From Syntrophorhabdaceae bacterium (GTDB lineage: Bacteria > Desulfobacterota > Syntrophorhabdia > Syntrophorhabdales > Syntrophorhabdaceae): a stretch of DNA of 39,765 nucleotides. The DNA lies in assembly GCA_036504895.1 (NCBI GenBank), contig DASXUJ010000029.1:1-39765 (forward strand), written 5' to 3'. The notes under the pieces were generated by a model. The model was given only the letters and a program-made list of their open reading frames with translations, was not told the DNA's origin and made no database searches. This document shows, in pieces, positions 1-39,765 of the stretch; position 1 is the first letter of the stretch, and the number at the start of each line of letters is the position of its first letter. The position numbers and the translations under genes are program-made.

Positions 1-16
1 CCCCCCCCCCCCCCCC
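1..16. repeat. Homopolymer of 16 C at the window edge
   Basis: Sixteen consecutive C residues open the window, followed by AGGGCCCGGGCC. The run may be a real phase-variable tract or an assembly or contig-edge artefact. No gene is placed to use it, and I see no gene in 1-201. Confidence 0.6.
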
Positions 17-201
17 AGGGCCCGGGCCAATACGACATTATGGTCGATTTTCTTTTCCCCTTTCGACGAACTTGTCCGGAGCAAAGGCATCATGATACGC
101 GGACCCACAGAAAAAGGCTTTGCTTCCCTAAAGTTATAAACAAGAAGGGATTTGGCATGGCCTTTGCTTGTTTATCGATAAATACGAGGGGAGGGTAAAG
201 G

Positions 202-402
202 ATGATATATGCCATGGAGGCACGAAAAATGAGTAACGGAAAGCCGCCGCCCACCTGCATATCGATGAAGACTGACCATACACAACTCACCAACGAAGAG
301 CTTCATACGCTGCTCTGCCTGAGATTACCCCATATGTCCGCGGTTGAGGTAACGGATGAGATAAGGGAAACTATAATCGCCATGCTCGAAGTATGGGACT
401 GA
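202..402 (+). CDS. Small hypothetical protein (66 aa)
   Basis: Unrecognised soluble protein without membrane segments. The ATG at 202 follows GGAGG (190-194) by 7 bases. A second in-frame ATG at 229 also has GGAGG (216-220) 8 bases upstream, so the real product may be 57 aa starting MSNGKPP. The N-terminal half is polar and contains KPPPTC. The C-terminal half (about residues 32-66) is acidic and predicted helical (TNEELHTLL, VTDEIRETIIAMLEVWD). It stands alone, with no gene close on the same strand. The two good ribosome sites are the main support; function is unknown. Confidence 0.5.
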   Translation: MIYAMEARKMSNGKPPPTCISMKTDHTQLTNEELHTLLCLRLPHMSAVEVTDEIRETIIAMLEVWD

Positions 403-567
403 GACGACTTCCAATCAATAATCATCGGCCCCGGTAATGCCGCCGGTTTTCAGGCCCTGCCCCCTTCGGTCTGCAAGGCCTAAAGATCATGGCGAGAAAC
501 CTCCCCCCCACGAATCATATACCTTTATAATTGCGCCACGGTCCCGATGGGGAGAGCCGGCGCACAA

Positions 568-828
568 TCAATCGTTCAACAGGTGTATCACCATCCTGTT
601 CCTGGCCTCGTATTCGGTCTCCAATTCGGAAATATATTTATCTTTCGACGACATCGCTTCCTGGATCTCGGCCAACTCACCCCTGGCTTCCGCCAGGGTC
701 CTCTCCAGGTCGGCAAGCTTCAGTTTCAGCTCGGTATGCTGAAACGACAGGTTGCTCTCACGAAGCAATGCGGCGATATCGGTGGCGGTTTTGATGCTGT
801 TTTGTACTGCGCCGATGGTAGTATGCAT
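568..828 (-). CDS. Small coiled-coil protein (86 aa)
   Basis: Short, strongly helical hydrophilic protein with no recognised domain. From about residue 30 to 75 it shows heptad-like spacing of Leu, Ile and Ala among many Glu, Lys and Arg (for example LKLADLERTLAEARGELAEI), typical of a coiled coil. There is no signal peptide or membrane segment. The ATG is preceded by a strong Shine-Dalgarno (GAGGAGG, 6 bases upstream on the minus strand), the best evidence that it is expressed. It lies by itself downstream of, but well separated from, the aspartate decarboxylase gene, with about 260 bases between them. A structural or oligomerising role is possible; no function can be assigned. Confidence 0.6.
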   Translation of the reverse strand: MHTTIGAVQNSIKTATDIAALLRESNLSFQHTELKLKLADLERTLAEARGELAEIQEAMSSKDKYISELETEYEARNRMVIHLLND

Positions 829-1089
829 GATTACCTCCTCTTTCTCTTAGCTGCATCCCGTCTTAGGGCAGCTTTTTATGCGTCTTGGGAGCGGGATGGG
901 GTATACGTATGCCGGAAGAATCCTGCTAAATCAATACTATGGCCCATTGTGCAGGAAGGAACCGATTTGCGGTCCGTATACGGTCCAATTCCCTCTCTGT
1001 ATACAATGATAGGCGCCGGAAAAGGCTTTGTCAATTAATTTTTAGGATTTCCCCCGGGATGATAAGGTTGCCGTGGTTGCCGGGACATA

Positions 1090-2694
1090 TCAGGTTTTTG
1101 ACGCCTTCCATTGGTGATAGAATTCTTCGAGAGTATCCCTGATATTTTTTCCCACCGCGATATACACATGATCGTCAAGATTGGCAAGGGCAACCCTGAT
1201 GCACCAGGCAGGGGCGGCGAAGCCTCTCCCGGGGAGACAAAGGGTAAGCCTGTTCCCGGCGAGGCTCAGGAGATATTCTTCGGCAGAGCGATGGGCCTTG
1301 AGGAAACGGGCAAAGGGTTTTCCGTGCAGCGATTCCGCGACGGCAGGAATGTCAAGAAGTACGTAATAATTGATTTCATGGGGATCTTCCGGGGGGTCCA
1401 ATCCGAGCCCTTTGTAGAGGTTCAATTTTCTCCTGAGGAGCAGGGCCTGGACCTGTTTCTTATACGTCCTGTTCTCCTCCATAAGCCCGAAGAGTGAGAA
1501 GAGGCACATGAGGACCTGCTGGGGACAGGAAAGCCCGCCCGTATGGACAAGGGCTACGTCCCTGCTGTCGCTGACCAGACGGTCGATGAAACTCATGGAG
1601 CCGGGGTCGCCCGAGACGCTTCCGTACCGCCTGTCCGCCAGGGTCCTCTCTTTTTTCTCCAGGCGGGAGATGAGCATATCCGCCACGTTATGCTCCTGCA
1701 TCATTACGACCCCGAGGCGCCAGCCCGTGGCCCCGAAATACTTGGAATAGGAGAAAAGGACGATCGTATTTGCCGGTATCTCCGCGGCGATGTCGCGGTG
1801 TCCGTCCGCGAGGGCAGCGTACACGGCATCGGTCACTACGATAAGATCTTTCCTCTCTTCCCGGACGAATCTCCCTATCTTTCTGAGGCTTTCTTCGGAA
1901 AGGGAGGTTGAAGTGGGGTTGGTGGGATTTACCATGAAGAGGACTTTTATCGACGGGTCTTTCAGGATCTCGATCTCAGAATCGGGGATGTGCCTTCCGT
2001 AGAGGGGGTCCACTTCCATGTGGATCCGGACCAGCTCGTAATCCGTGAGGACCGGTATATCGAGATAAGGGGGAAAGGTAGGCGTCACCAGGGCCACCCG
2101 GTCTCCGGACAGGAGAAGCCTGTTGGCCCTGAGGGAGCGAAAAAGGCTGATGATCGCGGCGGTTGCGCCTTCCGTGGCAAAGAACGCAAACTTCCCTTCA
2201 GGGGCTTCACCGGCAGGAAAAAGGATGTTGTTGAGATAAGCTTCGACGCATTTCTCTACGTGAGGAAGTATCCGGGGAGGTGTAGGGTAATAATCGCCGA
2301 GAGAGGCATCGGCGAGCTCATAGACGAAGTCGCCGGGATCGAGTTCCAGGACCTCTTCCGCAAAGCGCAGGGCGTGATCGAGAAATTCCGCTCCAGGGTT
2401 TTTTATAGGTCCCAGGTATTCTCTGAGCTCCCGGTTAAGGTCCCTTTTCTCGTGCCTGAAACCGAGGAAATCTCCCCCGCCCGGACCTGATGCCCATTCG
2501 GAGGCGAAAAGGATAAGATGGGACAAAGCCTGACGGGGTGCGGTATTGAGGAAATTGGGGCTGGCCCTTCCCGCATCGAGCACGTTGCAGGGGTCGCCCT
2601 TCCGATTACGGGAAAGACAGGTGCTATGGGCAGTCTCTTCCAGGTTTTTCTGGATCTCAAAAGGTGAAAGGCTTTCAAGCTTTCCTATGGCCAC
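1090..2694 (-). CDS. aspD: Bifunctional aspartate aminotransferase / aspartate 4-decarboxylase
   Basis: PLP enzyme of the AspD/AsdA type, which releases CO2 from the beta-carboxyl of L-aspartate to give L-alanine and can also transaminate aspartate. The N-terminus has the family signature LSPFEI, then a GRASPNFL stretch, a long insertion, VNPTNPT, the DAVY motif and the PLP-lysine block FSYSKYFGATGWRLG (Lys about residue 318). A C-terminal Arg in WCIRVALANL fits the substrate carboxylate-binding Arg. I place the start at GTG 2694 because GGGAGG lies 5 bases upstream and the resulting 534 aa match the usual family length; the open frame continues to another GTG at 2751. It follows the C_GCAxxG gene by 63 bases on the same strand, so the two are probably co-transcribed. 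In an anaerobe it could make alanine or consume a proton by decarboxylation (inference). Confidence 0.88.
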   Translation of the reverse strand: MAIGKLESLSPFEIQKNLEETAHSTCLSRNRKGDPCNVLDAGRASPNFLNTAPRQALSHLILFASEWASGPGGGDFLGFRHEKRDLNRELREYLGPIKNPGAEFLDHALRFAEEVLELDPGDFVYELADASLGDYYPTPPRILPHVEKCVEAYLNNILFPAGEAPEGKFAFFATEGATAAIISLFRSLRANRLLLSGDRVALVTPTFPPYLDIPVLTDYELVRIHMEVDPLYGRHIPDSEIEILKDPSIKVLFMVNPTNPTSTSLSEESLRKIGRFVREERKDLIVVTDAVYAALADGHRDIAAEIPANTIVLFSYSKYFGATGWRLGVVMMQEHNVADMLISRLEKKERTLADRRYGSVSGDPGSMSFIDRLVSDSRDVALVHTGGLSCPQQVLMCLFSLFGLMEENRTYKKQVQALLLRRKLNLYKGLGLDPPEDPHEINYYVLLDIPAVAESLHGKPFARFLKAHRSAEEYLLSLAGNRLTLCLPGRGFAAPAWCIRVALANLDDHVYIAVGKNIRDTLEEFYHQWKASKT

Positions 2695-2757
2695 ATGAAC
2701 CTCCCGCAATGTTCTTAAGAGAAAGATAATGCCGGCGGAGACGGTGTGCACCGCCCG

Positions 2758-3237
2758 TTACGTACAGGCAGGATCATTCCCGGGGGTGCTCTCCCCTTCC
2801 CCGGAAAGGAGCTCCTCCAGAATCCCGGCGGCATCCTTTATGAAGGCGGCGCAGAGCTGTTCACGAAGATCGTGTGTTTTTGCGAAGAGGAGTCCCTCCG
2901 GGGTGCTCATATCACACCCGAGCAGCTCCCTGCATGTGACCGTATAATGGCGACGGGCGAAACGGTCCAGGAATGCAGCGGCGAGGCGGTTGGTTCTCTC
3001 GACGGATTCTTTGTCGTCCGCTCTTCTTTTGCCGTAGGCGAGGCCGATAATCATCATGGCGCCCGTCACCGCCCCGCATGTCCCGCCCGTGCGTGCTATG
3101 CCGCCGCCGAATGCCGCCGCGATCCCAAGGGCCTCATCCTCCTCAAGCCCGTAGGAGGGGCCAAAAGCCCTCGCGATTGCCTGGGAGCAGTTGAACCCCT
3201 CTCTAAAGGTCTGCAGCGCGCGATCTATTCTATCCAT
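2758..3237 (-). CDS. C_GCAxxG_C_C family redox-type protein
   Basis: Protein of 159 aa matching the C_GCAxxG_C_C family, named after its Cys pattern. Family members are small, probably redox-active or metal-binding proteins often found beside oxidoreductases or transporters in anaerobes; the biochemical role is not established. Visible Cys are C17 (GFNCSQAI), C54 (GGTCGAVTGA, the C-GAxxG core), C102 and C108 (TCRELLGC) and C129. I place the start at ATG 3237, with GGGAGGGG just upstream; the open frame extends 36 codons further through repetitive DNA, which I reject. No signal peptide. It is the first gene of a likely two-gene unit with the aspartate decarboxylase. Confidence 0.85.
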   Translation of the reverse strand: MDRIDRALQTFREGFNCSQAIARAFGPSYGLEEDEALGIAAAFGGGIARTGGTCGAVTGAMMIIGLAYGKRRADDKESVERTNRLAAAFLDRFARRHYTVTCRELLGCDMSTPEGLLFAKTHDLREQLCAAFIKDAAGILEELLSGEGESTPGNDPACT

Positions 3238-3261
3238 TTCCCCTCCCGGCAATAGTAGCTT

Positions 3262-3351
3262 GTGTAAATCGTGTGATGCGTGTGATGCGTGTAATACGGA
3301 AACCGTAAAACGTGTAATCGGAAAACGAGAATGCGTGTGAGGCATACAAGC
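3262..3351. repeat. Degenerate CGTGTGATG / CGTGTAAT simple-sequence repeats
   Basis: A 90-base stretch built of variants of CGTGTGATG, CGTGTAATACGG and CCGTAAAACG. Similar short blocks recur between the three hairpin repeats (3461-3500, 3611-3640) and, as GCGTGTAATGCGTGTG on the minus strand, near 7478-7503 beside another copy of the hairpin repeat. Confidence 0.6.
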
Positions 3352-3370
3352 AATATATTTTATCCTTCTC

Positions 3371-3458
3371 GCGTCTCCTAGCCCGCACCGCGGGCGAGGA
3401 GGGGGGGCTCGGCCGGCTTATGCCGGCTGAGGGGGCGACGTGAGCCCCTATAAATGGC
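3371..3458 (+). repeat. Three-hairpin intergenic repeat, copy 1
   Basis: Copy of an 85-90 base element with three predicted stem-loops. The first is GCCCGC-ACC-GCGGGC. The second is CTCGGCCGGC-TTAT-GCCGGCTGAG. The third is GGGGC-GACGTGA-GCCCC, followed by TATAAAT. Same orientation as copies 2 and 3. Confidence 0.8.
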
Positions 3459-3521
3459 GCGTGTGATGCGGTAAAGCGTGTGTGCGTTGAACCGTAAAAA
3501 ACGAAATGAAACACGTCCTCC

Positions 3522-3609
3522 CGCGTCAGCCTAGCCCGCACCGCGGGCGAGAAGGGGAGGCTCGGCCGGCTTATGCCGGCTGAGGGGGCGACGTGAGCCC
3601 CTATAAAAT
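3522..3609 (+). repeat. Three-hairpin intergenic repeat, copy 2
   Basis: Nearly identical to copy 1, with the same middle stem CTCGGCCGGC/GCCGGCTGAG. It differs in the purine run (GAGAAGGGGAGG) and in the flanks. It is separated from copy 1 by about 63 bases rich in CGTGTG-type motifs. Confidence 0.8.
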
Positions 3610-3675
3610 GCACGTGTGATGCATTCATACGTGTATGCGTTGAAGCCAAAAAATAGAAAAGAGACAAATCCTCCT

Positions 3676-3775
3676 GCGTCAGCCCAGCCCGCACAGCGGG
3701 CGAGAGGGGGAGGCTCCGATAGCTTTTGCTATCGGAGGGGGCGACGTGAGCCCCTATAGTGGCAGCCCCTATAAT
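3676..3775 (+). repeat. Three-hairpin intergenic repeat, copy 3, with duplicated tail
   Basis: The first hairpin is GCCCGC-ACA-GCGGGC. The middle stem is changed on both arms to the perfect CTCCGATAGC-TTTT-GCTATCGGAG. The third hairpin, GGGGC-GACGTGA-GCCCC, is unchanged. The tail AGCCCCTATAGTGGC is followed directly by a second copy, AGCCCCTATAATGGC. Together with copies 1 and 2 it fills most of the gene-free stretch 3238-3832. Confidence 0.8.
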
Positions 3776-3778
3776 GGC

Positions 3779-3812
3779 AAAAACCCGCCCGGGCCATCGG
3801 CCCCGGGCGGGT
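3779..3812 (-). terminator. Intrinsic terminator of the Tim44-domain gene
   Basis: Perfect 10-bp stem CCCGCCCGGG/CCCGGGCGGG (3784-3793 and 3802-3811). On the minus strand it is followed by TTTTT, 20-50 bases past the stop codon at 3833. Confidence 0.85.
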
Positions 3813-3832
3813 GTAATCGTCATCTCGGACCC

Positions 3833-4828
3833 TTAGTAATCGCCCTCCTGAGAAATCCCGGCGAGTGTCCAGCTCCTGTCGCCCACCCTCCTCGTGAAGG
3901 TCCAGTATTCAAGGAATTTTACCGGATCGGTCGTGCTTCCGGATATGGTCTGGTTGGTTGTCTCGTCCACCACGTAATCGAGAAGGCTCGCAAGGAACTT
4001 TACCGTGATGAATTCTTCGCCCTGGTCCTGCACCGCATCGACGATCTCCACCTGCCGGACGGCGATGTTTTCGAGGCGGTTGAACTGCTTGTTTGCCGCG
4101 TACCTGTTCACGTCCTCCTGGAAGGTAGTGAGCATCTGGCCCGTGAGAAGCTGACGCACGGGACTCAGGTCTCTCTTCGTCCATGCGCTCTGGATCTTGA
4201 AGAACATGTCTTCCACGTTTTCCTTGAACCGGACTTCGTCAAAAGAAGGGTCCGACTGGCTGATATAGCGCAGGCCGTCATAGACATTGTCCGATCGCGC
4301 GGGGGGCGGTACGGAGGCCGATCCCGGCAGGGGTTCGCTGTACCCCTGCGCATATGTCGTCCCGAAGGTCTCCCCTCCCGTGCCGCTGTACTGCATGGCC
4401 CGTTTATTCCTAAAATGCTTCCATACAAAGTAGATTACCGCCAGGATGATGATGAGGAACAGGAAGTCGCCTATTCCGAATCCGCCGCCGCCTCCCCAGC
4501 CGCCTCCGCCTCCGGCGTATCCGCGTCCGCCGAAAAGCATGCTGCCCAGCATACCGCCTACCATACCGCCGCCAAGACCGGCGAGAAAGCTCCGTCCGGC
4601 GGAAGGCCGCGCCATGCTTGGGGCGGGCGCCGTGGGCTGGGTCCGCTGATAACTTCCTGAGGGAGAGGTCGACCTGTAAGAGCCGCTCGATCTCGAACCC
4701 GTGCTGCCGGATGACCGGCCTCCTCCCGCCCGTGCGAGGGCGAGGGATTCCATACCGAGGAACAAAAGAAAGAAGACCGCTACTCCTAGAGTCAGGAGTT
4801 TGAACCGATGATTTATCGAATGATCCAT
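3833..4828 (-). CDS. Tim44-like domain membrane protein
   Basis: Protein of 331 aa with an N-terminal hydrophobic segment (about 12-32, FKLLTLGVAVFFLLFL...) that looks like a signal peptide or anchor. A Gly/Ser/Pro-rich region of about 100 residues follows, including GGGMVGGMLGSMLFGG and GGGGGWGGGGGFG, then a second membrane segment (about 119-137, FLFLIIILAVIYFVWKHF). The C-terminal half (about 185-331) resembles the Tim44/TimA ligand-binding fold found in mitochondrial Tim44 and in bacterial membrane proteins. Bacterial members are mostly uncharacterised; association with the inner membrane is inferred. It is a single gene with its own terminator. A possible promoter (TTGACT at 4934-4939, minus strand) lies about 100 bases upstream. 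Confidence 0.8.
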   Translation of the reverse strand: MDHSINHRFKLLTLGVAVFFLLFLGMESLALARAGGGRSSGSTGSRSSGSYRSTSPSGSYQRTQPTAPAPSMARPSAGRSFLAGLGGGMVGGMLGSMLFGGRGYAGGGGGWGGGGGFGIGDFLFLIIILAVIYFVWKHFRNKRAMQYSGTGGETFGTTYAQGYSEPLPGSASVPPPARSDNVYDGLRYISQSDPSFDEVRFKENVEDMFFKIQSAWTKRDLSPVRQLLTGQMLTTFQEDVNRYAANKQFNRLENIAVRQVEIVDAVQDQGEEFITVKFLASLLDYVVDETTNQTISGSTTDPVKFLEYWTFTRRVGDRSWTLAGISQEGDY

Positions 4829-4904
4829 TGTTTACCCCCTTAAATGTGTGTCCCTTCCCCGACGTGCTTCAACAGCACTTACGCCGAAACGGGCACCTTA
4901 TTCC

Positions 4905-4939
4905 CATCTAATTTATCATACTATGGTGAATCAAGTCAA
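4905..4939 (-). promoter_or_regulatory. Possible promoter upstream of the Tim44-domain gene
   Basis: Minus-strand TTGACT (4939-4934), then 16-17 bases, then GATAAA/ATAAAT as a weak -10. The segment is AT-rich compared with its surroundings and the direction fits the gene starting at 4828. Confidence 0.35.
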
Positions 4940-5022
4940 AAATTTGCACGAGACGATCCGGAGGATCAAGCCATATCGGCCCATCCCCGAATCAGGCGAA
5001 ATGAACGTATGAATCAGGATGC

Positions 5023-6078
5023 CTAGAGGGTCCGGAGCCAGCCGAACTTGTCGGGCCGCTCTCCGTACTGAATACCCGTGATCTCGTCGTAGAGCTTCTG
5101 GGAGAGATCGCCTGTTTTTCCGTCATTGATCCGGATAAGGGCGCCCTGGTGCTCGATCTCTCCTACCGGCGAGATCACCGCGGCGGTCCCCGTGCCGAAT
5201 ACCTCTTTCAGTCTGCCCTCTTTGGATGCAGTGAAGACCTCGTCGATCGAAATCCTCCTCTCCGTAACCTTGATTCCCCAGTCTTTCGCGATCCTGAGGA
5301 CCGAATCACGGGTCACTCCCGCAAGTATGGAGCCTTCGAGGGCCGGAGTGACAAGCTCGTCGTCGATCACGAAGCAAATATTCATGGTGCCTACTTCTTC
5401 GACGTATTTCCGCTCTATCCCGTCGAGCCAGAGCACCTGGGTAAATCCTTTTTTATGGGCTTCTTCCGCCGGCAGCAGGCTCGCCGCGTAATTGGCGGGA
5501 GTTTTGGCCATGCCCAGTCCTCCCTGGACTGCGCGCACATACTCACCGGAGGTCATAAGCCTCACCGGGTTCATGCCTTCCTTGTAGTATGCGCCCACAG
5601 GAGACGTGAGGATCATAAAGGTATAAGTCTTCGAGACCCTGACGCCGATATAGCTGTCGGCGGCAAAGACAAAGGGCCGGATATAGAGGGAGCACCCCTT
5701 TTGCCTGGGGACCCAGTCCCTGTCCAGCCGGATGAGCTCGTCAAGGCATTCCATAAAAAGATCGAAGCCCATGCCGGGTATGCAAAGCCTCGCGCACGAT
5801 CTGTTGAACCGCTCGTGGTACTTTTCAGGGCGAAAAATATTGATGGAGTCGCCCTTTACGTAAAAGGCCTTGAGTCCCTCGAATACTGCCTGACCGTAAT
5901 GGAGAGAGCAAAGGGACGGGAAAATCTCGATCTTGCCGAATGGCATGATATGGGGCGTCAGCCAATGGCCGTATTCGAAATCGAGACTCAGCATGTGGTC
6001 CGAAAAGACCTCGCCAAAAGTGAGATTGTTAAAATCAACCGATCCGATGTTACTTTGGTCTGCTCTGTAAATTTCCAT
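5023..6078 (-). CDS. ilvE: Branched-chain amino acid aminotransferase
   Basis: Class IV (D-amino-acid-transaminase fold) PLP enzyme. It interconverts Val, Leu and Ile with their 2-oxo acids using glutamate/2-oxoglutarate, the last step of branched-chain amino acid synthesis. The 351 aa length fits the longer BCAT subgroup. Visible motifs are LHYGQAVFEGLKAF, the PLP-lysine block GLGMAKTPANYAAS (Lys192) and the YVEEVGTMNI cofactor motif (about 225-234). The ATG at 6078 is preceded by GAGGGGCAATCGAA. It is transcribed alone. The leader of about 300 bases upstream contains a 17-base palindrome and a terminator-like hairpin, suggesting dedicated control. Confidence 0.92.
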   Translation of the reverse strand: MEIYRADQSNIGSVDFNNLTFGEVFSDHMLSLDFEYGHWLTPHIMPFGKIEIFPSLCSLHYGQAVFEGLKAFYVKGDSINIFRPEKYHERFNRSCARLCIPGMGFDLFMECLDELIRLDRDWVPRQKGCSLYIRPFVFAADSYIGVRVSKTYTFMILTSPVGAYYKEGMNPVRLMTSGEYVRAVQGGLGMAKTPANYAASLLPAEEAHKKGFTQVLWLDGIERKYVEEVGTMNICFVIDDELVTPALEGSILAGVTRDSVLRIAKDWGIKVTERRISIDEVFTASKEGRLKEVFGTGTAAVISPVGEIEHQGALIRINDGKTGDLSQKLYDEITGIQYGERPDKFGWLRTL

Positions 6079-6130
6079 ATTTCGATTGCCCCTCTGAGGT
6101 AAATACCCTGATTCCGGTAATATTTTGCCA

Positions 6131-6147
6131 CAATAGACCGTCTATTG
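6131..6147. promoter_or_regulatory. Palindromic operator candidate upstream of ilvE
   Basis: CAATAGAC-C-GTCTATTG is a perfect 8+8 inverted repeat around one base. It lies 53-69 bases upstream of the ilvE ATG, which suits repressor binding. The regulator is unknown. Confidence 0.5.
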
Positions 6148-6153
6148 CAAACC

Positions 6154-6212
6154 AAAAAAGAAGGCGGCCCCCTTCGGGGGGATGAGGGGAGTACTGCACG
6201 GGTGATCCCGTG
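6154..6212 (-). promoter_or_regulatory. Possible attenuator hairpins in the ilvE leader
   Basis: Reading the minus strand, a CACGGG-ATCA-CCCGTG hairpin (6212-6197) is followed by CCCCC-GAA-GGGGG (6180-6168), then CCGCC and TTCTTTTTT. No gene lies upstream on this strand, so a terminator here would act on the ilvE leader itself. The 5-base gap between stem and T-tract makes it imperfect. The rest of 6079-6389 shows only the palindrome and the divergent promoter. Confidence 0.35.
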
Positions 6213-6325
6213 AGTTCCGCTCGGCTCACAAGATGACGGAGGGGCATCCAAATTTGGGAGATGAAAGCGACAGGATGGACGCCTTCTCACATATTACTTG
6301 ACATGAGGCCGGGAAGGCTGAAGTT

Positions 6326-6354
6326 TTGTGTTGCAGGTACCATAATGGTATAAT
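6326..6354 (+). promoter_or_regulatory. Promoter candidate for the metal transporter gene
   Basis: A perfect -10 TATAAT (6349-6354) with a weak -35 TTGTGT (6326-6331) at 17-base spacing. Transcription would begin near 6361, about 30 bases before the GTG at 6390. Confidence 0.45.
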
Positions 6355-6389
6355 GGGGCGTTTCTTACTTCTCCAATATTCATGCGGGG

Positions 6390-7121
6390 GTGCCGGACGT
6401 GCTCGATGTTGCAGAGGGATTAAAGCTCCTTATAGTGACTGCCGCCTCCGTAGGGTTTTTCCATACCCTTATGGGACCCGATCATTATGTGCCTTTTATC
6501 GTCATGGCCAGGGCAAGGAAATGGTCGGCGCCGATGACGGCGTGGGTGACCGTGCTGTGCGGCATCGGTCACGTATTGAGCTCGGTGATTCTGGGCTTTC
6601 TCGGCATCGCCCTGGGTGTAGCGGTCACGAAACTCACCTTTCTCGAAACCCTTCGCGGGAATCTGGCGGGCTGGACCCTGATCATGTTCGGCCTCGTTTA
6701 TTGCGTCTGGGGCGTGCGCAGGGCCATCCGCAACAAGCCCCATGAACACGTACATTTTCACGAGGACGACGAGGTTCATTCCCATACCCATATCCATCAC
6801 AAGGACCACGTCCATATCCATGCCCCGAAAGAGAGCAGGAACCTCACGCCCTGGATACTCTTCACCATATTCATATTCGGCCCCTGCGAGCCCCTTATCC
6901 CCCTCCTCATGTATCCCGCCGCAAAGGGAAGTTATGCGGGCGTGATATGGGTAACTGCGGTCTTTGGAGTCGTAACTATCGTGACCATGCTGGGAATGGT
7001 CATGGTCTCATCCATGGGGCTTAACCTCGTCCCCCTGGGCCGCCTGGAGCGGTTCAGCCATGCACTGGCAGGGGCAACGATATGCATGTGCGGGCTGGCC
7101 ATCCAATTTTTGGGACTTTAA
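6390..7121 (+). CDS. NicO/TauE-like integral membrane transporter with His-rich loop
   Basis: Protein of 243 aa with about six membrane segments, resembling the NicO / UreH-like / sulfite exporter TauE-SafE superfamily. The first helix region carries HTLMGPDHY (H25, D31, H32), comparable to the H-x4-DH metal motif of nickel/cobalt permeases, and H61 follows in GIGHVLSS. A cytoplasmic-type loop (about 118-145) is extremely His-rich, with HEHVHFH, HSHTHIHH and HVHIH, and probably binds Ni, Co or Zn. A later GPCEPLIPLL segment carries a further conserved-looking Cys/Glu/Pro. Start GTG 6390 is uncertain because no clear Shine-Dalgarno is present. The gene is alone; direction of transport and the metal are inferred only. 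Confidence 0.75.
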   Translation: MPDVLDVAEGLKLLIVTAASVGFFHTLMGPDHYVPFIVMARARKWSAPMTAWVTVLCGIGHVLSSVILGFLGIALGVAVTKLTFLETLRGNLAGWTLIMFGLVYCVWGVRRAIRNKPHEHVHFHEDDEVHSHTHIHHKDHVHIHAPKESRNLTPWILFTIFIFGPCEPLIPLLMYPAAKGSYAGVIWVTAVFGVVTIVTMLGMVMVSSMGLNLVPLGRLERFSHALAGATICMCGLAIQFLGL

Positions 7122-7187
7122 GCGGGGCGGGGCTGGATTCTTCCCCAACTCCGCGTTGCCTGCGTCGTCCCACGATTTCGACGTACA

Positions 7188-7266
7188 ATTTAATGGGGCT
7201 TGCGTCGCCCCCTCCACGGGCAGAGCCCGCGGAGCCTTCCCCTCTCGCTCGCCGTGCGAGCTAACT
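7188..7266 (-). repeat. Three-hairpin intergenic repeat, copy 4
   Basis: Read on the minus strand: GCTCGC-ACG-GCGAGC, then CTCCGCGGGC-TCT-GCCCGTGGAG, then GGGGC-GACGCAA-GCCCC and CATTAAA. Stem sequences differ from copies 1-3 but pair equally well. It follows, on the same strand, the GTAC-hairpin module at 7300-7390. Confidence 0.8.
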
Positions 7267-7299
7267 CACGCCCCTCATTTTAATAAGGGCGTAATTCTT

Positions 7300-7390
7300 T
7301 TAATCCGCCGCCGATTGCATCAGTGGATAGCCTGCTTTCCACTACGCCTTCACCGCGCTCCTCCTTGTCGCCTTGATTTGGGAAAGACTG
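7300..7390 (-). repeat. GTAC-hairpin repeat module, copy on minus strand
   Basis: On the minus strand it contains AAATCAAGGCGACAAGGAGG, then GGCGTAGTGG and a complementary CCACTGATG. It is a diverged relative of the modules at 15081-15190 and 35759-35882. It forms a composite with hairpin repeat copy 4. The stretch 7122-7595 otherwise holds only CGTGTAAT-type simple repeats (7478-7503) and a promoter. Confidence 0.6.
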
Positions 7391-7526
7391 CAGCCCCTCA
7401 TAATTAGGTCACCAATCCCCAATGACAACTGATAAACCATGAATAACAATTACCGTGAGTAGTTTCCGCCTCTGCCGCTTCACACGCATTACACGCATTA
7501 ACGGGCTTTTGCGCTAAATTTGGTTA

Positions 7527-7555
7527 TTGACTTATTTCTTGCAAATCATTAAAAC
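7527..7555 (+). promoter_or_regulatory. Sigma70-like promoter of the secreted Lys/Ala-rich gene
   Basis: TTGACT (7527-7532), a 17-base spacer and TAAAAC (7550-7555), about 40 bases upstream of the ATG at 7596. Confidence 0.6.
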
Positions 7556-7595
7556 AGAGAATATAGATTTACTAAATTCTAATTGGAGGTAGGGC

Positions 7596-8114
7596 ATGAA
7601 GAAAGTCTTTTTATTCGGTCTCGCATTACTTATTTCCCTTGCATTTGTGTCTCATGGCTTGGCGCAGGACAAGGCGAAGGCGCCCGCTGCAGATAAAGCT
7701 GCCGCGGCCCCCGACAAAGCGGTAGCCCCCGCGTCTGAAAAGGCCCTGGCCCCGGCCGATAAGGCCCCCGCTCCCGAGAAAGCGAAACCGAAGGTTAAGG
7801 CGAAAAAGGCTAAGGCAAAGGCTAAGGCCAGGGCCGGGTTTGTGGGTACCGTCACCAATTATGACAGCGTCTCGAAAATCGCTACCGTGAAGGGTAAGGG
7901 CGCTGCCGTCGGATTCGATCTTTCAAATGCGAGACTGAAAGGCTATACAAGTGCAAATGACATCAAGGCGGGCGACAAGGTAGTGTTAAGATATGAAAAA
8001 GACGGCATCAAAGTCGAAAAGATAGGTGGGAAAAAGGCAGACAAGGCTTCAAAGGCAGGAAAGACAAAAAAATCGATGAAGAAAGCAAAAGCAAAGAAAA
8101 AGGCAGCCAAATAA
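7596..8114 (+). CDS. Secreted Lys/Ala/Pro-rich protein with a small beta domain
   Basis: Protein of 172 aa. Residues 1-23 form a clear signal peptide (MKKVFLFGLALLISL..., likely cleaved after GLA before QDKAK). Residues 24-82 are low-complexity Ala, Lys and Pro with repeated APADK/APEK units and a KPKVKAKKAKAK tract. Residues about 84-148 look folded (GFVGTVTNYDSVSKIATVKG ... GDKVVLRYEKDGIKVEKI), resembling small beta-barrel domains of periplasmic proteins. The C-terminus is a second Lys-rich tail. Strong GGAGG 7-11 bases before the ATG. It has its own promoter and terminator. Role unknown; the strongly basic tails might bind anionic polymers or nucleic acid (inference). Confidence 0.75.
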   Translation: MKKVFLFGLALLISLAFVSHGLAQDKAKAPAADKAAAAPDKAVAPASEKALAPADKAPAPEKAKPKVKAKKAKAKAKARAGFVGTVTNYDSVSKIATVKGKGAAVGFDLSNARLKGYTSANDIKAGDKVVLRYEKDGIKVEKIGGKKADKASKAGKTKKSMKKAKAKKKAAK

Positions 8115-8141
8115 GCGATAATAATATCTGTCGATCATTTG

Positions 8142-8174
8142 AAACCCCGCTTCCGTTGGAGGCGGGGTTCTTTG
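8142..8174 (+). terminator. Intrinsic terminator of the secreted Lys/Ala-rich gene
   Basis: AACCCCGCTTCC and its complement GGAGGCGGGGTT frame a short loop and are followed by CTTTG on the plus strand. It may also stop the convergent gene ending at 8228. Confidence 0.75.
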
Positions 8175-8227
8175 TAAAAAGACGCGACAAGGCGGCGAAG
8201 TATAGCGGAGAAGTCGATCGCATCCAA

Positions 8228-8830
8228 CTAATCGAGGAAGGTGACGACTTCACCGGGGGGTATGGCCCTCAATCTTCCTCCTTCGTTCATGTCCCGTACT
8301 TTTCCTGCTTCTATCAGCGCTTCGTCGGGATAGCCGAGCCTCTCCCAGAAGCCTGAAACGTAATGGTCCATGAGCTCCACGGATACAACGCTTTTTGCCG
8401 ATTTGTAGCCCCAGAGGTAGGGGCAGAAGGCCCTCACGGGACCGCCGTAATCCTCGTCCAGGTATTCCTCGTCAAATTCATAGACCAAAAGGGTTCTCTC
8501 CCTCTGCGCCACCTCGAGAGGGATCGAGGTATGGTATTTACGGCCCACAGACCAGAAGCGGATGAATCTCACCCCTTCGTCGGGCTCCACCATATCGAGG
8601 AGATGGGCTACCCTGACGCCGCCCCACCTGCCCCTTACAGAAAATCTCGTGACACTCGTGAGGCGCGTGTCCGCCACTGTCTTAGGGAGGGATAAGAACT
8701 CCTGCCATGAGAATGTTCCCGGCTTTTTACAGGTCCCCGTCACTTCGACCGTCCAATTCTGCCGGTCGAGTTCTCCCGGGTGCCCCTCCGCCCAGAATAC
8801 GGGCACTTTCAAATCCTTAAGCCTGCTCAT
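8228..8830 (-). CDS. Molybdopterin-dependent oxidoreductase-like protein lacking the Mo-ligand Cys
   Basis: Single-domain protein of 200 aa with the sulfite oxidase/YedY-type molybdopterin fold. W26-V30 (WTVEVTG) begins the domain, followed by the pterin-binding-like segment RLTSVTRFSVRGRWGGV (about 56-72), FIRFWSVG, EYLDEDYGGPVRAFCPYLWGYKSAKSV (about 121-147) and GFWERLGYPD near the C-terminus. In family members the motif reads HCVT or similar and the Cys binds molybdenum; here residue 59 is Ser (AGT codon, 8656-8654). Unusual: the protein may be a cofactor-binding relic or a non-redox member. No signal peptide. It follows the solute-binding lipoprotein by 38 bases, so the two are probably one transcript. 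Confidence 0.78.
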   Translation of the reverse strand: MSRLKDLKVPVFWAEGHPGELDRQNWTVEVTGTCKKPGTFSWQEFLSLPKTVADTRLTSVTRFSVRGRWGGVRVAHLLDMVEPDEGVRFIRFWSVGRKYHTSIPLEVAQRERTLLVYEFDEEYLDEDYGGPVRAFCPYLWGYKSAKSVVSVELMDHYVSGFWERLGYPDEALIEAGKVRDMNEGGRLRAIPPGEVVTFLD

Positions 8831-8868
8831 TCACGCCACCCTCCATTCCTTGCGAAAAGAGTGATTGC

Positions 8869-9666
8869 CTACCGGTATGTCTTCAGATAGGGAAGCCATC
8901 TGCGTAGGATACTATCCAGGGTGCCGTCCTGTTTCCACGTGTCCAGGGCGGCGTTTGCCCGGGTCAGAAGCTCCTGGTTATCCTTGTTTATACCCCAGCC
9001 GTAATATGACGTCGTATTATCGAGTGGTTCAAAAAGTCCCCGGATTTCAGATGCATTGGAAGAGGCGAGCCACGCAATGGACGGCGTATCGTCCACATAT
9101 ACGTCGATCCTCCGCGCCTTCAGCTCGTAGGCTGCATCCGACGGCCTGCCCAGGAGAAGGACCCGTATGGACGAAGGAAAAGTGCGGCGCACGTAAGCTT
9201 CCGAGGTGGTGCCCCCCACTACGCCGACCGCCTGCGCGCCGGCAAGAACTTCCCTCAATGAGCTGAATTCACCCGCCTGGTCGGCGCGCACGGCCATGCC
9301 AAGGGCGCCCTTGAGGTAATAATCGGAAAAGGCGATCCTCACCTTCCTTTCGTCAGTAATCGTCATGCCTGCCATGATGATGTCTATTTCACGGGATAGG
9401 AGCGAAGGGATCAGGTCTTCGAAATTCCGCTGCACGAAATAGAGGGGCCTTTTGAGCGCGATGCTGAGACGCCTCGCAAAATCTGCCTCCGCGCCCGCAT
9501 AGGCATCACCTGACCGAAACACAAAGGGAGGGAACTCGCGCGCCACCCCGACCCTCAAAGGTTGGGGCTGGGCGGTCACGGGCGCCGGAGTTGACGAACA
9601 TCCCGCGAAAAGGGCTGCCGCTACCACTGCCAAGCCGGTCATCTTGAGCCACACTTTTAGAGACAC
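8869..9666 (-). CDS. Solute-binding lipoprotein (family 3, amino-acid type)
   Basis: Periplasmic solute-binding protein of the SBP_bac_3 family, which usually delivers amino acids to an ABC importer. The start is set at GTG 9666 because GGAGG lies 7 bases upstream; the open frame extends 49 codons further without support. A lipoprotein signal follows (LFAGC, Cys about residue 23). The mature domain begins LRVGVAREFPPFVF, and DIIMAGMTITDERK, GVVGGTTSEAYV, DVYVDDTP and YGWGINKDN are typical family positions. No permease or ATPase gene is adjacent. Its partner here is the molybdopterin-fold gene, so it may act as a sensor or scavenger rather than in a standard operon (inference). Confidence 0.85.
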   Translation of the reverse strand: MSLKVWLKMTGLAVVAAALFAGCSSTPAPVTAQPQPLRVGVAREFPPFVFRSGDAYAGAEADFARRLSIALKRPLYFVQRNFEDLIPSLLSREIDIIMAGMTITDERKVRIAFSDYYLKGALGMAVRADQAGEFSSLREVLAGAQAVGVVGGTTSEAYVRRTFPSSIRVLLLGRPSDAAYELKARRIDVYVDDTPSIAWLASSNASEIRGLFEPLDNTTSYYGWGINKDNQELLTRANAALDTWKQDGTLDSILRRWLPYLKTYR

Positions 9667-9819
9667 CCATCTACCTCCTCGTTTTCCGGCGCCAGTCGGC
9701 CCGTCTGCTGCCCCGCTCGGCGCCTCATATTTTAAAGATATAGTAAAGATTTTTAACGGGTTATGCAACAACAGGCAAGGTATTTCGGCAAGAAATCGCG
9801 CAAAGAAGTTCATGAAGCG

Positions 9820-9858
9820 AGGAAAGGGGCCGCGCCTTTTACGGAGGGCCCCTTTCCT
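9820..9858. terminator. Strong hairpin downstream of the NfnAB fusion gene
   Basis: Perfect 12-bp stem AGGAAAGGGGCC/GGCCCCTTTCCT with a 15-base loop, 22-60 bases past the stop at 9880. The T-rich tail (GTATATTTTTG) is on the plus-strand side, so for the minus-strand gene it may protect the 3' end rather than terminate by itself. Confidence 0.6.
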
Positions 9859-9879
9859 GTATATTTTTGTTACGGTATC

Positions 9880-12141
9880 TTATTCCCAGTTTCCGGTTTT
9901 CAGATATTCGTCCATGGCCGCCGCGGCCTTTCTTCCCGCGCCCATGGCCAGGATGACCGTAGCCGCGCCGGTGACGATGTCGCCGCCCGCAAATACGCCC
10001 TTTTTGCTTGTCTTTCCTGTTTCCGTGTCCGCCTCGATGTTGCCCGACCTTCTCAGGGCGAGGCCTTCCGTGCTCTGGGCCAGAATCGGGTTAGGCCCCT
10101 GGCCTATGGCAACTACCACCACGTCCACGTCGATTACATGGTTTGAACCCTTTTTCTCCACGGGCCTTCTTCTGCCCGATGCATCAGGGTCGCCCAACTC
10201 CATCTGCACGCACTCGATACCCGTCACCCAGCCGCTCTTATCTCCCACAACTTTTATGGGGTTCGTGAGGAGCCTGAAGTCGATGCCTTCTTCTTCCGCA
10301 TGGTGGGCTTCTTCCGCCCTCGCAGGCATCTCCGCACGGGAACGGCGGTAGATGAGGTAGACGTGATCGGCGCCCATTCTCTTCGCCACTCTCGCGGAGT
10401 CCATGGCCACGTTGCCGCCGCCCACGACCGCCACCCTGCTGCCTACCCGGACGGGGGTATCGTAATTGGGGAAGAGATAGGCCTTCATCAGGTTCGCCCT
10501 CGTGAGGAACTCGTTGGCTGAATAGACGCCGTTATAGTTCTCGCCGGGTATATTGAGGAAATAGGGGAGGCCTGCGCCCGTGCCCACGAAGACCGCGTCA
10601 TACCCCTGGGCCATCAGCTCGTCCACGGTCACCGTCTGACCCACGATGGTATCGACCTTTATTTTGGCGCCGAGCTTGCTCACGTAATCTACTTCCCTCT
10701 GCACGATCGCCTTGGGGAGACGGAATTCGGGGATGCCGTAGACAAGCACCCCTCCTGCCTTATGAAGGGCCTCGAAGACCGTCACGTCATGGCCTTTCTT
10801 GGCCAGCTCGCCTGCGACGGTGAGACCCGCGGGGCCCGCACCGACTACGGCGACCCGCTTTCCCGTAGGCTTGGGCGCCTCGGGCGCGCGCACGTCGCCC
10901 TGCTTCGACTCGAAATCAGCGGCAAAACGCTCCAGGCGGCCGATGGCGATAGGCTCGCCTTTTTTGCCGAGGACGCACTTCTCCTCGCACTGGGACTCCT
11001 GCGGGCACACCCTTCCGCATACGGCGGGCAAGGCATTGGTCTCTTTTATCACATGGATGGCGCCGAGAAAATCGCCTTCCTTGACCTTCTTTATAAAGGC
11101 GGGGATCGTGATATTGACGGGGCAGCCTTCGACGCAGGGCGAATTCTTGCACTGGAGGCACCGGGCTGCTTCACGCATTGCGTTCTCCCTCGTATAGCCG
11201 AGGGCGACTTCGTCGAAGTTCTGGATCCGGACCTTCGGATTCTGCTCGGGCATCTTTTCCCGCTTTTTTGTCTTCCTCAGCTGCTTGGCCTGGGATTCGA
11301 GCTTGCACTGGTGGTCCCACATGGCCCTCCGCTCTTCGCGATTATACATCCTCTGTCTCAGGACCAGCTCGGGAAAATCGACCTGATGGCCGTCGAACTC
11401 GGGTCCGTCGACGCAGACGAACTTCGTCTCGCCGCCGATGGTGGCGCGGCAGCACCCGCACATCCCGGTACCGTCCACCATGATGGTATTGAGGCTGACC
11501 ACGGTCTTCAGTTTATAGGGCCTCGTCACATCGGTCACCGCCTTCATCATCACCACCGGGCCTATCCCGATCACGAGGTCGATCTTTTTGCCCTCTGCGA
11601 TCAGCTTCTTCAGTACGTCCGTCACAAACCCGTGATGGCCGTAACTGCCGTCATCGGTGGTGACGAAGAGCTCCGAGCTTATGGCCTTCATCTCATCTTC
11701 GAGGATGAGCATCTCTTTGTTCCTGGCCCCGATTATGGAGATCACCTCGTTTCCGAAATCGTGAAGGGCCTTTGCGATGGGATAGACAGGAGCCACACCC
11801 ACGCCGCCGCCCACGCAGACCACGGTGCCGAACTTCTCGATATGGCTCGCCTTCCCCAGGGGCCCTACCACATCCAGGATTGCCTGGCCCGCTTCAAACT
11901 TCTCCATTTTCTGCGTCGATGTTCCCACAGTCTGAAAAATGATCGTGATGACGCCCTCGTTCCGGTCAAAATCTGCGACCGTGAGGGGGATCCTCTCCGC
12001 ATAGTCGTCCGCCCGGAGCACCACGAATTGGCCGGGCTTTACCTTCTTCGCAATATCAGGGACATAAAGTTTAAAAAGTGTGATTGAAGGCGCTAACTGC
12101 CGCTTCTCCACTATTTCATTAAGTCTCATTTCTCTGGCCAT
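9880..12141 (-). CDS. Fused NfnA-NfnB type NADPH:ferredoxin oxidoreductase / GltD-like flavoprotein
   Basis: Fusion protein of 753 aa. Residues 1-280 are a ferredoxin-NADP reductase type module with an FAD domain, GGGVGVAPVYP for nucleotide binding and a C-terminal [2Fe-2S] site (C228, C230, C231, C243). A Lys-rich linker (about 281-300) leads to a GltD/NfnB-like module with two [4Fe-4S] Cys sets (C328, C331, C336, C340; C375, C379, C385, C389), an FAD Rossmann motif VGAGPAG (433-439) and an NADPH motif VGGGNVA (573-579). In separate-subunit relatives this is the NfnAB transhydrogenase, which couples NADH and reduced ferredoxin to NADP+ reduction, or sulfide dehydrogenase SudAB. Without glutamate synthase large subunit nearby, the Nfn role is preferred. 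Good Shine-Dalgarno AGAGGAGA. It follows the kinase gene by 66 bases on the same strand. Confidence 0.88.
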   Translation of the reverse strand: MAREMRLNEIVEKRQLAPSITLFKLYVPDIAKKVKPGQFVVLRADDYAERIPLTVADFDRNEGVITIIFQTVGTSTQKMEKFEAGQAILDVVGPLGKASHIEKFGTVVCVGGGVGVAPVYPIAKALHDFGNEVISIIGARNKEMLILEDEMKAISSELFVTTDDGSYGHHGFVTDVLKKLIAEGKKIDLVIGIGPVVMMKAVTDVTRPYKLKTVVSLNTIMVDGTGMCGCCRATIGGETKFVCVDGPEFDGHQVDFPELVLRQRMYNREERRAMWDHQCKLESQAKQLRKTKKREKMPEQNPKVRIQNFDEVALGYTRENAMREAARCLQCKNSPCVEGCPVNITIPAFIKKVKEGDFLGAIHVIKETNALPAVCGRVCPQESQCEEKCVLGKKGEPIAIGRLERFAADFESKQGDVRAPEAPKPTGKRVAVVGAGPAGLTVAGELAKKGHDVTVFEALHKAGGVLVYGIPEFRLPKAIVQREVDYVSKLGAKIKVDTIVGQTVTVDELMAQGYDAVFVGTGAGLPYFLNIPGENYNGVYSANEFLTRANLMKAYLFPNYDTPVRVGSRVAVVGGGNVAMDSARVAKRMGADHVYLIYRRSRAEMPARAEEAHHAEEEGIDFRLLTNPIKVVGDKSGWVTGIECVQMELGDPDASGRRRPVEKKGSNHVIDVDVVVVAIGQGPNPILAQSTEGLALRRSGNIEADTETGKTSKKGVFAGGDIVTGAATVILAMGAGRKAAAAMDEYLKTGNWE

Positions 12142-12207
12142 GTTCTCTCCTCTTTTATCGTTATCGTGTTCCCAAAATTTCTTTTTTTGATGCCTTCATC
12201 GGGCCGC

Positions 12208-13713
12208 TCACCCGCACACCCCCGCTGTTTCCGATTCACTCCCGCCGAGGCCGCCGCGGTCCACCTCTTCGTGCCGACCGGCTCCAAGAGGAAGTCTCAC
12301 CACGAAAGTCGTCCCCTTATCCACTTCGCTTTCCACTTTGATGGTGCCGAAATGGGCGTCTACGATCTTCTTCACAATCGAGAGGCCGAGACCGGTTCCC
12401 GTGGTATACCTGGTCTTGGGACCCGATACCCTGAAAAACTCGTCGAATATACAGGGGAGGTCTTCCTGGTCGATGCCGATGCCTGTATCGGAAACCCTGA
12501 CTTCGGCCATCCCCTCTTTTACCTCCGCGCTGATTTCCACTATGCCTTTTTTTACATTATATTTAATGGCATTGGAAATGAGGTTCGTAAAAAGCTGCTC
12601 CATCTCCAGCCTGTTTGCTTCGATCAGAGGGAGAGTTGCCTCCATATGGGTCCTGAACTTCAACTCCTTGCTCTCATCCTGGGTCTTCATCAGCTCCATT
12701 GTGCCGACGATCACATCGGCCAGATTAATAAGCTCCCGTCTTCTTTCGACGCGCCTGGAATCGAGACGGCTGTACTGGAGCAGGTCGCTCACCAGGTCCA
12801 GGAGCGAATGTGTCCTGAGCCTCGCCCTCTCGAGCATCTGCCGGTTGATCTTCGGGTCGCTCCCCACCGCGCCCGTAAGGTACGCAGTGAGATATCCTTC
12901 CACCGCTGCCAGAGGCGCCCTCAATTCATGGGTCACCATGGAGACGAACTGGGATTTCACGTGCTCCGTGCCCGTCCGGGCCGCAACTCCGCGAAGGGTG
13001 CAGATTATGCCTCCGTCCTCACCCCGGTAATCCCTGAAAGGCGTGATAGTGGCCATTAACAAGGGCGCACCTGAAACTCCGGTATCGATTTCTTCGGTGA
13101 TACTCACAAATCCCGATAAGTCCTGCGAAAGGGCCCTTCTTATTGCGCCTGCAAGCCCCGGTTGTTGTCCAAGGGCCTGCTCTATCCTCATCCCTTCCTG
13201 CACCGGTCCATTGATTCCGAGCATACGGAGTCCCGCCGGATTGGAAAGGAGTACCTTGGACTCCCTGTTCACCACGAAAACCCCCTCGGCCATGGAATCG
13301 AAGAGGGCCGTGAGCTGCCTTGCCCGGACGGCCGACCGCCTCCGTGCAAGTCCCCGGGTTATTGCGGATGAAAGCTCCTCCGCGTTGAAAGGTGCTCTCA
13401 GGCACTCGAAGGCCTCGTTACTCACGGTCCTGTCGGATGGGCGCTGCGGTCCGGCAATGTCTGAAATCAGGATGACCACGGTTTCCGGGTCCGATTGTGT
13501 CACTCGCTCGATGAGGCCGGGAAATCCCCGGTCCCCGGTCGAAAGATCGATCACCACGAGGTCAAAGACCTCTTTGGCGGCCATGGCAAAGGCAGAATTC
13601 CCATCCTCAGCCATATGGACGGAGAGACCCCCTTCCACCGCAACGGGGCGGTATTTTTGGCAGATATCGCGTGATTTGCCGACTATCAGGACCCGTGGTC
13701 TGTCAATCATCAA
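12208..13713 (-). CDS. PAS histidine kinase with degenerate N-terminal receiver
   Basis: Protein of 501 aa with no membrane segments, so a cytosolic sensor kinase. Residues 6-115 have a receiver-like fold with the phospho-acceptor-like Asp56 (VVIDLS). The paired acidic residues are replaced by Gly12-Lys13 and the conserved Lys by Arg106, so phosphotransfer there is doubtful. A PAS domain (about 132-245, FDSMAEGVFVVNRES) follows, then HisKA with His262 (MVTHELRAPL) and HATPase_c with NLISNAIKYN, DTGIGI (409-414) and TGTGLGLS (438-445). It lies 41 bases after the single-domain response regulator and 66 bases before the NfnAB fusion, suggesting a signal pair tied to redox metabolism (inference). 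No clear Shine-Dalgarno. Confidence 0.85.
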   Translation of the reverse strand: MMIDRPRVLIVGKSRDICQKYRPVAVEGGLSVHMAEDGNSAFAMAAKEVFDLVVIDLSTGDRGFPGLIERVTQSDPETVVILISDIAGPQRPSDRTVSNEAFECLRAPFNAEELSSAITRGLARRRSAVRARQLTALFDSMAEGVFVVNRESKVLLSNPAGLRMLGINGPVQEGMRIEQALGQQPGLAGAIRRALSQDLSGFVSITEEIDTGVSGAPLLMATITPFRDYRGEDGGIICTLRGVAARTGTEHVKSQFVSMVTHELRAPLAAVEGYLTAYLTGAVGSDPKINRQMLERARLRTHSLLDLVSDLLQYSRLDSRRVERRRELINLADVIVGTMELMKTQDESKELKFRTHMEATLPLIEANRLEMEQLFTNLISNAIKYNVKKGIVEISAEVKEGMAEVRVSDTGIGIDQEDLPCIFDEFFRVSGPKTRYTTGTGLGLSIVKKIVDAHFGTIKVESEVDKGTTFVVRLPLGAGRHEEVDRGGLGGSESETAGVCG

Positions 13714-13754
13714 CCGTTATAATTGCCGACATGCATTATTGCCGGGAACACCCG

Positions 13755-14186
13755 TTAAAATACTCCCTCGTCATACCCTCGCTCGGCGGCCTTTTTCGCT
13801 TTTGCGAGAAGCCCGTATATCTTTGTGACCAGGTCTTCCGGCGCTAACGGCTTATTCGCGTAATCATCGGTTTTCATCCAATAACCGTCAAGCTCCTGAG
13901 TGAAGTCCGCGCCCGTTTCGGCCCCCACGGCAGTCAGCATGAGAATGGGTATGTTCCGGTAAATGGGATCGGCCTTCAATGCTTTGGCAACCGCGAAGCC
14001 CGTATCGTGTTTCTCCATCATGAGATCGAGGACAATGACGTTCGGCTTTTCGAACCGCACCTTGTCCATCACCTCCCGTCCCGCGAACGCGGGCACGACC
14101 ACGAACCCGTTGTTCTCGAGGACAGCTTTGTTGAGATCAACGAAATCTATATCGTTGTCCACCAGCAAAATCTTTGGTTTACTCAT
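13755..14186 (-). CDS. Single-domain response regulator
   Basis: Stand-alone receiver protein (143 aa) with a full set of phosphorylation residues: acidic pocket D10 and D12 (LLVDNDID), phospho-Asp54 (IVLDLMM), Thr85 (MLTAV) and Lys112 (ANKPL). No DNA-binding output domain follows, so it probably acts by protein contact or phosphotransfer. The ATG has GGGAGG 8 bases upstream. It heads the transcript RR - kinase - NfnAB. The promoter on the minus strand at 14367-14395 and a TTGTATACAA palindrome within its leader are visible. Confidence 0.9.
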   Translation of the reverse strand: MSKPKILLVDNDIDFVDLNKAVLENNGFVVVPAFAGREVMDKVRFEKPNVIVLDLMMEKHDTGFAVAKALKADPIYRNIPILMLTAVGAETGADFTQELDGYWMKTDDYANKPLAPEDLVTKIYGLLAKAKKAAERGYDEGVF

Positions 14187-14333
14187 CCTTTACCTCCCCG
14201 TGAGTATAAATTTGAGATGATCCCCGGACTCTTCGGCTCCCGGCACGACATGTTTCCCGCGCACCCCAACCTGTGAGGCCTTCATCTCCTGTGCGGCTCG
14301 TTGATCATCTCAATCTACCTGAATCTCTATTAT

Positions 14334-14343
14334 TTGTATACAA
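14334..14343. promoter_or_regulatory. TTGTATACAA palindrome in the response-regulator leader
   Basis: Perfect 10-base palindrome in an AT-rich context, about 25 bases downstream of the -10 of the minus-strand promoter. TGTATACA-centred sites are typical of GntR/FadR-type repressors (family knowledge); binding here is inferred. Confidence 0.4.
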
Positions 14344-14366
14344 TATTACGACGTTCATCCATTCAA

Positions 14367-14395
14367 ATTTTACACCAGGAAAACGTCATTGTCAA
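14367..14395 (-). promoter_or_regulatory. Sigma70-like promoter for the RR-kinase-NfnAB transcript
   Basis: On the minus strand, perfect TTGACA (14395-14390), a 17-base spacer and TAAAAT (14372-14367). The leader to the response-regulator ATG would be about 175 bases. The gene-free stretch 14187-14511 also has a plus-strand TTGACA at 14426-14431, a weak candidate -35 for the thioesterase gene. Confidence 0.7.
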
Positions 14396-14511
14396 CGTCA
14401 TGAAGCGGGAGAATCCAATCTCCGCTTGACACTGCGGCCGTTAATGGGTTTTACTGGAGGTGCCGGCGGAGGACGGCTCCTGCCTTGTCCGTCGACGAAA
14501 GGAAAGGAGAA

Positions 14512-14988
14512 ATGGATACAAAAGCAGTTCAGGATTATTACCCGGACCAATACGCCCATTGCTTCGGATGCGGCCGCCTCAATCACCAGGGCCTCAAAAT
14601 AAAGAGCTTTTGGGATGGAGAAGAGAGCGTCTGCCGTTACTTACCCGATGCCGCCTATTCAGGAGGTTATCCCGGAAATGTGTACGGCGGCCTTATTGCG
14701 TCTCTCATGGATTGCCACAGCTCGGGCACGGCCTCAGCCGCAAAAGTGCGGGCCGAGGGGTTGCCCCTCAACGAGCAGACCATCTCCCGCTTCGTCACCG
14801 CATCGATCAAAGTAGATTTCATAAAACCCACCCCCATAGGAAAAGAGCTCGAAATCCGCGCAAAAGTAACAGAGATAAAAGGCAGAAAAGTGCTCCTGAG
14901 CCTCACCCTCTCCGCAGAAGGAGAAGTATGCGCCAAAGGGGAATCGGTGATGGTGGAAATACCGGAGAAGAAAGTCTCTAGTCTCTAG
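14512..14988 (+). CDS. PaaI-type hotdog-fold thioesterase
   Basis: Hotdog thioesterase of 158 aa, likely hydrolysing acyl-CoA or aryl-CoA esters in the cytosol. The N-terminal HCFGCGRLNHQGL (about 16-28) is the HxFGCGxxNxxGL signature of one PaaI-like subgroup. The hotdog helix region NVYGGLIASLMDCHSSG (about 56-72) contains the catalytic acidic residue position (Asp67), followed by TASIKVDFIKPTPIG. I start at ATG 14512 because AAAGGAG precedes it; an upstream in-frame start at 14485 lacks such a site. The last four codons (VSSL) and the stop lie inside a GTCTCTA tandem repeat, so the extreme C-terminus was created by the repeat. Confidence 0.85.
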   Translation: MDTKAVQDYYPDQYAHCFGCGRLNHQGLKIKSFWDGEESVCRYLPDAAYSGGYPGNVYGGLIASLMDCHSSGTASAAKVRAEGLPLNEQTISRFVTASIKVDFIKPTPIGKELEIRAKVTEIKGRKVLLSLTLSAEGEVCAKGESVMVEIPEKKVSSL

Positions 14989-15004
14989 TCGCTAGTCGCT
15001 AGTC
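14974..15004. repeat. Seven-base tandem repeat (GTCTCTA x2, GTCGCTA x2)
   Basis: Four direct 7-base units ending in GTC, overlapping the 3' end of the thioesterase gene. A related GTCGTTAGTCGAC follows at 15019-15031. Confidence 0.8.
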
Positions 15005-15080
15005 AACAGCAGAGGGGGCAGTCGTTAGTCGACGGGAAAAGAGTCATGTGCGGTGGACTTGCTCCAATATATACTGTGTC

Positions 15081-15190
15081 GATTTCTTTCGCAGATTGAG
15101 GCGACTAGGAGGAGCCGACGCAGCCAACAGTAGGCGCTTTAGGCGGCGTACCTGAAGGTACATCGAGGAGCGCGACAAGGACGGCAACCC
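15081..15190 (+). repeat. GTAC-hairpin repeat module, joined to hairpin repeat copy 5
   Basis: Contains GCAGATTGAGGCGACTAGGA, GGAGCCGACGCAG and the small hairpin GGCGTACC-TGAA-GGTACATCG, then GAGGAGCGCGACAAGGACGG. It matches the modules at 35759-35882 (plus) and 7300-7390 (minus). It fills most of the gene-free stretch 14989-15306 together with copy 5. Confidence 0.7.
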
Positions 15191-15200
15191 CTGTCCAAGG

Positions 15201-15281
15201 GTCAGAAGCGAGCTTCTGCGAGCCGAGGGGGAGGCTCCTACGGCTTTGCCGTTGGAGGGGGCGACGCAAGCCCCATAAATA
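15201..15281 (+). repeat. Three-hairpin intergenic repeat, copy 5
   Basis: The first hairpin is altered (CAGAAG-CGAG-CTTCTG). The middle stem is CTCCTACGGC-TTT-GCCGTTGGAG and the third hairpin GGGGC-GACGCAA-GCCCC, followed by ATAAAT. It sits 3' of both the thioesterase (+) and comM (-) genes. Confidence 0.8.
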
Positions 15282-15306
15282 GCTGCGGAAGAATCCGGCA
15301 GAGTGC

Positions 15307-16839
15307 CTACAAGGAAATTCTCTTATCGAGCGCACGGTACTGTATCGCCTCTGCTATGTGGGCATCTTCTATGTGCTCTTTTTGGTCGAGGTCGGCTATG
15401 GTGCGGGCTACTTTCAGTATTCTGTGATAGGCCCTTGGGGAGAGGGCGAATTTTTCAACTGCTTTTTCCAGGAGCTGTTGGCCGGTTTCCGTGGGGGTGC
15501 AATGCTTTTTTACCATTCTGGCGTTCATCTGGCCGTTGGCATGGATCTTCTTGCCTTTGAACCGTTCTTCCTGAATGCGCCTCGCCGCGGCGACCCTTCC
15601 TCTTATTGCCTCCGATGATTCTTCCTCTTTATCCGTAGAGAGCTCTCTTATCGTGACGGGAGGCACCTCGATGTGGATATCCATTCTGTCCAGGAGGGGT
15701 CCCGAAACTTTGGACCTGTAGCGCCTTATCTGGGCGCCGTTGCAGACGCAGGACCTGCGGGAATCGCCCCAGTATCCGCATGGGCAGGGGTTCATGGCAG
15801 CGATGAGCATGAACCTGGCGGGGTAATTGATGGAATGGTTAACCCTCGATATGGTCACGTTTCCGTCCTCCAGGGGCTGCCTCAGCGCATCGAGCACGTT
15901 TCTTCTGAATTCCGGAAACTCGTCGAGAAAAAGTACTCCATTATGGGCAAGGCTTACCTCGCCCGGCTTGGGAACGTGGCCTCCCCCTATCAAGCCCGCA
16001 TCGGAGATCGTGTGGTGGGGAGACCTGAAGGGGCGCTCTTTGATGAGAAAAGTCTGGTGGTCGAGAAAACCGGCGATGCTGTGGATCTTCGTGGTCTCGA
16101 TCGCCTCTTCATAGACGAGAGGGGGAAGGATGGTCGAAATGCGGCGGGCGAGCATGGTCTTGCCCGATCCGGGGGGACCCATCATGAGGATGTTATGGCT
16201 TCCGCTCGCCCCGATCTCGAGGGCGCGTTTCGCCTGGTTATGGCCTTTTATGTCCGAAAAGCTGAGTCCATGGTCCGGGTTGGGGGCAGGCCCGTCGTCC
16301 CCGGTCGCTTCGAAAACCTCGAGGTCCCCTTCCTTCCGGAAGAAATGGACGATATCGATGAGGTGGGCTGCCCCGTAGACAGTAATCCCCTGAACGATCG
16401 AGGCTTCCCCGGCATTTTCCCTGGGGACGATAAGATGGGGTATTTTCTCGCGCGCGGCAAGAATGGCGACCGGCAGAATGCCCCTCACGCCTTTTATCCG
16501 ACCGTCGAGGGAAAGCTCCCCTGCCACGAGATAGTCGGCGACCGCCTCTCCTTTCATAATTCCCATGGATGCGAGTATGCCTATGGCTATGGGGAGGTCG
16601 AAAGAGGACCCCTCTTTTCTCATATCCGCCGGTGCGAGGTTCACCGTGATCCTGTCGTTGGGAAACTCGAAGCCTGCATTCTTTATGGCGGACCTTACCC
16701 GCTCTTTGCTCTCCTTCACGGAAGCCTCGGGCAGACCCACGATACTGAAAGAAGGAAGCCCGTAGGCAATATCCACTTCCACGTCCACTTTTGCGCCGTC
16801 AATACCGAAGAGTGTTGCAGTAAAGGTCTTGGAGATCAT
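15307..16839 (-). CDS. comM: YifB/ComM family Mg-chelatase-like AAA+ ATPase
   Basis: Protein of 510 aa, the usual length for ComM/YifB, a hexameric AAA+ helicase-type protein that promotes branch migration during integration of incoming DNA in naturally transformable bacteria. The N-terminal Lon-protease-like fold (about 1-170, with MRKEGSSFDLPIAIG) is followed by the Mg-chelatase AAA+ core: Walker A GPPGSGKTML (221-230), Walker B VLFLDEF (302-308) and a Cys set CPCGYWGDSRRSCVC (352-366). The C-terminal lid domain follows. The ATG has an AAAGGAAAC site. It lies 48 bases after manC on the same strand. Other competence genes are not in the window. Confidence 0.93.
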   Translation of the reverse strand: MISKTFTATLFGIDGAKVDVEVDIAYGLPSFSIVGLPEASVKESKERVRSAIKNAGFEFPNDRITVNLAPADMRKEGSSFDLPIAIGILASMGIMKGEAVADYLVAGELSLDGRIKGVRGILPVAILAAREKIPHLIVPRENAGEASIVQGITVYGAAHLIDIVHFFRKEGDLEVFEATGDDGPAPNPDHGLSFSDIKGHNQAKRALEIGASGSHNILMMGPPGSGKTMLARRISTILPPLVYEEAIETTKIHSIAGFLDHQTFLIKERPFRSPHHTISDAGLIGGGHVPKPGEVSLAHNGVLFLDEFPEFRRNVLDALRQPLEDGNVTISRVNHSINYPARFMLIAAMNPCPCGYWGDSRRSCVCNGAQIRRYRSKVSGPLLDRMDIHIEVPPVTIRELSTDKEEESSEAIRGRVAAARRIQEERFKGKKIHANGQMNARMVKKHCTPTETGQQLLEKAVEKFALSPRAYHRILKVARTIADLDQKEHIEDAHIAEAIQYRALDKRISL

Positions 16840-16887
16840 CAGGTTTCCTTTCGGCTCCTCCGCGAGGGGACCGCAGGGGCCGCCGGG

Positions 16888-17982
16888 CTACTGCAGTTTT
16901 TGAGTTTTTTCTTTCCTGCCTTCGATCCTTTTTACTATTTCCCGCACTTCCTGGGCCCGGTCCGTACTGCTCACGAGTACTCCCTGTCTGGATGCCACTA
17001 TGACGAGATCGGAGACTCCAAGGGTGCCGACCGTGATACCGTCCCCGTATATGACGCAGCGCTCCGTGTCCACGCACTCCGTCTCCCCGGCCCGGTAATT
17101 TCCCTGTTCGTCGGAATCGAAGACCCTGAGAAGGGAGGTCCACGTGCCCACGTCGTCCCAGACGAAACCGGACGGCACCATGAGCACGTTCTCCGCCTTT
17201 TCCATAAGACCGTAGTCTATCGATTTGCGCGGCAGGCGCCGGTAGATCGACTTGGCCGCGGCCTCGCCTTTTTCGGCACTGATCGACTTCATCTCCATAA
17301 GCCCTGCGTAAAGCTCCGCCATGTGGCGTCTCATGCCTTCGAGCACCACCGCGGCACGCCAGATGAATATTCCCGCGTTCCAGTAATAGGTCCCCTCATG
17401 AAGGTAGGCAAGGGCCTTTTCCGCATCCGGCTTCTCCACAATCCCCTTCACTTTATAGCAGGGTCCCCCCGTCTGTCCGAAAGGCTCTTCCGCATTGATA
17501 TAGCCGTACCCGGTCTCCGGCCTCGTGGGAGTGATCCCGATGGTGACGAGGTAATCCCCTGTCATCGCGCATTCTATGCCGGTAAGAATGGTCCGGACGA
17601 AGCCGTCCGTGTCCGGCACGTAGTGGTCCGCGGGCAGGGTGACCATGATCGCGTCGCGATCGATTGATTGCAGAGAGACGGCGGCCAAACCTATACAGGG
17701 CGCCGTATCCCTTCCTTCGACCTCTACAAGAAAATTCGATTCCCCGAGGAATGGGAGTTGCTGCCTGGCGATATCGAGGTGGGCCCTCCCGAGGACGATG
17801 AAAATCCTCTCCAACGGCGCGATTTTCAATGCCCGCTCCACCGTAAGCTGAATCATACTCTTACCACCCATGAGCGCAAGAAAAGGCTTGGGGGCATTAT
17901 CGGTGCTCAGGGGCCAGAACCTCTCGCCCCTGCCGCCGGCCATAATGACGCAAAATGTATGGGCATTGTAGGTATCGGTCAT
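16888..17982 (-). CDS. manC: Mannose-1-phosphate guanylyltransferase
   Basis: Nucleotidyltransferase of 364 aa making GDP-mannose from GTP and mannose-1-phosphate for polysaccharide or glycoprotein synthesis. Visible are the NTP-binding signature VIMAGGRGERFWPLS (about 12-26) with PKPFLAL, VTLPADHY, the sugar-binding region VEKPDAEKA, YYWNAGIFIW and FVWDDVGTWTSL. There is no C-terminal isomerase domain, so it is the short monofunctional type. The start at ATG 17982 is just 11 bases beyond the sirtuin stop and has GAGGGA upstream; the open frame reaches 69 codons further into the sirtuin gene, an artefact of overlap. It probably feeds the polysaccharide genes at 32531-34996 (inference). Confidence 0.92.
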   Translation of the reverse strand: MTDTYNAHTFCVIMAGGRGERFWPLSTDNAPKPFLALMGGKSMIQLTVERALKIAPLERIFIVLGRAHLDIARQQLPFLGESNFLVEVEGRDTAPCIGLAAVSLQSIDRDAIMVTLPADHYVPDTDGFVRTILTGIECAMTGDYLVTIGITPTRPETGYGYINAEEPFGQTGGPCYKVKGIVEKPDAEKALAYLHEGTYYWNAGIFIWRAAVVLEGMRRHMAELYAGLMEMKSISAEKGEAAAKSIYRRLPRKSIDYGLMEKAENVLMVPSGFVWDDVGTWTSLLRVFDSDEQGNYRAGETECVDTERCVIYGDGITVGTLGVSDLVIVASRQGVLVSSTDRAQEVREIVKRIEGRKEKTQKLQ

Positions 17983-17993
17983 CGAGCGATCCC

Positions 17994-18728
17994 TCAGAGA
18001 AGTGCAACGATACCGGGCAGTATCTCCGATGCGTTGCCTTCGAGATAATGATCGGTGATGGAAGAGGTGAAAGGTGTGGGCGCCACATTGATCTCCACAA
18101 TAGTCGCCCCCTTCGATTTCGCCGCATAGGGGATTTCGGCGGCCGGATAGACGACGCCGGAGGTACCGATAATGAGCATCACGCCGCACCTTCCCGCCTC
18201 GACATTGGCGCGCATCATCTCCGTCATGGGTATGCCTTCGCCGAAGAAGACCACTGCGGGCTTGAGGGGTGTATTGCAGCGGTCACAGGTGGGAAAGGGC
18301 GTTATCGACATATTGTCCCGCGAGAGCGCCACCCTTCTCGAACAGTCGAGACAGGTGAGCCAACGGTGATTGCCGTGGTATTCTATGACGTCCGTATTGC
18401 CTGCCACCTGATGGAGTCCGTCCACGTTCTGGGTAATCACGGATTTAAGGTAGCCCTTCTTCTCCAGGTCGGAGAGCGCCTTATGGGCGGGACTAGGCTC
18501 CGCGTCGAATATGACGCGCGACATCTCTCTGAGCATGGTCCAGACCTTCGCGGGGTTCGATTGGAATGCCTGTATGTGGGCATATTCCATGGGGTCATAC
18601 TTCTCCCAGAGTCCCTGTCCCCCTCTGAAGGCGGGTATGCCGCTGTCCACCGAGATGCCTGCCCCGGTAAACCCCACCACGTAACCCTTTTCTTTAATTA
18701 CCCGTGCGACTTCCTCAACTTTCTCCAT
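17994..18728 (-). CDS. NAD-dependent protein deacylase (sirtuin)
   Basis: Sir2-family enzyme of 244 aa that removes acyl groups from lysine using NAD+, giving nicotinamide and O-acyl-ADP-ribose. Motifs in order are GAGIS (22-26), GIPAFRG (30-36), QNVDGLH (100-106), the catalytic His118 in EYHG and zinc ligands C126/C129 and C148/C151, then VVFFGEGIP, GTSGVVYPAA and VEINVAPTPF. Length and motif order are normal. AAAGGAG precedes the ATG at 18728. Its stop is 11 bases from the manC start, so translation may be coupled. Acyl specificity cannot be read from the sequence. Confidence 0.92.
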   Translation of the reverse strand: MEKVEEVARVIKEKGYVVGFTGAGISVDSGIPAFRGGQGLWEKYDPMEYAHIQAFQSNPAKVWTMLREMSRVIFDAEPSPAHKALSDLEKKGYLKSVITQNVDGLHQVAGNTDVIEYHGNHRWLTCLDCSRRVALSRDNMSITPFPTCDRCNTPLKPAVVFFGEGIPMTEMMRANVEAGRCGVMLIIGTSGVVYPAAEIPYAAKSKGATIVEINVAPTPFTSSITDHYLEGNASEILPGIVALL

Positions 18729-18781
18729 CGCTTAAGTTCTCCTTTCCGGCATTCCATGGCAGGACGCCCTGAAGGGGCCCG

Positions 18782-19762
18782 TCATCCGGTGGTCTTCCAG
18801 CCCTTGGTAATATCTCTGAAGGCGGGAATCTTGCCGAACCCATCGGCTTTCTTTACCGCCCGTTTTATCGCTTCGGCAATAACAAACTCCCCCAGAATGC
18901 CCACTTTGTTCACATCAGCTTGGATTTCGCCTTTCGAGATGGCGAACACGAGGTCCCCGTCAAAAGTGGTGTGGACGGGGGTTATAGTTTTTATGAGCCC
19001 TCCCTGGGACATCTGGGCTACTTTCGTGATCTCCCTTTTCTGGAAGCGGGCGTTGGTGGCGACCACACCCAGAGTGGTATTGACGAGGCCGAACTGCTTT
19101 TTGACCACTCCGGCCCTTATAGCATCGACGGTATTTGAGAATTCGAGGCTTTCCGGGGCTTTCCTCGCCCCGACGATTGTTTTTCCCGTGACATTATCGA
19201 TAATATCACCGAAGGCGTTTACCACGACCAGGGCGCCCACGATAAGGCCGTCGGGCATAATCACGCTGCTCGTGCCCACGCCGCCCTTCATCGCCCTCCC
19301 CACTTCGAAGAGCTTGCCCACCGTGGCCCCGACGCCGACACCGACGCTCCCCTCTTCCACCGACTCTCCCGCATTGAGGCAGGCTTCATATCCCATTTCG
19401 CCCGTGGGTCGTATCCTGGAGTCGCCGAAAAAGATATCGAATATGACCGCCGTCGGCACGATAGGTATCCTGACGGATCCCACGTCGAAACCTACGTTTT
19501 TTTCCTCAAGAAAACGGGAGACGCCGCTCGCCGTATCGAGGCCGAACGAGCTTCCACCGGCAAGGAGTACCGCGTGAACTTCGTCCACGATATGGCCGAC
19601 GCTCAAGGCATCCACCTGTCGGGTGCCTGCCGCGCTTCCACGGACATCTATGCCGCACACCGCGCCCGATCCGCAGAGGATTACCGTACATCCCGTATAC
19701 CCCGTAAAATCGGACGCGTGTCCTACCGTAATGCCCGGCACATCGGTGATCGAGTTACGCAT
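18782..19762 (-). CDS. P1 family (DmpA-like) aminopeptidase / D-esterase
   Basis: Protein of 326 aa of the S58/P1 peptidase family (DmpA, BapA), N-terminal nucleophile amidases that self-cleave into two chains. The N-terminus SITDVPGITVGHASD and DVRGSAAGTRQVD, the AVLLAGGSSFGLDTASGV block and the Gly-rich VGVGVGATVGKL are characteristic. The segment LVNTTLGVVATNA (about 226-238) fits the autoprocessing and nucleophile site, with Thr229 or Thr230 as the candidate. Family members act on D-amino-acid, beta-peptide or amide substrates; the true substrate is unknown. It is 35 bases after purE and 53 before the sirtuin, all on the same strand. Confidence 0.88.
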   Translation of the reverse strand: MRNSITDVPGITVGHASDFTGYTGCTVILCGSGAVCGIDVRGSAAGTRQVDALSVGHIVDEVHAVLLAGGSSFGLDTASGVSRFLEEKNVGFDVGSVRIPIVPTAVIFDIFFGDSRIRPTGEMGYEACLNAGESVEEGSVGVGVGATVGKLFEVGRAMKGGVGTSSVIMPDGLIVGALVVVNAFGDIIDNVTGKTIVGARKAPESLEFSNTVDAIRAGVVKKQFGLVNTTLGVVATNARFQKREITKVAQMSQGGLIKTITPVHTTFDGDLVFAISKGEIQADVNKVGILGEFVIAEAIKRAVKKADGFGKIPAFRDITKGWKTTG

Positions 19763-19797
19763 GTAAGGAACACCTTATCAGAAGGCGGATTGACTTG

Positions 19798-20298
19798 TCA
19801 ATTGTCGGAGTAGCCTTCGAGGCGGGCGGACTTCTCGTCGTTCTCCCTCTTCAGCTCCGCCTTCATCTCTTTGAGTTTTTCCGCCACTGCAGGATATTTG
19901 ATCGAGAGTATCTGGAGCGCCAGGATGGCCGCGTTGCGGGCCGCGCCGATGCCCACGGTGGCCACCGGAACGCCTGTGGGCATTTGAAGAATGGAGAGTA
20001 CCGCATCAACCCCGTTCAGGCTGCCCCCGCCCATGGGAATACCGATAACGGGCAAAGTGGTGTGAGCCGCGATTACACCCGGCAAATGGGCGGCAAGACC
20101 TGCCGCGGCGATAATGACCTCAAAACCACGGTCCCGGGCGGTACGTGCATATTCGGCTGTTTTTTCAGGATTTCTATGGGCGGAGGAGATATCGAGCTTC
20201 ACCCCCGCGCCCGCCTGTCTCAATACTCTGACTCCTTCCTCGATCACGGAAAGATCACTATCACTGCCGATGAGGATCAGCACCTTAGGTTTCGACAT
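19798..20298 (-). CDS. purE: N5-carboxyaminoimidazole ribonucleotide mutase
   Basis: PurE (166 aa), which moves the carboxylate from N5 to C4 to form CAIR in purine synthesis. Diagnostic motifs are GSDSDL (11-16), SAHRNPEK (39-46) with the catalytic His41 and AAAGLAAHLPGVIA (about 64-77), then PVIGIPMGGG and MPTGVPVATVGIG. Length and motifs fit class I PurE, which in most bacteria works with PurK; purK is not adjacent. TAAGGAG precedes the ATG. It leads a minus-strand run with the P1 peptidase, sirtuin, manC and comM. Confidence 0.95.
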   Translation of the reverse strand: MSKPKVLILIGSDSDLSVIEEGVRVLRQAGAGVKLDISSAHRNPEKTAEYARTARDRGFEVIIAAAGLAAHLPGVIAAHTTLPVIGIPMGGGSLNGVDAVLSILQMPTGVPVATVGIGAARNAAILALQILSIKYPAVAEKLKEMKAELKRENDEKSARLEGYSDN

Positions 20299-20448
20299 AT
20301 GGGCTCCTTAGTCTTGAATGCAGGCAAGGCTGCCCGTTAATGATACATGAAAAGCCGTTTTTTTTCCACGATATGATTCGATTTACTTCAAAAGATTGAA
20401 TTGCCCATAGAAAAAGCGCGATATAGGTCCCTTCGCCCCGGGAGGCGA

Positions 20449-20613
20449 TCACCTGCACCTTGCTTTCGTATCCTCCAGCCCGTCGATGATGAGCTCGGCC
20501 TCATCGTCCACATCCATGGTCGATCTGATGAAGGCGCCCACGATAAAACCGGTCAACCCCAGAAAGAGGAGAAGAGAAACGACGAGCGCCGTTATTTCGA
20601 GTATGGCCGTTAT
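20449..20613 (-). CDS. Tiny single-span membrane protein without a standard start codon
   Basis: Frame of 54 codons reading ITAILEITALVVSLLLFLGL, then TGFIVGAFIRST, then an acidic tail MDVDDEAELIIDGLEDTK. Residues about 5-29 form one hydrophobic span, and the tail would be soluble. AAGGAGGG lies just upstream, but no ATG, GTG or TTG exists between the upstream TAG stop and residue 20. Translation would have to start at ATA or ACG, or the start was lost by mutation or a sequencing error. Function unknown. I see nothing else in 20299-20448 or 20614-20879. Confidence 0.4.
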   Translation of the reverse strand: MTAILEITALVVSLLLFLGLTGFIVGAFIRSTMDVDDEAELIIDGLEDTKARCR

Positions 20614-20879
20614 GCCCTCCTTCCCGGCTGTGCAGAGGGGAGGGAGACGATCCCTACGGCTCCGGCCCTAAAAGAATAACTCTCCGGTAAGACATTGCCT
20701 TCGCCTCCCTCCCGACTGTCGCCGCTAGACACATAATATTCATGGCCAACGGGACCGTCTGTCGCTCCAGGGACTTTAATTTTGTGGTTTCATTCTACGC
20801 GGAAATGTGGTCGTACCGGCGACGGGACGGGAGTTCGGTCTTCCCATCCCACGTATCCGGTAAAAGAGGGGCGGTTTAG

Positions 20880-20900
20880 AAAAAGGAACGGCGGTTCCGC
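20880..20900 (-). terminator. Intrinsic terminator of the hybrid kinase gene
   Basis: On the minus strand GGAAC-CGCC-GTTCC is followed directly by TTTTT, about 7 bases after the stop at 20905. Confidence 0.7.
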
Positions 20901-20904
20901 CTTG

Positions 20905-23088
20905 TCATTCCTTCTGTTTTTTATCGAGGACACGGCGCAGAGATGTGGCAAGCTCGGCCCTCGAGAGGGGCTTCATCAGGAACCCCTTGATTCCCATGGC
21001 TGCCGCTTTTTCAGGGGATATGTCGTCGCTGTATCCCGTGCAGAGAATGATGGGGATGTCCGGCCTCTTCTCTATCAGGCTTCTTGCCACGTCAAGACCG
21101 GTCATTTCGGGCATGGTCATATCCGTGAAGACGAGATTGAATTGTTGGGGGTTCTTTGAAAACAACCGGACCGCCTTCATGCCGTCGGTCATGGCCGTTA
21201 CCTCATAGCCGAGCCTTTCCAGGTGGCTCTTCCCCAGCTCCGCGAGGATTTTCTCATCGTCTATAAAAAGGATGTGCTCTTTTTTACCCCTCTTCACCCT
21301 TGCCGTATGTTTCTCATCGGCCACGAGCGCTTCTTCCCCCCTGGGAAGGAAAATCCTGAAGGCGGAGCCTATCCCGGGGGTGCTCTCCACCACGACTTCT
21401 CCATTCAAGCCCTTCACTATACCATAGACGACCGATAGGCCGAGGCCCGTCCCCTGCCCCACTTCCTTTGTGGTAAAAAAAGGCTCGAATATCCTTTTTA
21501 AGACCTCCCGGTCAATACCCGTTCCCGTATCTTTTACCGTGAGCTCGATGTACTTTCCCGGCGGAAGCTTCAAATCGGCTTCCGAGCCGGGCCTGATACG
21601 GGCTTCGCCCAGGGCCACCGTCAATTCGCCGCCTGATTGGCGCATGGCATATGCGGCATTGGTGCACAGGTTCATGATCACCTGCTGGATCTCGGATGGG
21701 CTCGCGATCACCGTATCCTTGATCGTTTCGATCTGCGTCCTTATCTCGATTGTTGCAGGCAGGGACGACCTCAATAGTCTCAGCGTCTCTTTCACGAGTG
21801 GCTCCAGCGCGAGGGGCGCCCTTTGATAGTCGGTCTTTCGGCTGAAGGCGAGGATCTGCTTTACCAGATCGCGCCCCCTGAACCCACTCTTCAGGACAAG
21901 CTCCAGATGGTGCTGCATGGGACTCGTCGATGGGATGTCGTCAAGCGCCATTTCAGTGAAACCTATGATCGCAGCCAGGATATTGTTGAAATCGTGCGCT
22001 ATGCCCCCGGCAAGGGTACCGATGGCCTCCATCTTCTGGGCCTGCCGGAGCTGGGCCTCGAGCTGGCGCTTCTCCGTCACTTCATGGCAGGTGACTACCC
22101 GGGATACGACTTTTCCGGAAGAATCCCTTATGGGGGAAATATTCTTTTCCACCAGGATTACCGCACCGTCCTTCCTTTTGAGCGGGTAATCACCGGTCCA
22201 TGTATTACCCTTCTCTATGTCCAGACGGATGAATTCGTAAAAGGATTCTTCCCGCTCGCCGCTTCTTAAGATCCTCACGTCGCTGCCGACGAATTCATCG
22301 CGCTCATACCCGGAAAGCAGAAGAAAGGCGCGGTTCGCGTACTCCACCTTCAAACCCGCCTCATCAATCAGGAGGACCCCTTCAGCGGATTGCTCGATAG
22401 CCGTCACCAGGCGCCGCCTCTCCTCCGCCTCTACGGCAAGCCTTTCATAAGTCCGGCTCAGCTCCTGCGTCCTTTCCGCCACGGTCTGTTCCAGGTTCTC
22501 TTTCGCCCGGCTCAGCTCCTCTTCCGCTTTCTTGCGTGCCGAAATGTCCTGGATCACTATCCGGATTGCGCGGTGCCTGTTTGCCTGCACCGGAAGGCTC
22601 TCCAGCTGACCGTGAAAGAAAGTGCCGTCTTCCTTCCTGAGGACCAGCTCACACACTCTCTTCTCATTCCAGCGGAGTACCTGCATTACATGGAGATGAA
22701 AGATATCATGAAAATCGGGGTGCACGAAGGAGCGCAAAGGCCGTTTTATGAGGCGCGCCTTCTGTGCGCCGAGCAGGGTTACCGCGGCCAGGTTTGTCTC
22801 CGTGATACGGCCCGATTCGTCGAGGGTAACATATCCCACCGGCGCAAAATCGTAGAGATCGGCATATTTCGCCTGCGACTCTTCCGCATTGAGACGCGCG
22901 CGGGTAAGCTCTTCATTTTGCATCTCCAGCTCAATCTCGTGGATCTGCAGATCGACCACGAGCCTCTCTCCCTCCAGTGTACTCCGGGGCACGAAGGTTT
23001 CGACCCTTTCCGCCTTGAGCCGCTCCTCCGCCCGACGGCGCAGCGTCCTTGGGACAGGCAAATTATTCTCTTTTACCTTCCTCTTCAT
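20905..23088 (-). CDS. Hybrid PAS-PAS histidine kinase with C-terminal receiver
   Basis: Cytosolic hybrid sensor kinase, 727 aa from ATG 23088 (the frame opens further upstream into the preceding gene). Order: N-terminal coiled coil (about 15-75), PAS 1 (about 77-185, LYDFAPVGYVTLDESG), coiled linker, PAS 2 (about 230-340, IEQSAEGVLLIDEAG), HisKA with His365 (GGIAHDFNNIL), HATPase_c with NLCTNAAYAM, DTGTGID and GQGTGLGLS, and a receiver with phospho-Asp656 (FTDMTMPEMTG) and Lys706. The HDFNN H-box is typical of kinases working with an attached or separate receiver. No membrane segment, so PAS domains probably sense an internal cue. Its start overlaps the CheB-like remnant by 26 bases; a terminator follows at once. 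Confidence 0.88.
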   Translation of the reverse strand: MKRKVKENNLPVPRTLRRRAEERLKAERVETFVPRSTLEGERLVVDLQIHEIELEMQNEELTRARLNAEESQAKYADLYDFAPVGYVTLDESGRITETNLAAVTLLGAQKARLIKRPLRSFVHPDFHDIFHLHVMQVLRWNEKRVCELVLRKEDGTFFHGQLESLPVQANRHRAIRIVIQDISARKKAEEELSRAKENLEQTVAERTQELSRTYERLAVEAEERRRLVTAIEQSAEGVLLIDEAGLKVEYANRAFLLLSGYERDEFVGSDVRILRSGEREESFYEFIRLDIEKGNTWTGDYPLKRKDGAVILVEKNISPIRDSSGKVVSRVVTCHEVTEKRQLEAQLRQAQKMEAIGTLAGGIAHDFNNILAAIIGFTEMALDDIPSTSPMQHHLELVLKSGFRGRDLVKQILAFSRKTDYQRAPLALEPLVKETLRLLRSSLPATIEIRTQIETIKDTVIASPSEIQQVIMNLCTNAAYAMRQSGGELTVALGEARIRPGSEADLKLPPGKYIELTVKDTGTGIDREVLKRIFEPFFTTKEVGQGTGLGLSVVYGIVKGLNGEVVVESTPGIGSAFRIFLPRGEEALVADEKHTARVKRGKKEHILFIDDEKILAELGKSHLERLGYEVTAMTDGMKAVRLFSKNPQQFNLVFTDMTMPEMTGLDVARSLIEKRPDIPIILCTGYSDDISPEKAAAMGIKGFLMKPLSRAELATSLRRVLDKKQKE

Positions 23089-23680
23089 TAATTGCCCTTT
23101 CTCCGGTATGCGTTGTCCTGCGTAGTTTTCGTTCCCGCTCCTTGGCGAGCGCCATGTCCGTAAAGGTGGCCGCTCCTTCGTCAATCCTGTTGTCCCTCGT
23201 CCGGTACGGCTTTGTGCGCGCGGCGAGCCGGGAATCGGTCCGGATGACGAAAATATCGAAGAAGTGGGGGGAACCGTGCGAGATGGACGTATTCTTATGG
23301 GGCGCAGTAGTATGGATGCGGTCCGACTCGACCCTGAGATGACCCTCCGCGCGGCAGCCCTTCAGGTTTATTCCCCCCTGAAGGATCCCCGGCATGATTT
23401 CTTTGTGATTCGGGGCGAGGTGCTGACCGATGACACAGACAATACCGCTTTGAGACGGCAGGCCAATCAAGAACACTCTCACCGTCTGCAGTCCACCGGC
23501 GGAAGCGCTGAATCCTCCCGCAGAAAAATTGGTTTCTTCGCGAGAAGGGGCATATCTGTTTCCTTTACCGGCCGCAGGACGCTCCTCTTTCACGGTAAAA
23601 GGAAAGGTCCCTTTTCCGGCAGGCCTCTTCCTTTCGCCTTCCGGACGGCCTCCTTCCCCCCCTGTGGCCCGATCTGCCAT
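23063..23680 (-). CDS. Shrunken CheB-PAS remnant (internal deletion of a CheB-CheR-PAS type protein)
   Basis: Protein of 205 aa. Residues 1-50 are a Lys/Pro/Glu-rich tail. Residues 52-140 resemble the first part of a CheB methylesterase: FSASAGGLQ fits the GASAGG nucleophile loop (Ser60), and CVIGQHLAPNHKEIMPGIL carries the His87 site. The rest of CheB, with its catalytic Asp, is missing. From residue 157 the text KPYRTRDNRIDEGAATFTD matches the end of the PAS-containing part of large CheB-CheR-PAS fusions (PYRT-DNRIDG-V-TFVDI). So the middle, including CheR, appears lost in frame. GAGGGTGAA precedes the ATG. It overlaps the hybrid kinase start by 26 bases. Enzymatic activity is unlikely; a linker role to the kinase or decay are both possible. 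Confidence 0.6.
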   Translation of the reverse strand: MADRATGGEGGRPEGERKRPAGKGTFPFTVKEERPAAGKGNRYAPSREETNFSAGGFSASAGGLQTVRVFLIGLPSQSGIVCVIGQHLAPNHKEIMPGILQGGINLKGCRAEGHLRVESDRIHTTAPHKNTSISHGSPHFFDIFVIRTDSRLAARTKPYRTRDNRIDEGAATFTDMALAKERERKLRRTTHTGERAINEEEGKRE

Positions 23681-23830
23681 TTCACCCTCGCCTGCCCGGT
23701 TTTGCGCCTCTCCTGCCTTCGCGACAAATATTCCACTTATGGGCGATGCGAATCTGAATGTGCCTTCACAATTAATGTGTAACGATACTACAATAATAAT
23801 GATAAAATTTTATTTATACAATAAATAATC

Positions 23831-23898
23831 GAGCCGGGCGGCGATAAAATTTTCCTTCCGGCTCAATGATATGTGCTGCCTCCCGGTCATCGACCGGG
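23831..23898 (-). terminator. Paired hairpins downstream of the MliC-like gene
   Basis: On the minus strand CCCGGTC-GAT-GACCGGG (23898-23882) is followed by GAGCCGG...CCGGCTC (23864-23831) and then GATTATTTATTG. Both lie after the stop at 23917. The T-tract is imperfect. Confidence 0.5.
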
Positions 23899-23916
23899 TT
23901 TGGCCCTCACTCCCCC

Positions 23917-24726
23917 CTATTCCTCCCCTACGTTCCATCCTAACGCAGTAAGGACATTCGCCGGTATGGCATGTTCCTTTACCTTCTTCTTTTTTACCTC
24001 GGGCTTGTCCGACCCGAGAAACCAGTCAATGCCCCGCCACGCTCCCTTATCCTTTTTCATGAAAAAATAGAGGGCGCCGTCAGCCATGACCGTCATTTTC
24101 CCGTATTTCTTCTCCACCGGGGCGAGCACAAAGAGAACCGAGGCGTAACCCCCCTTCACCATAACCTTCTTCACCACCTTGGCGCAGGGTGCATTTACCG
24201 GCTCCCTGCCCTTACCGGCATTGAGCAGACATTCAAAAGGCTCTGCGGGAGGAGGGTCTCCAAAGTCCTTATCTGTTTCTTTCAATAACGAAGCATACCG
24301 CGCGATACCGTCGCAAAGTGCGCTGTCCGCCACGGGCCGGCAGGAGGCTAACAGCGCTGTTTCCCCGACGGCCCTCTCATTGCCGCCCCCCGGGGCTTCT
24401 TTTCCTTTGAAGACAACCCCATCTCCCTTAAAAAGAGTCGCACTCCCCTGATGCTCCCAAAAGGTCATTTTCCCGTCACTATACCGTGCCCCCGATGCCG
24501 AAACCGCCTCCGGAAGGGTCAGCTCTTTCCCTTCGGGGGGCCGGACCATCACCTTCCTGCCTTTTATATCAAAGCGAGCGGTGAGCTGCGTCCCGTCAGA
24601 AGAGATATAAAGGGCGGTCACGATATTCTCAGGCTCTTTCCCATGGGTGGGACGTGTATTTGCTCCCATGAGAATGGCGAGGGCCAATAATAGAAATGCA
24701 ATCCGGTATAGGGTCACTCTCTTCAT
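23917..24726 (-). CDS. Secreted protein with MliC-like (lysozyme-inhibitor) domain
   Basis: Protein of 269 aa with an N-terminal signal peptide (MKRVTLYRIAFLLLALAILMG, about 1-29). Residues about 38-107 match the MliC fold: LTARFDIKGRKVMVRPPEGKELTLPEAVSASGARYSDGKMTFWEH followed by SATLFKGDGVVFKGK. In MliC proteins this domain blocks C-type lysozyme in the periplasm. The remaining 160 residues have four Cys (C129, C138, C165, C180) and a conserved-looking YGKMTVMADGALYFF block but no domain I recognise. Whether lysozyme inhibition applies in this organism is uncertain. Single gene with GAGGATTG before the ATG, divergent from the Crp/Fnr gene. The 24727-25038 interval shows no other gene. Confidence 0.72.
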   Translation of the reverse strand: MKRVTLYRIAFLLLALAILMGANTRPTHGKEPENIVTALYISSDGTQLTARFDIKGRKVMVRPPEGKELTLPEAVSASGARYSDGKMTFWEHQGSATLFKGDGVVFKGKEAPGGGNERAVGETALLASCRPVADSALCDGIARYASLLKETDKDFGDPPPAEPFECLLNAGKGREPVNAPCAKVVKKVMVKGGYASVLFVLAPVEKKYGKMTVMADGALYFFMKKDKGAWRGIDWFLGSDKPEVKKKKVKEHAIPANVLTALGWNVGEE

Positions 24727-25005
24727 ACAATCCTCCGTGAGGTATGGCTTGGCCGGTGTTTCGACCGACTCTTTCTTCCCTGACTTTCTCTGTAAATTAT
24801 CGGTGGCTGCAGCCGAATTCCTAAGATGTGGTGAATGGCGTCAAAGAAACAGGTACACGGATCATGGTGTGTAAAACGGGCAATTCCATTATTTCTCTTT
24901 TTACGGGGCTGAAAGGGCTCTATGCCCGCACCATGTATTTCCATCTTCCGGAAACGAACATCGACACACTCTCGCCGGCTCTCGCTCGCGCAATTCGTCT
25001 TTCAA

Positions 25006-25028
25006 TTGCCGTCGTTTTCCATTACAAT
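25006..25028 (+). promoter_or_regulatory. Promoter candidate for the Crp/Fnr gene
   Basis: -10 TACAAT at 25023-25028, with a weak TTCAAT-type -35 about 16 bases upstream. Transcription would begin about 25035, only a few bases before the ATG at 25039, so the mRNA may be nearly leaderless. Confidence 0.4.
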
Positions 25029-25032
25029 ACAC

Positions 25033-25045
25033 TTGATCATGTCAA
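25033..25045. promoter_or_regulatory. TTGA-N5-TCAA site over the Crp/Fnr start codon
   Basis: TTGATCATGTCAA resembles the Fnr/Dnr half-sites TTGAT and GTCAA but with a shorter spacer than the usual TTGAT-N4-ATCAA. The site covers the predicted transcription start and the ATG, which suits autorepression (inference). Confidence 0.35.
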
Positions 25046-25725
25046 AAATCGTCTCCTTCATCTCCAATGCCACCCTGTTCCGCGGCCTGCCGGAGGCGCA
25101 GATCGAGCGGCTCGTGCGGATTTCCCAGACCTTCAACTATAAGCGCGGGGAGATCGTCTTCTCCGAAGGGGAGCCTGCCGCGGGCCTTTACATTCTCTAT
25201 CTCGGCCGCATGAAGATCTACAAGCTCTCTTTCGAAGGCAAGGAGCAGATCCTCCACATCATCGAGCCGGGCGAGCCCTTCGGCGAAGTAGCAGTCTTTC
25301 TGGGCGCCTCCTTTCCCGCCTACGCGGAGGCGCTGGAAGAATCGAAGGCCCTTTTCTTCCCCCGCGACTCCTTTGTATCCCTCATAAAAGAGGACCCCTA
25401 TCTCGCCATGAATATGCTTGCCGTCCTCTCCCAGAGGCTGAAATACTTCGCTCGCCTCATCGAAGACCTGTCTCTCAAGGAGGTGCCCCAGAGGTTTGCC
25501 GCCTATCTTCTCTATGGGAGCGACGAGTCGGGAAGGGATTACGTACATCTCAACATCACCAAGGGCCAGCTCGCAAGCTTACTGGGCACCATTCCGGAAA
25601 CTCTCTCCCGTATCCTCGGAAAGATGGTCCTGGAAGGCTTAATTGAAGTCCAGGGGAGAAAAATCACAGTCCTCGACAGGAAGGCACTCGAAGCGGTCAT
25701 CTCCGGGAAACGGACCCTTGTCTGA
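25039..25725 (+). CDS. Crp/Fnr family transcriptional regulator
   Basis: Protein of 228 aa, standard family length. Residues about 10-115 form the cyclic-nucleotide-binding-type beta barrel (FSEGEPAAGLYILYLGRMKIYKL, then PGEPFGEVAVF). A dimerisation helix about 119-145 follows, then a winged helix with recognition motif TKGQLASLLGTIPETLSRILGKM (about 174-196). No N-terminal Cys cluster is present, so it is not an Fe-S Fnr; the Arg typical of cAMP contact is not evident, so the ligand is unknown. Start at ATG 25039 gives the normal N-terminus MSKIVSFISNATLFRGL; the longer open frame from 24922 is unsupported. It converges with the AI-2E permease gene, their stops 4 bases apart. Confidence 0.9.
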   Translation: MSKIVSFISNATLFRGLPEAQIERLVRISQTFNYKRGEIVFSEGEPAAGLYILYLGRMKIYKLSFEGKEQILHIIEPGEPFGEVAVFLGASFPAYAEALEESKALFFPRDSFVSLIKEDPYLAMNMLAVLSQRLKYFARLIEDLSLKEVPQRFAAYLLYGSDESGRDYVHLNITKGQLASLLGTIPETLSRILGKMVLEGLIEVQGRKITVLDRKALEAVISGKRTLV

Positions 25726-25729
25726 CCGG

Positions 25730-26794
25730 CTATTCGGCATGCTCTTTCGTGGCGTCTTCGTCCGTATAGCGTAGTATCTCGAGAACCGATATAAAGAGGG
25801 CGAATACCAGGGGACCGAGGATGAAGCCCACGAAGCCGAATACTTTTATTCCGCCCAAGATGCTGAAAAAGATGGCGAGGGTGGGGAGCTTCAGGCGGCC
25901 CTTGATGATGAGGGGACGGAGAAAACTGTCAACCGAGCTGATTCCCATGGCGCCGACAATGAATAGGACCAGTGCTTTCCAATAGAATCCCTGCAACGCG
26001 AGATATGCCACGGCAGGCCCCCATATGACGAAAGTGCCGACCAGGGGAATAAAGGAGGAGATGCACATGGCAAGCCCCCACATTACGGGCGACGACACGC
26101 CCAGGATAGAGAAGGCGATCCCGCCCATGAGGCCCTGGATCACCGCGATGGTAACGCCCCCGTAAATCGTGGATACCACTATGTCCCGCGTCTGTTTCAG
26201 GAGTCTCTCCCGTTGTCTCTTTGAAAAGGGCATAAAAGTGCTGATCCTCTCCAGGAGCTCCGGGCCGTCTGCGAGGAAAAAGAAAATAGAGAGAAGCATG
26301 AAGACGAAGTTGACCAGGGTGGTAACCGCGTTTCCGAGACCGCTCCTGATTATGCCCATCGACTGCTTACCCATCTCCTGGAGATTGTCCGCCACGGCCT
26401 TGGTAAATTCACCTTCAGTCATATGGAATATCTTGAGCATCTTGGTGATGCCTTTATTGACCATGGGATGCTCGAGGAGGCTGGTCACGGGGTCGGACGG
26501 GGCAGTTCTCAGGTATTCGGAAAGATTGAATATTTCCTGAGTGAGGATGTAGGAAAAATATGCAAAAGGGCCGAGAAGAATAATAAGGATGAGAAAAAGG
26601 CAGAGGAGAGAAGCGACACTTTTCAGCTTCACCCCTTTTCTGATGAGGAGGTACACGGGATAGAAGACTATGGAGAGAACGATAGCCCAGATAATGGCAG
26701 ACAGGAAGGGCTGCAGCATCTGATAGGTAAGATACGCGAGAATAGCAGCTACGACGAAAATGGCGAGGGTGGCAAACCTGTTCGGGGACGCCAT
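25730..26794 (-). CDS. AI-2E family transporter (permease)
   Basis: Integral membrane protein of 354 aa from ATG 26794 (a TTG at 26824 would add 10 residues). It shows the two-plus-cluster arrangement of about eight hydrophobic segments typical of the PF01594 family: an N-terminal pair (about 8-45), a third near 60-85, a soluble region (about 100-150) and a C-terminal group. Conserved stretches include IWAIVLSIVFYPVYLLI, GGVTIAVIQGLMGGIAFSILGV and GPAVAYLALQG. Family members export small molecules (autoinducer-2 in TqsA) or act as Na+/H+ antiporters, so the substrate is open. The 186-base leader region upstream contains a strong hairpin at 26934-26963. Confidence 0.88.
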   Translation of the reverse strand: MASPNRFATLAIFVVAAILAYLTYQMLQPFLSAIIWAIVLSIVFYPVYLLIRKGVKLKSVASLLCLFLILIILLGPFAYFSYILTQEIFNLSEYLRTAPSDPVTSLLEHPMVNKGITKMLKIFHMTEGEFTKAVADNLQEMGKQSMGIIRSGLGNAVTTLVNFVFMLLSIFFFLADGPELLERISTFMPFSKRQRERLLKQTRDIVVSTIYGGVTIAVIQGLMGGIAFSILGVSSPVMWGLAMCISSFIPLVGTFVIWGPAVAYLALQGFYWKALVLFIVGAMGISSVDSFLRPLIIKGRLKLPTLAIFFSILGGIKVFGFVGFILGPLVFALFISVLEILRYTDEDATKEHAE

Positions 26795-26933
26795 GCGCTC
26801 ACAGAACGGGTGGTACCCGGTCAACCCTCAGCCGGGCTCTCCATTGCCACGCGAAACTCCCCAACAGCACTCTCCCCCTCGTGTTCATCCGGTCTTTAAA
26901 AACTCTGTTCCCCCGGGATAACCGGATGTAATG

Positions 26934-26963
26934 GGGCTTGAAGGCCCGTAAGCCTTCAAGCCC
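26934..26963. terminator. Perfect 12-bp hairpin between YtxH and AI-2E genes
   Basis: GGGCTTGAAGGC-CCGTAA-GCCTTCAAGCCC. No T-tract follows on either strand, so it may be a transcript-stability or protein-binding hairpin as well as a terminator for the YtxH unit. Confidence 0.5.
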
Positions 26964-27010
26964 TTCGTACGCAAATGTCCGCACGCACCCGCATACACGG
27001 GTCGCCGTTA

Positions 27011-27367
27011 TTATAGATTACCGGGAGCCTTAGTCTTTTGCAAGCTTTCTTTTTCTTTTTCGTAGGCCTCTTTCCCCGCTTCCACTGCCGACGCAAGGAC
27101 GGCTTTCTGCTCGGTCAAAAGGTCTTTTCCCTTCTCCACCATCTCTTTGCCTTTATCCACCATACAGGAGACCTCTTCCTTCACCTGCTCCATGTATGTC
27201 TCTGCCTTGCCTTTTACCTCGTCCGCCAGTTCCTTGAGCTGGGCCCGCGTCTCCGCGCCCGTCTTGGGGGCGAGGAGAAGAGCGGCTCCCGCACCCAGGA
27301 GTCCCCCTATAAAAAATGAGGCAAGTACACATCCGGCCGTGAAACCGCCACTTTCATTCTCTGCCAT
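27011..27367 (-). CDS. YtxH domain protein
   Basis: Protein of 118 aa. One membrane segment near the N-terminus (about 14-33, ASFFIGGLLGAGAALLLAP) precedes the YtxH hallmark LLLAPKTGAETRAQLKELAD, and the rest (about 40-112) is a long charged coiled coil. YtxH proteins are stress-linked membrane-anchored proteins of unknown biochemical role. AGGAGG lies 6 bases before the ATG. It is paired with the DUF948 protein 15 bases upstream on the same strand, a common pairing. Confidence 0.88.
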   Translation of the reverse strand: MAENESGGFTAGCVLASFFIGGLLGAGAALLLAPKTGAETRAQLKELADEVKGKAETYMEQVKEEVSCMVDKGKEMVEKGKDLLTEQKAVLASAVEAGKEAYEKEKESLQKTKAPGNL

Positions 27368-27382
27368 GTCAAACCTCCTTGA

Positions 27383-27772
27383 TTATGTTTGTTTTCTCCT
27401 GAAGAAATTACTCACCACATAACGTGACGCGACTTTGAGGCCGACCCTCATACCGGCGAGGCTTACGGTAGAGGTCTCGACGATGTTCTCCACCAAGTTC
27501 GTAACGGCCTTTACGTTCTGCCCGACCTGCCGCACCGACCCCGCGAAGACCTTCATATCGTCCGCCACATCTCCCACATCGTCAGTCAAATGCCTCAGAC
27601 TCTGAAGCGAGAGTCGCAATTCATCTAATACGGGCACGAGGGATTCTTCGGTTTTCCGTGCCGACTCCCTCATAATGTGGATGCCTTCCCTGAGCTCGAT
27701 CAGGACACGGATTACGATAACGGCAACCGCGATGAGAATGATCGTGATAACAATGAGAAACAGGTCTACCAT
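27383..27772 (-). CDS. DUF948-like membrane protein
   Basis: Protein of 129 aa from ATG 27772, which has AAGGAGGAG directly upstream; the open frame extends 29 codons further without support. Residues about 3-24 form one membrane segment (LFLIVITIILIAVAVIVIRVLI). The rest is a helical, methyl-accepting-like coiled coil (LDELRLSLQSLRHLTDDVGDVADDM) typical of DUF948. Probably acts with the neighbouring YtxH protein in the membrane (inference from pairing). The stretch 27773-28152 upstream has no gene that I can support. Confidence 0.8.
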   Translation of the reverse strand: MVDLFLIVITIILIAVAVIVIRVLIELREGIHIMRESARKTEESLVPVLDELRLSLQSLRHLTDDVGDVADDMKVFAGSVRQVGQNVKAVTNLVENIVETSTVSLAGMRVGLKVASRYVVSNFFRRKQT

Positions 27773-28152
27773 CTCTCCTCCTTTACCTACCGGACTCCAA
27801 AGACCCTCGCGGAAAAGCCGGAGGCATGTTTCTATGATCCGATGTTTAACTATAAACACTCGGTTTTTTTATTTCAACGGGTCGAACAACGACTTTTCGA
27901 CCTCCCTTCCGGTTTCTTGAGCTTCTTTACCCGGGAAAGAGCCGACAGCTCACATGTCTTTCCAGGTAGCATCCAATGTATAGTAATCGGCCGTATCTGT
28001 CAATAATTTAGGTAAATGTCCCCGTTTTTTTAACTTATACGATATTTATTCTCTTTATGGATTAAATTGCGACTAATATCTTCAAGGCAATTTAGGGGAG
28101 TGAACAAAGTCCGGTCGGAAGAGTTTTCCCTGACATTTGGTCGCCATTCCCC

Positions 28153-28181
28153 TTGACAAGGCATTGAAATTGCGTTATTAT
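28153..28181 (+). promoter_or_regulatory. Strong sigma70-type promoter of the aminotransferase leader
   Basis: Perfect TTGACA (28153-28158), exactly 17 bases, then TATTAT (28176-28181). The expected start is about 28188, the A of the leader-peptide ATG, so the leader mRNA may be leaderless. Confidence 0.8.
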
Positions 28182-28187
28182 TTCCCC

Positions 28188-28262
28188 ATGAACCGGGTAA
28201 CGGCCATCTTTGGCTTTTATTATTACTTTAGGAGCTCGCACCCGGGCATAATTTTGCTTTGA
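28188..28262 (+). CDS. Leader peptide rich in Phe and Tyr codons (24 aa)
   Basis: Short frame from ATG 28188 to TGA 28260-28262. Its core reads IFGFYYYFR: Phe codons at 28209, 28215 and 28227, Tyr codons at 28218, 28221 and 28224, so six of seven consecutive codons are aromatic. The end of the frame (GIILL and stop) lies inside the 5' arm of the antiterminator hairpin. This is the classic form of an attenuation leader such as pheL upstream of pheA in enterobacteria (established knowledge). No Shine-Dalgarno is present; the predicted transcription start coincides with the ATG. Expected role: a ribosome stalling when charged tRNA-Phe or tRNA-Tyr is scarce lets the downstream aminotransferase genes be transcribed. 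Confidence 0.75.
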   Translation: MNRVTAIFGFYYYFRSSHPGIILL

Positions 28263-28306
28263 CATAAGCAAAAAGCCATGGGTGCAAAAGGCCCCATGGC
28301 TTTTTT
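28238..28306 (+). promoter_or_regulatory. Attenuator: antiterminator and intrinsic terminator sharing one arm
   Basis: Antiterminator: GCACCC (28238-28243) pairs with GGGTGC (28280-28285), enclosing TTTTGCTT (28252-28259) paired with AAGCAAAA (28266-28273). Terminator: AAAAGCCATGGG (28271-28282) pairs with CCCATGGCTTTT (28293-28304) and ends in six T. The two structures share 28271-28282 and cannot coexist. A ribosome at the leader stop would mask 28252-28259 and favour termination; one stalled on the Tyr codons would leave it free. Confidence 0.75.
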
Positions 28307-28312
28307 AGTATT

Positions 28313-28343
28313 AAAGCCATGGCATAAGGCCATGGCTTTTTTT
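28313..28343 (+). terminator. Second intrinsic terminator in the aminotransferase leader
   Basis: AAAGCCATGGC (28313-28323) pairs with GCCATGGCTTT (28329-28339) around a 5-base loop and runs into seven T. It lies only 6 bases after the first T-tract and 18 bases before the gene start, reusing the same GCCATGG core. Confidence 0.75.
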
Positions 28344-28361
28344 CGTTTCAGAGGAGGAGCG

Positions 28362-29558
28362 ATGATCATTTCGAGAGACATTGAACGGCTCATAAAGGAT
28401 CAGGAAGGCTGGACCCGGAGGATGTTCGAGGAAGGCATCAGGATTAAGAAGCTTTACGGGGAGAACTCAGTATACGATTTTTCTCTCGGCAATCCCGATA
28501 CCGAGCCGCCCGAAGCACTCGGCAAGGCGCTCGTGGAGGCGGTTCTGAACCCCGCCACCGGAATGCACCGGTATATGTCCAACAACGGCTATGAGGATGT
28601 GCGCGAGGAGATCGCCCAATATCTGGCCGAAGACAGGAGCCTTCCCTTCACCTCTTCCCACGTGTTCATGACTGCCGGCTGCGCAGGCGGGCTCAATATG
28701 ATCTTCAGGAGCATCATGAACAGGGGCGATGAAGTGATCGTGCCGAGCCCTTTTTTCTGGGAATTTAAAAATTATGTCCACAATGCGGGCGGGGTGCCCA
28801 GGTTCGTCGAGACCAACCTCGATTTTCAGCTCGATATCGGCAACATCGAAAAAGCGATCACACCAAAGACCAGGGCCGTGCTCATCAATAGCCCGAATAA
28901 TCCCACGGGAGCGGTCTATAGCGAGGAGAGCTTGAAGGAGCTTGCGAAGCTCCTCTACCAAAAGAGGAGTGAGACAGGCCGCGAGATTTTTATCATCGCC
29001 GACGAGGCGTACCGGAAGCTCGTATACGACGGCATGACCTTGCCTAATCTCTTTAAGATCTATGACCTGGTTCTGGGTGTCACTTCCCATTCCAAGGACC
29101 TCGCCCTGGCAGGGGAGAGGATCGGCTATATCGCAATTTCGCCGGAGATAAAGGATTTTCAGCTCCTCGTGTCGGCCCTGACTATTACCATAAGGACCCT
29201 GGGCTTCGTAAACGCCCCCGCCCTCTTCCAGAGGATCGTGGGAAAATTCCAGAGAAATTCGGTCAGTATCGCCGATTATGAGAAGAAGAGGGATCTCCTC
29301 TATGACACCCTGATCGATGCGGGCTATGAATGCGTGAAGCCCACGGGCGCGTTTTACATGTTCCCCAAATCTCCCATACCTGATGAGCTTGAATTCGTGA
29401 GGGCCCTCCAGCAGGACGAGAGGATCATGGTGGTGCCCGGAAGGGGTTTCGGCAGGGAGGGTTATTTCAGGATTGCCTATTGCGTCCCCTTCGAGAAGGT
29501 GCTCGGCTCTCTCGACGGGTTCAGGAATATTGCGAAACGATATATTGAAAAGGGGTGA
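28362..29558 (+). CDS. Class I/II PLP aminotransferase, first of a tandem pair (probably aromatic amino acids)
   Basis: Fold-type I aminotransferase of 398 aa (COG0436/AspC-like), starting at ATG 28362 behind GAGGAGGAG. Motifs are FSLGNPDTEPP, GMHRYMSNNGYEDVREEIA, TAGCAGGLN, NSPNNPTGAVY (about 176-186), IIADEAYRKLVYDG, the PLP-lysine block SHSKDLALAGERIGY (Lys about 245) and a C-terminal YFRIAYCV with the substrate-carboxylate Arg. It transfers amino groups between an amino acid and a 2-oxo acid. An in-frame extension to 28278 runs through the terminators and is rejected. The leader peptide rich in Phe and Tyr suggests a role in Phe/Tyr synthesis (inference). Three bases separate it from its paralogue. 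Confidence 0.88.
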   Translation: MIISRDIERLIKDQEGWTRRMFEEGIRIKKLYGENSVYDFSLGNPDTEPPEALGKALVEAVLNPATGMHRYMSNNGYEDVREEIAQYLAEDRSLPFTSSHVFMTAGCAGGLNMIFRSIMNRGDEVIVPSPFFWEFKNYVHNAGGVPRFVETNLDFQLDIGNIEKAITPKTRAVLINSPNNPTGAVYSEESLKELAKLLYQKRSETGREIFIIADEAYRKLVYDGMTLPNLFKIYDLVLGVTSHSKDLALAGERIGYIAISPEIKDFQLLVSALTITIRTLGFVNAPALFQRIVGKFQRNSVSIADYEKKRDLLYDTLIDAGYECVKPTGAFYMFPKSPIPDELEFVRALQQDERIMVVPGRGFGREGYFRIAYCVPFEKVLGSLDGFRNIAKRYIEKG

Positions 29559-29561
29559 TCC

Positions 29562-30746
29562 ATGCCGGTATCCAAAAGTATCTCAGAATCTATGAAAAGC
29601 TCTTCCTGGATAAGGGCTATGTTCGAAGTGGGCGAAAAGCTGAAAAAGGAGTTCGGTCCGGAAAACGTCTTTGATTTCACTCTTGGCAACCCGATCGTCG
29701 AACCGCCGGCAAAGCTGAAGGAGGAGCTGGTGAGGATAGTATCGTCCGACATCAGGGGAATGCACCGGTACATGACGAACAGCGGATACGTTGAGGTGCG
29801 GGAAGAGATCGCGGCCTTCTATAGAGAGAGGAATGGTCTCGCCTTCACCAGTAACCATATCATTATGACCGTTGGGGCGGCGGGGGGCATCAACGTGGCC
29901 CTGAAGGCACTCCTCGATCCGGGCGACGAGGTGATCGTTCCCTGCCCCTATTTCGTGGAATTCAGGTTTTACATCGAAAACCATGGCGGCGTGATCAAGC
30001 TTGTGGATACGCGCGATGACTTCCACCTCGATGTGGAGAAAATAAGAGAGGCGATCACGGAGAAGACGAAGGCCATAATCGTGAATTCTCCCAACAACCC
30101 CACCGGGGTGGTGTACGACGAAAAGGAGCTCAAGGAGCTGGCCCACCTGCTCAAGGAAAAAAGACGGAAAGGCCAGAGGATCATATTGATCTCCGATGAG
30201 GCCTACAGGAAGATCATCTATGACGGCATCGCCTACCCCGATATGTTCAAATTGTACGAAGATACGGTGACCGTCACGTCCCACTCCAAAGACCTCGCCC
30301 TTCCCGGCGAAAGGATAGGCTATATCGCCGTGTCGCCCCTTCTCAGCAATGTGAAGACCTTTATCGATGCCGCCATATTCGCAAACAGAATACTCGGGTT
30401 CATCAACGCCCCGGCCATGATGCAGCGTCTTGTGGGAAAATTCCAGAAGAACAGCGTGGATATCATGGATTATCAGAGAAAGCGCGACGCCGTCTACACT
30501 ATGCTGGTCGATGCGGGGTTCGAGGTGGTAAAGCCCATGGGCACCTTCTATATCTTTCCCAAATCTCCCATCCCTGATGATATTAAATTCGTGAGGACCA
30601 TGCAGAAACACCACATTCTCGGAGTTCCCGGCATAGGCTTCGGCAAAGCGGGATATTTCAGGCTCGCCTACTGTGTGGATATGGAAGTCATCGAAGGATC
30701 ACGGAGATATTTCAAAGAGATCGGAGAGTTGCTCCATCGTAAATAG
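29562..30746 (+). CDS. Class I/II PLP aminotransferase, second of the tandem pair
   Basis: Paralogue of the preceding gene (394 aa), alike along its whole length: FTLGNPIVEPPAKL, GMHRYMTNSGYVEVREEIA, TVGAAGGIN, NSPNNPTGVVYDEKELKELA, ISDEAYRKIIYDG, SHSKDLALPGERIGYIAVSP (Lys about 243) and YFRLAYCVD. The ATG at 29562 follows the previous stop by 3 bases, with GGGGTGATCC as the ribosome site. The pair looks like an old tandem duplication kept under one attenuator, perhaps with split substrate ranges (aromatic versus aspartate/other). The last 35 bases overlap the 3' end of bioD on the opposite strand. Confidence 0.88.
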   Translation: MPVSKSISESMKSSSWIRAMFEVGEKLKKEFGPENVFDFTLGNPIVEPPAKLKEELVRIVSSDIRGMHRYMTNSGYVEVREEIAAFYRERNGLAFTSNHIIMTVGAAGGINVALKALLDPGDEVIVPCPYFVEFRFYIENHGGVIKLVDTRDDFHLDVEKIREAITEKTKAIIVNSPNNPTGVVYDEKELKELAHLLKEKRRKGQRIILISDEAYRKIIYDGIAYPDMFKLYEDTVTVTSHSKDLALPGERIGYIAVSPLLSNVKTFIDAAIFANRILGFINAPAMMQRLVGKFQKNSVDIMDYQRKRDAVYTMLVDAGFEVVKPMGTFYIFPKSPIPDDIKFVRTMQKHHILGVPGIGFGKAGYFRLAYCVDMEVIEGSRRYFKEIGELLHRK

Positions 30747-31443
30747 CTTCTACGTCAAGATTCGTTGCCGCCATACGGCCGAGCCGGTCAAGGTCGGCCC
30801 CTCCGTCGCCAAATCCTTCGAGGTAGGGCATGATGCCGAGGAGGGGCACGGGCAGATACTTGCGGAGCATCCCGGGGTTCGTCCGGGTCGCTACGTCTGA
30901 AGAACCTTCGGAATCGTTGAGGATTACCCCTATCGTCCTTATCCCCTCGGATTCAAGAGAGCGGCAGGTAAGGAGGGTATGGTTGATCGTACCGAGACCG
31001 AGCCGCGCCACCACCACCACGGGCAGGGACCATTTTTTCATCAGGTCCTGAAAGAAGAAATTCTCTTTTATGGGCACGAGGATGCCCCCCGCCCCTTCCA
31101 CAATCGTAATATCATGGTTTTTCACGATATCCCTGCAGATTCTCTCAGTAGCGTCCAGATCTATCCCTTTCCCCTCCTCCAGGGCCGCCGCCTCGGGGGC
31201 CAAGGGTTTTTGGAATGTACAGGGGTTTATGGATGCGAGGCTGTCGCGGGAACCTGAGGCATCTTTCAAGGACTTCGCGTCGCATGGGAAAAATTCAGTC
31301 CGGTCCAGAGGCAAGCCTGTCTCGAAAGGCTTCATCACCCCCACTGAAAGTCCTTTTATTCTTGAGAAATAGGCGGCGAGGCTCACCGATGCAAGGGTCT
31401 TGCCCACACCGGTATCAGTTCCGGTGACAAAAAGGGCCCTCAT
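30712..31443 (-). CDS. bioD: Dethiobiotin synthase
   Basis: BioD (243 aa) closes the ureido ring of dethiobiotin from 7,8-diaminopelargonate, CO2 and ATP. Visible are the P-loop FVTGTDTGVGKTLAS (about 5-19), KPFETGL with the substrate-contact Lys, DLDATERI, IVEGAGGILVPI (about 114-125) and VVARLGLGTINHTLLT. No other biotin genes are in the window. The ATG lacks a clear Shine-Dalgarno. It is 52 bases downstream of the DUF350 gene, itself after rex, so all three may share a redox-controlled transcript. Its 3' end overlaps the aminotransferase gene by 35 bases. Confidence 0.92.
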   Translation of the reverse strand: MRALFVTGTDTGVGKTLASVSLAAYFSRIKGLSVGVMKPFETGLPLDRTEFFPCDAKSLKDASGSRDSLASINPCTFQKPLAPEAAALEEGKGIDLDATERICRDIVKNHDITIVEGAGGILVPIKENFFFQDLMKKWSLPVVVVARLGLGTINHTLLTCRSLESEGIRTIGVILNDSEGSSDVATRTNPGMLRKYLPVPLLGIMPYLEGFGDGGADLDRLGRMAATNLDVEAIYDGATLRSL

Positions 31444-31495
31444 AAGGACGATTGGGACAAGGAGACTATCCCTCGTATGGGTGGGAAAGGGATCA

Positions 31496-31705
31496 TTACC
31501 TCATGACCGAAGAAACAACGAGAGCGAGACCGATGAACAGGCAGCCGCAGACAATGGCAAGACCTATATTACCTTCTTCCACGATCTTCTTTTCAAAATC
31601 GGGAGTGAATATGGAGCCGGTGACCTTGAGGCACACAAGGGCCACTACCATAAATACGGCGGAATATACAAAAATCTCTATTACGTTGCCCAGAATTTTC
31701 CACAT
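31496..31705 (-). CDS. DUF350 small membrane protein
   Basis: Protein of 69 aa with two hydrophobic segments (about 8-30 and 47-68) joined by a loop with EEGNIGLAI, the conserved GNxxxAI region of DUF350/YjfL-type proteins. Function of the family is unknown. It starts 9 bases after the rex stop, so it is co-transcribed with rex. Only a weak GAGG ribosome site, which suggests translational coupling. Confidence 0.8.
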   Translation of the reverse strand: MWKILGNVIEIFVYSAVFMVVALVCLKVTGSIFTPDFEKKIVEEGNIGLAIVCGCLFIGLALVVSSVMR

Positions 31706-31714
31706 TGAGAGGCC

Positions 31715-32356
31715 TCAGTTTGACAGGTAATAGACGAGATTGTCGAGTGCCGATGTAAAAAAGAGATTCCGGAGTTTCACGTTTTTGGGTACCGTCACAG
31801 GGGAAGGCGAGAAATTGAGAATACCTTTCACATTGGCATCCACAAGGAGGTTGGCCACTTTTTGCGCCTCACTGGGAGGGGTCGTAATAATCCCTATTTC
31901 CACGCCCCGCGTCTTGACTACCTCCTTGAGGGCGTCTATATGGAGAATCTCCACAGGCCTCCCCATCCGCTCCGAGATATGGCCGATTACTTTCGCCGGA
32001 TCGATATCGAAGGCGGCTACGATCTTATAGTTCTGTTTCAGAAAATCCTTGTATACCAGGAGCGCGCTGCCCATGTTGCCCACGCCCACCACCGCAATCT
32101 TCCATTCCCGGTTAATGCCCAGTATTTCTTTTATATTGAACTTCAGCTCCTTGACATTATACCCCATGCCCCGGACGCCGAACTCGCCGAAATAGGCGAA
32201 GTCCTTCCTCACCTGAGCGGCATTTACATTGCACATGTTCGCAAGCAGGGCGCTCGATGCCACCTTTTCATTCTTGGTCTCAAGGTCTTCCAGGCATTTC
32301 AGATAACTGGAAAGTCTGCGTATCGTCGCTTCAGGAATTTTTGCGTATTTAGCCAT
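31715..32356 (-). CDS. rex: Redox-sensing transcriptional repressor Rex
   Basis: Rex (213 aa from ATG 32356) is a dimeric repressor that leaves DNA when NADH rises. The N-terminal winged helix (about 1-75: IPEATIRRLSSYLKCLEDL, then CNVNAAQVRKDFAYFGEFGVRGMGYNV) is followed by the NADH Rossmann domain with VVGVGNMGSAL (about 87-97), FDIDPAKVI and the C-terminal domain-swapped helix SALDNLVYYLSN. Length and motifs are normal. A GTG 9 bases upstream is an alternative start. A weak TTGAAT-N17-TACATA promoter can be drawn upstream near 32395-32425; I see no clear Rex operator. Confidence 0.95.
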   Translation of the reverse strand: MAKYAKIPEATIRRLSSYLKCLEDLETKNEKVASSALLANMCNVNAAQVRKDFAYFGEFGVRGMGYNVKELKFNIKEILGINREWKIAVVGVGNMGSALLVYKDFLKQNYKIVAAFDIDPAKVIGHISERMGRPVEILHIDALKEVVKTRGVEIGIITTPPSEAQKVANLLVDANVKGILNFSPSPVTVPKNVKLRNLFFTSALDNLVYYLSN

Positions 32357-32530
32357 TATCAGCACCCGCGCGTGAAATCACTTAAGTTTCCTTTACTTCT
32401 ATGTAACAGTTCTCAACGGCAAATTCAAGAGAAAAATTTAACAAGCTCCGGCATGTGATGGCCGGCAGCCCGTTGCTTTACGGTTAAACTTGATACATTA
32501 TTCACTATTACAGAAGTTTTAAGGAGGTTT

Positions 32531-33034
32531 TCAGTCTCTTCTATTATCTGAAACATAGTCCCGGATAAAAGAAAGAAGGCGCTCCCGTTCCGGGGAAAAG
32601 CGTGGTTCTATGGCTCTTTCCTTCAATAGTGCGCTCACCTTGAGGATGACGGACTTCAGCTCTTCGATTCTATCGACCACGAAAATGCCTTCCCTGCCTT
32701 TGAGCTGCAGGGCCAGCTCCATCTGGTGGTCGTCGTGATGCTCGCCCGCCTCGCTCGAACGCGGGACGAGGATGAGAGGTTTTTTGTACGCAATCGCGTT
32801 AAGGACTGTGCCGACCCCGCCGTGGCCCACGATCATCGATGCATCTTTGAAAAAGGAGAGGATCTCCATGAAATTGAGGTATTGGAACCACTTCATATGC
32901 TTCGGCTCTTCATCGATATAGCCGATCTGGGCGACCACTTCCTCCTCGAGCTCGCCGGCGATCTCGTCGATCTTCCGGATAAGGCGATGAAACTCCACGC
33001 CCTTTATGGAATTGCCCACGGTTACGAAGATCAT
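32531..33034 (-). CDS. Alg13-like glycosyltransferase catalytic subunit (GT28 C-terminal type)
   Basis: Protein of 167 aa matching the UDP-sugar-binding half of GT28 glycosyltransferases (Alg13, PssE, EpsF type). MIFVTVGNS begins the fold; IVGHGGVGTVLNAIAYKKPLILVPR (about 68-92) is the donor-binding core; EHHDDHQMELA fits the family His/Asp/Gln patch. Alg13 proteins work with a membrane-anchored Alg14 partner, encoded here just upstream with a 4-base overlap. The pair likely adds one sugar to a lipid-linked precursor at the inner face of the membrane. Confidence 0.88.
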   Translation of the reverse strand: MIFVTVGNSIKGVEFHRLIRKIDEIAGELEEEVVAQIGYIDEEPKHMKWFQYLNFMEILSFFKDASMIVGHGGVGTVLNAIAYKKPLILVPRSSEAGEHHDDHQMELALQLKGREGIFVVDRIEELKSVILKVSALLKERAIEPRFSPERERLLSFIRDYVSDNRRD

Positions 33035-33504
33035 AAGAGCCTGCCCCTGTACTGCGCCTTCTCATGCATCCCTGCCAGCTCCTCCCATTGCACGAGGAAG
33101 AGATCCGCAAACTTATATACGAGCTTTGCGGTAAGGGAGAGGGTCCTGATCCTCGTGAAGCACTCCACATATGCCACCTTCGCCCCGAAGAGGAACTTGC
33201 CCATCACGAACGCCGGCAATGCAACCTCGGAGCCCGTGGAAAAGATCATGTGGGGCCTGTGAGCGATGAACATCCTGAGCATGGAGAAAGTTCCGACGAG
33301 AAGAGTGATGGGAAGGCCGAATTTTACGGAATAATTAAAAAAGAGCTTCAGCTTGCAGATCTTCTTCACGCTCTCTAATGAGAGGCCTTTCATATTGGGA
33401 AAATCGAGGGTGATGAGGTAGACGTCGCAACCCTCGAAGGCCTCCACCATGCTCAGGGTCTCATTCAGATGTCCGCCGGGGGACGAGACGATATAGATAT
33501 TCAT
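33031..33504 (-). CDS. Alg14-like glycosyltransferase membrane subunit
   Basis: Protein of 157 aa resembling Alg14/PssD, the acceptor-binding and membrane-recruiting half of split GT28 enzymes. The N-terminus IYIVSSPGGHLNETLSMVEA is the nucleotide-sugar-enzyme signature SxGGH. A hydrophobic stretch about 58-82 (LPITLLVGTFSMLRMFI) and MIFSTGSEVALPAFVMGKFL follow, with CFTRIRTLSLTAKLVYKFADLFLVQW near the end. It overlaps its partner by 4 bases (ATGA-type coupling) and follows the methyltransferase by 24 bases. Confidence 0.88.
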   Translation of the reverse strand: MNIYIVSSPGGHLNETLSMVEAFEGCDVYLITLDFPNMKGLSLESVKKICKLKLFFNYSVKFGLPITLLVGTFSMLRMFIAHRPHMIFSTGSEVALPAFVMGKFLFGAKVAYVECFTRIRTLSLTAKLVYKFADLFLVQWEELAGMHEKAQYRGRLL

Positions 33505-33528
33505 ATTAATAATCCCGCGCCGCGGACC

Positions 33529-34185
33529 CTAAATTTCCGCTTTGACAATGTAACCCGCCTTAATGGGGATAATCTCGTACTTATTCAACCCCGCTGCCGT
33601 GCAAAGCTTTTGTATGTCCGATTTGGTGTAAAAATATACGGGACAATCCTTTGTCGCAAGCCATATCTTCCGGATGGGCATCTGGGGCGTGAATTTGGAA
33701 GGAAAGGAGATGATCATCCTCCCCTTCGTCACATCCTTCATCTTCCTTAAGAACGGGAGCGGCTCCTTCAGGTAGTCGAAGACGCCCATGGCGAGGGTGA
33801 CGTCGAATTTATCATCTGTCGGAAAAGTAGTGAGGAAATCACCGCATATATGGTTGATCGAGAGGCTGCTTTTACCATGAATCTCCCGCACTTTCACATA
33901 ATGCTCCGCCATGCGGATCATCTCAGGGGAGTAATCGATGCCCAGCACTTTCATGCCCCGCTCGGCCAGGGGGATAGTGAACCTTCCGGCGCCGCACCCG
34001 ATGTCGAGGACGGTAAGATCGCCGGATCCACAAAGGCCGATGGCCAGCTCGAAACGCTCGGCCATGCCCCTCCTGAATACCAGATTCGCGATCCGGGTGA
34101 GAAGCCCTCCCCGATTGTCGTATATATCGTCAAATTCCTTTGCAGCCCTGGTAAAGTAGTCCCTTACCTTAACTTCTTCGTTCAT
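33529..34185 (-). CDS. Class I SAM-dependent methyltransferase
   Basis: Protein of 218 aa with Rossmann-type SAM motifs: VLDIGCGAGRFTIPLAERG (about 59-77, motif I), VLGIDYSPEMIRMA (about 80-93) and ICGDFLTTFPTDDKFDVTLAMGVFDYL (motifs II-III). The N-terminus RDYFTRAAKEFDDIYDNR is typical of Ubie/UbiG-like and polysaccharide-cluster enzymes. The substrate is unknown; its place between the deacetylase (17-base overlap) and the Alg14-like gene suggests methylation of a glycan or lipid carrier intermediate. Confidence 0.85.
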   Translation of the reverse strand: MNEEVKVRDYFTRAAKEFDDIYDNRGGLLTRIANLVFRRGMAERFELAIGLCGSGDLTVLDIGCGAGRFTIPLAERGMKVLGIDYSPEMIRMAEHYVKVREIHGKSSLSINHICGDFLTTFPTDDKFDVTLAMGVFDYLKEPLPFLRKMKDVTKGRMIISFPSKFTPQMPIRKIWLATKDCPVYFYTKSDIQKLCTAAGLNKYEIIPIKAGYIVKAEI

Positions 34186-34996
34186 TTTCGATCCATTCCA
34201 TGGTTGATATAAATTTAAAATCCTGGGCGAGCCTGCGAAATTTGCCTTCCGTCGACGCGAGCCGGTAATAATGGTACCACTTTAAGCCCTCCACGCGGGG
34301 TTTCCCCGGGTCAAGCTCCCAGGGGTGGAGGTAGCAGACCGCCACATGCCCTTCCTTATTAAGCTTCCGTAAGGCATGGGCAACGAAGAAATAGGGGAAA
34401 AACCTGAAGTAAAAGCCCCCCGCCACCGGGACTTTTTTCCCCACAAGGGGTGTCCTGTAGATGGAAAGGGGAATCTCCATGAGCCCCTTGCCGTCCCCCC
34501 CATTCGCGAAATCCACTTTATAAGGATATAGAGGGGCATCGGCCAACCCATAAAGGGGCGTTGCCACGGGGAACACGCTGGAGTCATATTCAAGCCCCTG
34601 CTTTTTCAGTATATCGAGGGCCCAGAGGGTTTCCTTCATTACCGTAAACTGGGGGGCCCTGTAGCCCTTCACCTTCTGTCCCGTGATCCCCTCCAGGAGA
34701 TCGACCGACCGCGCTACATCCTCCGCGAACTCCTCGGGCGTCTGATCCGGGATCCTCCTGTGGTTATATCCATGGGAGCCGATCTCGTGGCCCTGGTCCG
34801 CAATCCTTTTCACCATCCCGGGGAACCGCTCCGCCACATGGCCGAGGATAAAAAAAGTCGCCCTGTTCGCCGTCTTCTCAAGGATAGAGAGGATCTTATC
34901 GGTAGAAGCCTCAACCCGCGGCTCATAGCTTCCCCACCGGCTCACCTCAAGATCGCAGTACCAGTCCTCCACATCTATCTGAAGAATATTCACCAC
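34169..34996 (-). CDS. Polysaccharide deacetylase, XrtA/PEP-CTERM-type
   Basis: NodB-fold deacetylase of 275 aa with the DUF3473 C-terminal extension found in exosortase-A-linked polysaccharide clusters. It begins at a GTG (34996): NILQIDVEDWYC places the first catalytic Asp pair (D8, D11). The metal motif is SHGYNHR (H75, H79), the third motif is GYRAPQFTV, and HPWELDPG near residue 225 supplies the last catalytic His. It removes acetyl groups from an exopolysaccharide. No signal peptide. It leads a four-gene transcript with methyltransferase, Alg14-like and Alg13-like genes, joined by overlaps. Confidence 0.88.
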   Translation of the reverse strand: MVNILQIDVEDWYCDLEVSRWGSYEPRVEASTDKILSILEKTANRATFFILGHVAERFPGMVKRIADQGHEIGSHGYNHRRIPDQTPEEFAEDVARSVDLLEGITGQKVKGYRAPQFTVMKETLWALDILKKQGLEYDSSVFPVATPLYGLADAPLYPYKVDFANGGDGKGLMEIPLSIYRTPLVGKKVPVAGGFYFRFFPYFFVAHALRKLNKEGHVAVCYLHPWELDPGKPRVEGLKWYHYYRLASTEGKFRRLAQDFKFISTMEWIENERRS

Positions 34997-35098
34997 GCAG
35001 CCACCATAAAATCACGAATAGCAAGCCCATGTCAAGCCCCGAGGTCAGGAACCGCCGCCAATCTCACCCGGTAACAGGCCTCGCCAACCATATACTAC

Positions 35099-35127
35099 TT
35101 GATTTGCTCCCCAAGGTGATGAATAAT
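35099..35127 (+). promoter_or_regulatory. Promoter candidate for the DUF4160/DUF2442 pair
   Basis: TTGATT (35099-35104), a 17-base spacer and AATAAT (35122-35127). The start would fall at about 35134, directly on the ATG at 35135, again suggesting a leaderless mRNA. Confidence 0.4.
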
Positions 35128-35134
35128 TACACAT

Positions 35135-35392
35135 ATGCCGGAATTATCAAGATTTTTGGGAATTATAATCGCCATGTTCTATAAAGATCACGCTCCTCCT
35201 CATTTTCATGCGAAATACGGAGAATATGAAATAACCGTTGATATAGTCGAGGGAGTGATTCATGGTGAGTTCCCACGAAGAGCGCTGAGTCACGTGTTGG
35301 AGTGGTATGAGCTGCACAAGAATGAATTGCTCAACGACTGGGAATTGGCGGGTCAGGGAAAGCCGCTCGATCCTATCAAACCATTGGAGTAA
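35135..35392 (+). CDS. DUF4160 protein
   Basis: Protein of 85 aa with the DUF4160 signature: an N-terminal beta segment, then IAMFYKDHAPPHFHAKYGEYEITVDI (about 12-37), with the conserved HxPPHFHA. The C-terminal half ALSHVLEWYELHKNELLNDWELAGQG is helical. DUF4160 genes often sit beside DUF2442, as here (next ATG 5 bases after the stop), in pairs that resemble toxin-antitoxin modules; activity is not proven. No Shine-Dalgarno; an alternative start at residue 14 also lacks one. Its AT-rich sequence differs from the GC-rich neighbours, a hint of horizontal acquisition. Confidence 0.85.
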   Translation: MPELSRFLGIIIAMFYKDHAPPHFHAKYGEYEITVDIVEGVIHGEFPRRALSHVLEWYELHKNELLNDWELAGQGKPLDPIKPLE

Positions 35393-35396
35393 AGCC

Positions 35397-35642
35397 ATGA
35401 TACCAAGAGTGAAAGAAGCCCGGTACATAAAAGATTTCATAATCGAAATCATTTTTGCGGATGGGGTGGAAGGAAAAATCGATTTAAGAGCCGATCTGGA
35501 GGGAGAAATCTTCGAGCCCCTCAAGGATACAAGCTATTTTAGACTATTCATCGTCCATCCCGACCTTCACACCCTCACCTGGCCCAACGGAGCCGACCTC
35601 GCCCCCGAATTTCTTTATCAAAGAATAAAAGAAGCTGCATGA
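35397..35642 (+). CDS. DUF2442 protein
   Basis: Protein of 81 aa from ATG 35397. It matches DUF2442: PRVKEARYIKDFIIEIIFADGVEGKIDL, then EIFEPLKDTSYFRLFIVHPDLHTLTWPNGADLAPEFLY, a small beta-rich fold resembling a NADH-dehydrogenase-like helix-turn-helix antitoxin partner. It is paired with DUF4160 upstream. A GGAGTAAAG segment that overlaps the previous stop serves as ribosome site. The longer frame from 35307 lies within DUF4160 and is rejected. Confidence 0.85.
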   Translation: MIPRVKEARYIKDFIIEIIFADGVEGKIDLRADLEGEIFEPLKDTSYFRLFIVHPDLHTLTWPNGADLAPEFLYQRIKEAA

Positions 35643-35758
35643 GCCGTTGAAAAGGCAACTTAGATTCTTCATTTTATTTCTGGCTTAATTATTTTCAAAC
35701 GAAGCGGCCCGTATTTTTTCGTTGATCTATTTTGGCGTTCTTTTAACGAAAAGCGCAA

Positions 35759-35882
35759 GATCGGGTCGTATTTTTTCTCAGATCGAGGCGGCAAGGAGGA
35801 GCCGACGCCGGCGTACTGTTGAGTACGTCAAGGAGAGTGACGACGCGGCCAACGAAGGGCTGGGGAAAAAGACGGCCCGATC
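35759..35882. repeat. GTAC-hairpin repeat module with terminal inverted repeats
   Basis: About 124 bases with imperfect terminal inverted repeats GATCGGGTCGTATTTTTT and AAAAAGACGGCCCGATC. The interior has CAGATCGAGGCGGCAAGGAG, then GGCGTACT-GTTG-AGTACGTC and GACGACGCGGCCAACG. The right end covers the dapB stop codon. T-tracts at both ends could make it a two-way terminator between DUF2442 (+) and dapB (-). A partial copy of the left end (GCGGCCCGTATTTTTTCGTTGATC) lies at 35704-35727. Confidence 0.75.
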
Positions 35883-36666
35883 ACAGACCCAGGACGTTTT
35901 TCATGGTATAGATGCCCGGCCCCTTATCCGCGATCCACTTGGCCGCAAGAATAGCCCCCCTGGCAAAATTATCCCGCGAATACGCCCTGTGGGTGATCTC
36001 GAGCCTTTCACCTGTGCCCGCGAACATGACCGTGTGCTCCCCCACCACGTCCCCGCCCCTTAGGGCAAGGACGCCTATCTCATTATGCTTTCTCTCCCCT
36101 ATGAGACCTTTTCTGCCGAAGACCTCCTGCCAGTCTTTATCGGGCCTGGCGGATTCGGCGATCTCCATCAGCTTTACTGCGGTCCCGCTGGGGGAGTCCT
36201 TCTTCAGCCTGTGGTGCATCTCCACGATCTCGATATCGTAATCGTCCTGCAGGGTCTTCGAGACCTTTTCCACTATATCGAACATGAGGTTCATGCCGAC
36301 GCTCATGTTGGGCGATATGACGGCCCGTGCGCCGGGGGTGTTTTCCATCTCCCGGAGGGCCTCGTCGGAAAAGCCCGTGGTGCCTATCACGATCGCCTTT
36401 CCCTTCGCCGCGGCAAGCCTGAAATGGGCAAGGGAGGCCTCCGGTCCGGTAAAGTCTATGATTACATCGCACCACGGTGTCATGGCGGCGAGATCATCGG
36501 CAACAGGGGGCGAGCTCTTTACCGCCCCTTCCACGGGCTTGCCGACAAGAGGATGTCCCTTGGTCTCCAGGACGCCCGTTACCTCCACGTCCTTGTCGGC
36601 CAGGGCGAGCCTCAATATGGCGGATCCTACTTTTCCGGCCGCGCCGGTGACGATGACCTTTACCAT
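35881..36666 (-). CDS. dapB: 4-hydroxy-tetrahydrodipicolinate reductase
   Basis: DapB (261 aa) reduces hydroxy-tetrahydrodipicolinate with NAD(P)H in the lysine/diaminopimelate pathway. The N-terminal VTGAAGKVGSAIL (about 6-18) binds the cofactor; VIGTTGFSDE (about 92-101), the NMSVGMN motif and the active-site block EMHHRLKKDSPSGTA (about 150-164, with the catalytic His pair and Lys) follow. The ATG shares one base with the dapA stop (TGATG), so translation is coupled. The stop lies in a repeat element. Last gene of the visible operon. Confidence 0.95.
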   Translation of the reverse strand: MVKVIVTGAAGKVGSAILRLALADKDVEVTGVLETKGHPLVGKPVEGAVKSSPPVADDLAAMTPWCDVIIDFTGPEASLAHFRLAAAKGKAIVIGTTGFSDEALREMENTPGARAVISPNMSVGMNLMFDIVEKVSKTLQDDYDIEIVEMHHRLKKDSPSGTAVKLMEIAESARPDKDWQEVFGRKGLIGERKHNEIGVLALRGGDVVGEHTVMFAGTGERLEITHRAYSRDNFARGAILAAKWIADKGPGIYTMKNVLGL

Positions 36667-37553
36667 CAGTCTCTCCTGAGGAGATTATAGTCCCTGAGCA
36701 CCTCTTTCAAAAAGGCGCTGTTTTTATCCGCGAGGGGGCATAAGGGGAGTCTCAGCTCTTTTTCCATAAGCCCCATATGATACATGGTCTCTTTGATGGG
36801 AATCGGGTTCGTCTCCACAAACATGGCCTGCATGATGGGCAGGAGACGGATGTTGATGTCCCGTGCCTTTTCGATATCCTTCTCTTCCATAAACGCCCGG
36901 TAAAGCTCCTTGAGCTCTTTGGGCAAAGCGTTCGAGATGACCGATATGACCCCGACCGCGCCCACAGCCATCATGGGGAGGAAGAGGTTGTCGTCCCCCG
37001 AGACTATGGTGAACCGGCCGCCAGTGAGCCGGAATATCTCGGCCACCTGCAGGACGGAGCCTGACGCCTCTTTAATACCGATAATGTTGGGGATCTGCGC
37101 GACCCGGGCCACGGTCTCCGGCATCATGTTGATCCCCGTCCTTCCCGGTATGTTATAGAGCACGAGCGGTATGTCCACCTCTTCGGCCACTTTTTTGAAG
37201 TGGCGGTAAAGGCCCTCGGCAGTCGGTTTGTTGTAATAAGGGGTGGTGAGAAGACAGCCGTCGGCGCCCATCTTCCTGGCGCTTTCGGTCAGCTCTATGG
37301 TCTCCGTGGTGCTGTTCGATCCCGTGCCGGCGATTACGGGCACCTTCCCTTTCACGTGTGTGATGGTGAGCTCTATCACCCTGGCATGCTCTTCATAGGA
37401 GAGGGTCGCCGCCTCACCCGTGGAGCCGCAGGATACGATCCCGTCTACACCACCCTCGAGCTGGAAGTCGACCAATCTCTTCAGGGCCTCTTCGTCTACC
37501 TCATATCCGGCAAAAGGGGTCACCAAAGCCGTGTATATCCCTTTCAAGTTCAT
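36666..37553 (-). CDS. dapA: 4-hydroxy-tetrahydrodipicolinate synthase
   Basis: DapA (295 aa) condenses pyruvate with aspartate semialdehyde. Motifs are GIYTALVTPF, CGSTGEAATLSYEEH (about 42-56) with the proton-relay Thr, LYNIPGRTG with Tyr133 and IIGIKEASGS with the Schiff-base Lys161. Length is normal for the tetrameric enzyme. It starts 12 bases after dapF ends; GAAAGGAGAATCC precedes the ATG. Confidence 0.96.
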   Translation of the reverse strand: MNLKGIYTALVTPFAGYEVDEEALKRLVDFQLEGGVDGIVSCGSTGEAATLSYEEHARVIELTITHVKGKVPVIAGTGSNSTTETIELTESARKMGADGCLLTTPYYNKPTAEGLYRHFKKVAEEVDIPLVLYNIPGRTGINMMPETVARVAQIPNIIGIKEASGSVLQVAEIFRLTGGRFTIVSGDDNLFLPMMAVGAVGVISVISNALPKELKELYRAFMEEKDIEKARDINIRLLPIMQAMFVETNPIPIKETMYHMGLMEKELRLPLCPLADKNSAFLKEVLRDYNLLRRD

Positions 37554-37565
37554 GGATTCTCCTTT

Positions 37566-38378
37566 CTATAACAATGCTTCTTTGTTAAGTTTACCCACAT
37601 AGATGAGTCTCGATTCCCCTTCGAGGTAGACGTCGCCGTCGAGGTAGACCTTGAGCATCTCTCCTCCCCGTGTCTTTATATGCACCGGGCTCTCCACCAG
37701 CTCCTTGTTTTTCAGTATCACGCCGACCGCCACCGCCCCGGTGCCGCAGGCAAATGTCTCTCCCTCGACTCCCCGCTCGTAGGTGCGCAGCTTGAGGTTC
37801 TTCTTATCCACGACCTCCACGAAATCCACATTGGTGCCTTTCTCTCCGAAGGATTTGTGGTGACGTATCTGCCGCCCGAGGTCCTCCACGGGCATATGGT
37901 CCACATCGTCTACTATGAGCACCGCGTGGGGCACCCCCGTATTGACGCTGCTCAGGAATATCTCCTTGTCCTCCAGGCGCACCGGGTAATCGAGCTTCAG
38001 GTCGATGGGTGAAGTGAGCTGGAGCTTTACCCGCGTGCCGCTCACCTCCGCCTTGATGACCCCTGCGATCGTCTCGAATTCCATTTTTTCACTCGTAATG
38101 CCGTTAAGAAAGGCAAACCGGGCCGCGCACCGGCCGCCGTTTCCGCACATCTCGGCTTCAGACCCGTCGGCGTTGTAGAACCTCCAGCGAAAATCATGAT
38201 TTTTCGATTTTTCGATCAGTATTACCCCGTCCGCGCCCACCGAATGATGTACCCTGCACACCTTCTTGACGAATCCCTTCACATCGGGAAAATCGCGGTC
38301 AACCGTGCCTTCCCTGTTGTCGACGACAATAAAATCATTTCCACTCGCGCTCATCTTGCAAAATTCCAATTCCGACAC
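37566..38378 (-). CDS. dapF: Diaminopimelate epimerase
   Basis: DapF (270 aa) interconverts LL- and meso-diaminopimelate with two Cys bases: C78 in MCGNGGRCAARF and about C211 in FACGTGAVAVGV. The N-terminus FCKMSASGNDFIVVDNR and VDFVEVVDKKNLKLRTYERGVEGET are typical. Together with dapA and dapB and the absence of dapD/dapE here, it fits either the DapL aminotransferase or the succinylase branch elsewhere in the genome. Four bases after lysA. Confidence 0.96.
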   Translation of the reverse strand: MSELEFCKMSASGNDFIVVDNREGTVDRDFPDVKGFVKKVCRVHHSVGADGVILIEKSKNHDFRWRFYNADGSEAEMCGNGGRCAARFAFLNGITSEKMEFETIAGVIKAEVSGTRVKLQLTSPIDLKLDYPVRLEDKEIFLSSVNTGVPHAVLIVDDVDHMPVEDLGRQIRHHKSFGEKGTNVDFVEVVDKKNLKLRTYERGVEGETFACGTGAVAVGVILKNKELVESPVHIKTRGGEMLKVYLDGDVYLEGESRLIYVGKLNKEALL

Positions 38379-38382
38379 TCCT

Positions 38383-39642
38383 TTATACCTCCAAAAATGA
38401 TGGGATCGATTCTCCCCTGATCAGGTCTCTGAAGGTCTCTTTTTTTCGTATTACTGCAAATTCGCCTTCTTTGACCAATACTTCCGCGGCCCTCCGTCTG
38501 GAGTTATAATTCGAGGACATGGAAAAGCCATAGGCGCCCGCGCTACGGACCGCCAGAAGCTCGTCCCTCTCGAGTATCGCCATCTCCCTGTCTTTTGCGA
38601 GAAAATCGCCGGACTCGCAGATGGGCCCCACAACATCGACTTTCAGCTCTTTTTTCGATTTCTCGTTTACGGGGATAATCTCATGATAGGCATCGTACAA
38701 AGACGGTCTCACGAGGTCGTTCATGGCCCCGTCTATGATATAGAACGTTTTTCCCGGGACCTTCTTCACATAAAGGAGCCTCGTCACGAAAAGACCGCTG
38801 TTGCCCACCAGTACCCGTCCCGGTTCGAGCACCACCGTGAGCCCCGTATTCCTGAGCTCCTGCTCCACTGCCCGGGCATATGCCGCGGGGTCGGGCGGCA
38901 GCTCATCCTTGTAGGTGATGCCGAGCCCCCCGCCTATATCGATATGGGAGAGCTTTATTCCATCTTCCGCGAGCTGGCGCACCATGCCCCTCAGAGACCT
39001 GACGGCTTCGACAAATGGCGTTATTTCAAGGATCTGAGAGCCTATATGGGAGGAAATACCGAGGGGCTCCAGGTATTTGTCTTCCTTTATCCTTTTATAG
39101 AGGCCCCTGGCATCGGCCCACAGGACGCCGAATTTATTCTTCTTGAGCCCTGTGGTGATATAGGGATGGGTTTTCGGGTCTATCTCGGGGTTGACCCTGA
39201 TCGAGACAGGCACCCTTTTGCCCATGCGGCGCGCAACATCGGCAACCACGCCCAACTCCTCTTCGGACTCGATATTGATCATGAGCACGTCCGCCTTGAC
39301 GGCAGAGCGGATCTCTTCCGCGGTTTTTCCCGCACCGGAAAAGACGATCTTCTTTCCGGGAATTCCCGCCTTGAGGGCCCTGAAAAGCTCGCCCCCGGAT
39401 ACGATGTCCGTGCCTCCGCCGAGATTCCCGATGATCCTGAGGAGGGAAAGGTTGGAGGCCGCTTTGCAGGAATAGCATGTAATGTGCGGTATCCCCTTGA
39501 AGGCATCGTTGAAGACGCGGAAATGACGCTCCAGCGTCTTATAACTGTAAATGTACACCGGTGTTCCCGTGGCCTCCGCAATCTTCTTTACGGGCACGTC
39601 CTCGCAGTATAGTTCTCCTGATTTATACGTGTAATAATCCAT
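38383..39642 (-). CDS. lysA: Diaminopimelate decarboxylase
   Basis: LysA (419 aa), a fold-type III PLP enzyme making L-lysine from meso-diaminopimelate. PLP-lysine Lys60 lies in ITCYSCKAASN; further motifs are GGTDIVSGGELFRAL, FGVLWADARGLY, HIGSQILE (HxGSQ), GGGLGITY (about 234-241), LEPGRVLVGNSG and VGPICESGDFLAKD with the active-site Cys. The ATG has GTGAGGA just upstream, 3 bases after the stop of the fibronectin-type gene. First complete gene of the lysine operon lysA-dapF-dapA-dapB. Confidence 0.96.
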   Translation of the reverse strand: MDYYTYKSGELYCEDVPVKKIAEATGTPVYIYSYKTLERHFRVFNDAFKGIPHITCYSCKAASNLSLLRIIGNLGGGTDIVSGGELFRALKAGIPGKKIVFSGAGKTAEEIRSAVKADVLMINIESEEELGVVADVARRMGKRVPVSIRVNPEIDPKTHPYITTGLKKNKFGVLWADARGLYKRIKEDKYLEPLGISSHIGSQILEITPFVEAVRSLRGMVRQLAEDGIKLSHIDIGGGLGITYKDELPPDPAAYARAVEQELRNTGLTVVLEPGRVLVGNSGLFVTRLLYVKKVPGKTFYIIDGAMNDLVRPSLYDAYHEIIPVNEKSKKELKVDVVGPICESGDFLAKDREMAILERDELLAVRSAGAYGFSMSSNYNSRRRAAEVLVKEGEFAVIRKKETFRDLIRGESIPSFLEV

Positions 39643-39645
39643 TCC

Positions 39646-39765
39646 TCACTCTTTCGTAAGTATTATAATAGACTCTTTCGAGCCTTCACTCTCATTCCCG
39701 GAAGTATCGACGGCGGTCACATAATAGGAGACATACCTGGCCTCCGAAACTGTTTCGTCGAGAAA
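39646..39765 (-). CDS. C-terminal part of a fibronectin type III domain protein (cut by window edge)
   Basis: The last 39 codons of a gene entering from the right edge: ETVSEARYVSYYVTAVDTSG then NESEGSKESIIILTKE and stop. YYVTAVDTSGNES is the typical G-strand region of a fibronectin type III domain. Stop TGA (39648-39646) is 3 bases before the lysA ATG, so it is co-transcribed. Such surface or lipoprotein genes are often found next to lysA in related anaerobes (recollection, not checked). Confidence 0.75.
   Translation of the reverse strand, partial: FLDETVSEARYVSYYVTAVDTSGNESEGSKESIIILTKE

Follow-up and report, generated by a model that had tools for sequence, protein, structure and literature searches.

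A dispersed, structured intergenic repeat of Syntrophorhabdaceae, most likely a non-autonomous mobile element read into mRNA

Copies in the window

The window (the whole stretch of DNA that was analysed, 39,765 nucleotides from a Syntrophorhabdaceae bacterium) carries five copies of a three-hairpin repeat, all of them at the places and on the strands given in the original prediction. Three form a direct array between two minus-strand genes, and the gap that separates this array from the end of the Tim44-like gene holds a terminator-like inverted repeat, which lies outside the repeat element. The features are as follows.

2758-3237, - strand: gene, C_GCAxxG_C_C
3374-3764, + strand: direct three-copy array with a 153-bp period
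3374-3458, + strand: copy 1, 92.0 bits; stem 1 3381-3395, stem 2 3408-3431, stem 3 3432-3448, tail 3449-3456
3527-3611, + strand: copy 2, 96.4 bits; stem 1 3534-3548, stem 2 3561-3584, stem 3 3585-3601, tail 3602-3609
3680-3764, + strand: copy 3, 94.0 bits; stem 1 3687-3701, stem 2 3714-3737, stem 3 3738-3754, tail 3755-3762
3786-3811, - strand: GC-rich inverted repeat with a T run after it, terminator-like as read from the sequence
3833-4828, - strand: gene, Tim44-like
7185-7268, - strand: copy 4, 95.1 bits; stem 1 7261-7247, stem 2 7234-7212, stem 3 7211-7195, tail 7194-7187
15201-15284, + strand: copy 5, 60.0 bits; stem 1 (tandem G.A kind) 15208-15223, stem 2 15235-15257, stem 3 15258-15274, tail 15275-15282

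The four stem pairs quoted in the prediction read and pair as it stated. Pairing across the five copies also holds, with the qualification that stem 1 of the copy at 15201 (GCGAGC-TTCT-GCGAGC) contains tandem G.A pairs and is not plain Watson-Crick like the other four.

Directly upstream of copies, GTCTCTA.. heptads and GCGTGTGATGCG.. units stand in tandem (window 14970-15010 and about 3260-3350), and CACCTTT and GGAGAGC heptads occupy the equivalent place upstream of copies in other genomes. Arrays of a TAACTGA heptad are described for Beggiatoaceae in the available text of PMC4679880.

Fold, covariation and ends of the element

A covariance model was built on an alignment of 41 insert-free copies from the window's own genome. 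With this model 89 copies were found in the 4.35-Mb genome (E <= 0.001), and blastn with 3371-3775 as query gave 56 matches there. The exact stem-3 20-mer, GAGGGGGCGACGYRAGCCCC, has 60 matches and the same pattern reversed has none. The earlier observation is therefore confirmed, and the family is larger than was first seen. Two further sets were aligned: 90 model matches from stretches of the own genome, and 118 distinct copies from other genomes. The latter come from 100 (L101-L200) of the 120 loci listed in a scan of genome contigs, and these were picked by the exact stem-3 20-mer, so stem 3 is constant there by selection.

Each copy comprises three hairpins with a core of about 70 nt, and RNAalifold, given only the alignment of 41 copies, predicted the same 21 pairs. 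In that alignment 98.1% of the cells pair, eight pairs have changed on both sides, and double-change cells number 86 against 24 in shuffled alignments. Among the 90 own copies 96.9% of the cells are paired, with 184 double-change cells against 55.7 in shuffles, and all three stems covary. Among the 118 copies elsewhere, from the matches listed, the values are 94.1% and 235 against 56.1. The shuffle control can be inflated by relatedness among copies; slid controls retain that relatedness, and in these 36-58% of the cells paired (at most 58% for the 90 own copies). Compensatory changes thus extend over the whole structure, beyond both kinds of control, as expected of a structured RNA. The prediction had held that an absence of further copies, or stems that stop pairing when more are aligned, would count against it; neither was found, and its claim of selection for structure is strongly supported by the covariation, the RNAalifold fold and the pair classes of stem 1.

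In stem 2 the CTC/GAG foot is constant, and the upper part varies freely and always pairs; stem 3, GGGGC-GACGYRA-GCCCC, forms the constant 3' end. Elsewhere stem 1 first seemed broken in many copies (AGCGAGCACGGCGAGCG), where the inner two pairs are in fact G.A and A.G. Both inner pairs are Watson-Crick or wobble in 74 own copies, tandem G.A in 2, of another kind in 4 and gapped in 10; the corresponding counts for the copies elsewhere, among the matches listed, are 59, 42, 3 and 16. Stem 1 elsewhere is therefore either Watson-Crick or tandem G.A and almost nothing else. An unpaired linker containing GGAGG, AGGGGGAGG, lies between stems 1 and 2, as read from the alignments.

The strand that folds can be told from the mismatches, since a G-U pair on one strand is an A-C pair on the other. 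G-U cells outnumber A-C cells: the own genome has 71 against 24, and the copies elsewhere have 56 against 12 (among the matches listed). When only unique stem-2 sequences are counted the ratios are 31 to 9 (p 7e-4) and, among the matches listed elsewhere, 27 to 3 (p 8e-6). This excess shows that the plus strand is the one whose fold is kept. Tandem G.A stems are common in RNA, and tandem G.A and G.T occur in single-stranded DNA too. The folded plus strand fits both alike and does not tell which of the two is the folded molecule.

Outside the core, an additional variable 5' hairpin was considered for the own copies and rejected, as the 60 nt upstream have a mean z of -0.48 against -0.39 for a control stretch (81 copies). 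The same 60 nt in copies elsewhere carry a weak folding signal, with a mean z of -1.04 against -0.20 (91 copies among the matches listed); copies near a locus end were dropped from both sets. The 5' flank pairs weakly with the 3' tail (of 2000 permutations, 123 and 63 did as well), and no such pairing is claimed.

Directly after ..GAGCCCC the motif WWTAATWG was found in two independent sets (82 of 90 own copies and 91 of 120 elsewhere, after removal of duplicates and of copies in which no stem 3 or AGC start could be recognised), and information is near zero from +9 on. At a conserved stop codon in one genus (g5) the element adjoins the stop codon in two genomes, G017 and G028, and the adjoining bases belong to the gene; WWTAATWG is therefore taken to belong to the site, and stem 3 to be the end of the element. 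The two junctions differ from each other, and that of G028, TATATACTG, is a poor match to WWTAATWG. On inspection by eye, stem 3 followed by WWTAATWG lacks the T run of an intrinsic terminator, the element lacks GTTRRRY, which is the motif of integron attC sites, and the TATAAT tail has no -35 at the right distance for it to serve as a promoter -10; these candidates were rejected.

The 5' side is variable. In several own copies stems 1 and 2 are separated by an insert, ACCAACAGTAGGCGCC.., and a CGGGTACCC module is present in Syntrophorhabdus-type copies. Up to 48 of 275 distinct copies of hairpin 3 had no match in a search for the stem-2 module, an upper bound that includes some full copies whose linker differs from the search text. 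Partial tail units of about 25 nt recur after some copies. A constant 3' hairpin that is immediately followed by a motif, a truncated or modular 5' side including 17-nt partial tail units, and a folded plus strand would be consistent with a retro-type element, in which an RNA with a constant 3' end is copied back into AT-rich targets and leaves 5'-truncated copies. The direct tail units fit slippage equally well, however, and we consider such an origin highly improbable.

Setting, distribution and mobility

The copies are largely intergenic, overlapping a called gene in 3 of 90 cases in the own genome and in 19 of 120 among the matches listed elsewhere, with a gene caller that was trained on 14 window ORFs and is less suited to other phyla, and with 6 own and 30 other copies at locus edges excluded. 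Many lie in the short gap that separates a stop codon from the ribosome binding site after it, and some between convergent or divergent genes. At sites between tandem genes, own copies are co-oriented with the genes in 24 cases and opposite in 12, which is not significant alone (p 0.065). Elsewhere, among the matches listed, the counts are 51 and 12, and both sets together give 75 against 24 (p 2.8e-7). Neighbouring copies no more than 400 bp apart have the same orientation in 39 of 39 cases (25/25 and 14/14, the sets including the matches listed elsewhere). At one locus (C8:20391-20780 of the own genome) a gene's 3' end and the element seem to have been duplicated together in tandem; some arrays may thus expand through duplications that take in gene ends.

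No recurrent family was found among 188 neighbour genes, where clusters had three members at most. A transposase-like neighbour was not seen in the own genome either, as 45 loci gave only the translated repeat, with other groups of up to six loci. A version of the element carrying an open reading frame was also sought, and only two gapped half-pairs, of 103 and 160 nt, were found.

These data bear on a second reading, in which the repeat is a cis-acting leader or intercistronic RNA selected for the stability, processing or translation of the neighbouring mRNA. The folded plus strand, the excess of co-oriented sites, often right before a ribosome binding site, the tandem G.A stem and the unpaired GGAGG linker are all in keeping with it. 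The neighbouring genes are unrelated, however, copies lie between convergent and divergent genes too, they occur in tandem arrays, their positions are not kept between relatives, and 12 of 37 genomes of the family f1 have no exact match; furthermore, tandem G.A is known from single-stranded DNA as well. A cis-acting role as the reason for the family is rather unlikely, and a structured RNA, one of the alternatives in the original prediction, is still a candidate in view of the folded plus strand and of the tendency of copies to share the orientation of the genes on either side.

The exact stem-3 20-mer was found in 29 of 60 relatives, and the reversed control in none. By family, 25 of 37 f1 genomes have it (counting the own genome), as do all 4 of f2, but none of the 3 of f3 and none of the 16 from other families of the phylum, which places the repeat in two families within the order of the window. 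When the phylum was sampled more widely, 12 of 395 genomes had the 20-mer; 11 belong to f1, and the remaining one, from elsewhere, has a single match. The scan of named genome contigs yielded at least 120 loci. Of the 120 listed, 51 belong to at least 12 MAG assemblies titled Nitrospirae, Nitrospiria, Nitrospira or Troglogloeales, several of which have many copies on different contigs, and others are titled Deltaproteobacteria, Syntrophus, Syntrophobacterales or Syntrophorhabdus. This listed set partly coincides with the f1 relatives, as judged by identical match places: Syntrophus sp. SW.010, of the window's genus (G428 = G002), and Syntrophorhabdus sp. PtaU1.Bin058 (G440 = G031) are common to both. 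One Acidobacteria and one Bdellovibrionales record, with one locus each among the matches listed, may be mis-binned. The 20-mer had no exact match on viral contigs, and blastn gave no match on plasmids or phages, so no vehicle was seen.

Rfam release 15 had no match to the window at gathering score, the best lenient matches being at chance level, and 18 carrier loci gave only three tRNAs at gathering score. A literature search of limited coverage retrieved no description of the repeat, and exact 17-mers had no match in the papers searched.

Evidence for movement comes from orthologous sites. At the conserved g5 stop codon there are two tandem copies in G017 and a single one in G028, against none in the eight other members examined (G006, G022, G026, G030, G032, G034, G035 and G036). 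Where the own genome has a copy, none of 17 orthologous loci in relatives does (16 at the Tim44-like gene and one at another site). At a second g5 site, L055, G028 has a copy, and G022 and G035 have a different structured repeat. This pattern of presence and absence at orthologous sites is that of a mobile element. A clean empty site with both flanks alignable was not obtained, as the intergenic flanks are too diverged.

The different repeat at L055 in G022 and G035 represents a second structured family, GATYGAGGCGGCRAGGATGAGGCGACGCAGGCG.., with an internal GTACGTCCGTAC-type hairpin, and text resembling GATYGAGGCGGCRAGGATGAGGCGACGCAGGCG.. was seen by eye beside window copies (about 7330-7385, - strand; about 15090-15200, + strand). 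In G028 the L055 locus (1715-2082) holds another dispersed repeat, of which a stretch of about 32 nt (1840-1873) is matched many times on both strands in g5 genomes.

Candidate mobilisers and interpretation

The original prediction offered, as the alternative to a structured RNA, REP/BIME-like substrates of REP-associated transposases, that is, short palindromes with a 5' GTAG whose single strands are cut and joined by a Y1 HUH enzyme (RAYT, TnpA-REP). Its view of a dispersed, REP-like intergenic family is strongly supported, and a dispersed, intergenic and structured family would suit a RAYT substrate. GTAG, scored as GT[AG]G, immediately precedes stem 1 in 46 of the 85 own copies; the own genome has seven Y1_Tnp matches (PF01797), and Y1_Tnp was found in 26 of 34 named carriers among the matches listed. 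Against this, GT[AG]G precedes stem 1 in only 5 of 101 copies elsewhere (among the matches listed), and neighbouring copies are never inverted. The RAYT gene proposed as a check was also not supported by the seven own Y1 loci, since no copy lies within 1.5 kb of any (0 by regex and none significant with the covariance model, which gave one sub-threshold match of 12.5 bits at locus L013). The six longer own Y1 proteins (L009-L013 and L015) are 314-333 aa long, and five show HTH or DnaA_C-like matches, mostly weak ones, at the C-terminal side; subclasses with a large C-terminal domain are, in the available text of PMC6006769, not associated with REPs.

The distribution of the gene does not follow that of the repeat. 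Two copy-rich genomes, G005 (99% complete, 37 exact matches) and G037 (97%, 40), have no PF01797 match, four others (G022, G030, G032 and G035) have Y1_Tnp and no exact 20-mer match, and 8 of the 34 named carriers among the matches listed lack Y1_Tnp. With orientation, GTAG, the Y1 neighbourhood and the Y1-free rich genomes all contrary to it, membership of the REP/RAYT system is largely refuted, and we regard it as improbable. An IS91-type rolling-circle element was rejected as well, as the Y2 HUH transposase (Y2_Tnp, PF04986) is present in only 5 of 29 genomes and absent from the own genome, G005 and G037. Neither a recognised RAYT/IS200 enzyme nor IS91 accounts for the family; it may have been mobilised in the past by a gene since lost.

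The family is a dispersed structured intergenic repeat, and the most likely explanation, to which we assign a probability of roughly 0.55, is a non-autonomous mobile element with a three-hairpin plus strand that is spread in trans and read through into mRNA. A trans-acting enzyme would recognise the folded single strand, chiefly by stem 3, and would join the 3' end of the element to a WWTAATWG-like target, which would leave the 5' side free for truncation or for other modules. Arrays would then grow by tandem duplication. As copies between genes tend to point in the direction of those genes, they are probably transcribed and may act as a passenger RNA structure in the mRNA, affecting its spacing and stability. 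Tentatively, the family could even represent an undescribed class of mobile element, defined by a folded single-strand substrate, a constant 3' hairpin, a WWTAATWG target and a trans-acting enzyme other than a recognised Y1 or Y2 HUH transposase, which crosses phyla as a portable intercistronic RNA structure and whose stem switches between Watson-Crick and tandem G.A pairing.

In IS200/IS605-derived MITEs a hairpin lies near one end, with a short target motif immediately next to it, and the repeat resembles them in both respects; it differs in that some copy-rich genomes lack Y1_Tnp and that no autonomous element with these ends was found. BOX and RIME are mosaic intergenic repeats whose modules are combined in varying order. 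BIMEs are likewise described as intergenic modules in varying order, but the present family has direct arrays only, a constant 3' module and cross-phylum identity in a 20-nt core. Covarying stems are shared with the RNA families of Rfam (release 15), none of which it matches.

The available text on REPs describes a palindrome of 20-50 nt after a conserved tetranucleotide, usually GTAG, with the rayt gene flanked by inverted REPs (PMC8266576, PMC2817692). REPs and REPtrons are likewise short palindromic intergenic elements with tens to hundreds of copies, a single-strand fold and a patchy distribution between lineages, as far as the same sources and PMC6006769 describe them. The present family, in contrast, has three hairpins with a constant stem 3 and stem-2 foot, does not conserve GTAG, never forms inverted pairs, reaches high copy number without Y1_Tnp, and is a single sequence family common to an order of the former Deltaproteobacteria and to Nitrospirota. 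It behaves like a REP, as a dispersed folded intergenic element, but is not filed as one.

The repeat is thus well defined and structured, with strong covariation and no Rfam match, and most of the lineages that carry it are uncultured. Genomes with many copies and no Y1 transposase offer a direct test of what else spreads REP-like elements, and copies that lie co-oriented between genes allow the effect of a passenger RNA to be measured.

What the first reader, a model, noticed from the sequence alone, without database searches (positions are those of the whole stretch)
28153..28362. Phe/Tyr attenuator controlling a tandem aminotransferase pair
A sigma70-like promoter is followed by a 24-codon frame whose core IFGFYYYFR has six aromatic codons in seven. 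Its stop lies inside the 5' arm of an antiterminator (GCACCC/GGGTGC plus TTTTGCTT/AAGCAAAA), and the 3' arm of this is shared with an intrinsic terminator (AAAAGCCATGGG/CCCATGGCTTTT with T6). No other gene upstream could use these terminators. The arrangement mirrors pheL-pheA attenuation, but the regulated genes are two paralogous aminotransferases, probably from outside the enterobacteria where the system is best known.
Basis: partly seen in the sequence, partly recalled or inferred. Interest (0 to 1): 0.88.

Follow-up and report, generated by a model that had tools for sequence, protein, structure and literature searches.

The report
Phe/Tyr attenuator upstream of aminotransferases
A short coding frame packed with phenylalanine and tyrosine codons, followed by RNA hairpins that can fold in two ways, very probably makes transcription of two aminotransferase genes stop unless Phe/Tyr-tRNA runs short; related bacteria use the same device, with the codons swapped, on other aromatic amino acid genes.

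Summary
Window 28153-28343 holds a promoter, a 24-codon leader frame (core FGFYYYF), an antiterminator and two tandem terminators, then two PLP aminotransferase genes 55% identical. The same arrangement was recovered in 38 Syntrophorhabdia genomes. Both terminators covary, and in all 38 the region-2/3 segment folds as the antiterminator. The aromatic codons vary synonymously and swap between Phe and Tyr.

The strongest evidence lies outside the window. The same scaffold precedes other genes with different codons: Trp+Tyr+Phe before DAHP synthase, Trp only before a TrpB-like gene, Tyr only (6-8 codons) before another aminotransferase, Phe only before a metallo-hydrolase. Relatives occur in other classes of the phylum.

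Three points go beyond pheL-pheA. In Syntrophorhabdia the -10 box ends 6-10 nt before the leader ATG, so the leader mRNA is probably leaderless. Arm 4 of the first terminator can pair with arm 5 of the second, a his-operon-like relay; in four related loci the first hairpin lacks a U-tract, so only a relay could regulate. No Tyr-only ribosome-mediated attenuator was found in the papers searched. Nothing was tested in cells.

The parts
28153..28181 (+). sigma70-type promoter TTGACA-17-TATTAT; predicted start of transcription at or next to 28188
   Evidence: TTGACA present in all 38 aligned relatives, but it was required by the search pattern, so the invariance is partly by selection; start site inferred from -10 spacing
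28188..28262 (+). leader peptide frame MNRVTAIFGFYYYFRSSHPGIILL*, probably translated from a leaderless mRNA
   Evidence: -10 box ends 6 nt before the ATG, no room for a transcribed Shine-Dalgarno sequence
28209..28229 (+). regulatory codons TTT GGC TTT TAT TAT TAC TTT (Phe/Tyr)
   Evidence: third base of TTN/TAN codons in the last six codons of 38 leaders is T 137, C 73, G 2, A 0
28234..28247 (+). small hairpin GCTCG-CACC-CGGGC at the start of region 2; possible pause or protector hairpin
   Evidence: partly conserved (26 to 38 of 38 sequences pair, depending on the pair)
28238..28259 (+). region 2, 5' arm of antiterminator (GCACCCGGGC + TTTTGCTT)
28266..28285 (+). region 3, 3' arm of antiterminator and 5' arm of terminator 1 (AAGCAAAAAGCCATGGGTGC)
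28271..28306 (+). terminator 1 (region 3:region 4, T6)
   Evidence: 99.5% of cells paired in 38 sequences, 2 pairs with changes on both sides
28313..28343 (+). terminator 2 (region 5:region 6, T7); region 5 is also complementary to region 4 (28292-28302), which would give a relay
28362..29558 (+). PLP-dependent aminotransferase 1 (NF005305/PRK06836 family, 398 aa), first regulated gene
   Evidence: preceded by GAGGAGGAG
29562..30746 (+). PLP-dependent aminotransferase 2 (same family, 394 aa, 55% identical), 3 nt downstream, same operon
   Evidence: the pair is adjacent in nearly all genomes of the order

Best explanation
A ribosome-mediated transcription attenuator that reads charged tRNA-Phe and tRNA-Tyr. 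RNA polymerase starts at about the A of the leader ATG, and a ribosome translates the leader as a leaderless mRNA. With Phe and Tyr plentiful it reaches the stop codon, covers region 2, and region 3 pairs with region 4 (terminator 1) and region 5 with region 6 (terminator 2): transcription ends after about 118 or 155 nt. When Phe- or Tyr-tRNA is short, the ribosome stalls on FGFYYYF, three codons before region 2, leaving region 2 free to pair with region 3. Region 4 is then free to pair with region 5, which would also disable terminator 2, and the two aminotransferase genes are transcribed. Shown from sequence: the elements, their conservation, the mutually exclusive pairings, and codon identity that follows the pathway at sister loci. 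Inferred: transcription start, leaderless translation, ribosome stalling, the 4:5 relay, and that the enzymes are aromatic aminotransferases of Phe/Tyr synthesis.
For: Same architecture in 38 Syntrophorhabdia genomes. Terminators: 7 pairs with double-sided changes, 95.2% of cells paired, no shuffle as good. Antiterminator segment folds at mean z -4.6 over 38. Across 26 loci (the window and 25 sister or distant ones) region 2 matches its own region 3 better than other loci's: 0 of 10000 permutations reach it; stems differ (23 distinct of 25). Codons: synonymous T/C changes and Phe/Tyr swaps, purine third bases nearly absent. Codon swaps at sister loci match the product: W+Y+F for DAHP synthase, W only for TrpB-like, Y only for another aminotransferase. 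Three codons separate the last aromatic codon from region 2, about the reach of a stalled ribosome. Stepwise folding of the window RNA: with a stalled ribosome 2:3 forms first (P about 1) and 2:3+4:5 later (P about 1); with a ribosome at the stop codon 3:4 forms throughout.
Against: No expression data. At equilibrium the full-length RNA prefers 3:4+5:6 in every scenario, and just after terminator 1 is made 3:4 is already favoured (P 0.91 or more) even with a stalled ribosome, so the model depends on kinetics. An untranslated leader is predicted to form the antiterminator first, unlike his (PMC4046918). Two of 38 genomes do not fit the leaderless spacing (18 and 2 nt). G032 (L043) has no terminator 2. 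L054 has lost the leader stop and one Phe codon. The 4:5 match within the main family is only marginally better than between genomes (362 of 5000 permutations reach it).
Confidence: 0.9

Rival explanations
1. The same attenuator, but without a relay: terminator 1 alone is controlled and terminator 2 is a back-up terminator or the product of a duplication, whose 4:5 complementarity follows from its likeness to terminator 1.
For: Both hairpins share CCATGG, which is self-complementary; the 4:5 match within the main family is marginal; G032 lives without terminator 2.
Against: An uncontrolled terminator 2 would block the genes in the ON state. In L103, L105, L127 and L231 hairpin 1 lacks a U-tract, so only terminator 2 can act and only a 4:5-type link could control it. 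4:5 changes on both sides occur where 5:6 does not match (L046, L074). In L216 the non-palindromic core GCCACGGG/CCCGTGGC is kept in all four arms.
Confidence: 0.3
2. The leader peptide acts as a nascent-chain arrest peptide (like TnaC) sensing free Phe or Tyr, the conserved C-terminal His-Pro being the arrest motif.
For: HP is conserved in most leaders, and several end in ...HP*.
Against: HP is what CACCC must encode in this frame and is explained by pairing with GGGTG. Where region 2 changes, HP is lost (GHSC, GSLMPL, GLPVV) while pairing is kept. An arrest peptide would not explain runs of 6-8 Tyr codons or pathway-matched codon swaps.
Confidence: 0.04
3. An RNA-level element (riboswitch or T-box) senses the ligand, and the reading frame is incidental.
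For: Strong RNA structure and conserved sequence.
Against: No Rfam match at gathering score, T-box included; the codon pattern and pathway-matched codon swaps are unexplained by a ligand aptamer.
Confidence: 0.02
4. The promoter and hairpins make a free small RNA, the terminators being its ends, with no control of the downstream genes.
For: The predicted 118 or 155 nt terminated RNA would resemble an sRNA.
Against: Directly upstream of the aminotransferase pair in 38 genomes, and of aromatic-pathway genes elsewhere; the antiterminator overlaps the terminator.
Confidence: 0.04

Closest known systems
pheL-pheA (and pheST) attenuators of enterobacteria, Rfam RF01859 Phe_leader
   Same: Phe-rich leader, antiterminator/terminator switch, Phe biosynthesis genes
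   Different: Outside the family by score (14.2 bits against 55); senses Phe and Tyr; two terminators; probably leaderless; regulates an aminotransferase pair; other phylum
his operon attenuator of Salmonella (A:B, C:D, E:F against B:C, D:E; PMC4046918)
   Same: Six-segment relay topology; run of regulatory codons
   Different: Here hairpin 3:4 is usually itself a terminator, so two terminators stand in series; an untranslated leader is predicted to be ON rather than OFF; aromatic codons
trpL-trpE(G) of Sinorhizobium meliloti, leaderless leader RNA (PMC7298713)
   Same: Leader RNA begins at the leader ATG
   Different: Trp only, alphaproteobacterium, other genes
Trp, Cys and Leu leader elements of Actinobacteria (PMC1262725)
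   Same: Leader-peptide control of amino acid genes outside gammaproteobacteria
   Different: That study found none for Phe or Tyr genes in Actinobacteria, and names T-boxes as the RNA regulators of Tyr genes elsewhere

Membership tests
Ribosome-mediated transcription attenuator (classical) | short leader frame with a run of codons for the regulated product | tested here: met
   6 of 7 aromatic codons; kept as Phe/Tyr in 38 genomes
Ribosome-mediated transcription attenuator (classical) | mutually exclusive antiterminator and intrinsic terminator sharing a strand | tested here: met
Ribosome-mediated transcription attenuator (classical) | leader stop codon placed so that a finishing ribosome blocks the antiterminator | tested here: met
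   stop inside region 2 or directly after it in nearly all leaders; folding with a ribosome at the stop gives 3:4
Ribosome-mediated transcription attenuator (classical) | read-through rises when the cognate charged tRNA falls | not testable with these tools
   needs an experiment
Rfam RF01859 Phe_leader | score at or above gathering threshold | tested here: not met
   14.2 bits, threshold 55, E 7.5
T-box | Rfam T-box match upstream of the gene | tested here: not met
   no match in the window; none either in seven more distant relatives' loci
his-type relay attenuator | alternative pairing 2:3 with 4:5 against 3:4 with 5:6 | tested here: inconclusive
   pairings are possible in nearly all loci and favoured in stepwise folding; specific covariation is weak in the main family, strong in the wider set but not corrected for relatedness
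Leaderless leader mRNA | transcription starts at the leader start codon | tested here: inconclusive
   -10 ends 6-10 nt before an in-frame ATG in 36 of 38 (taking the ATG downstream of the -10 box where another overlaps it) and 6-9 nt in most sister loci of the class; 12-53 nt in nearly all loci of other classes tested (one at 7 nt; the farther promoter calls are weak); start sites not mapped

The most novel reading that the evidence does not exclude
Thermodesulfobacteriota run aromatic amino acid synthesis through a family of homologous attenuators built on one scaffold, whose specificity is set by the leader codons (Phe/Tyr, Trp/Tyr/Phe, Trp, Phe, and Tyr alone, the last a signal for which no ribosome-mediated attenuator was found in the papers searched). 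In Syntrophorhabdia these leaders became leaderless, and two terminators in series are switched together by a 2:3 + 4:5 relay.
Probability: 0.55. Interest if true: 0.75.

Novelty: new variant of a known kind. Interest (0 to 1): 0.62.

Why it matters
It extends leader-peptide attenuation of Phe/Tyr genes to a phylum for which no such report was found in the papers searched, and shows one scaffold re-coded for different amino acids, a set of natural codon-swap experiments. It points to a function (Phe/Tyr synthesis) for PRK06836-family aminotransferases that carry only a generic name, makes a Tyr-only attenuator testable, and offers a clean case for asking how leaderless translation keeps pace with RNA polymerase in attenuation.

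Tried and rejected
Rfam at gathering and at permissive thresholds gave no significant cis-regulatory match. T-box control of more distant (mostly Firmicutes) homologues: none found. Weak matches of the covariance model covering only positions 54-139 are mostly generic tandem CCATGG-type terminators, and hits on the opposite strand of a known element are the palindromes read backwards; these were not counted on score alone. My first test of 2:3 specificity was biased because stems were chosen within each locus; it was replaced by a fair one. Minus-strand loci L045, L047 and others came unreversed and were first misread as lacking the leader, corrected. Literature searches for Tyr-codon attenuators, DAHP synthase attenuators and this phylum returned nothing relevant; the library lacks most subscription journals, so the novelty claims are limited to it.

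Full report
Observation. The leader frame runs from 28188 to 28262, MNRVTAIFGFYYYFRSSHPGIILL. Its stop lies in the 5' arm of the antiterminator, whose 3' arm is shared with the 5' arm of terminator 1 (28271-28306). A second, similar terminator follows at 28313-28343. The nearest upstream genes are on the minus strand. The leader folds with z = -5.15. The two genes are PRK06836-family (NF005305) PLP aminotransferases, 55% identical and 3 nt apart; the closest solved relative is 3ele, an unnamed amino transferase.

Conservation. The window's relatives are Syntrophorhabdus and allied genomes (class Syntrophorhabdia, phylum Thermodesulfobacteriota). In 46 genomes of the order, 44 have the first gene, nearly all with the second adjacent. 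Of 44 upstream regions fetched, 38 matched a pattern of TTGACA, region 2, region 3 and terminator-1 arm; six did not (L048, L053, L058, L062, L079, L085): L048 carries the leader with GCTATGGGTGC, L079 carries it on a contig that ends before the promoter, and the others appear to be cut by contig ends. The alignment is A1. Because TTGACA, GCACCC-like and CCATGGG-like motifs were required by that pattern, their invariance in A1 is partly by selection; the aromatic codons, the -10 spacing and the downstream arms were not selected for.

Structure. Terminators 1 and 2 together: 95.2% of cells paired, 7 pairs changed on both sides, 0 of 500 shuffles as good. Antiterminator plus 4:5: 91.7% paired, 4 pairs changed on both sides, all of them in 4:5; within the class the 2:3 outer stem hardly varies and so says little by itself. 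The antiterminator segment folds far better than shuffles in every genome, mean z -4.6, although its inner hairpin has quite different sequences (TTTTGCTT..AAGCAAAA, GTGCC..GGCAC, CTGCCCTT..AAGGGACAG). In genomes whose leader ends at HP* the stem becomes GCACCCATG/CATGGGTGC. Over 25 sister and distant loci the 2:3 stem changes in concert (GGTCACCCAT/ATGGGTGACC, GGTCTGCCCAC/GTGGGCAGACC, TGCCCCTGTG/CACGGGGGCA), and own partners beat swapped partners in all of 10000 permutations. These counts are not corrected for relatedness.

Codons. In the last six codons of 38 leaders the third base of TTN/TAN codons is T 137, C 73, G 2, A 0: the positions stay Phe or Tyr while synonymous bases and Phe/Tyr identity vary. 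In 37 of 38 the codon three codons before CAC-CC(N) is the Phe codon TTT (TTG in L054).

Regulon. A covariance model of the element (R1) found it again before other genes, identified by HMM: DAHP synthase with leaders carrying Trp, Tyr and Phe codons such as GYWYFYW (about 17 of 20 loci; L139, L155 and L156 show none), a TrpB-like enzyme with WWW/WWWW/WAWWW leaders (at least 22 of 30 loci read, own genome included: MLKDARISKKNWWWWLQV), a PRK07777/PRK08912-like aminotransferase with 6-8 Tyr codons (all 11 orthologues; not the three 49-51% paralogues L198-L200), a chorismate mutase/prephenate dehydratase (L108), and an MBL-fold protein with a Phe-only or Phe-dominated leader (own genome, L119; L107). 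The Trp-only leaders use a different region-2 sequence (GTGTGAAACCGT-type) and were recognised by codons, position and CCATGG-type terminators; their antiterminators were not analysed. In other classes of the phylum the same element, with Phe/Tyr or mixed codons, precedes genes that by sequence resemble PRK06836 aminotransferases and DAHP synthases, and also genes that look from motif like ADTH synthase and 2-isopropylmalate synthase; these downstream genes were not HMM-tested. Codon content thus follows the product where the product is known.

Leaderless leader. The -10 hexamer ends 6-10 nt before an in-frame ATG in 36 of 38 loci, and 6-9 nt in most sister loci of the class (MBL leaders 12 nt; L109 not resolved); in loci of other classes it lies mostly 12-53 nt away, one locus (L232) at 7, some with an AGGAG or AGGA (weak promoter calls included). 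A leaderless leader RNA is documented for S. meliloti trpL (PMC7298713). Start sites here are inferred.

Relay. With region 3 captured by region 2, region 4 is free and complementary to region 5 in nearly all loci with a second hairpin. In the wider set own 4:5 pairs beat swapped ones in all of 5000 permutations, in the main family only in 4638 of 5000. L103, L105, L127 and L231 lack a U-tract after hairpin 1. G032 (L043) lacks terminator 2. Stepwise folding of the window RNA agrees with a relay but shows that the ON state is kinetic. The topology is that of the his operon (PMC4046918).

Limits. No expression, start-site or enzyme data exist here. Gene identities rest on HMM matches or, where said, on motif. 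The assignment of the two aminotransferases to Phe/Tyr synthesis is inferred from the leader codons. The literature library is partial.

Noticed in passing
L098, L099, L102, L106, L109, L110, L113, L115, L137-L154 (class Syntrophorhabdia): Leaders with Trp, Tyr and Phe codons (e.g. GYWYFYWRNAHP) before DAHP synthase.
   Followed up: partly
L100, L101, L103-L105, L114, L130, L133, L135, L187-L197: Leaders with 6-8 Tyr codons, mostly consecutive, before a PRK07777/PRK08912-like aminotransferase; no Tyr-only ribosome-mediated attenuator was found in the papers searched.
   Followed up: partly
L118 (G000:C117), L157-L184: Trp-run leaders (WWWW, WAWWW, WIWWW) before a TrpB-like gene, in the window's own genome too.
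   Followed up: partly
L119 (G000:C40:23383-23539), L107; L112: Phe-only or Phe-dominated leader before an MBL-fold metallo-hydrolase (L119, L107), and a Phe-rich one upstream of a thiolase-like gene (L112); why Phe would control these is unclear.
   Followed up: no
L127 (G024:C38): Phe/Tyr leader before a 527-aa protein with a GNAT domain; hairpin 1 has no U-tract.
   Followed up: no
L054: Leader has lost its stop codon (TGA to TGG) and the last Phe codon (TTT to TTG) relative to L082; decay or sequencing error.
   Followed up: no
L217, L219-L223 (family f10, another class): Same Phe/Tyr element, but the promoter ends 19-22 nt before the leader ATG, in some with AGGA/AGGAG; suggests a switch between SD-led and leaderless leaders within the phylum.
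   Followed up: partly
28278-28361: The ATG in region 3 opens a frame in phase with aminotransferase 1 (426-aa frame); G031's open frame is only 397 aa, so it is not kept there.
   Followed up: no
30712-31443 (-) and 31715-32365 (-): Neighbouring genes look like dethiobiotin synthetase and a Rex-type regulator, by motif only.
   Followed up: no
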